DNA of 32,969 nucleotides from Woeseiaceae bacterium (GTDB taxonomy: Bacteria > Pseudomonadota > Gammaproteobacteria > Steroidobacterales > Woeseiaceae). Under the pieces are notes generated by a model that was not told where the DNA came from, searched no databases, and saw only the letters and a list, made by a program, of their open reading frames with translations. The position numbers and the translations under genes are program-made. The stretch is from positions 1 to 32,969 of the forward strand of contig JASJCH010000013.1 of NCBI GenBank assembly GCA_030066075.1. Reading direction: 5' to 3'. Below are positions 1 to 32,969 of the stretch, piece by piece (position 1 is the first letter of the stretch; each line of letters begins with the position of its first letter).

Positions 1-806
1 TAGTACGGATCGACGCCGATGCAGTGCCCGCCGACCAGGCCGGGGCGAAACGGCAGGAAGTTCCACTTGGTGCCCGCAGCGAGCAGCACCTCCTCGGTGT
101 CGATGCCGATCCGATCGAAGATCATGGCCAGCTCGTTAATCAGTGCGATATTCACGTCGCGCTGCGTGTTTTCGATCACCTTCGCCGCCTCGGCCACTTT
201 GATGCTGGAGGCCATGTAGGTTCCGGCCGTAACGATGGATTGGTAAACGCGGTCGATGTAGTCGGCCGCCTCGGGCGTCGAGCCCGAGGTTACCTTGAGG
301 ATCGACGGCAGACGGTGCTCCTTGTCGCCCGGGTTAATGCGTTCAGGGCTGTAGCCCACGAAAAAATCCTCGTTCAACTCCAGGCCGGAGCCCGCCTCGA
401 GGATCGGGACGCAGAACTCCTCGGTGGCGCCGGGATACACCGTGGACTCGTAGACCACGATATCGCCCTTCTCGAGAACACCGGAAAGTGTCTCGCTCGC
501 CTTCTTGAGCGGGGTCAGGACTGGCCGGTTGCTGTCGCCGATCGGGGTCGGGACGGTCACGATAAAGAAATTGCAGTCGGCGAGCTTTGCCGGGTCGGTC
601 GTATAGCTGAGGTGCTTCGCGTCCTTCAGCTCCTCCTCGGTCGTCTCCAGCGTCGAGTCCGTGCCCGCCTCGAGCTCGGCGATGCGTTCGGCCTTGAGGT
701 CGAAGCCGACCGTCGGGTAGAGACGCCCGAACTCCACCGCGATGGGCAGGCCGACATAGCCCAGGCCGACGACGCCGACGCGCAGGTTGTCGAGTTCAAA
801 CGGCAA
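1..806 (-). CDS. tviB: UDP-N-acetylglucosamine 6-dehydrogenase, TviB type (partial, 3' end outside window)
   Basis: Oxidises UDP-GlcNAc to UDP-GlcNAcA with NAD for capsule or O-antigen sugars; this is the role of the TviB/WbpO group. About 268 residues are visible. They show the NAD-binding GLGYVG near residues 14-19, the TVPTPI and [11 protein letters not shown] strands, [16 protein letters not shown], and the central helix [17 protein letters not shown]. The active-site cysteine lies in [13 protein letters not shown] at the window edge, preceded by KWNFLPFRP, which is typical of TviB rather than of UDP-glucose dehydrogenase. The start is TTG at 806, preceded by a strong AAGAAGG ribosome binding site that overlaps the nhaB stop 12 bp upstream, so translation may be coupled to nhaB. 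No ATG is available before the NAD motif. The rest of the protein lies outside the window. Exact substrate (GlcNAc or GalNAc) is inferred from family resemblance. Confidence 0.9.
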
Positions 807-818
807 TGCGCCCCTTCT

Positions 819-2327
819 TTATATGAGTGGCGTCAAGTACCACAGCGCCAGCAGGCCCGTGATGCTCATCGTGATCGTGTAAGGCAGCGCCATGATGACC
901 ATGCGGCCGTAAGACAGCCGGATCAGCGGCGCCAGCGTTGACGTCAGCAGGAACAGGAACGCGGCCTGGCCGTTCGGCGTGGCCACACTCGGGATGTTCG
1001 TGCCGGTGTTGATCGCAACAGCCATTGCGTCAAACGTCGCGCGGTCGATCTCGCCGTTGAGGAATAACTCCTCGACCTCGGAGATATACACGGTCGCCAC
1101 GAAAACGTTGTCACTGATCATTGACAGGAAGCCGTTAGCAAGAAAGAACAGCGCCTCCTCTTCCTTGCCGTCGAAAGTCCGCACCCAGTCGATGACGGGT
1201 ATGAACAGGCCCTGGTTGTCGATGACCGCGACGATCGCGAAGAACACGACGAGCAGTGCCGTGAACGGCAGCGCCTCTTCGAAGGCATGGCCGAGGCGAT
1301 GCTCTTCGGTGATGCCATTCAATGCCGTGGCCAGCACGATCACGAGCAGGCCAACGACGCCCGGCTCGGCAAGATGAAAGCCAAGTGCGATGACGAGAAC
1401 GACGGCGACGGCGGCCTGAACGCCGATGACCGCATTGTCGAGCTTGGTGCGCTTCTCGGCCATGGCATGATCAAATTCTTCGAGAATCGAGCGAACCCGC
1501 GGCGACAGCTCGGTGCCGTAGCCGAACGCCTTGGTCTTCTCGAGCACGGCGCAGGTAATCAGGCCCACGACGAGCACCGGCATCGAAATGTGCGCCATGC
1601 GCAGAAAGAACTCGGCAAACTCCCAGTCCATGATTTCGGCGATCAGGAGATTCTGAGGTTCGCCAACGAGCGTCGTCACGCCGCCCAGCGCAGTGCCTAC
1701 CGCGCCGTGCATCATCAGGCTCCTGAGGAACGCCCGGAAATTCTCGAGGTCGTCACGATGCATCTCGACGACCTGTTCATCGGTTGTCGGATCGTGGTCG
1801 TGGTCGAACTTCTTGCCCGACGCGACCTTGTGATAAATACCGTAGAAGCCTGCGGCGACCGTGATGATGACGGCCGTGACCGTCAGCGCATCGAGGAAGG
1901 CCGACAGGAATGCTGCTGTAAACGAGAACAGTAACGACAGCAGGATCTTGGACTTGATGCCGAGCAGTATCTTCGTGAAGACGAACAGCAGCATCTCGCG
2001 CAGGAAATAGATGCCCGCTACCATGAACATCAGCAGCATGATGACCGGGAAATTGACTTCGGCCTCGTGGAACACCATTTCCGGCGTCGCCATTCCCAGG
2101 ACGATCGCCTGGAAAGCCAGTAAGCCGCCCGGCTGCAATGGATAGCACTTCAGCGCCATGGCCAGCGTGAAGATGAACTGCAGCACCAGCACCCAGCCCG
2201 CGACGAACGGATCGTACATCGCCAGTATCGGATTCAGGATCAGGAACCCGATAATGGTCTGCTTGTACCAGATCGGCGAATTCCCCAGGAAATTTTGGCG
2301 CAACGCTTCTGCCGTCGTGTGAGCCAT
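819..2327 (-). CDS. nhaB: Na+/H+ antiporter NhaB
   Basis: Inner-membrane sodium/proton antiporter that exports Na+ and helps pH homeostasis. The 502-residue product is close to the usual NhaB length (about 510) and begins with the family-typical stretch [19 protein letters not shown]. It is hydrophobic throughout, with many predicted membrane segments. Other family-typical blocks are [25 protein letters not shown], seen here as overlapping shorter pieces, and [12 protein letters not shown] near the middle, plus [19 protein letters not shown] near the C terminus. It starts at ATG 2327. The next gene, tviB, starts 12 bp after its stop with a ribosome binding site inside the stop region; the pairing is not functionally obvious. 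The 55 bp upstream show no clear promoter to me. Confidence 0.95.
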
Positions 2328-2382
2328 TTAGCGGTCCTTGAGTGGATCGAACGGGCGATTTTAGACGTTTAGCCCTGCCCTG

Positions 2383-3081
2383 TCATGGCGGACTGATTTG
2401 CTCCATCAGCGCATCGTGCGCCGCAATTTCCTCGTCGGTGGCCCGGATGACGACGAGATCAAGTTCGGCGGCGCGGCCGCTGCGGCCGGCTCCAGGGCGC
2501 GAATCGCCGCGCGCGCCGGGTCGTCCCGCCGCGCTGCTGGCTTCTTCCAGCGTCATCGCTGTCTGGCCGCCCGTCATCGCAAGGTAAACCCGCGCCAGCA
2601 GGTCGGCGTCGATCAGCGCGCCGTGCAGCTCGCGATTCGAGGCATCGACTTCGTAGCGCTTGCACAGGGCGTCGAGGCTGTTGCGCTGGCCCGGATGCAT
2701 CTTGCGCGCCAGCATCAGCGTATCGAGAACGCTCGCGTGCTGGGTGATCTCGGGCGCGTCGTGCTCCATCAGCCCGAGCTCGTGGTCAAGAAAGCCGACG
2801 TCGAACTCGGCGTTATGGATCACCAGTTCTGAGTCGCGCAGGTACTCCAGCAGCCGGTCCACGATCTCGGGAAACCGCGGCGCGGTCTCGAGGTCGTCGC
2901 GGCTGATGCCGTGCACGCGCTCGGCGCCCTCGTCGATATCGCGATCCGGATTCAGGTAGGTGTGGAAGTTATTGCCGGTAATGCGGCGGTTTACAAGCTC
3001 CACGCAGCCGATCTCGATAACGCGGTGGCCCTCACTCGTGGCGAGACCCGTGGTTTCGGTGTCAAGGACGATCTGTCTCAT
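2383..3081 (-). CDS. dnaQ: DNA polymerase III epsilon subunit, 3'-5' proofreading exonuclease
   Basis: Proofreading subunit of the replicative polymerase core, a DEDD-type exonuclease. The first motif DTETTG is at residues 7-12, and [14 protein letters not shown] provides the second. After the exonuclease domain comes QTAMTL at about 173-178, matching the position and pattern of the beta-clamp-binding peptide of the E. coli subunit. A glycine/arginine-rich linker follows. The C-terminal segment [16 protein letters not shown] corresponds to the part that binds the alpha subunit. Length is 232 residues against 243 in E. coli. The start overlaps the rnhA stop by 4 bp (ATGA), so the two are probably translationally coupled. 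In E. coli rnhA and dnaQ are divergent, so this co-directional arrangement differs. Confidence 0.95.
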
Positions 3082-3512
3082 AGTTCATCTATACCACGAT
3101 TCGCGAGCGCATCGGCCTCTTCGTTGCCCTCGTTGCCAGCATGCCCTTTTACCCAGACCCATTCGACGTCGTGGTGCGAGAGGGCCTCGTCAAGCGCCAT
3201 CCACAAATCCTGGTTTTTGACCGGCTTCTTCTTCGCCGTCTTCCAGCCGCGCCGCTTCCAGTTGGCCATCCACTCGGTGATGCCGTGCATGACGTACTTG
3301 GAGTCGGTGTGCAGGCGCACTGCGCGCGAGCCCTTGAGCGCGTTGAGCGCCTCGATGGCCGCCGTGAGTTCCATGCGGTTGTTGGTCGTGTCGTGCTCGC
3401 CGCCGTGCAACGTCTTGCGATGCTTGTCGGCGATCAGCAGCGCACCCCACCCTCCCGGGCCGGGGTTACCGCGGCAGGCGCCGTCGGTGTAGATCTCAAC
3501 TCTTGGGGTCAA
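3078..3512 (-). CDS. rnhA: Ribonuclease HI
   Basis: Degrades RNA in RNA-DNA hybrids. I chose the TTG at 3512 because it gives a 144-residue protein whose catalytic residues fall exactly at E. coli numbering: D10 (YTDGAC), E48 (NNRMELTAA), D70 (LHTDSKY), H124 and D134 ([12 protein letters not shown]). A longer reading from TTG 3560 adds 16 residues of non-family sequence (ending ESNLTP) and has a badly spaced ribosome binding site. The chosen start overlaps the end of yafS by 17 bp, and its own ribosome binding site is weak. The overlap region contains a palindrome, TCAAATTTGA, next to GGGG, which resembles debris of a repeat element (see findings). The gene is coupled to dnaQ through an ATGA overlap. 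Confidence 0.93.
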
Positions 3513-4251
3513 ATTTGATTCTTGAAACGCGATTAGTGGTTTCGGCCAGCCCGGCGACAACCTTCGGATTGCGCCGCCAAACCGGCTTCACGGGCGTCAA
3601 TGGGCTCACCCGCTTCTGGGCCGTGAGCATATAGCACGCCGCCAGCTCCGGCCACCAGCGCTGCCCGCGGGTCTCCCACCGCGGCGAGCTGGCGCCACGA
3701 ATCAGCGGGATCGGCCAGCGGAAGAAATAGCGCACATTGGCCTGGATACGCATGTCGAGCAGCTGCAGCCAGTCCTTGAGACGCCGCTCGGGCACCAGGT
3801 GCTGCGCCTCGGGCGGCAGCCCGGCGCCCGGGATCAGTCGCCGTACGCCCCACAGGCCGCCCGTTTTGAAGCCGAGAATGACGACGTGACCGTGCGCCGT
3901 GAGCACGCGGTCGACCTCGCGCAAAATTGCGTGCGGCCGGTCAGAGTAGTCGAGGACGTGTGGCAGCACGACGCAATCGATCGAGCTGTCCTGCACCGGC
4001 AGCCGGTGGAACTTGCCAATGATCGAAGGGTTGTCGCGCCCATGGGGCGCTCCTACGTCCAGCAGCCATTTGCGCTGCGTGCGGGCGTGGCGCAGGAACA
4101 GGTTGGACTCACCCCACAAACCGAGCTGCAGGCACTGCTCGCCGAAGATACCGTCGAGCGATTCCTCGACCACCCGCGACTCACGCTGCAGCAGCGCCTC
4201 GCCGAAAGGCGTCGCCAGCCACTGTCTTACCGAGTCGGGATAGTGCGTCAT
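3496..4251 (-). CDS. yafS: YafS-like class I SAM methyltransferase-fold protein
   Basis: Predicted methyltransferase-fold protein; its substrate is unknown. The identification rests on position next to rnhA-dnaQ and mltD, as in E. coli, and on the pattern [19 protein letters not shown] followed by [19 protein letters not shown], which matches motifs II-III of the fold. The usual glycine-rich SAM loop is degenerate (LQLGLWGES), so activity is uncertain. I chose ATG 4251 ([11 protein letters not shown], 251 residues); an upstream extension to 4476 runs through the divergent promoter region and looks non-coding. Residues encoded by 4034-4056 (VGAPHGRD) are the translation of a REP-like repeat carried in frame. 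The gene overlaps rnhA by 17 bp. No gloB is present nearby, unlike E. coli. Confidence 0.82.
4034..4056 (-). repeat. REP-like palindrome, copy a, inside yafS
   Basis: 23-bp element read on the minus strand as GTAGGAGCG, stem GCGCCC, loop CAT, stem GGGCGC, ending CGA. It is translated in frame as part of YafS (VGAPHGRD). Subtype 1. Confidence 0.85.
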
Positions 4252-4327
4252 GCCAAAAAGTGGTCCTGTGTCTCGATTTGCGTCGCGGAAACTTGCACCG
4301 GGCCCCGTGGCCGGTAAAGTACGGCGG

Positions 4328-5953
4328 ATGTCATTTGTCAGAATGCAATTATCGCAGAGATTTCGGGCTGTTGGCGCCACCATTGTCACCTTTTTGGCAA
4401 CATCCGTAGCCGCTGCTAACCCACTAGCGGAGCAGGAAATACCTGCCGCGGCGCGCCAGGAGCCGCCCAGCCTCACCCTGATTTCGCCGCTCGATGGCCT
4501 CTGGGACCAGCTGGAGACCGTGGAGCCTGCTTCCGACGACCTGCTGGCCCGGCTGCGCTACGGCTTCGAGCTGCCGCCGGAGCAAAACCGTCGTATCGAC
4601 GCCGAACTCAAGTGGTTCGTCAGCCACCCGGACTACCTCGACCGGGTGTTCACGCGCGCCCAGCGTTACCTGCCGCACATCACCGAGGAACTGGTGCGCC
4701 GCGATATGCCGCTCGAGCTGGCCCTGTTGCCAATCGTCGAGAGCGCCTACGACCCCTTCGCCTACTCCCACGGCCGCGCCGCGGGCCTGTGGCAGATGAT
4801 CCCGGGCACGGCCACCCGCTTCGGGCTCAAACAGAACTGGTGGTACGACGGTCGCCGCGACGTCGTGGAGTCCACGCGGGCCGCGCTCGACTACCTCGAG
4901 TACCTGTACGAATTCAACGAAGGCGACTGGCTGCGGGCCGTCGCCTCCTACAACTCGGGCGAGGGCAACGTCCGCCGCGCGGTTCGGCGCAACCGCGCCG
5001 CCGGCAAACCGGATGACTTCTGGCACCTGAGGGTGCCGAAAGAGACCGCCGCCTACGTGCCGCGGCTGCTCGCGCTGGTCGAGATCGTGAAAGATCCCGA
5101 GCGCTTCAACGTCACGCTGCCGCATGTCGCCGACGAGCCGCAGTTCGCTGTCACGGACGTCGGATCGCAGATTGATCTCGCGCTCGCCGCCGAGCTGGCC
5201 GGCGTCGACGTCGACACCGTGTACACCTACAACCCCGGTTACAACCGCTGGTCCACCGACCCGGCCGGCCCGCACAAACTCGTGCTGCCAATTGAGGTGG
5301 TCGACACGTTCGAGACCGCGCTGGCCGAGGTGCCCGCGGGCGAGCTCGTGCGCTGGAAGCGCCACAAGGTGAAGAGCGGCGAAGCCATCTCGGTGATCGC
5401 CAACCGCTACAACACCACGGTCTCGGCGCTGCGCTCGGCCAACAACCTGCGCGGCAACACGATTCGCGCGGGGCATTACCTGATGATCCCGGTGGCTACC
5501 AAGCCGCTGTCGGCCTACTCGAAGAGCGCCGACGTGCGCCTGGCACAGAAACAGAACCGTCAGCGCGCCGAAAATCGCGTCGATCACGTGGTGCGCTCCG
5601 GCGAGAGCTTCTGGACCATTGGCCAGAAGTACGGCGTCTCGACGCGCCAGCTCAGCGCCTGGAACGGCATGGCGCCCGGCGACCCGCTGCCCGTGGGCCG
5701 CAATCTCGTCGTCTGGACCGACCGCGACGTGGTCGCCGAGTCGCCGCGCCTGTCACCGACCACCGCGCTGGGTAATACCACCCGCAAAGTGCGCTACACG
5801 GTGCGCAACGGCGACTCCCTGTACCTGATCGCACGCAAGTTCCGGGTCGGCATCGACCAGATAGCGCGCTGGAACAACATCGACAAAAACAAGATACTAC
5901 GGCCGGGCACGACACTGACCATGTACGTCGACGTCACCCGCCAGTCGTCGTAA
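4328..5953 (+). CDS. mltD: Membrane-bound lytic murein transglycosylase D with three LysM repeats
   Basis: Cleaves peptidoglycan glycan strands to 1,6-anhydro products in the periplasm. An N-terminal signal segment (residues about 6-31, ending TSVAAA) has no lipobox cysteine, so this copy may be secreted rather than a lipoprotein. The lytic transglycosylase domain follows: the catalytic glutamate is E138 in VESAYDPF, followed by GRAAGLWQMIPGTA and SYNSGEGNV. Three LysM peptidoglycan-binding repeats begin near residues 345, 418 and 490. ATG 4328 gives 541 residues; ATG 4343 is equally plausible, and ATG 4250 would overlap the divergent yafS start. The order next to yafS-rnhA-dnaQ is conserved with E. 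coli. A REP-like palindrome lies 10 bp after the stop. Confidence 0.93.
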   Translation: MSFVRMQLSQRFRAVGATIVTFLATSVAAANPLAEQEIPAAARQEPPSLTLISPLDGLWDQLETVEPASDDLLARLRYGFELPPEQNRRIDAELKWFVSHPDYLDRVFTRAQRYLPHITEELVRRDMPLELALLPIVESAYDPFAYSHGRAAGLWQMIPGTATRFGLKQNWWYDGRRDVVESTRAALDYLEYLYEFNEGDWLRAVASYNSGEGNVRRAVRRNRAAGKPDDFWHLRVPKETAAYVPRLLALVEIVKDPERFNVTLPHVADEPQFAVTDVGSQIDLALAAELAGVDVDTVYTYNPGYNRWSTDPAGPHKLVLPIEVVDTFETALAEVPAGELVRWKRHKVKSGEAISVIANRYNTTVSALRSANNLRGNTIRAGHYLMIPVATKPLSAYSKSADVRLAQKQNRQRAENRVDHVVRSGESFWTIGQKYGVSTRQLSAWNGMAPGDPLPVGRNLVVWTDRDVVAESPRLSPTTALGNTTRKVRYTVRNGDSLYLIARKFRVGIDQIARWNNIDKNKILRPGTTLTMYVDVTRQSS

Positions 5954-5962
5954 CAACAAACC

Positions 5963-5985
5963 GTAGGAGCGCCCCATGGGCGCGA
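5963..5985 (+). repeat. REP-like palindrome, copy b
   Basis: Subtype 1 (stem GCGCCC/GGGCGC, loop CAT), identical to copy a over 23 bp, 10 bp after the mltD stop. Confidence 0.88.
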
Positions 5986-6006
5986 TCGTGGCCACATAAT
6001 TCAATT

Positions 6007-6033
6007 GGGGTCAGAGCCCTGGAGCTCTGACCC
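6007..6033. repeat. Hairpin GGGTCAGAGC/GCTCTGACCC upstream of fabI
   Basis: Perfect 10-bp arms with a 6-base loop between mltD and fabI, flanked by AATTGG and CAAC. It lacks a T-run and ends about 10 bp before the fabI ribosome binding site. Looks like a second palindromic repeat family rather than a terminator. Confidence 0.6.
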
Positions 6034-6054
6034 AACCGTCAGAGGGGAAAAACT

Positions 6055-6846
6055 ATGGGCTTTATGGCCGGCAAAAAGGCGCTGATCGTCGGCGTCGCCA
6101 GCGATCGTTCGATCGCGGCAGGCATTGCAGAAGCATTTGCACGTGAGGGCGCCGAGCTCGCCTTTACCTACCAGAACGACAAACTCAAGGGCCGCGTTGA
6201 GAAACTCGCGGAGCGGCTCGGGCAGGACACGAGCCTGCTGTTCCCCTGCGACGTCACGAGCGACGAGGAGATCGACGCGGTGTTCGCCGACCTCGGCAAG
6301 TCCTGGGACCAGCTCGACGTGCTCGTGCACTCGGTCGGTTTCGCACCGCGCGAGCAGCTCGCCGGTGGCTTCACCGAGTCGATCACCCGCGAGGGCTACG
6401 CCATTTCGCACGACATCTCGGCCTACAGCCTGGCCGCGCTGGCCAAAGCCGCGCTGCCGATGCTGTCCGACAAGTCGGCGATTCTCGCCCTGACTTACAA
6501 CGCCGCCGTGCAGGTCGTGCCTAACTACAACGTGATGGGCCTCGCCAAAGCCAGCCTCGAGTCCTGCGTGCGCTTCCTCGCCGCCGATCTCGGCCCGCAG
6601 GGCGTGCGTGTCAACGCGATCTCCGCCGGCGCCATCAAGACGCTGGCCGCCGCCGGCATCGGTGGCTTTCGCAAGATGCTGCACTACGCCGAGAGCGCCT
6701 CACCCCTGCGCCGCACAGTGACCATCGAGGAAGTCGGCAATACGGCCGCATTCCTGTGCTCGGACCTCGCCAGCGGCATCACGGGTGAGACGACCTTCGT
6801 TGATGCCGGCGTCAACATCATGGGCATGGTCTTCAACGAGGATTGA
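6055..6846 (+). CDS. fabI: Enoyl-[acyl-carrier-protein] reductase (NADH) FabI
   Basis: Catalyses the last reduction of each fatty-acid elongation cycle; the family is the target of triclosan. The 263-residue protein is near full E. coli length. It shows [13 protein letters not shown] at the nucleotide-binding N terminus, [22 protein letters not shown], and the active site Y148/Y158/K165 in [20 protein letters not shown]. The C-terminal [20 protein letters not shown] block is also family-typical. ATG 6055 gives the usual MGF start and has a good GAGGGG ribosome binding site. A 10-bp hairpin (6007-6033) sits just upstream. The next gene starts 2 bp after the fabI stop. Confidence 0.96.
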
Positions 6847-6848
6847 CG

Positions 6849-9203
6849 ATGAAACACAGACTCCCGGGGCTGGCCCTGCTGATCTTCGCAACTACCGCGC
6901 TGGCCCAGGAGGCGCCTATCCTCAACCCGGGGGCGCCGGGTGAACCGTCACGGGAGCTGAGCGCCGACGAAGCCATCAGCATCGCCGGCACGAGCTACTC
7001 GCCCGATGACGTGCGCTTCATGCAGGACATGATTCCGCACCATCACCAGGCGCTGCAGATGGCAGAACTGGTGGCCGATCGGACCAACCGTCCGGAGCTC
7101 GTCGACGTCGCCGGCCGCATCAATGCGTCGCAGAAGGACGAGATCGAGTTCATGCAGCAGTGGCTGAGCGAGCGCGGCGAGTCCGTACCCGATCCGACGG
7201 CGCACCACGCGATGCACATGTCGCACCAGATGGCCGGCATGGCCTCGCCCGAGCAAATGGCCGACCTTGCGGCTGCCGAGGGCACGGCGTTTGACCGGCT
7301 GTTCCTGCAGCTCATGATTGCTCACCACGAGGGTGCGGTCACCATGGTTGACGATCTGCGGGAGCAACCCGGCTCGGCCTTCGACCCGGTGCTGTTCGAA
7401 TTTACCAACGACATCGTTAACGACCAGAGCGTCGAAATCGAGCGCATGAACGCGCTGCTCGTCGAACTGTCCGACGACCCGCGCGCGGGTCTTGCCGCCG
7501 GGTTCTTCGACGCCGGCGAAGCGATTCTCAACCTCAGGCTGGTTGCCGCGCTGCCCCGCCCCGCCGGATTCTTCGACCCGGCTAATCCGGGCGAACTGGT
7601 GCCCGAGGCGCCCGACGACGACGAGGAAGCGGCCGAGGAAGACGAGGAGTCGCCCACCGAGGCGCAGGAACGCTCGCCGTTACTGACCTTCGCCAATACC
7701 GACATGGCGTTCTTCGACGATATCCTGGTTGCCGGCAGCTACCACGGCTTCAACATCTATCGCCTGGGCGATGACGGTGTACCCGGCCTCTTGAGTTCGA
7801 TCGTTTGTCCCGGTGGCCAGGGCGACGTCTCGGTCGTCGGCGACCTGTTGATCATGTCGGTCCAGGAGACGCGCAGCCGCCTGGACTGCGGGCTCGAGGG
7901 CGTGACCGACGACGTCAGCCCGGAACGCTTCCGGGGCATTCGCATCTTCGACATCAGTGACCTGACGCACCCGCGGCAGGTCGGCGCCGTGCAGACCTGC
8001 CGCGGTTCGCACACGCACTCGGTGGTGGACGTGGATGACGACCGGATCATCGTTTACAACTCGGGCACTTCGACCGTGCGCGATGAGGAAGAGCTGGCGG
8101 GCTGCTACGACATGCCCGGCGATATGCGCACCGCGCTGTTCCGCATCGACGTCATCAAGATCCCTGTCGACGATCCCGCGAGCGCGCGTATCACCAGCAG
8201 TCCGACCGTGTTTGCCAGCCCCGAGGACGAGGGCGTGCTGGCCGGCCTGTGGCGCGGCGGCGAACACGACGAGGAGTCCCAGGAAACGTCCATGACCGAC
8301 CAATGCCACGACATCACGGTGTTCCCGGACCTCGGCCTGGCGGCCGGCGCCTGCTCGGGCAACGGCATCCTGTTCGACATCTCCGACCCGCTGAACCCGG
8401 TACGCCTCGACGCCGTGGTCGATCGCGGCTTCGCCTACTGGCACTCGGCGACCTTCAGCAACGACGGCACCAAGGTGCTGTTTACCGACGAATGGGGAGG
8501 CGGCAGCCGGCCACGGTGCCGCGCCTACGACCCGCTCGACTGGGGCGCCGACGCAATTTACGACATCGTCGACAACAAGCTCGTCTTCCGCAGCTACTAC
8601 AAGCTGCCCGCGCCGCAGGTCGAACAGGAGAACTGTGTCGCGCACAACGGCTCCATCATCCCGGTGCCGGGTCGCGACATCTTCGTGCAAGCGTGGTACC
8701 AGGGCGGCGTGTCGATCATCGACTTCACTGATTCGGCGAATCCCTTCGAGATCGCCTACTTCGACCGCGGGCCGCTCGATCCGGAGGAGCTGATACTGGG
8801 CGGCTACTGGTCAACCTACTGGTACGACGGCAGGATCTATGGCACGGAAATCTACCGCGGGCTCGACGTGTTCGAGCTGCTGCCGAGCGAGCACCTGAGC
8901 GAGAACGAGATCGCCGCGGCGAAGCTCGCCATGCAGGGCGACGAGTTCAACCCGCAGACCCAGCATCGCGTCACCTGGCCGGACGCCCCGGCGGTCGCGA
9001 TGTCCTACGTTGACCAGCTCAGGCGCAGCGGCCACATGAACGAGAGGCTCGCCGGGGAGATCGAGGCCGCGCTGTCGGGCCGCGACGCCCGCACGCTGGA
9101 ACGGCTGATCGAAATGATGGAGCCCGACAACGGCGACGTGCTGGCGGCGCGACGCAAGGCGTCACTCGCCGATGTGCTCGGCGGAATCGCTGCGACCTGG
9201 TGA
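6849..9203 (+). CDS. Secreted DUF305 plus LVIVD-repeat fusion protein
   Basis: Probably a periplasmic metal-binding protein of unknown function. ATG 6849 gives 784 residues with a clear signal peptide (MKHRLPGLALLIFATTALAQ). An in-frame TTG at 6843 would overlap the fabI stop and is not needed. Residues about 50-210 are a DUF305 domain with its two typical His/Met helices, MIPHHHQALQMAEL and MIAHHEGAVTMVDDL, separated by a Met/His-rich loop (HHAMHMSHQMAGM). Some DUF305 proteins bind copper, so copper binding is possible here by inference. An acidic linker (DDDEEAAEEDEE) joins this to a C-terminal domain from about residue 280 of LVIVD-type beta-propeller repeats (LLTFANTDMAFFDDILVAGS, IRIFDISDLTHPRQVG, NGILFDISDPLNPVRLDAV). 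Many cysteines fit an oxidising compartment. Position suggests co-transcription with fabI, though no functional link is evident. Confidence 0.8.
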   Translation: MKHRLPGLALLIFATTALAQEAPILNPGAPGEPSRELSADEAISIAGTSYSPDDVRFMQDMIPHHHQALQMAELVADRTNRPELVDVAGRINASQKDEIEFMQQWLSERGESVPDPTAHHAMHMSHQMAGMASPEQMADLAAAEGTAFDRLFLQLMIAHHEGAVTMVDDLREQPGSAFDPVLFEFTNDIVNDQSVEIERMNALLVELSDDPRAGLAAGFFDAGEAILNLRLVAALPRPAGFFDPANPGELVPEAPDDDEEAAEEDEESPTEAQERSPLLTFANTDMAFFDDILVAGSYHGFNIYRLGDDGVPGLLSSIVCPGGQGDVSVVGDLLIMSVQETRSRLDCGLEGVTDDVSPERFRGIRIFDISDLTHPRQVGAVQTCRGSHTHSVVDVDDDRIIVYNSGTSTVRDEEELAGCYDMPGDMRTALFRIDVIKIPVDDPASARITSSPTVFASPEDEGVLAGLWRGGEHDEESQETSMTDQCHDITVFPDLGLAAGACSGNGILFDISDPLNPVRLDAVVDRGFAYWHSATFSNDGTKVLFTDEWGGGSRPRCRAYDPLDWGADAIYDIVDNKLVFRSYYKLPAPQVEQENCVAHNGSIIPVPGRDIFVQAWYQGGVSIIDFTDSANPFEIAYFDRGPLDPEELILGGYWSTYWYDGRIYGTEIYRGLDVFELLPSEHLSENEIAAAKLAMQGDEFNPQTQHRVTWPDAPAVAMSYVDQLRRSGHMNERLAGEIEAALSGRDARTLERLIEMMEPDNGDVLAARRKASLADVLGGIAATW

Positions 9204-9219
9204 TGCGCCGGTAGGCGCA
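9204..9219. terminator. Short hairpin directly after the DUF305/LVIVD stop
   Basis: TGCGCC/GGCGCA with a 4-base GGTA loop starts at the base after the stop codon. No T-run follows, so termination is doubtful; it may be remains of another repeat copy (GTAGGCGC). Confidence 0.35.
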
Positions 9220-9220
9220 A

Positions 9221-9243
9221 TCGCGGCCATGGGCCGCTCCTAC
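9221..9243 (-). repeat. REP-like palindrome, copy c
   Basis: Subtype 2 (stem GCGGCC/GGCCGC, loop CAT), between two convergent genes. Preceded by a separate perfect hairpin (9204-9219). Confidence 0.88.
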
Positions 9244-9250
9244 AGCACAG

Positions 9251-10567
9251 CTAGGCGGCTTCCTCGGCCGTCTCCTCGTCGATAGCGACATTCGTGGTCT
9301 CACCCTCGAGGCGGGCGACGATCGTCGCGCAGCAGGCATCGCCCCAGACATTGATGCTGGTGCGCGCCATGTCGAGGATACGGTCGAACACGAGCAGAAC
9401 GCCAAGCGCCTCGATGGGCAGGCCGATCGCCGACAGGATGATCGCGATAGCGACCAGCGAGGCGGACGGCACGCCGGCGACACCAATCGACGTCAGCAGC
9501 GCGATGGCGACAATCGAGAATTGCATCGCGAACGTGAGCTCGAGGCCATAGGCCTGGGCCAGGAAGATCGCCGCGGCACACTCATACAGCGCCGTGCCGT
9601 TCATGTTGACGGTGGCACCCAAGGGCAACACGAAACTCGCGGTCTTGTTCGACACACCGATCTTGTCTTCGACGCACTCCATCGTGACCGGCAGCGTCGC
9701 CGACGACGAGGCGGTCGAGAACGCGGTCAGCATGGCTTTGCCCGCGCCCTGGATAGTCTTGAACGGATTGACCCGGCCGACGAAACGCAGCAGCAGGGGC
9801 AAGGTGACGAACGCGTGCACGGCGAGCGCCAGCAGCACGACGATAGCGAACACGGCCAGCGGGCCCGCCGCCTTGTAGCCGGCTTTCGCGACGACGCCCG
9901 CCACGAGACCGAATACGCCGATCGGCGCAAACTTCATGATCCATTCGGTCATGCGCATCATGACGTGGAATACGGCGTTCCAGAAGCGGTACAGGGGCTC
10001 GGCGTACTCGTTGTCGAGACGCGTCATGAAATAGCCGAACAGGATTGCAAAGAAGATGATGGCCAGCATCTCGCCGTTGCCGGCCGCCTCGACGACGTTC
10101 GGCGGAATCATGCGCAGGAAGATCTCGGCAACATCCTCAAGACCCTTGCCGCCGACCAGTTCTTCGAGTTCTTCGGTCGAGGCCTCGAGCGCGAGCATGT
10201 CGCGTGCCGGCTCGCCATCGACGATGCCCGGGGAGATAGCGTTGACGAGGATCAGGCCGACCATGATCGCAGCCAGCGTCGTCGTCGCGTAGAACAACAG
10301 GGTCTTGCCGCCCAGCGCCCCGAGGTTGCCGCCCGAACCAATGCCGGCCACGCCGACAATGATCGAGGACAGGATCAGCGGCACGATGATCATCTTCAGC
10401 GCATTCAGGAACATCGTCCCGATGTAGCTGAAGATAGCGACAAAGCGAACGCCGGCGATCGTCGGTTCGACGCCGGTCGCGGACTGCGTGTTGAAGACCC
10501 AGCCGCCAACGATGCCGGCCAGGATAATGGCGATCAGGATCTGCCAGTGCAGCTCGAGTTTGCGCAT
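9251..10567 (-). CDS. Dicarboxylate/amino acid:cation symporter (GltP/DctA family)
   Basis: Inner-membrane transporter importing glutamate, aspartate or C4-dicarboxylates with H+ or Na+. The 438-residue protein has the SLC1-family signatures: the serine-rich hairpin FSTASSSATLPVT, the NMNGT motif near residue 320 (PLGATVNMNGTALYE), IGVAGVPSASLV, and the C-terminal DRILDMARTSINVWGDA. The N terminus MRKLELHWQILIAIILAGI is typical. Starts at ATG 10567 with a GGGGG ribosome binding site. REP-like repeats lie on both sides, and the gene converges on the DUF305/LVIVD gene. Substrate cannot be decided from sequence alone, so I give no symbol. Confidence 0.93.
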   Translation of the reverse strand: MRKLELHWQILIAIILAGIVGGWVFNTQSATGVEPTIAGVRFVAIFSYIGTMFLNALKMIIVPLILSSIIVGVAGIGSGGNLGALGGKTLLFYATTTLAAIMVGLILVNAISPGIVDGEPARDMLALEASTEELEELVGGKGLEDVAEIFLRMIPPNVVEAAGNGEMLAIIFFAILFGYFMTRLDNEYAEPLYRFWNAVFHVMMRMTEWIMKFAPIGVFGLVAGVVAKAGYKAAGPLAVFAIVVLLALAVHAFVTLPLLLRFVGRVNPFKTIQGAGKAMLTAFSTASSSATLPVTMECVEDKIGVSNKTASFVLPLGATVNMNGTALYECAAAIFLAQAYGLELTFAMQFSIVAIALLTSIGVAGVPSASLVAIAIILSAIGLPIEALGVLLVFDRILDMARTSINVWGDACCATIVARLEGETTNVAIDEETAEEAA

Positions 10568-10577
10568 ATGTCCCCCA

Positions 10578-10600
10578 GTTGGAGCGCCCCATGGGCGCGA
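10578..10600 (+). repeat. REP-like palindrome, copy d
   Basis: Subtype 1 with one change at the 5' end (GTTGGAGCG), just upstream of the symporter gene start. Confidence 0.85.
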
Positions 10601-10636
10601 TCACATTGTGGCGGGGAAGGCGTTAACCTGCAAATG

Positions 10637-10659
10637 TCGCGGCCATGGGCCGCTCCTAC
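10637..10659 (-). repeat. REP-like palindrome, copy e
   Basis: Subtype 2, intact. Forms a tandem with copy f at a 28-bp period and faces copy d. Confidence 0.88.
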
Positions 10660-10664
10660 AGATC

Positions 10665-10687
10665 TCGCGGCCATGGGCCGCTCCTGC
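10665..10687 (-). repeat. REP-like palindrome, copy f
   Basis: Subtype 2 with GCAGGAGCG at its 5' end; its first base is the last base of the ppiD stop codon. Confidence 0.85.
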
Positions 10688-12582
10688 TAGAACAGGTCTT
10701 GCGCGGCCAGTGCGTCCTCGCTGATGACGATGTCGGCCTTGCTGTAGAGGGCCTCGACGAAGGCGACGAACTCCGACGTGCCAGCCTGCTGGGCGAGCTC
10801 GAGCTTGCCCGCATCGCGGTCGGCCAGCGGAATGGACTCCGGTCGGCCCGGAAGTACCGCCTCGAGGCTGAACACGGTAATGCCACCCGTTGCATTGACC
10901 ACGCTGCCACGCGTCGGTGCGCCCATCGCCGGTTTCTTCGCCGTGAAGATCTGGCCGAGCACGTTCTGGTCGGCCAGCGGGTCCTGGCGGCCCAGCAGCT
11001 GCGGCTCGGACACGGTAGCGCCGGCTGACTCGGCGGCAGCGCCGAAGTCTTCGCCATTATTGAGCGCGACGAGCAGCTGCTCGGCGCGATTGAAGATGAT
11101 CGTCTGCGCTTCCTGGTCACGAATCCGCGCCGCGATCTCGTCACGCACGTCGTCGAGTGGCAACCGCGCGGCTTCGTTATGCTGCGTCACCCTGAAGATA
11201 GCCGATCGGTTGGCGTCCAACTCGATGACCTCGGAAATCTGGCCGTCGAACAGCACCATGGCGTCGAAGATTGCATCGATGGCCGCCTGGTTCATGCCGA
11301 TCGGCTCGCCGCCCGAGCGCGTAAAGCCGGTCGCGGTTTGCACCTCGAGACCGGTGGCGGTGGAAATGGCCTGCATGTCGGGCGCGTCGAACAACGCGTC
11401 CGACACCTGCTGCTCGAGATCGCGGAACGCGTCCTCGGCCTCGTTCTGACGCAGCTCGGTCAGCAACTCCCCGCGCACCTGTTCCAGCGGCAGCGGCCCC
11501 TGCTCCAGGATCTCGTCAAGCTGCACGACATGGAATCCGAAGTCGGTCCGCACCGGACCCTCGATATCGCCCACGGACATCGAGAAGACCGCGCCGCCGA
11601 GTTCCTCGGAAAGCTGCGACAGCGTCAGTGCTCCGAGATCGCCGCCATTGGAGGCCGTCAGCGTATCGTCGGAGAACTCGGCCGCGAGCTCCGCGAACGC
11701 CTCACCGGCCTGCAGGCGCGCCAGCAGATCATTGGCCTCAGCCTCGGCGGCCGCCTCGTCGTCCTGGCTCAGGATCAGGATGTGGCGCGCTCGCCGCTGC
11801 TCGTCTTGCAGGTAGCGATCCTGGTTATCGAGGTAGTACGTGTACAAGGCGTCTTCCGTGACCTCGATGGTCTCGGCGACCGCGTCGCGACGCACTTCGA
11901 TGAACTCGACGTCCGCCGACTCCTCGGTAAGGAACAGCGTGTCATTGGTCTCGTAGAACGCCGTGATCATCTCGTCCGTGACCTCGACCTCGCTCGTGGC
12001 GCTCGCGATGTCGAACGTCGCCAGCGATACCAGCCGTTGCTCGGCGATCAGGTTGAGAAAGCGGCGGTAGTCGGCCGGCGTCACGATTGACGAACCGCCG
12101 ATGGCGCGACGCAGCTGGTTGTTGCGCATGCTATTGCGCTGCGCGCCCTTGAACTGCGCCGGCGTCATGCCGTTTTGCAGCAGGATCGCATTGGCCGTCT
12201 CTTCGTCGTAGACGCCCTCAACCTGGAAATCGGGAATGCTGAGGATCGTGCGGTCGAGCATCTCGTCGGAAATCTGGTAGCCCTGGCCGAGAACATGCAT
12301 GTTGACCAGGCGCTCGCGAATCAGCGACTCCAATACGCCCTGGCGGACCTGTACGCGAAATTCCTCGGGCAGTTCGGCCAGCCCCGGGTTCATCTCCACC
12401 TGCTGGCGGTAGGCCTGCTCGAACTCGAGCACGCCGATCTCGCTGCCGTCGACCTTGGCGGCGAAAGGCCCACCGAGGAAGTCGTAGCTACCATAGCCGA
12501 GGAACAGGAACGGGATGCCGATCAGGGCAAGGATTGCGAAGGCGATCCAGCCGGTGAAGCTTTCGCGAATTTTCGTGAGCAT
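10687..12582 (-). CDS. ppiD: Periplasmic folding chaperone PpiD (SurA N-terminal and PpiC domains)
   Basis: Inner-membrane-anchored periplasmic chaperone at the Sec translocon. The 631-residue protein matches PpiD length (623 in E. coli). It starts with a short cytoplasmic stretch and a membrane anchor (WIAFAILALIGIPFLFLGYG), followed by a SurA-like N-terminal region. A single parvulin (PpiC) domain runs from about residue 260 to 357 (RRARHILILSQ, GGDLGALTLSQL, VRTDFGFHVVQLDEI), and a helical C-terminal region follows. Order after hupB matches other gammaproteobacteria, except that two tRNA genes intervene here. The stop codon TAG (10687-10689) overlaps the first base of a REP-like repeat. 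Confidence 0.93.
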   Translation of the reverse strand: MLTKIRESFTGWIAFAILALIGIPFLFLGYGSYDFLGGPFAAKVDGSEIGVLEFEQAYRQQVEMNPGLAELPEEFRVQVRQGVLESLIRERLVNMHVLGQGYQISDEMLDRTILSIPDFQVEGVYDEETANAILLQNGMTPAQFKGAQRNSMRNNQLRRAIGGSSIVTPADYRRFLNLIAEQRLVSLATFDIASATSEVEVTDEMITAFYETNDTLFLTEESADVEFIEVRRDAVAETIEVTEDALYTYYLDNQDRYLQDEQRRARHILILSQDDEAAAEAEANDLLARLQAGEAFAELAAEFSDDTLTASNGGDLGALTLSQLSEELGGAVFSMSVGDIEGPVRTDFGFHVVQLDEILEQGPLPLEQVRGELLTELRQNEAEDAFRDLEQQVSDALFDAPDMQAISTATGLEVQTATGFTRSGGEPIGMNQAAIDAIFDAMVLFDGQISEVIELDANRSAIFRVTQHNEAARLPLDDVRDEIAARIRDQEAQTIIFNRAEQLLVALNNGEDFGAAAESAGATVSEPQLLGRQDPLADQNVLGQIFTAKKPAMGAPTRGSVVNATGGITVFSLEAVLPGRPESIPLADRDAGKLELAQQAGTSEFVAFVEALYSKADIVISEDALAAQDLF

Positions 12583-12675
12583 ATCTGGACTTACAAGGAC
12601 TTAACGAGGCGGAGGATTCTACTGTAGGTAACGGGAAAATCCCACAGTTCCAAACAATTAGGACGGGATTGATTC

Positions 12676-12741
12676 GGCCCTTTGGGCCTCACCCCTGCGG
12701 GGCGCCCTTCGGGCGTCCAAATCGGGCTGCGCCGCGATTTG
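12676..12741. repeat. Run of four small hairpins after the tRNA terminator
   Basis: Consecutive stems: GGCCC-TTT-GGGCC, CCCC-TGC-GGGG, CGCCC-TTC-GGGCG, then CAAATCG/CGATTTG with a 10-base loop. No gene lies here; the region separates tRNA-Asp from ppiD. Confidence 0.6.
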
Positions 12742-12782
12742 TCAAACCCGCTTCGCAGGCTCCAATCCGTGAGCAGCGCCAG

Positions 12783-12815
12783 AAAAGAAAAAGCCCCGCC
12801 CGAAGGGCGAGGCTT
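12783..12815 (-). terminator. Rho-independent terminator of the tRNA-Val/tRNA-Asp transcript
   Basis: On the minus strand a GC-rich stem (AGCCTCGCCC with GGGCGGGGCT, one mismatch) with a TTC loop is followed by TTTTTCTTTTCT. It begins 12 bp after the tRNA-Asp CCA end. Confidence 0.85.
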
Positions 12816-12826
12816 TGTCTTTTCAG

Positions 12827-12903
12827 TGGCGGAGCGGACGGGACTCGAACCCGCGACCCCCGGCGTGACAGGCCGGTATTCTAACCAACTGAACTACCGC
12901 TCC
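12827..12903 (-). tRNA. tRNA-Asp (anticodon GTC)
   Basis: A 77-nt cloverleaf on the minus strand. The acceptor stem GGAGCGG pairs with CCGCTCC; the anticodon arm has loop CTGTCAC, anticodon GTC; the T-arm contains GGTTCGAGTCC. Discriminator base G and CCA are encoded in the DNA. It lies 6 bp downstream of tRNA-Val and is followed by a Rho-independent terminator, so the two tRNAs are one transcript. Confidence 0.97.
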
Positions 12904-12909
12904 GTGTCT

Positions 12910-12985
12910 TGGTGGGTGCTGACGGGATCGAACCGCCGACCCTCGCCTTGTAAGGGCGATGCTCTACCAGCTGAGCTAAGCACCC
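12910..12985 (-). tRNA. tRNA-Val (anticodon TAC)
   Basis: A 76-nt cloverleaf on the minus strand with acceptor stem GGGTGCT/AGCACCC, D-arm TTAGCTCAGCTGG, anticodon loop CTTACAA (anticodon TAC), T-loop GGTTCGATCCC, and encoded CCA. No promoter of its own is clear; it may be read from hupB through a weak hairpin. Confidence 0.97.
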
Positions 12986-12999
12986 GAGATACGGTAAAT

Positions 13000-13020
13000 G
13001 CTCGGCCCCCTGGGTCGAGC
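13000..13020 (-). terminator. Probable weak terminator or processing hairpin after hupB
   Basis: Stem GCTCG-(G.T)-CCC with triloop, nine pairs including one wobble, 6 bp after the hupB stop; on the minus strand only ATTT follows. It may allow read-through to the tRNAs. Confidence 0.5.
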
Positions 13021-13026
13021 GGCGCG

Positions 13027-13299
13027 CTAGTTTACGGCATCCTTCAGGCCTTTGCCAGCCTTGAAACCCGGAACATTGCTGGCCGCGATCTGGATCGCTT
13101 CACCGGTCCGCGGGTTGCGTCCCATGCGAGCGGCGCGAGCCTTGACCGAGAACGTGCCAAAGCCAACGAGCGATACCGAACCGCCATTTGCCAGCGTGCC
13201 CTGGATCGCGTCGAGGGTCGCGTCGACGGCCTTCGTTGCGTCAGCCCGAGACAGACCTGCCGCGGCTGCTACTGCTTCTACCAATTCACCCTTGTTCAT
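13027..13299 (-). CDS. hupB: DNA-binding protein HU-beta
   Basis: Small nucleoid protein that bends DNA. The 90-residue product has the HU fold signatures [19 protein letters not shown], the [18 protein letters not shown] arm region, and the terminal region [15 protein letters not shown]. Position after lon and before ppiD is canonical. It has its own strong sigma-70 promoter (13416-13444) and a leader of about 110 nt with two inverted repeats. A hairpin after the stop may end the transcript in part before the tRNAs. Confidence 0.97.
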
Positions 13300-13314
13300 A
13301 CTTTCACCCTTGCA

Positions 13315-13340
13315 GATTGATTAAGTTATTTTGATCAATC
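13315..13340 (-). promoter_or_regulatory. Inverted repeat in the hupB leader, near the ribosome binding site
   Basis: Arms GATTGAT/ATCAATC (7 bp) around a 12-base AT-rich loop, ending about 15 bp before ATG. Could be an RNA hairpin or a protein-binding dyad. Confidence 0.5.
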
Positions 13341-13380
13341 CAACGAGTGCGCTGTTACGGCGCAATCCGCTGAATGCCCA

Positions 13381-13406
13381 CGCGCGGCTCCGTGCATCCC
13401 CGCGCG
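13381..13406 (-). promoter_or_regulatory. Inverted repeat in the hupB leader, promoter-proximal
   Basis: Arms CGCGCGG/CCGCGCG (7 bp) with a 12-base loop lie just after the predicted transcription start. Confidence 0.5.
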
Positions 13407-13415
13407 GTTGCGAAG

Positions 13416-13444
13416 CTTATACCAATCGCCCTATTCGCGGTCAA
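13416..13444 (-). promoter_or_regulatory. Sigma-70 promoter of hupB
   Basis: On the minus strand, -35 TTGACC (5 of 6), 17-bp spacer, -10 TATAAG (5 of 6). Predicted start near 13409, giving a leader of about 110 nt. Confidence 0.75.
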
Positions 13445-13474
13445 ATTTCCTTTAACCATGCGGGTTTCAGCGAT

Positions 13475-15859
13475 TTAGTGGGGTCGGACGATATCCTCGG
13501 ATTTCGACTCATCAGCGGGCGATTTCGCCTCTGCTTCGTCGTCCTTTTTCGAGGCCTCCGGCAAGGGCATGTGAGCGAGCGCATGTTCCAGGACTTCGTC
13601 TATCCATTTCACTGGAACTATCGTCAGTTTGTCCTTGATGTTCTTCGGAATTTCCGCCAGATCCTTCTTGTTCTCGTCGGGTATTAACACCGTCGTAATA
13701 CCGCCGCGATGAGCCGCCAGGAGCTTCTCTTTGAGGCCGCCAATCGGCAGTACTTCGCCACGCAGCGTGATCTCTCCGGTCATGGCTACAGTGCTCTTCA
13801 CGGGGATGTCGGTTAATGCCGACACCAGTGCCGTACACATGCCAACTCCCGCAGACGGTCCGTCCTTCGGAGTGGCTCCTTCGGGCACGTGAATGTGCAC
13901 GTCGACGGTCTGGTGAAAGTCCTCGTTGACGCCGAGAACGTTGGCGCGGGAGCGAACCACGGTCATCGCGGCCTGGATCGATTCAGTCATGACTTCGCCC
14001 AGCTGGCCCGTGTAGGAGTGCTTGCCCTTACCCGGTACGACGGCCGCTTCAATGGTCAGCAACTCACCGCCGACTTCGGTCCAGGCGAGGCCCGTTACCT
14101 GGCCGACCTGGTCCTTGTCCTCGGCGATCCCGTAGCGATAGCGGCGCACGCCCAGGTACTTCTCCATGCTCTTCGGCGTTATCGAGACGCGCGAATCGCG
14201 CGGCTTGAGCAGCAGCGACTTAACGACCTTGCGGCAGATCTTGGAGATTTCGCGCTCGAGGTTGCGGACACCCGATTCGCGCGTGTAGTGCTGGATGATG
14301 TCGAGCACGGCGCTCTTCGAGATGTGCAGCTCTTTCTCCTTGAGACCGTTTTCCTTCATCTGCTTCGGAATCAGGTAGCGCAGCGCAATATTGAGCTTTT
14401 CGTCCTCGGTGTAACCGGGGATCCGAATGACTTCCATGCGATCGAGCAGCGGCGCCGGGATATTCAGGCTGTTGGCCGTGCAGACGAACATCACGTCCGA
14501 CAGGTCGAAATCGACCTCGAGGTAGTGATCCTGGAACGTCGAATTCTGCTCGGGATCGAGGACCTCGAGCAGCGCCGACGACGGATCGCCACGGAAGTCC
14601 ATGGCCATCTTGTCGACCTCGTCCAGCAGGAACAGCGGGTTGCGCACGCCGGTCTTGCCGAGGTTCTGGATAATCTTGCCCGGCATCGAGCCGATGTAAG
14701 TACGGCGATGGCCGCGAATCTCCGCTTCGTCACGGACGCCACCCAGTGACATCCGCACGAACTTGCGGTTGGTCGAGCGAGCGATGCTCTGGCCCAGCGA
14801 GGTCTTGCCCACGCCCGGAGGACCAACGAGGCACAGGATGGGGCCTTTGAGGCGCTTGACGCGCTGCTGTACCGCCAGGTACTCGAGGATGCGTTCCTTG
14901 ACCTTCTCGAGCCCGTAGTGATCTTCCTCGAGGACTTCCTCGGCGCGCTTGAGATCTTTGAGGACCTTGCTGCGCTTCTTCCAGGGCGCCTTGAGCAGCC
15001 AGTCGATGTAGTTGCGCACAACCGTGGCTTCAGCCGACATCGGCGACATCAGCTTGAGCTTGTTGAGTTCAGAGGTGGCCTTCTCCTTGGCCTCCTTGGT
15101 CATGCCGGCCTTTTCGATCTTGTTCTCGAGGTCCGCCAGCTCGTTCGGCGCGTCTTCCATCTCGCCGAGTTCCTTCTGAATGGCCTTCATCTGCTCATTC
15201 AGGTAGTACTCGCGCTGACTCTTCTCCATCTGCTGCTTGACGCGGCCGCGGATGCGTTTCTCGATGTGCAGCACGTCGATCTCGCCCTCGATAATGCCGA
15301 GGATCTGCTCCAGGCGCGTTTTCACGTCCTGGATCTCGAGAATGCGCTGCTTTTCGGACAGCTTGAGCGCCATATGAGCGGCCACGGTGTCGGCGAGGCG
15401 GCCCGGCTCATCGATGCCCGACAGCGACGTCAGTATCTCGGGCGGCACCTTCTTGTTGAGCTTCACGTATTGCTCGAACTGGGCGATGATCGAGCGCACC
15501 AGCACATCGATCTCGCGCTCGTCGTGGCGGTCTTCTTCCGCCAGCGTCGAAATTTCGGCGGAGAAGTGGTCGCCAACGTTGAAGCGGTCGATCAGCGCGC
15601 GCTCCGAACCCTCGACCAGCACCTTGACCGTGCCGTCAGGCAGCTTCAGCAGCTGCAGGATCGTCGCTAGCGTGCCCACCTCATACAGGTCTGACGGCTG
15701 CGGATCGTCCATGTCCGCGGCTTTCTGCGCCACGAGCAGGATGCGCTTGCCCGAGCCCATCGCCTTGTCGAGCGCGACGATGGACTTGTCGCGGCCGACG
15801 AACAGCGGGATGACCATGTGGGGATACACGACCACGTCGCGCAACGGCAGGACGGGCAC
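13475..15859 (-). CDS. lon: ATP-dependent protease Lon
   Basis: Cytoplasmic AAA+ serine protease that removes misfolded and regulatory proteins. From GTG 15859 the protein has 794 residues: the LAN domain ([19 protein letters not shown]), a coiled region, Walker [10 protein letters not shown] near residue 345, Walker B FLLDEVDK, the catalytic serine near residue 669 in PKDGPSAG, and the lysine near 712 in [15 protein letters not shown] residue offset of 10 from E. coli suggests the annotated start lacks about ten N-terminal residues. The best start signals, GTG 15908 with GAGGT 8 bp upstream and a heat-shock-type promoter, are one base out of frame with the body. An in-frame CTG lies at 15880-15878 after a stop. 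So the true N terminus is uncertain: a frameshift or sequence error near 15880 is possible. Confidence 0.96.
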
Positions 15860-15938
15860 GCCGTGCGAATCGTCTTCCAGTTGGAGTTACCAGATCGTCT
15901 TCAGACACCTAAAAATACCTCGCTTCAAGATGCGATCG

Positions 15939-15966
15939 AGATTGGGACGAATGCTGCGAATTCAAC
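15939..15966 (-). promoter_or_regulatory. Heat-shock (sigma-32) promoter candidate for lon
   Basis: On the minus strand, -35 GTTGAAT (5 of 7 to CTTGAAA), 13-bp spacer, -10 CCCAATCT (7 of 8 to CCCCATNT). A start near 15930 leaves about 22 nt before GTG 15908. lon is a sigma-32 gene in E. coli. Confidence 0.6.
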
Positions 15967-15968
15967 AC

Positions 15969-15991
15969 GTAGGAGCGGCCTATGGCCGCGA
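15969..15991 (+). repeat. REP-like palindrome, copy g
   Basis: Subtype 2 with loop TAT in place of CAT. Pairs head to head with copy h, 10 bp apart, between clpX and the lon promoter. Confidence 0.87.
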
Positions 15992-16001
15992 ATTGAAACA
16001 G

Positions 16002-16024
16002 TCGCGCCCATGGGGCGCTCCTAC
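16002..16024 (-). repeat. REP-like palindrome, copy h
   Basis: Subtype 1, intact, ending 1 bp before the clpX stop codon position on this strand. With copy g it makes a two-element cluster like the mosaic REP pairs of other bacteria. Confidence 0.88.
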
Positions 16025-16025
16025 A

Positions 16026-17348
16026 TCAGGCGCCGTCGGAACCCGTGGGTCTCGGCGGTTGCTGCTGTTCGACGTTCGCGGTCGGCGATTCGTCCGACTC
16101 GTGAATGACGTAAGGCTTGTTCTCGCCCGTGACGACGGCTTCGTCCACGACCACTTTCTTTGCGCTCGTGGATGACGGCAAGTCGTACATCGTGTCGAGC
16201 AGCACATTTTCGAGGATCGTGCGAAGGCCACGTGCACCCGTCTTCCTCTCCATGGCGCGTTGCGCCACTGCGGCGAGTGCATCGTCGCGGAACTCGAGTT
16301 CCACACCTTCCATTTCGAACAGCTTGCGGTATTGCTTCGTCAGCGCGTTCTTCGGCTCCAGGAGGATTTGGACGAGTGCATCCTCGTCAAGTTCCTCGAG
16401 CGTCGCCACGACCGGCAGACGGCCGACGAATTCGGGGATAAGTCCGTAGCGGATAAGGTCTTCCGGCTCGACTTCATGCAGAAGCTCGCCGATTGACTGC
16501 TCATTCTCCTCGGTTTTGACGTCGGCCACGAAGCCGATGCCGCTCTTGGAGGAGCGATTGAGGATGATCTTGTCGAGGCCCGCGAACGCGCCGCCGCAAA
16601 TGAACAGGATGTTGCCCGTGTCCACCTGCAGGAATTCCTGCTGCGGGTGCTTGCGGCCTCCCTGGGGAGGAACCGATGCGATCGTGCCTTCAATGAGCTT
16701 CAGCAGCGCTTGCTGAACGCCCTCACCGGATACGTCGCGCGTGATCGAGGGGTTGTCGGACTTTCTCGAAATCTTGTCGATTTCGTCGATGTAAACGATG
16801 CCCGTCTGCGCCTTGTCGACATCATAGTCGCACTTCTGCAGCAGCTTCTGGATGATGTTCTCGACGTCCTCACCGACGTAGCCGGCCTCGGTGAGCGTCG
16901 TGGCGTCAGCGATCGTGAACGGGACGTTCAGCAGCCTCGCGAGAGTTTCGGCCAGGAGCGTCTTGCCGCAGCCCGTGGGACCGATCAGCAGGATGTTGCT
17001 CTTGGCGAGTTCGATGTCGTCCTTATTGCGATCGTCGATGCGATCATGCAGGCGCTTGTAGTGGTTGTAGACAGCGACGGACAGCACTTTCTTCGCGCGC
17101 TGTTGGCCGATCACGTACTCGTCGAGGATTTCCTTGATTTCAATAGGCTTGGGCAGCTTGTCGTGCCCGGGGTCGCCCGTATCCTCGAGCTCTTCGCGAA
17201 TGATGTCGTTACAGAGCTCGACGCACTCGTCGCAGATGAAAACGGAGGGGCCCGCAATCAGCTTGCGAACTTCGTGTTGGCTCTTGCCGCAAAAAGAACA
17301 GTAGAGGAGTTTGCCGTCTTCGTTCTTACCGCGGGAATCGTCGCTCAT
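16026..17348 (-). CDS. clpX: ATP-dependent Clp protease ATP-binding subunit ClpX
   Basis: AAA+ unfoldase that feeds substrates to ClpP. The 440-residue protein has an N-terminal zinc domain with C17, C20, C39 and C42 (YCSFCGKSQ and ICDECVELC), Walker A GPTGCGKT near residue 125, the pore loop GYVGED, Walker [10 protein letters not shown], and the C-terminal small domain ([12 protein letters not shown] and [12 protein letters not shown]). It is downstream of clpP with a 135-bp gap that holds a weak promoter candidate. Two REP-like repeats in opposite orientation lie just after its stop. Confidence 0.97.
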
Positions 17349-17398
17349 ACAGAGGTGCCTTGCTTAACTTAAAAATCAGCCTGTTACGGCTGGTTGTG

Positions 17399-17427
17399 TA
17401 TATAACACGGTGCATTTTTTGGTGCAA
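17399..17427 (-). promoter_or_regulatory. Weak promoter candidate upstream of clpX
   Basis: TTGCAC, 17-bp spacer, TATATA on the minus strand; 3 of 6 and 4 of 6 to consensus. A CAGCC/GGCTG hairpin lies at the start of the resulting leader. A separate clpX promoter is known in E. coli, but this match is poor. Confidence 0.3.
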
Positions 17428-17483
17428 AGGAGCCTGTCCCACTCGAGAAAGGGGCTGGTGCTAAGTGACTGATATTAAAGAGA

Positions 17484-18107
17484 TCAGCTCTTGGCTTCGT
17501 CGCTCATTTCCTTGCGCTCGACCAGTACGTGGTCGATGATGCCGTAATCCTGTGCGTCTCTTGCGCTCTTGAAGTTATCGCGCTCCAGGTCGCGTTCGAT
17601 CACATCTACGCTTTGACCCGTGTGCTTTGCCATAATTTCATTGAGCCGCGCCTTTAGCTCGAGCGTCTCTTTGGCGTGGATGCTGATGTCCGTGGCCTGG
17701 CCCTGGTAGCCGGCGCTCGGCTGGTGAACCATGATGCGCGAGTGCGGCAGCGCGAAGCGCTTGCCCTTGGTGCCGCCCGCGAGCAGCAGCGCGCCCATGC
17801 TGGCGGCCTGGCCGACGCAAATCGTGGAAACGTCACAGTTGATGAACTGCATCGTGTCGTAGATCGACAGGCCCGCGGTCACGATGCCGCCCGGCGAGTT
17901 GATGTACAGGTGGATGTCCTTGTCCGCGTTCTCCGACTCCAGGAACAGGAGCTGCGCGACGATCAAATTGGCCATGTGATCTTCGACCGGACCAACCACG
18001 AATATCAGGCGATCTTTCAGGAGCCTCGAGTAGATATCGTAGGCGCGTTCTCCCCGGGCCGTCTGCTCGACGACCATCGGGACCAGGTTCAGTGCTGTCT
18101 CGCTCAT
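17484..18107 (-). CDS. clpP: ATP-dependent Clp protease proteolytic subunit ClpP
   Basis: Barrel-forming serine peptidase that works with ClpX. The 207 residues carry the full triad: S103 in GQAASMGA, H128 in [10 protein letters not shown], and D177 in ERDLERDNF, with the same spacing as E. coli (25 and 49 residues). The N terminus [20 protein letters not shown] is typical and includes a short propeptide. Its start is 10 bp after the tig stop, so it is likely in the same operon. Confidence 0.98.
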
Positions 18108-18117
18108 CGGTGTTCCT

Positions 18118-19407
18118 TTACGGATTCATGTACTCGGTGAATCCTACCTTCTTTGTGCTGCTCTTGCCGTTTTCAAGCAACCAGTCGAACGCCTGCTGCT
18201 CGAGAACGACCGGCTGGATCTGCTGCACGATCTGGGGATTGCCCAGGTACAGGTTGACCATGTCCTCGGAGTTGTCGTAACTGGCGCACAACTTCTCGAC
18301 GTGCTCCCTGACCTTGGCGTCGTCCACGGTAATTTTCTCGTCCGAGATCAGCTGGCTCACGAGCAGGCTCAGGCGCACGCGCCGCTCGGCCATTTCCTCG
18401 AAGTTGGCAATCGGCGGCGCCTGGTCGTGGTCCTCGATGCCGAGGCGCTGCATGGCCTCGTGCTGCATCGAGTGCGCCTCCTGGTGCTTCAGCGTCTGCG
18501 GCACTTCGATCGGGTTCTTGTCGAGCAGGCCTTCCATGAGCTGCTCACGCACGTCGCCCTTCGCCTTTTCTTCGGCCTCGCGCTCCATGTTGTCGCGCAC
18601 GTCGTTCATGAACTGCTCGATGCCCCCCTCGGTAACCTCGAACATCGCTGCCAGCTCGTCATCGACCGGCGGCAGCGTCTCTTCTTCGACGCGGTGCACC
18701 TTGATCGCGAACTCGGTCTTCTGCCCGGCCAGGTCCTCGGCGTGGTAGTTCTTGGGGAACTTGACCTTGATCGACTTCTCGTCGCCGGCCGCAACTCCGG
18801 TCAGGCCCTTCTCGAAGTCGGGCAGCATTTGGCCCAGGCCCAGGGTGACCGGCACGTCGGTGCCCTTGCCGCCCTCGAACTCCTCGCCCTTGAGCGTGCC
18901 CGTGAAGTCGCAGATTACCCTGTCGCCCTCGGCGCTCTTGCGGTCCACCTCATTCCAGGTGGCCTTTTGCCGGCGCAGGCGCAGGATCATTTCATCCATG
19001 TCTTTGTCGCCGATCTCGACCTCGGGCACCTCTACCTCGATCTTGTCGAGGTCCTTGAGCTCGACCTGGGGCATGATCTCGAACGTGGCCACATAGGCGA
19101 AGTTCTTGTCGTCCTTGCTGTCCTCGGTCTCGATGCGCGGGCCGCCGGCCGGGTTCAGGTTTTCCTGCATGACCGCGTCCGTGTAGCTCTTCTGCATCAG
19201 CTCCGAGAGCACTTCCTGGCGGATCTGCTTGCCGTAGCGTTGCTTGACGACCTTGGGCGGCACCTTGCCCGGCCGGAAACCCTTGAGCTTGGCCGTGCGG
19301 CCCACGGACTTGAGCCGGGATGCGACCTCCTGCTCTATGCGTTCGGCCGGCAGCTCGACGCGCATGCGTCGTTCCAGCGTCCCGGTCGACTCGACAGTCA
19401 CCTGCAT
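18118..19407 (-). CDS. tig: Trigger factor, ribosome-associated chaperone and prolyl isomerase
   Basis: Binds nascent chains at the ribosome exit tunnel. The 429-residue protein has the ribosome-docking signature GFRPGKVP at residues 43-50, an FKBP-type isomerase domain at about 160-245 ([19 protein letters not shown] and [15 protein letters not shown]), and the helical C-terminal chaperone arms. ATG 19407 has an AGAGGGAAG ribosome binding site. A strong hairpin (19424-19457) ends only a few bases before that site and could influence translation or transcription. It is the first protein gene of the tig-clpP-clpX block and lies 93 bp downstream of tRNA-Leu. Confidence 0.97.
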
Positions 19408-19423
19408 GTTACTTCCCTCTAAC

Positions 19424-19457
19424 GATCATCGGGCGACCAGGATAGTCGCCCGTGATC
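19424..19457 (-). promoter_or_regulatory. Strong hairpin in the tig leader
   Basis: Arms CGGGCGAC/GTCGCCCG with a 7-base loop, extended by GATCA/TGATC with a single bulged base: 13 pairs. It ends 7 bp before the tig ribosome binding site and lies 43 bp after tRNA-Leu. No T-run follows on the minus strand. Confidence 0.65.
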
Positions 19458-19500
19458 AATAATCTTTATTAAAAACAATATTTTGTTTAGCAAACGGGCT

Positions 19501-19585
<85 letters not shown>

Positions 19586-19598
19586 TTGCCAGCCGGCA

Positions 19599-19604
19599 AT
19601 TATA
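19599..19604 (-). promoter_or_regulatory. -10 box of tRNA-Leu promoter
   Basis: Perfect TATAAT on the minus strand 13 bp before the tRNA 5' end, followed by GC-rich TGCCGGC, as in stringently controlled tRNA promoters. The -35 is poor. Confidence 0.55.
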
Positions 19605-19671
19605 GCGGTTGTTTCGGGCAACGGCATCTACCTATTGCCGGCTGCCCCCGGCGTTTCGCATGGTTACCGCC

Positions 19672-21069
19672 ATGTCCCTGTTTGACGCTGCGTTTCCCGC
19701 CACTGCCGACGCCCACCGCGAGGCGCTGCGGAACCTGCGGACAGTCGCCGAGGAACCGGTCTATTACAGCTTTTCGTTCCCGGTCGCCCGCTGGCTGGCG
19801 CGCCGCTGCCCGGGGGAACTGGCAATCGACTGGGACGACTTCGACGACACGACGCGCCTCGACGAGTTGCTGGCCAGGGTCATGCACCCGGCGGAGGACG
19901 ACTACTTCGACAGCGGCTGGGCGAGCACGCGCGACTGGCTGGACGAGGCGCGCGGCGCTACCCCCGATTTCGACTGGCTCATGGACCAGCTCGGCGACCG
20001 CAAACTGCAACCATTCTGGTCGCAGCTCTACGATGCCGCGGAAATCCCGCTGGCATGGGACCTGGCGGGCAGCCGCTATTCAAAGGCCCGAAATCGGCTG
20101 CGGCCATCGAGCACCGCGATTCGGGACGATGGCATGCGCCCGCGACCCCGCTCGCCAAAGCAGGCAATCATGGAGCCGCTCGAGGGCATCCGCCTGCTGC
20201 CGCGGCGCCAGGGCCGGCGTATGATCGACGTTGCAATGGCCTCGCTGGCCGTACGCTACCGCGAGACCTACCACTTCAATTACGCCAACCCGGACGAGGT
20301 TTACCTCGCCGACGTGGGCTGCGGCATCTCGGTGGCTGTCTTCGGGCTGCTGCCCGGGCATCGTTTCCCGCTCGAGTGCACGATGGGCTACCTGCTGCTG
20401 GCCAACGGCGTACCGATCGGCTACGGCGGCGCCAGCGCGCTGTTTCGGCAGGTCAACACCGGCATTAACATTTTCGACGAGTTCCGCCGCAGCGAGGCAG
20501 CGTATCTCTGGACACAGGTCATGCGCGTCTACCACGCACTCACGGGCTGCACGCGGTTCATTGCCAACGCCTACCAGTTCGGCGGCGACAATGCCGAGGC
20601 GCTGAAGAGCGGCGCATTCTGGTTCTACTACCGGCTTGGTTACCGGCCCGTCGCAGCCGACGTGCGCGAACTGGCGCGATCCGAGTCGGCTCACATTCGT
20701 CGCGACCGGACTTACCGCAGCAGCGTGCAGGTATTGCGCAGACTGGCGAGCTGCGACATGCACCTGGCCCTGCCCGGCGCCCGGGCCGGCGAGTTCTTCG
20801 ACGAGCGCTGGTTCGACATGGTGTCGTTGCTGGCGACGCGGTCGCTGGCGGCTGCCGGACCGGCTTCGCGCCGCGAATCGAGCGGGCTGGCGCCGATCAT
20901 CGCCGCCGTAGCCGCCGACAACTGGAGCCCGGCCGAGAAGCGGCTGACGCGGCAGCTGCTGCGCGCCAAGGCCGGCCGGCACGAGTTGCCTTATGCGAAG
21001 CTGCTCGCCAGGCACCATAAGCTGTTGATATCGCTGAAAAACGCCTGCCGACGCGCTGAGAAGGAATAA
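19672..21069 (+). CDS. Uncharacterised protein with a GNAT-like C-terminal region
   Basis: I do not recognise a named family. From ATG 19672 the protein has 465 residues; ATG 19660 is an alternative, and the longer reading from 19609 adds sequence antisense to the tRNA-Leu promoter. No signal peptide or membrane segment is evident. The N-terminal half is acidic and helical (DWDDFDDTTRLDELLARV). The second half has a pattern like an N-acetyltransferase fold: a strand-turn with MGYLLLANGVPIGYGGASAL, a conserved-looking segment GINIFDEFRRSEAAYLW, then FIANAYQFGGDNAEALKSG and FWFYYRLGYRPV, where the FYxxLGYRP ending is common in GNAT enzymes. Function and substrate are unknown. It lies 47 bp upstream of a DUF3592 protein on the same strand, so they may be co-transcribed. 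Confidence 0.75.
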   Translation: MSLFDAAFPATADAHREALRNLRTVAEEPVYYSFSFPVARWLARRCPGELAIDWDDFDDTTRLDELLARVMHPAEDDYFDSGWASTRDWLDEARGATPDFDWLMDQLGDRKLQPFWSQLYDAAEIPLAWDLAGSRYSKARNRLRPSSTAIRDDGMRPRPRSPKQAIMEPLEGIRLLPRRQGRRMIDVAMASLAVRYRETYHFNYANPDEVYLADVGCGISVAVFGLLPGHRFPLECTMGYLLLANGVPIGYGGASALFRQVNTGINIFDEFRRSEAAYLWTQVMRVYHALTGCTRFIANAYQFGGDNAEALKSGAFWFYYRLGYRPVAADVRELARSESAHIRRDRTYRSSVQVLRRLASCDMHLALPGARAGEFFDERWFDMVSLLATRSLAAAGPASRRESSGLAPIIAAVAADNWSPAEKRLTRQLLRAKAGRHELPYAKLLARHHKLLISLKNACRRAEKE

Positions 21070-21116
21070 GACGGCCGTCACGGCGCGACTTGCCTCACGT
21101 TGCTACCGTGGGTGGC

Positions 21117-22898
21117 ATGAAAGGCAAGATCTTCATGACCCTGTTCGCGCTGCCGTTTTTCGGCGTTGGCGTCTGGATGATGTGGTCGATCAGCACCGCA
21201 GTCTATGACGTCTACCGGATGGGCGACTGGGTGCAGGTCGAGGCGCGGCTGCTGGAGGGCGGTTACACGCGGCACAGCGGCGACGACGCGGATACCTACG
21301 AGGCCTATGCCCGTTACACCTATTTGATCGGCGGGATCTCGTATACCGCCGACCGCGTCAGCGTCAGCGGCGGCGCCGACAACATCGGTGACTACCAGCG
21401 AGAGATCGGCTCCGAGCTGAGCCGCGCCCTTTCAAACGGCAACGACATTCTCGTTTGGGTTAATCCGGACAACCCCGCTGAAGCCGTCATCGATCGCGGC
21501 ATTCGTTGGGGCCTGGTGGGCTTCAAGTCGATCTTCCTGCTCGTCTTTGGCGGTTTCGGCGGCGGCATGCTGGTTTTTGCATGGCGAGTTCCTCCGGAAA
21601 AGGACCAGACCGACCCACGCTACACCGACAGCCCGTGGTTGCTCGACGATGCCTGGCAAACAGCGACGATTGGCTCGAGTTCGAAGGCCTCGATGGTAGG
21701 CATCTGGCTGTTTGCGGCGGTCTGGAACCTGGTCTCGGCGCCCCTGCCCTTCGCGCTCTATGGGGAAGTCGTCGAGAAGCAGAACACCATCGCGCTCGTG
21801 GGCCTGTTGTTCCCGCTGGTCGGCATCGGGCTGCTCGCCTGGGCGATCCGGCGCACGCTCGAGTGGCGGCGATTCGGGCCTACGCCCGTCACGCTCGATC
21901 CGTACCCTGGCTCGATCGGCGGCCATGTCGGCGGCACCGTGGAGCTCAATGTCCCTTACGATGCCGCCAACGAGTTCCAGCTGACGCTGACGAACCTCCG
22001 CAGCTACGTCTCCGGCAGCGGCAGGAATCGCAGCCGCAAGGAGCGCGCGATGTGGCAGGACATGATCGTTGCCCATTCCGAGTCGACGGGGTCCGGCACG
22101 CGACTGACTTTTCGCTTCGATGTACCCGAAGGTCTCGATGAGTCCGACGCCCTGCGCGAGGAGGAGAACTACTTTCTCTGGAGACTCGACCTGGCCGGTG
22201 AGCTCGAAGGCACGGACCTCGACCGTAGTTTCGAGATACCGGTGTACGCCACGGGAGTCGAGTCACGCCAGCTGTCGCAGCTTGCCGTGGACCGGGGTCG
22301 CGAGAAACAGACGATCAGGGCCGAGAGAGCCGTCAGACGGCACATTCGCTTCGTCACAGGTATGGGCGGCCGCAGTATGCTCTACCCGATGCTGCGCAAC
22401 GTCTGGTCGCACCTCGTCGGGTTCATCGTCGGCGGGACATTCGCCACGATCGGGACCTACATCGTTATCGAGGAGGGCCAGCGCTTTTTCGGCACGGTGT
22501 TCGGCGGCCTCGGCGCGCTGGTTGCGCTGCTGGCCCTTTACGGCATGTTCAACTCGCTCGAAGTCACGCGCGACGCCAGCGGCTTCAGGACGGTGCGGCG
22601 CTGGCTGGGATTTCCGTTAGTCCGCCGGCAGATGGGTAAACACGAGTTCCGCCATTTCGAAACGGGCAGCCACTTCCAGCAGCAGGGCGGCGGCAAGCAC
22701 GTGATGCACTACAACGTTTACGCAGTAGACCAGTCCGGCCGCAAGATCATAGTCGGCACAGGCTTCAGAGGTCAGAGCCAGGCCGATGCGGCCATCCGTC
22801 TCATCGGCCGGGAACTCGGCCTCGCGGGTCGTGAAGAGCGCGTCGCCAGCCATGTCCTCGCTGACGATTGGGACCCGGCACGTTCGATGCCCGGGTAG
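21117..22898 (+). CDS. DUF3592-type membrane protein
   Basis: Uncharacterised membrane protein. From ATG 21117 it has 593 residues; an upstream start at 21090 adds nine residues with no support. The N terminus has a membrane segment (IFMTLFALPFFGVGVWMMW). A soluble beta-rich DUF3592-like region follows (DWVQVEARLLEGGYTRHSG, GISYTADRVSVSGG, VWVNPDNPAEAVIDRG), then membrane pairs near residues 145-165 and 190-240, a second extracytoplasmic or cytoplasmic beta-rich region, another pair near 430-480, and a C-terminal soluble domain. DUF3592 proteins have no firm assigned role. The stop is 8 bp from the end of the convergent YajG-like gene. Confidence 0.75.
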   Translation: MKGKIFMTLFALPFFGVGVWMMWSISTAVYDVYRMGDWVQVEARLLEGGYTRHSGDDADTYEAYARYTYLIGGISYTADRVSVSGGADNIGDYQREIGSELSRALSNGNDILVWVNPDNPAEAVIDRGIRWGLVGFKSIFLLVFGGFGGGMLVFAWRVPPEKDQTDPRYTDSPWLLDDAWQTATIGSSSKASMVGIWLFAAVWNLVSAPLPFALYGEVVEKQNTIALVGLLFPLVGIGLLAWAIRRTLEWRRFGPTPVTLDPYPGSIGGHVGGTVELNVPYDAANEFQLTLTNLRSYVSGSGRNRSRKERAMWQDMIVAHSESTGSGTRLTFRFDVPEGLDESDALREEENYFLWRLDLAGELEGTDLDRSFEIPVYATGVESRQLSQLAVDRGREKQTIRAERAVRRHIRFVTGMGGRSMLYPMLRNVWSHLVGFIVGGTFATIGTYIVIEEGQRFFGTVFGGLGALVALLALYGMFNSLEVTRDASGFRTVRRWLGFPLVRRQMGKHEFRHFETGSHFQQQGGGKHVMHYNVYAVDQSGRKIIVGTGFRGQSQADAAIRLIGRELGLAGREERVASHVLADDWDPARSMPG

Positions 22899-22906
22899 TC
22901 GCGCGA

Positions 22907-23497
22907 TCAGCTCTTGAGCGCAGCCATCAGGGCATCGTTGTCGCGAACCATGCGCAGGATCACTGCGCTATAGATCTGCGGCATATCACGTTCCATGCCA
23001 CCTTTAATGCCGGACAACGTGCCCGTGACGCCGACATCGTCCTCGATGGAACCGGAATACAGTTCCGTGCCGTCCGCTTCGGTCAGCACGATGGCAATGT
23101 CATACCAGACATGGCCGTTCTGGTAGCCGTCAAAATTCCAGTCGTTGATCGTGACCGCCATTCGGCGACCCTCGCCCTCAGTCATAAAACCGAGCGCCTC
23201 GAGTTCTTCGACGAGATCCGCCGCAATGATGTCGGCGAGCGGTTCGCGGCCCTCGGTCGTAACGTCCCACGGGTTACCGAAACCGGCGCGATAATGGCCG
23301 ACGTAGTATGGCCCTTTGTCACCGGACACGACGAACGGTCGCTTATCTTCGACCGTAACCCGCACGGCGGTCGACCCGTCGGGTGCGACGAGTTCGGTCG
23401 TCGGCTGGTAGTCGATGTCCAGCGTCTGGCCGGCGACGCAGCCGACCATGGGAACCGCGAACGCTGCCGTCAACAGCAGCCTGGCAAATGTCTTCAT
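22907..23497 (-). CDS. YajG-like outer-membrane lipoprotein
   Basis: Predicted lipoprotein of 196 residues. The signal peptide ends with lipobox MVGC at about residue 20. The mature part begins with the short strand LDIDYQPTT, then VRVTVEDKRPFVV and a region ADIIAADLVEELEALGF, which resembles the YajG family (function unknown; several members lie in the outer membrane). ATG 23497 has a strong GGAGGA ribosome binding site. It is followed on the same strand by nothing and preceded by a 30-residue ORF. It converges on the DUF3592 gene. Confidence 0.8.
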   Translation of the reverse strand: MKTFARLLLTAAFAVPMVGCVAGQTLDIDYQPTTELVAPDGSTAVRVTVEDKRPFVVSGDKGPYYVGHYRAGFGNPWDVTTEGREPLADIIAADLVEELEALGFMTEGEGRRMAVTINDWNFDGYQNGHVWYDIAIVLTEADGTELYSGSIEDDVGVTGTLSGIKGGMERDMPQIYSAVILRMVRDNDALMAALKS

Positions 23498-23595
23498 GCT
23501 CTGTCCTCCATTCCAGCACCACCTGGAACTTCATTCTCTGCTTCGTCACGCAAAAGCTGACGAGTCAATGCCGGATAGTATTGTCGCTCGACGCA

Positions 23596-23688
23596 TCAGC
23601 CAAACGCTGGCGCGGCGACTAACGCAAATATTACAAGAATCAGCAGGTACCCGACCGTGCCCTGATTGGCCTTTCCGCAGCGTGTCAT
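23596..23688 (-). CDS. Probable 30-residue membrane peptide
   Basis: A short ORF with start ATG 23688 and stop TGA 23596. Upstream is a strong GAGGAG ribosome binding site with normal spacing. The product begins MTRCGKANQG, with three basic residues, followed by one hydrophobic span, TVGYLLILVIFALVAAPAFG. That is the architecture of a small single-pass membrane protein or of a bare signal peptide. No family is recognised. It lies about 100 bp upstream of the YajG-like gene on the same strand. Support is the ribosome binding site plus the charged-then-hydrophobic pattern; conservation is untested. Confidence 0.5.
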   Translation of the reverse strand: MTRCGKANQGTVGYLLILVIFALVAAPAFG

Positions 23689-23862
23689 GGCTTGTCTCCT
23701 CGCAGCTCAATGGGTGAGCCTTGAGGATCGCGATATCGTTGTGCATTCGCCTGACTGCGATGTGATTTCTCGCTGACAGATTGCTGATGGGCTTTGAGAA
23801 GGGGCTGGTGCCTCATTAGAACTATCGTAAAAAAGTGTAACAAGTTTCCGATTTATTTAACA

Positions 23863-23881
23863 AAATCATTTTTCGTGATTT
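23863..23881 (+). promoter_or_regulatory. Inverted repeat upstream of the TonB-dependent receptor
   Basis: AAATCA/TGATTT with a 7-base spacer in an AT-rich stretch 69 bp before the start codon. A possible regulator site; it is not a recognisable Fur or Zur box. Confidence 0.35.
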
Positions 23882-23949
23882 CGCCCTCCGGAGTTTTCGC
23901 GTAGGCTTTTCTGAAAAGACCAACTGCCCAACAAGAGGCGGCAATAACA

Positions 23950-25974
23950 ATGCGCACTATTTCCGTAACCCTTATCGTCTGCGCTGTCGCGTGGTCGGAC
24001 ATCGCACTTTCCCACGAGGGCAGCACCGAGCTCGTGGAGGAACTCATCGTCTACGGCCGAGCCCAGGAGATGATTGGCACAGCCAACTCCGCCTCCGAGG
24101 GCATCGTTGCTTACGACGACATCCGGCTGCCGCCGATGCTGCGCGTCGGCGAGCTGGCAGAGGCGGTGCCCGGCATGGTGGCCACGCAGCACTCCGGCAC
24201 CGGTAAGGCCAACCAGTACTTTCTGCGCGGCTTCAACCTCGACCATGGCACCGACTTCTCGGCGTTCGTCGACGGCGTGCCTGTCAACATGCGTACGCAC
24301 GGGCACGGCCAGGGTTACCTCGACCTGAACTTCATCATTCCGGAGCTCGTCGAGCGAACAACGTACAAGAAGGGTCCCTACTCCGCCGCCATCGGCGACT
24401 TCTCCTCGGCCGGCAGCGTCCAGTTCGATATGTACGAAAGCCTCGACGAGTCGTTCTTCAACATGACCGCAGGCCTGGACGACTACTACCGGGCGGTCGC
24501 GGGCGCGACCGGTGAATTCGCCGGCGGCACGATCACGGGCGCCTATGATTACACGACCTACAGCGGCCCCTGGGAACTCGATGAGGACCTGTCCCAGACG
24601 CGCTTTTACGCAAGTTACGCCGGCTCGGCAGGGGACCTCGAAACCCATTTCGCACTGCACGGCTATTCCGGGACCTGGAACTCGACCGACCAGATACCCC
24701 GTCGTGCCGTTCAATCCGGGCTCATTGACGAACTCGGGTTCATTGATCCGGATCTCGGCGGCCGCACCGACCGCTACAGCCTGACCGGCGATATCGGCAA
24801 CGATCAGTGGCGCGCGACGGCCTACGCCGTGGATTACGACTTTGGCCTTTACTCCAATTTCACCTACCTGCTGGACGATCCGGTCAACGGTGACCAGTTC
24901 GAACAGATCGACGACCGACGCATCTATGGCCTGCGGCTCGATGGCTCGACCGACACAAAGATAGGCATTAACTGGGGCGGCGACATTCGGTATGACGACA
25001 TTCGCAAGGTGGGCCTCTTCAAGACCACCGAGCGACAGCGGCGTGAAGCGGTGCGCACCGACTCGGTCGACCAGCTATCCGCCAGCGCCTATGCGGAGCT
25101 GGAATTCAATCCACGGAGCGACCTGCGTACGTCTGTCGGGGTGCGCGCCGACTACTACGACTGGGATGTCAGCGCGCTGCGCGCCGAGAACAGCGGCGAT
25201 GGGGATGATTTCCTCGTCAGCCCGACGCTGAACATTGCTTACAAGGTCAGCGATTCCGCCGAGCTCTATGCCAACTGGGGGCGCGGCTTTCATTCGAATG
25301 ACGTGCGCGGCAACACCATCACCGTGGACCCGGTGAGCGGCGACCCGGTTGATCCGGTCGATGCCCTGGTGCAGTCGAACGGCGCGGAACTGGGATTGCG
25401 CTTCGAGCGCGAGGATCGCTTCAACGCCACGGCGACGGCCTTCTGGCTGAACCTTGACTCGGAGCTGCTGTTCGTCGGTGACGCAGGCACCACCGAAGCG
25501 CTCGGCGCCACGACGCGCGTCGGCGTCGAACTGTCGACGTTCTACCAGGCCACGGACTGGCTGGCTATCAACTTTGCTTACACTTACACCGATTCCGAGT
25601 TCGACAAGGACACCGGCGACGGGCGCGAGATACCCGGCGCCATCGAGTCGAGCGCGACGCTGGGTCTGAACGCCGCCTGGGATAACGGGCTGTTTATCTC
25701 GGCGCGGGCACGGTACCTCGGCGAGGCGCCGCTGATCGAAGATGATTCAGTGCGCGCGCCGTCGTCAATGCTCGTCAATATCGGCGGTGGCTACCGCATG
25801 GGCGACTTCAGCTTCAGGCTGGACGTGTTCAACCTGTTCGACTCGAACGACTACGACATCGCGTATTACTACGCGTCGCGGTTGCCCGGTGAGCCTGTGG
25901 ACGGTGTCGAGGACATACACTACCGCCCGCTCGAGCCGCTCTCGGTACGGACGTCAGTCACCTATCACTGGTAA
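23950..25974 (+). CDS. TonB-dependent outer-membrane receptor
   Basis: Outer-membrane active transporter driven by TonB-ExbBD. The 674-residue protein has a signal peptide (residues 1-21, ending DIALS) and a TonB-box-like segment EELIVYG at about 30-36. A plug domain follows (LRVGELAEAVPGMVATQHSG, QYFLRGFNLDHGTDF, FVDGVPVNMRTHGHGQGYLD, TTYKKGPYSAAIGDFSSAGS), then a beta-barrel that ends in the canonical aromatic residue (SVTYHW). ATG 23950 has an AAGAGGCGG ribosome binding site. The ligand is unknown. It is convergent with, and 43 bp from, the peptide biosynthesis operon, so import of the product or a related compound is possible, but only position suggests this. No clear iron-response box was found upstream. 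Confidence 0.92.
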   Translation: MRTISVTLIVCAVAWSDIALSHEGSTELVEELIVYGRAQEMIGTANSASEGIVAYDDIRLPPMLRVGELAEAVPGMVATQHSGTGKANQYFLRGFNLDHGTDFSAFVDGVPVNMRTHGHGQGYLDLNFIIPELVERTTYKKGPYSAAIGDFSSAGSVQFDMYESLDESFFNMTAGLDDYYRAVAGATGEFAGGTITGAYDYTTYSGPWELDEDLSQTRFYASYAGSAGDLETHFALHGYSGTWNSTDQIPRRAVQSGLIDELGFIDPDLGGRTDRYSLTGDIGNDQWRATAYAVDYDFGLYSNFTYLLDDPVNGDQFEQIDDRRIYGLRLDGSTDTKIGINWGGDIRYDDIRKVGLFKTTERQRREAVRTDSVDQLSASAYAELEFNPRSDLRTSVGVRADYYDWDVSALRAENSGDGDDFLVSPTLNIAYKVSDSAELYANWGRGFHSNDVRGNTITVDPVSGDPVDPVDALVQSNGAELGLRFEREDRFNATATAFWLNLDSELLFVGDAGTTEALGATTRVGVELSTFYQATDWLAINFAYTYTDSEFDKDTGDGREIPGAIESSATLGLNAAWDNGLFISARARYLGEAPLIEDDSVRAPSSMLVNIGGGYRMGDFSFRLDVFNLFDSNDYDIAYYYASRLPGEPVDGVEDIHYRPLEPLSVRTSVTYHW

Positions 25975-25986
25975 TCGCAGACATCG

Positions 25987-26017
25987 CCAGCTCGCCGCCA
26001 GTCAGGCGGGCTGCTGG
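25987..26017. terminator. Hairpin between convergent receptor and carrier-protein genes
   Basis: CCAG-CTCGCC with GGCGGG-(CTG)-CTGG, one G.T pair and a 3-base bulge, fills the 43-bp gap. No T-run on either side, so only a possible bidirectional terminator. Confidence 0.35.
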
Positions 26018-26257
26018 CTAATTGGCAATACTGCCGATGTAGGTCTCAATACTCCGCAACGTACTGAAATTCTCGAGCGTCACGTCTTCCGGCGGAATGT
26101 GCACGTCACAGGTCGTTTCGATGTGCGCGATGAGCAGCGTCACACTGAGTGAATTGAGCGTCTCGGACAGCAGCAGGTCCTGGTCCGCGTCGATGACGAA
26201 CTTCGGATCGTTGAGGATCTCGGTCTGGATGTATTCACGAAGCGCGTCGATATTCAT
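26018..26257 (-). CDS. Stand-alone acyl/peptidyl carrier protein
   Basis: A 79-residue carrier protein expected to carry a phosphopantetheine arm on S36. The attachment motif is ETLNSLSV: the usual DSL is NSL here, an Asp-to-Asn change directly before the serine. The four-helix pattern is otherwise complete (DALREYIQTEIL, LLIAHIETTCDVHIP, DVTLENFSTLRSIETYI). The start overlaps the stop of the adenylation gene by 4 bp, so the two are translationally coupled and it is probably the partner of that enzyme. Together with the flavoenzyme gene upstream this matches the PltL-PltF-PltE arrangement. Confidence 0.88.
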   Translation of the reverse strand: MNIDALREYIQTEILNDPKFVIDADQDLLLSETLNSLSVTLLIAHIETTCDVHIPPEDVTLENFSTLRSIETYIGSIAN

Positions 26258-27825
26258 GCGGCACCGGTATTGACAAACTGGTTGATGATTTCCTTGCGAT
26301 CGATCTTGCCGCTGCTCGTGCGCGGAAACTCTCTCACGGCCAACAGGTTCTGCGGCACGGCATAGCCCGGCAGCTTGGTGCGCGCGTGCTGCAGCAGGTC
26401 GCCCACCTCGGCGCCCGACGTTTCTCGCAGTTTGACCGCAGCCATTATCGACTTGCTGCCCATGTCGTCGGGAACCACGAAAGCCGCGGCCTCCAGGACG
26501 TCGGCGTGTGTCGCCAGCGCCGCCTCGACCTCATCCAGCTCGACGCGGTGCCCGCGCGTCTTGACCATGCGGTCCTTGCGGCCGAGAAAGCGCAACAGGC
26601 CGTCCTCGTGGCGCACGACCATGTCGCCGGTCCGGAACCAGACGTCCGGGAACGGTCCGAAGCTGTCCCGGTACAGGTAGACGCGTTCGTTGAGATCCGG
26701 GCGGTTCCAGTAGCCCTTGGTCAGCGTGGAACTACGGATGCACAGCTCCCCTTCCTCGCCGATGCCGCAGTCCTGATCGTCTTCGTCGATAATCAGGTCG
26801 TGCGAGTTGACCGACACGGTGCCGATCGGGACCGGCTCGGGAAACGGCTCGGGGTGAGGTGGCAAATCGTAGACCGTGCACGAGGGCGCCTCCGCCGGTC
26901 CGTAGACATTGGTCCAGCGAACGTCGGGCAGCTGTTCCATGAGTTCCCGCAGATGCTTGGGCGGAAACGGTTCACCGCCGAACAGCACCCAGCGCAGCGA
27001 TGACAGGTCGCGCTTGTCCATCGCCCCCCGCTGCATCATGTCGATGAGCGTAAACGGCACGGTGAAGACAACGCTGATGCGCTCCTTCTCGATGTACTCG
27101 GTCCAGCTCGCCGCGAACTTGGTGACCGGCTCCGGCACGAGCACGACCGTCGCGCCGGACTGTGAGGTCGAGAAGAAGTCGAAGATACTCAGGTCGAAAT
27201 GCAGCGGCGCGTGGCTCGCGACTCGATCCGCCGCGGCCAGCCCGACGTGCTGTGCGCCCCAGCGCGCGTAGCTGATGCTGCCGTGATGGCTGTGCATCAT
27301 GCCCTTCGGCTGACCGGTCGACCCGGACGTATACATGATGTAAGCGAGATCCTGGTCCACGATCCAGACGTCGGGTTTCGTATCGGCCAGATCCTTGATG
27401 TGCTGCCAGCCTGTGGTCTGCAAATCGAGTTCGACGTCGACGCCGTAAATCCAGCCCTCAAAGGTACCGGACAGCTTCGCGAGCTTCGGTGCCATCGCGT
27501 CGGCGCTAATCACGTGCCGGATGTCGCAGTCGTCCAGGATGAACTGCAGGCGCTCGGTCGGCATGAACGGGTCAAGCGGCACGAAGATCCCCCCAGCCTT
27601 GAGCGCGCCGTAAATGGCTGTTCCCAGTTCGAGGGACTTGTGCATGTAAATGCCAATGCGGTCACCCTGCTGCATCCCGTTAGCGAGCAGCGCGTGAGCA
27701 AGCTGGTTACTCGCCCTGTCGAGCTCGGCGTAGCTGAGCTCGGCGCCGCTGCAACTGAACGCCACGTGATCCGGCGTCGTCCGCGCGAAATGGGTGACCG
27801 GCGAGTGAATGAGAAAGTCGAACAT
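26254..27825 (-). CDS. Stand-alone amino-acid adenylation enzyme (prolyl-carrier-protein ligase type)
   Basis: Activates an amino acid as AMP ester and loads it on a carrier protein. From ATG 27825 (ribosome binding site AGGGA) it has 523 residues; a longer reading to 28332 is antisense or frame-shifted over the neighbouring gene. All core motifs are present: A3 YIMYTSGSTGQPKG, A4 region HAPLHFDLSIFDFF, A5 NVYGPAEAPSC, A7 WFRTGDMV, A8 GRKDRMVKTRGHRVELDEVE, and A10 FPRTSSGKIDRKE with the catalytic lysine near residue 506. The HFDLSxFD region resembles L-prolyl and D-alanyl ligases. The context of a carrier protein and an acyl-CoA-dehydrogenase-like enzyme favours proline. Hand alignment gives pocket residues D, L, F, F, L, G, V, S, C, but I would not assign the substrate from this alone. 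Stop overlaps the carrier protein start. Confidence 0.87.
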   Translation of the reverse strand: MFDFLIHSPVTHFARTTPDHVAFSCSGAELSYAELDRASNQLAHALLANGMQQGDRIGIYMHKSLELGTAIYGALKAGGIFVPLDPFMPTERLQFILDDCDIRHVISADAMAPKLAKLSGTFEGWIYGVDVELDLQTTGWQHIKDLADTKPDVWIVDQDLAYIMYTSGSTGQPKGMMHSHHGSISYARWGAQHVGLAAADRVASHAPLHFDLSIFDFFSTSQSGATVVLVPEPVTKFAASWTEYIEKERISVVFTVPFTLIDMMQRGAMDKRDLSSLRWVLFGGEPFPPKHLRELMEQLPDVRWTNVYGPAEAPSCTVYDLPPHPEPFPEPVPIGTVSVNSHDLIIDEDDQDCGIGEEGELCIRSSTLTKGYWNRPDLNERVYLYRDSFGPFPDVWFRTGDMVVRHEDGLLRFLGRKDRMVKTRGHRVELDEVEAALATHADVLEAAAFVVPDDMGSKSIMAAVKLRETSGAEVGDLLQHARTKLPGYAVPQNLLAVREFPRTSSGKIDRKEIINQFVNTGAA

Positions 27826-27839
27826 CGTATCGTCCCTGA

Positions 27840-28985
27840 TTAAAGGCCAAGCAGGCGTGCAATGATGTTGCGCTGTACATCCGTGGTACCGCTGTAAATC
27901 GTTGCGCCGATTGCATCGCGCAGGTTGCGCTCTATTCCGGCTTCGGTGAGGTAACCGTCGCCACCGTGTATCGCTACTGCGTCGAGCGCCGTCTGGGTCA
28001 GGCACTCGCTGAGATAAATCTTGCTCAAGGCGGAGCCCATCATGTCGGCCGCGCCGTCCTGCTGCTTGCGGACCGTGTCGTACAGCAGCAGACGCGCCGT
28101 CTCGAGGCGCAGCTTCATGTCCGCGATTCGGTGCGCGATAGCCTGGTGCTTGCCGATCGGGGCGCCGCCCCGCTTGCGCTCGCGTGCGAAGGCCAGGCTC
28201 TGTTCCAGCAGGCGCTGCATCGCACCGACGTGCGGCGCCAGCACGAGGCTCCGCTCCCAGCTCTGGATGAAACCGAAGATACTCGCGCCGGCGCCCGTTT
28301 TGCCCAGCATCGAGCTGGAAGGGACACGGCAATCCTCGAGCAGCACGCGACCGTAAGGGGCGGTGCGGAGTCCCATCATCTCGTCCGGCTCACTCGCCGT
28401 GTAACCGGGCGTATCGGCATCGACGAGGAAGGTCGAAATGCCCCACTGGCCCGCGTCCGGCGCCGTCTTGGCGAACACGATCGCGAAGTCGGCGTTGGGC
28501 GCGAAGGTGACCAGCGTCTTCTCGCCGTTGAGCAGGAAATCATCGCCATCGGCAACCGCAGTGGTTTCTATGGCGAACGCATCGGAACCGCTGCTGTCTT
28601 CGTTCATGGCGTGGGCGCCGATCAGCTCGCCGCGCAACATGCCCGGGACGTACTTCTCGAGTTGTTCCTCGTTGCCGAATTGCAGCAAGGCGGTCTGGAC
28701 TCCCCACAGCTGCGTGCCGAGCGCGAACGCCAGCCCGTTGTCCTCGCAGCCATAACCGAACGCTTCCATCAGGAAAGCGACGAGGCTCGCGGGGTAATCC
28801 TTGCCACCGAGTTCCGCCGGCACGCGCCAGCCGAGCACGCCGAAGTCGGCACAGCTTTGCCACGCTTCTTTCGGGAATTCGCTGTTGGCGTCGAGCGCGC
28901 CGACATCGTGCTGCAGGCTTTCTTTGCAGAACGTGACGACGCCGTCATACAGGTCGCGCTCTTCGTTGTTCCAATCGAGGTCCAT
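27840..28985 (-). CDS. Acyl-CoA dehydrogenase-family flavoenzyme, prolyl-carrier-protein oxidase-like
   Basis: Predicted FAD enzyme of 381 residues from ATG 28985; a longer reading to 29093 runs into the divergent promoter region. The N-terminal helical domain, the middle beta domain (GAHAMNEDSSGSDAFA, FLLNGEKTLVTFAPNADF) and the C-terminal domain (PIGKHQAIAHRIADMKLRLE) are all present. Two active-site features fit the PltE-type oxidases, which turn carrier-bound proline into pyrrole-2-carboxyl thioester. A glutamate is at E244 in QSWERSLVLA, and the usual acyl-CoA dehydrogenase glutamate of the YEGT motif is replaced (IYSGTTDVQ). Position, 14 bp upstream of the adenylation gene, supports joint action. 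The alternative is an ordinary acyl-CoA dehydrogenase acting on another carrier-bound acyl group. Confidence 0.85.
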   Translation of the reverse strand: MDLDWNNEERDLYDGVVTFCKESLQHDVGALDANSEFPKEAWQSCADFGVLGWRVPAELGGKDYPASLVAFLMEAFGYGCEDNGLAFALGTQLWGVQTALLQFGNEEQLEKYVPGMLRGELIGAHAMNEDSSGSDAFAIETTAVADGDDFLLNGEKTLVTFAPNADFAIVFAKTAPDAGQWGISTFLVDADTPGYTASEPDEMMGLRTAPYGRVLLEDCRVPSSSMLGKTGAGASIFGFIQSWERSLVLAPHVGAMQRLLEQSLAFARERKRGGAPIGKHQAIAHRIADMKLRLETARLLLYDTVRKQQDGAADMMGSALSKIYLSECLTQTALDAVAIHGGDGYLTEAGIERNLRDAIGATIYSGTTDVQRNIIARLLGL

Positions 28986-29053
28986 TGCGTTTCTTATGTT
29001 TATATCAGGTCGTATCGACGCCGCGTTTGGCCTCGCAGACCTGTCAAAATCTA

Positions 29054-29070
29054 GCACACATTTTGTGTGC
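29054..29070. promoter_or_regulatory. Operator-like dyad in the divergent promoter region of the peptide cluster
   Basis: Perfect arms GCACACA/TGTGTGC around TTT, in the 156 bp between the flavoenzyme gene (minus) and the split PCP-TE gene (plus). A second palindrome, TGACGTCA, is at 29121-29128. No regulator gene is in the window. Confidence 0.5.
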
Positions 29071-29141
29071 GCCAACGCTATGCAGAACGCCACAGAAAGT
29101 TGTACTGTGCCGGGGATTGATGACGTCAGTCAGTAGACATA

Positions 29142-30491
29142 ATGAGTGAGTTGAGTAACAAGCTGGAACAGCTTTCCGACACGGACAGGGTGCGCCTATT
29201 CAGGGAGCTCATGGAGCGCTCTGGCGAGTCGCCGCCACCGTCTGTCAGGGAGCTCGTGCTGGTCTATGAAGAGGGTTCAGACGCCAATCCAGAGGCACTG
29301 CGGGCCGCTGCGGCGTCGCGGCTTCCGGAGCACGAGCGTCCGACCCGTTTCATAGCCACCGGCAGCCTGCCACGGACCCCTCATGGCAAGCTCGACAGGC
29401 GCGGGTTGCCGGGTCTCGTCCGACCGGAGCAGCCCGCAACGGAGACTGCCGACGCTGTCCAAACTGGTGCTAACGGCGTTATGTCATCTGCCATCGCGAC
29501 ATTCAGCAAGGTGCTGGGCGGCGTGGCCGTCGGGCCTGATTCGAATTTCTTCGAACTCGGCGGGCACAGCCTGCTGGCTGTCGATTGCATACTGGAGCTC
29601 GAGGAAAGTAGTGGTGAGCGCATCAGCATCACGGAGTTTCTCAACCACCCCACTCCGCGCGGTATCGCGGCGCTCCTGCACGAACAGAGCGAGCGCAAGT
29701 ACGATTACATCTACCCGGTCAGTGAGAATACGTCCGGCCTGCCCGTTTTCGTCTTCTCGTCGGCACTCCTGGCCTACGCGCTGAAACCGCAGAGGGAAGA
29801 CTGGAGCATCTACGGTGTGCAGTTTCGGTGGCGCGACGACGACGACCGCGAGATTCACTACGACAGTGTTCAACACATGGCTGAGTTCATTGCCGCCGAA
29901 ATCTCCCACCTCTGCGGCCACGGCGACTTCCTGCTGATCGGCTCGTCTTTCTCGGCGATGGTGGCGTTCGAGGTGGCGCGACAGCTGCAGTCAACCGGGC
30001 GCGAACCCGCACTGACAATTCTCATCGAACCCTCGCTGCTGCATGGCCGCCGCGCGTGGTTCGAGTTCGATCTCCACAAAGCGGGGAAGCTGAAACAGGG
30101 CCAGAATCCCTATCTCAAGTGGCTGCTCGTCAACAATCCGCTCCGTGCACGTTTCTGGCGCAGGCTTTCGGAGCTGTCCGCGAAGCGCCGGGAAGCGGTA
30201 TTGAGCGACGGCAGTCCATCCGGAACCCGCGAAGAAGCCGACGCCTACGAATTTGCTCGCACCAAGAGTCTCCGTCTCAGGTACCAGCCGTCCGAATATT
30301 CGGGCCCGTCGACGCTGATTGCTTGCCTCGACAACGCCTGGCTTATCGGCCGCGATTGGCAGCCACGGCTCAACGAGGACTGCCTGATGCACATTCTCGA
30401 CACCGATCACCGCGGCATATTGCGGGACCCGTTCATGTCGAGGTCCGTGGTTCCCGTCGTCGTCGAGGAGATCGAACAGAGCGTGACCTGA
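29142..30491 (+). CDS. Split NRPS half: adenylation C-terminal subdomain, PCP and thioesterase
   Basis: A 449-residue protein with three recognisable parts. Residues about 36-90 are only the end of an A domain: LVLVYEE, RLPEHERPTRF (A9 region) and LPRTPHGKLDRRGL (A10, lysine K83). The ATP-binding core A1-A8 is absent. Residues about 110-175 are a carrier domain with FFELGGHSLLA (S143). Residues about 195-449 are an alpha/beta-hydrolase thioesterase with nucleophile S269 in GSSFSA, where the usual final glycine of GxSxG is serine, and H423 in DTDHRGIL. The first 35 residues form a probable amphipathic helix (LEQLSDTDRVRLFRELMERS) before a PPP stretch. The start ATG 29142 has a poor ribosome binding site. 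The missing A1-A8 part is in the convergent gene 5 bp away. Confidence 0.85.
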   Translation: MSELSNKLEQLSDTDRVRLFRELMERSGESPPPSVRELVLVYEEGSDANPEALRAAAASRLPEHERPTRFIATGSLPRTPHGKLDRRGLPGLVRPEQPATETADAVQTGANGVMSSAIATFSKVLGGVAVGPDSNFFELGGHSLLAVDCILELEESSGERISITEFLNHPTPRGIAALLHEQSERKYDYIYPVSENTSGLPVFVFSSALLAYALKPQREDWSIYGVQFRWRDDDDREIHYDSVQHMAEFIAAEISHLCGHGDFLLIGSSFSAMVAFEVARQLQSTGREPALTILIEPSLLHGRRAWFEFDLHKAGKLKQGQNPYLKWLLVNNPLRARFWRRLSELSAKRREAVLSDGSPSGTREEADAYEFARTKSLRLRYQPSEYSGPSTLIACLDNAWLIGRDWQPRLNEDCLMHILDTDHRGILRDPFMSRSVVPVVVEEIEQSVT

Positions 30492-30496
30492 GGGAA

Positions 30497-32969
30497 CTAC
30501 GCTCTTCCGGTCAGGTACTTGTCGACCAGGGCGTGCGCCTGGTCCTCGGGCAGTGCGGCAAGCAGGTCCTCCAGCGACCGCCCGTCCCATGGAATGACCG
30601 CCACTTCCGGCCCGGAGGCGCTCAGCGACTGCTCGATGGATTCAATGCCGATGCGGTAGCCCCGGTGCTTGACCTGTTCGTCGATGCGGCCCAGGTAGTA
30701 GAGCAGGCCATCGCTGCCAACCCTCACGCGGTCCCCGGTTCGATAAGCACGGCCATCTTCGTCAAGCGGATGGCTGACAAACCCGCCATTAGCCATTCCA
30801 ACGTAACCTTCGGCGATGCCGTGTCCGGCCAGCACCAGTTCGCCGGATAGCCCGCGCGGGACCGGGTTGCCATAAGTGTCGGCGACGAGCGCTTGCGTCA
30901 GGCTCAGGGGCCGGCCGATCGGGACGGGCTCGCCGGCACCCTGTTCAAGTGGGTGGACCGTGCTCCAAACCGCCATCTCGGTCGGCCCGTACTCGTTAAA
31001 GAGAGCGGCACTGGCCGCGCGTCCATAGTGGTTCCTGATAGTGGTTGCCGTGCACGCCTCTCCGGCAACGATCACGAGCTTCATGGAATCGAGCGGCTGC
31101 TCGCTGATGCGGCAGATGTCGCTCCACTGCCCCGGGAGACACAGCGTATGGGTAATGCCGTCGCGATGAATCAGCTCGGCGACAGCGTCGGCCGCACGCG
31201 CAGTCTGCCGGTCGACAAGCCGCAGGCAGCCTCCTGTCGACAAGGTCCACCACAAGCCAGCGACGGCGCTGTCGAAAGCGAAGCTGGATAACAGCAGAAA
31301 CGTCTCGGGCGGCCAATTCGAGTAGACCTCGCTCCGCTCCGCGGTCGAGTACACGGCGGCGCCGTGACTGACACGCACGCCCTTCGGTTTGCCGCTCGAC
31401 CCGGACGTGTAGACCACGTAAGCGATATCGCCGGCTGCGTTCGTTGCCGGCGTCAGCCCCGAACTCAACGCGTCGCTGAGCGAGTGGCAGCGATCGACGC
31501 AACCGTCAGGCGCCTGCAATCCATCCTGGAGCAACACCAGCGGCCGCCCGGCATCGGCCAGGATGTGCTCGATTCGGGACGGCGGATAGTTCACGTCGAC
31601 CGGCAGGTAGCTCCGCCCCGAGCGCAGCGCGCCGATCATTGCCGCGATCATCTCCGGCCGCCAAGAGCCGATCACCGCGACGGTCGTGTCGTCGTCGCCA
31701 GTGACCGAATCGATATAACCAGCGATGGCGTCGGCGCGCGCCGCCAGCTCACCGTAGCTGATCTCGCGTTGGTCACCGTCTGTATCCCACCGCAACGCCG
31801 TAGCGTCGGGTTCAGACTCCGCGTGACGGTAGAACGCGTCGTGCAATTGTCCGGTCGACGCCGGCGCGGTGGTTATCCGCTGCCAGTCTGCGCGCAGTTC
31901 CTCGAGGCCTTTGTCGCCAATGAGGCTGCAGCGCCGCCAGTCGGTGTCGACATCGGCCGCGAGACTGGCGAGCAGCGCCTGGTAGTGATCGAAAATTGCC
32001 GCCAGTTCCGCGCCGTCATAGACCCCGGTGTTGAACTCAACCGCAAAGGTCAGCCCCTCGTCGGACGTGATCACGAAAAACGTCAGGTCAAACGCCGTGC
32101 CCGCATAGTCGAGCTCCTCCACCTCGAGCACTTCGCGCGACAGCAGACTGGGCTGGGGCGCCGTGGACACCAGCGTGAACAGTGTGGAGAAAAGCTGGCC
32201 GCCGCCAGCGCGTGCCGGCGCGAGGCGCGCAACCTCGTCCAGCGGCAAACCGCCGTGTGCTATGGCATTGCCGACGACCGACCGTGTCTCCTCCAGCACA
32301 TCGCGGAACGTCGCGGCTGCCTCGAGGTCCGGCCGCACGATCAGGACGTTCTGGAAGCAGCCCAGGGCTGCCTGTTGCTGCGCGCCGACTCGCGTCGAGA
32401 ACATCGTGGCAAGGTGAATGTCATCGCGGTCGTAGTAGCGACCCAGCAACACTGTCCAGGCCGCGAGAAACCACTGGTACAGCGATACGCCTTCCCTGGC
32501 GGCTGCGTCACGACACTGTTCCGCGAGGCCAGCGCGTGCCGGCGCGCGAATCAGCGCCCCCTTGCCGTCCCCTGCGACACTGTGCGTTCCTGCCAGGGGC
32601 AGAGGCCCGGCGACCGGCAGATCGTCCAGGCATGACCGCCAGAACTGCTCCAGTGCCGGACGCCTGGCATCGAGGCTCGTTCTTTGCTGCTCGTAGGTAC
32701 TCACCAGGTTCGGCGGCGGCTGAAGTTCGGACGCTTCACCGTCGTACAGCGTGCTCAATTCCGCGGTCAGCACGTCGACGGCCTGGTGGTCGGCAAGGAT
32801 GTGGTGAATGGCGACCACAACCGCGGCCTGCCCTTTTCCCTGGAAGACGTGTACCCGGAGCAGTTCTCCCTCCTCCAGTCGGAACGGCTTAAAGGGTCCG
32901 CGGCAGTAGCGGCGGGCTTCCTCCCATGGATCCCCGTCGCAGACCACCAACTCTAACGGGATCGCCGCG
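30497..32969 (-). CDS. Split NRPS half: condensation domain plus truncated adenylation domain (5' end outside window)
   Basis: Open to the window edge; about 823 residues are visible, and roughly 90 or more N-terminal residues of the C domain are missing. The C domain has the catalytic motif HHILADH (the last usual glycine is His) and FSTLFTLVST. The A domain has A3 IAYVVYTSGSSGKPKG, A4 FDSAV, A5 NEYGPTEMAV, A6 GELVLAGHGIAEGY, A7 YRTGDRV and A8 GRIDEQVKHRGYRIGIE. It then stops about 45 residues after A8: A9, the A10 lysine and any carrier domain are absent. The last 26 residues, including LLAALPEDQAHALVDKYL, look like an amphipathic helix rather than A-domain sequence. By hand alignment the pocket residues are D, S, A, C, I, A, E, V, W; I do not assign a substrate. 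More modules may lie upstream. Confidence 0.9.
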   Translation of the reverse strand, partial: AAIPLELVVCDGDPWEEARRYCRGPFKPFRLEEGELLRVHVFQGKGQAAVVVAIHHILADHQAVDVLTAELSTLYDGEASELQPPPNLVSTYEQQRTSLDARRPALEQFWRSCLDDLPVAGPLPLAGTHSVAGDGKGALIRAPARAGLAEQCRDAAAREGVSLYQWFLAAWTVLLGRYYDRDDIHLATMFSTRVGAQQQAALGCFQNVLIVRPDLEAAATFRDVLEETRSVVGNAIAHGGLPLDEVARLAPARAGGGQLFSTLFTLVSTAPQPSLLSREVLEVEELDYAGTAFDLTFFVITSDEGLTFAVEFNTGVYDGAELAAIFDHYQALLASLAADVDTDWRRCSLIGDKGLEELRADWQRITTAPASTGQLHDAFYRHAESEPDATALRWDTDGDQREISYGELAARADAIAGYIDSVTGDDDTTVAVIGSWRPEMIAAMIGALRSGRSYLPVDVNYPPSRIEHILADAGRPLVLLQDGLQAPDGCVDRCHSLSDALSSGLTPATNAAGDIAYVVYTSGSSGKPKGVRVSHGAAVYSTAERSEVYSNWPPETFLLLSSFAFDSAVAGLWWTLSTGGCLRLVDRQTARAADAVAELIHRDGITHTLCLPGQWSDICRISEQPLDSMKLVIVAGEACTATTIRNHYGRAASAALFNEYGPTEMAVWSTVHPLEQGAGEPVPIGRPLSLTQALVADTYGNPVPRGLSGELVLAGHGIAEGYVGMANGGFVSHPLDEDGRAYRTGDRVRVGSDGLLYYLGRIDEQVKHRGYRIGIESIEQSLSASGPEVAVIPWDGRSLEDLLAALPEDQAHALVDKYLTGRA

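Follow-up and report, generated by a model that had tools for sequence, protein, structure and literature searches.

The closest described system is that of corallorazine, where the myxobacterial proteins Crz1/Crz2 have been presented as a split A domain on in vitro evidence (2024; PMC11342130). As described there, Crz1.2 alone gave no turnover, and turnover was obtained when Crz1.2 and Crz2 were mixed (PMC11342130). Interrupted A domains, including those of TioS, KtzH and McyA, are covered in two reviews (PMC8949500; PMC11355689). An earlier model-made reading of the locus considered here, referred to below as the first-pass annotation, knew of no described system of its kind; corallorazine is one, and in the literature searched, mostly below full-text level, no other split A domain is described.

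The present locus comes from a MAG of an uncultured Woeseiaceae bacterium, and the window, meaning the whole stretch of DNA that was analysed (32,969 nucleotides), is an entire contig (C25). In this window, a plus-strand and a minus-strand gene converge on near-adjacent stop codons (Table 1), and the ORF listing agrees with the first-pass annotation on the coordinates of both; the counterpart of the contig-truncated minus-strand ORF in a second Woeseiaceae MAG, L029, comprises 939 aa. No promoters were found in a consensus scan of 28900-30700. A 17-bp palindrome at 29054-29070 was considered as a shared operator and rejected, given that L029 retains one arm only and a third MAG, L011, neither; the palindrome is a single genomic site at no more than one mismatch. 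The same cluster encodes a stand-alone ligase, with relatives in L029, L048, L050, L065, L066 and L069 (41-93% identity), and an acyl-CoA dehydrogenase, with relatives in all of these except L048 (44-90%).

Table 1. Features of the convergent gene pair and its neighbours; coordinates are those of the window unless another locus is named.
Feature	Position	Strand	Evidence or remark
Stand-alone ligase, complete A domain, same cluster	26257..27828	-	A7-A10 profile
Acyl-CoA dehydrogenase, same cluster	27843..28985	-	nearest prolyl-PCP dehydrogenases PigA/RedW: 361 and 357 bits, below cut-offs
Second-half gene: N-tail, A9-A10, PCP, TE; 449 aa	29142..30491	+	Pfam, A7-A10 profile, orthologues
Extra N-tail, residues 1-34, MSELSNKLEQLSDTDRVRLFRELMERSGESPPPS	29142..29243	+	dN/dS 0.046 over 34 codons
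A9-A10 part of the A-domain C-terminal subdomain	29244..29429	+	profile positions 68-118 of 120; dN/dS 0.059
A10 lysine, residue 83 (codon)	29388-29390	+	K83 invariant
Peptidyl carrier protein domain, residues 120-179, GGHSLL	29499..29678	+	PF00550 E 9.1e-12
Thioesterase domain, nucleophile motif GSSFSA	29778..30488	+	PF00975 E 1.5e-10, residues 213-296
Gap separating the convergent stop codons	30492..30496	.	5 nt; 4 nt in L029
First-half gene: C, A1-A8, C-tail	30497..32969	-	ORF and Pfam; runs off contig end
Extra C-tail, last 26 residues, SLEDLLAALPEDQAHALVDKYLTGRA	30500..30577	-	dN/dS 0.178 over 26 codons
A-domain core A1-A8 and initial part of A-subdomain, residues 379-797	30578..31834	-	PF00501 E 2.6e-64
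Condensation domain, residues 27-357	31898..32890	-	PF00668 E 3.7e-42
Second-half orthologue in L029	6001-7356 (L029)		76% identity

The two products have complementary domain content, and Pfam together with a home-made A7-A10 profile (22 intact A domains, 120 positions) bears out the division proposed in the first-pass annotation, with C and A1-A8 on the minus strand and A9-A10, PCP and TE on the plus strand. The Pfam alignment that had been suggested as a check places the minus protein on positions 1-383/384 of AMP-binding, which is nearly the full model, with no match to AMP-binding_C at E up to 0.1, while the plus protein aligns to AMP-binding_C over positions 34-76 of 76 only, at E 0.032, which is below the cut-off. 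On the A7-A10 profile, the C-terminus of the minus protein occupies positions 1-66 and the N-terminus of the plus protein 68-118; when the whole window was scanned (590 frames of at least 30 aa), the profile matched the two halves, at 1-56 and 68-118, and the complete A domain of the stand-alone ligase. The nearly gap-free joint that had been claimed for the two ends omits the genuine tails of 26 and 34 residues found at the cut. The halves also adjoin on EntF (5ja1_A, 470-880 and 904-1166), AB3403 (4zxh_A, 503-888 and 910-1164) and SrfA-C (2vsq_A, 474-892 and 914-1147). All four domains of a C-A-PCP-TE termination module are therefore present across the pair by Pfam and PDB-chain matches, on two convergent genes rather than on a single polypeptide. 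A predicted structure of a 450-aa fragment of the minus protein has a mean pLDDT of 84.8, with 6ea3_B as the top Foldseek match; that of the plus protein is poor (mean pLDDT 57.3, with residues 1-40 in blocks of 30-41).

The split is a conserved arrangement and is not due to chance, since L029 repeats the pair, its orientation and the near-adjacent stops, with halves that are 80% and 76% identical to those of the window. In L011, the plus gene is cut by the contig end (66% identity over residues 1-295) and the dehydrogenase is present too. Because the first half was not found in G038, only two genomes show the convergent pair in full. The two halves have dN/dS values of 0.168 and 0.179, indicating purifying selection, the A core has a value of 0.193, and the A10 lysine is kept in all nine aligned second halves. 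The search of related genomes proposed in the first-pass annotation yielded both outcomes it had named, namely the same split (L029) and an intact C-A-PCP-TE homologue. The latter belongs to a homologous cluster of G080, from another family, where the module is one protein, 30-33% identical to the window pair and with identical letters at nine A-domain positions that we take to be those of the substrate pocket.

In six further clusters, a related A domain is split near the same place into codirectional halves, with a free-standing methyltransferase gene between them; in one of these, G044, the methyltransferase gene has an in-frame stop. Identity between the window module and the intact and codirectional split modules is only 28-38%. 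An A-core tree, built from 42 of 53 domain matches after 11 partial or duplicate rows were omitted, and in which "intact" is a default label for 31 rows given without individual checking, groups the intact G080 domain beside the G044 split (98/89); this placement implies that splits arose repeatedly or underwent re-fusion. One methyltransferase sequence gave four matches in 296 genomes of the order, and a four-sequence profile gave two full-length and one partial match in 369 genomes of the class and two partial matches in 398 genomes of the phylum, these samples overlapping; the small orders of G517 (two genomes) and G597 (four) gave no further match. Each of the six full-length matches lies within a split set, and no C-A gene is listed around the partial matches in G711 and G719. 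A fused ancestor was considered and set aside, as no single-protein form with this methyltransferase appeared in the order, class, phylum or small-order samples. In the window, neither half contains a methyltransferase family by Pfam, and a profile built from the free-standing methyltransferases alone finds nothing below E 2.5. The convergent layout would most simply be explained if the second-half gene of an already-split set had undergone a small inversion, an event that could be tolerated if, as proposed below, the halves assemble in trans.

Both cut ends carry tails with low-confidence predicted helices, at residues 3-9 and 13-26 of the N-tail and at 426-431 and 435-449 of the 450-aa minus-protein fragment for the C-tail. 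The N-tail is alignable with eight other second halves and has no counterpart in the intact G080 homologue. Among the splits the N-tails are similar, with scores as high in 4, 0 and 40 of 2000 shuffles for G000, G024 and G038, respectively. Across lineages the C-tails resemble one another only weakly (45 and 23 of 2000 for G000 and G024), and in the leave-one-out test for G044, 189 of 2000 shuffles scored as high. The possibility that the N-tail is a generic NRPS docking helix of the kind that precedes C domains was dropped, as its profile matches nothing outside split genes below E 0.1 among the ORFs of fetched loci (next match, E 0.11). From these predictions, the tails may form a putative docking pair.

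Taken from sequence, the two proteins very probably constitute one NRPS termination module, C-A-PCP-TE, that is assembled in trans; the conserved pair, the low dN/dS, the intact single-protein homologue and the retention of the A10 lysine in 9/9 second halves give this good, if indirect, support. In the proposed scheme, the minus-strand product would supply C and the A core through A8 with the early A-subdomain, and the plus-strand product would supply the remaining A-subdomain, including the A10 lysine, in one chain with PCP and TE. Binding of the two in trans, in which the predicted helical tails may dock one to the other, would rebuild the A-subdomain, whereupon the A10 lysine could support adenylation. 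The usual subdomain rotation would still be possible, because most of the A-subdomain and the PCP share one chain, and would deliver the PCP to the active site; C would then extend and TE release the product. Binding, docking and catalysis are steps that we infer.

It is unlikely that A9-A10 is instead vestigial, with PCP-TE loaded in trans by the stand-alone ligase and the C-A1-A8 protein acting as a condensation partner only. The first-pass annotation had held that another complete A domain serving the PCP from the flanking sequence would speak against trans assembly, and a complete A domain does sit two genes away; supply of an A domain from elsewhere is moreover known for split modules, as covered for SyrB1/SyrE in PMC8949500. 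Yet A9-A10 has a dN/dS of 0.059 and an invariant lysine, the A core is likewise constrained, and no stand-alone ligase is listed among the main ORFs of at least 150 aa in the stretches covered of three split sets, G064, G078 and G091, which span part or just the whole of their contigs. A 41%-identical ligase also accompanies the intact G080 module, so the ligase need not explain the split; its role is probably a separate one.

Decay of one former gene into fragments would account for the fact that neither half is a complete enzyme, and the in-frame stop in the G044 methyltransferase would fit it, but the open frames, the selection on both halves and the retention of splits in several lineages make it very unlikely. 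The recurrence of the split in relatives and this same selection also bear on the possibility that faulty assembly or binning partly inverted what is one continuous gene; an assembly error had been raised in the first-pass annotation, and the minus gene does lie at the end of a MAG contig. The probability of such an error is close to negligible, as a second MAG has the same junction with no N, and assembly inversion would not create cut-end tails that bring their own start and stop. A reversible DNA switch, in which inversion alternately joins the halves and parts them, is extremely improbable: a single inversion would convert the convergent order into the codirectional order of G044, but both complete loci share one orientation and the flanks of the plus gene (28900-31000) lack long near-perfect inverted repeats, the pairs listed (25 of 30) being 12-27 nt at 70-92%, and a phase switch was rejected for this reason.

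Beyond trans assembly of the window pair, a possible but tentative reading is that these loci form a recurrent NRPS family, found here in four families of bacteria within a single class, where an interrupted A domain was dismantled into separate proteins: a tailed A core, a free-standing methyltransferase and a tailed A-sub-PCP. The A domain would self-assemble via helical tails at the A8-A9 cut. Loss of the methyltransferase and the flip of the A-sub-PCP-TE gene, as in the window, would then be possible because the A domain assembles in trans, and the tails would be a natural docking pair working inside a catalytic domain. A natural, selected cut inside the A domain marks a place for splitting and rebuilding NRPS enzymes, such as engineers have sought. 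The locus is also a warning for genome-mining tools: half of a working module may present as a C-A protein that lacks A10, or as a short A10-PCP-TE protein encoded on the opposite strand.

Compared with known systems, the pair matches EntF, SrfA-C and AB3403, which are single polypeptides, in its four domains and in their order. SyrB1/SyrE likewise places one module on two proteins, with the cut between domains as opposed to inside the A domain (as covered in PMC8949500). Interrupted A domains share the A8-A9 site, but there a domain is inserted in one continuous protein (as reviewed in PMC8949500 and PMC11355689), whereas here there are two proteins and no auxiliary domain between A8 and A9. 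The window pair has the corallorazine-type division, with A1-A8 on one protein and A9-A10 with a carrier on the other; by the description in PMC11342130, Crz1/Crz2 is also cut after A8, with A9-A10 opening the second protein. By the same account, the Crz genes are adjacent ORFs whereas those of the window converge, the first Crz half ends with an N-methyltransferase directly after A8 where the window has a 26-residue tail, and the Crz terminus is a thioreductase in place of a TE (PMC11342130); the tails on both cut ends of the window pair would be a further difference. The principle of the trans-split A domain is thus already known from corallorazine, as described in PMC11342130. Corallorazine is one showing of it, to which the present loci add several more, an intact homologue and defined tails; what is new is that the genes converge and that no methyltransferase is present, together with the recurrence as three-gene sets and, probably, the tails.

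In the window, the first-pass annotation had described one NRPS adenylation (A) domain divided between two convergent genes, and this is borne out: on an A7-A10 profile built from 22 A domains (120 positions), the minus-strand protein covers positions 1-66 and the plus-strand protein positions 68-118, so that the halves are complementary. Their stop codons lie 5 nt apart. When 590 window frames of at least 30 aa were compared with the profile, the three matches were the two halves and a complete stand-alone A domain. At the sequence level, the two proteins occupy adjacent stretches of each of the solved modules EntF, AB3403 and SrfA-C, separated by 21-23 residues. The A core is modelled confidently (mean pLDDT 84.8), while its last 60 residues are low (blocks of 49-62); the model of the plus-strand protein is poor (mean pLDDT 57.3), and Foldseek ranks AB3403 and EntF top for it, though at TM-scores of only 0.34-0.36.

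Features of the split module, its neighbours and upstream interrupted NRPSs
Feature	Locus	Coordinates	Strand
Plus gene (end of A domain, PCP, TE)	window	29142-30491	+
Minus gene (C, A1-A8)	window	30497-32969	-
Complete stand-alone A domain	window	26257-27828	
PigA/RedW-like dehydrogenase and stand-alone A ligase	window	26257-28985	
Perfect 17-bp palindrome GCACACATTTTGTGTGC between divergent genes	window	29054-29070	
TonB-dependent receptor	window	23950-25974	
Upstream NRPS with interrupted A domain	L029	10183-13350	
Same	L048	5340-9647	
Same	L052	2-4789	
Same	L053	10266-14000	
Same	L069	5521-9852	

An assembly error at the junction had been considered; the related Woeseiaceae MAG MO_071.B18 (L029), which carries the same convergent pair with stops 4 nt apart (76% identity for the plus gene, 80% for the minus gene), makes it very unlikely that the pair is an artefact. 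For the window against L029, Nei-Gojobori counts put dN/dS at 0.168 in the first half and at 0.179 in the second. Within the halves, with wide error on the short parts, the values are 0.136 (C), 0.193 (A core) and 0.178 (26-codon C-terminal tail), then 0.046 (34-codon N-terminal tail), 0.059 (A9-A10), 0.046 (PCP) and 0.228 (TE). A third Woeseiaceae genome (G038) has the dehydrogenase and a plus gene, 66% identical across residues 1-295, within which its contig stops; no first half was found there in a search at E up to 1e-30.

The proposed search of relatives for an intact module or the same split yielded both. In a genome from a different family within the same order (G080), a homologous cluster encodes the module as a single C-A-PCP-TE frame of 1582 aa, with identities to the window of 33% and 30% for the two halves, 49% for the dehydrogenase, 41% for the ligase and 42% for the TonB receptor. 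Six further sets (G044, G064, G078, G091, G517, G597) have an A domain divided in the corresponding region, with codirectional halves and a free-standing methyltransferase gene between them; eight of the 12 junctions overlap and four have gaps of 2, 8, 22 and 42 nt, which suggests translational coupling. On the profile, the eight first halves end at 44-88 and the nine second halves start at 48-69. The methyltransferase, which presumably resembles guanidinoacetate methyltransferases, has generic Pfam matches alone (E 2e-4 to 5e-6); the G044 copy has an in-frame stop, and the other five copies have none. Relative to the G044 order, the window is without the methyltransferase and has its second-half gene in the opposite orientation; the gene order suggests that the former was lost and the latter inverted.

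The eight split domains cluster in a tree of 42 A cores, which needs three changes where shuffling gives 7.4 on average; at least two of these changes are forced by starred branches. The intact G080 domain is sister to that of G044 (98/89), while the window and L029 group with G597, away from G044, on an unstarred branch (91/72). Six of the eight splits and G080 have DSATIAEVW in common at nine presumed pocket positions, from which G091 departs in one letter and G517 in two.

Each of the two cut ends carries a tail, and neither tail has a counterpart in G080, where a short loop links A8 to A9. At their N-termini, the nine second halves can be aligned on a similar pattern. Against a profile of the six codirectional N-terminal tails, shuffles scored as high in 4 (window), 0 (L029) and 40 (G038) of 2000 cases, and in 0, 0, 0, 0, 0 and 2 of 2000 when each of the six was left out; C-terminal likeness is weaker (window 45, L029 23; leave-one-out 0, 0, 0, 18, 51 and 189 of 2000). 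The tails may act in docking. The likeliest reading is that the two proteins would assemble in trans into one A domain, the first supplying C, the pocket for substrate and ATP and the initial portion of A-sub, and the second the remainder of A-sub, including the A10 lysine (residue 83), in one chain with PCP and TE.

The dehydrogenase and ligase also co-occur in L029, L050, L065, L066 and L069, hinting at a pyrrole-type starter unit. The palindrome is a single site in the genome; one arm is kept in L029 and neither in G038. The window shares with L029 and L050 the TE nucleophile motif GSSFSA; the motif is of the usual type in L048 (GYSLGG) and L069 (GFSFGG). TonB receptor relatives are found beside the cluster in L029 (89%), L050 (75%) and L069 (42%). 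Putative HupE/UreJ-like genes occur close to several of the clusters, so a metal chelator is a possible product. In the five tabulated upstream NRPSs, an N-acetyl sugar amidotransferase-like PP-loop domain is inserted between A8 and A9 (TIGR03573 WbuX, E 4.1e-40, under the family cut-off, L048 alone scanned; the remaining four NRPSs share 52-62% identity with that of L048). The pocket appears Asn-like, which suggests that the loaded residue is converted from an amide to an amidine.

The first-pass annotation, made without searches, was aware of no such system, but one has been described. Corallorazine Crz1/Crz2 is a split yet functional A domain, whose first half, with an embedded N-methyltransferase, gave no turnover alone and almost quantitative turnover when mixed with Crz2 (PMC11342130). 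No further published example was found in an open-access library that covers few subscription journals. The principle itself, already published once for corallorazine, is therefore not new, and the window adds to a recurrent set of split A domains a case with an unusual gene layout.
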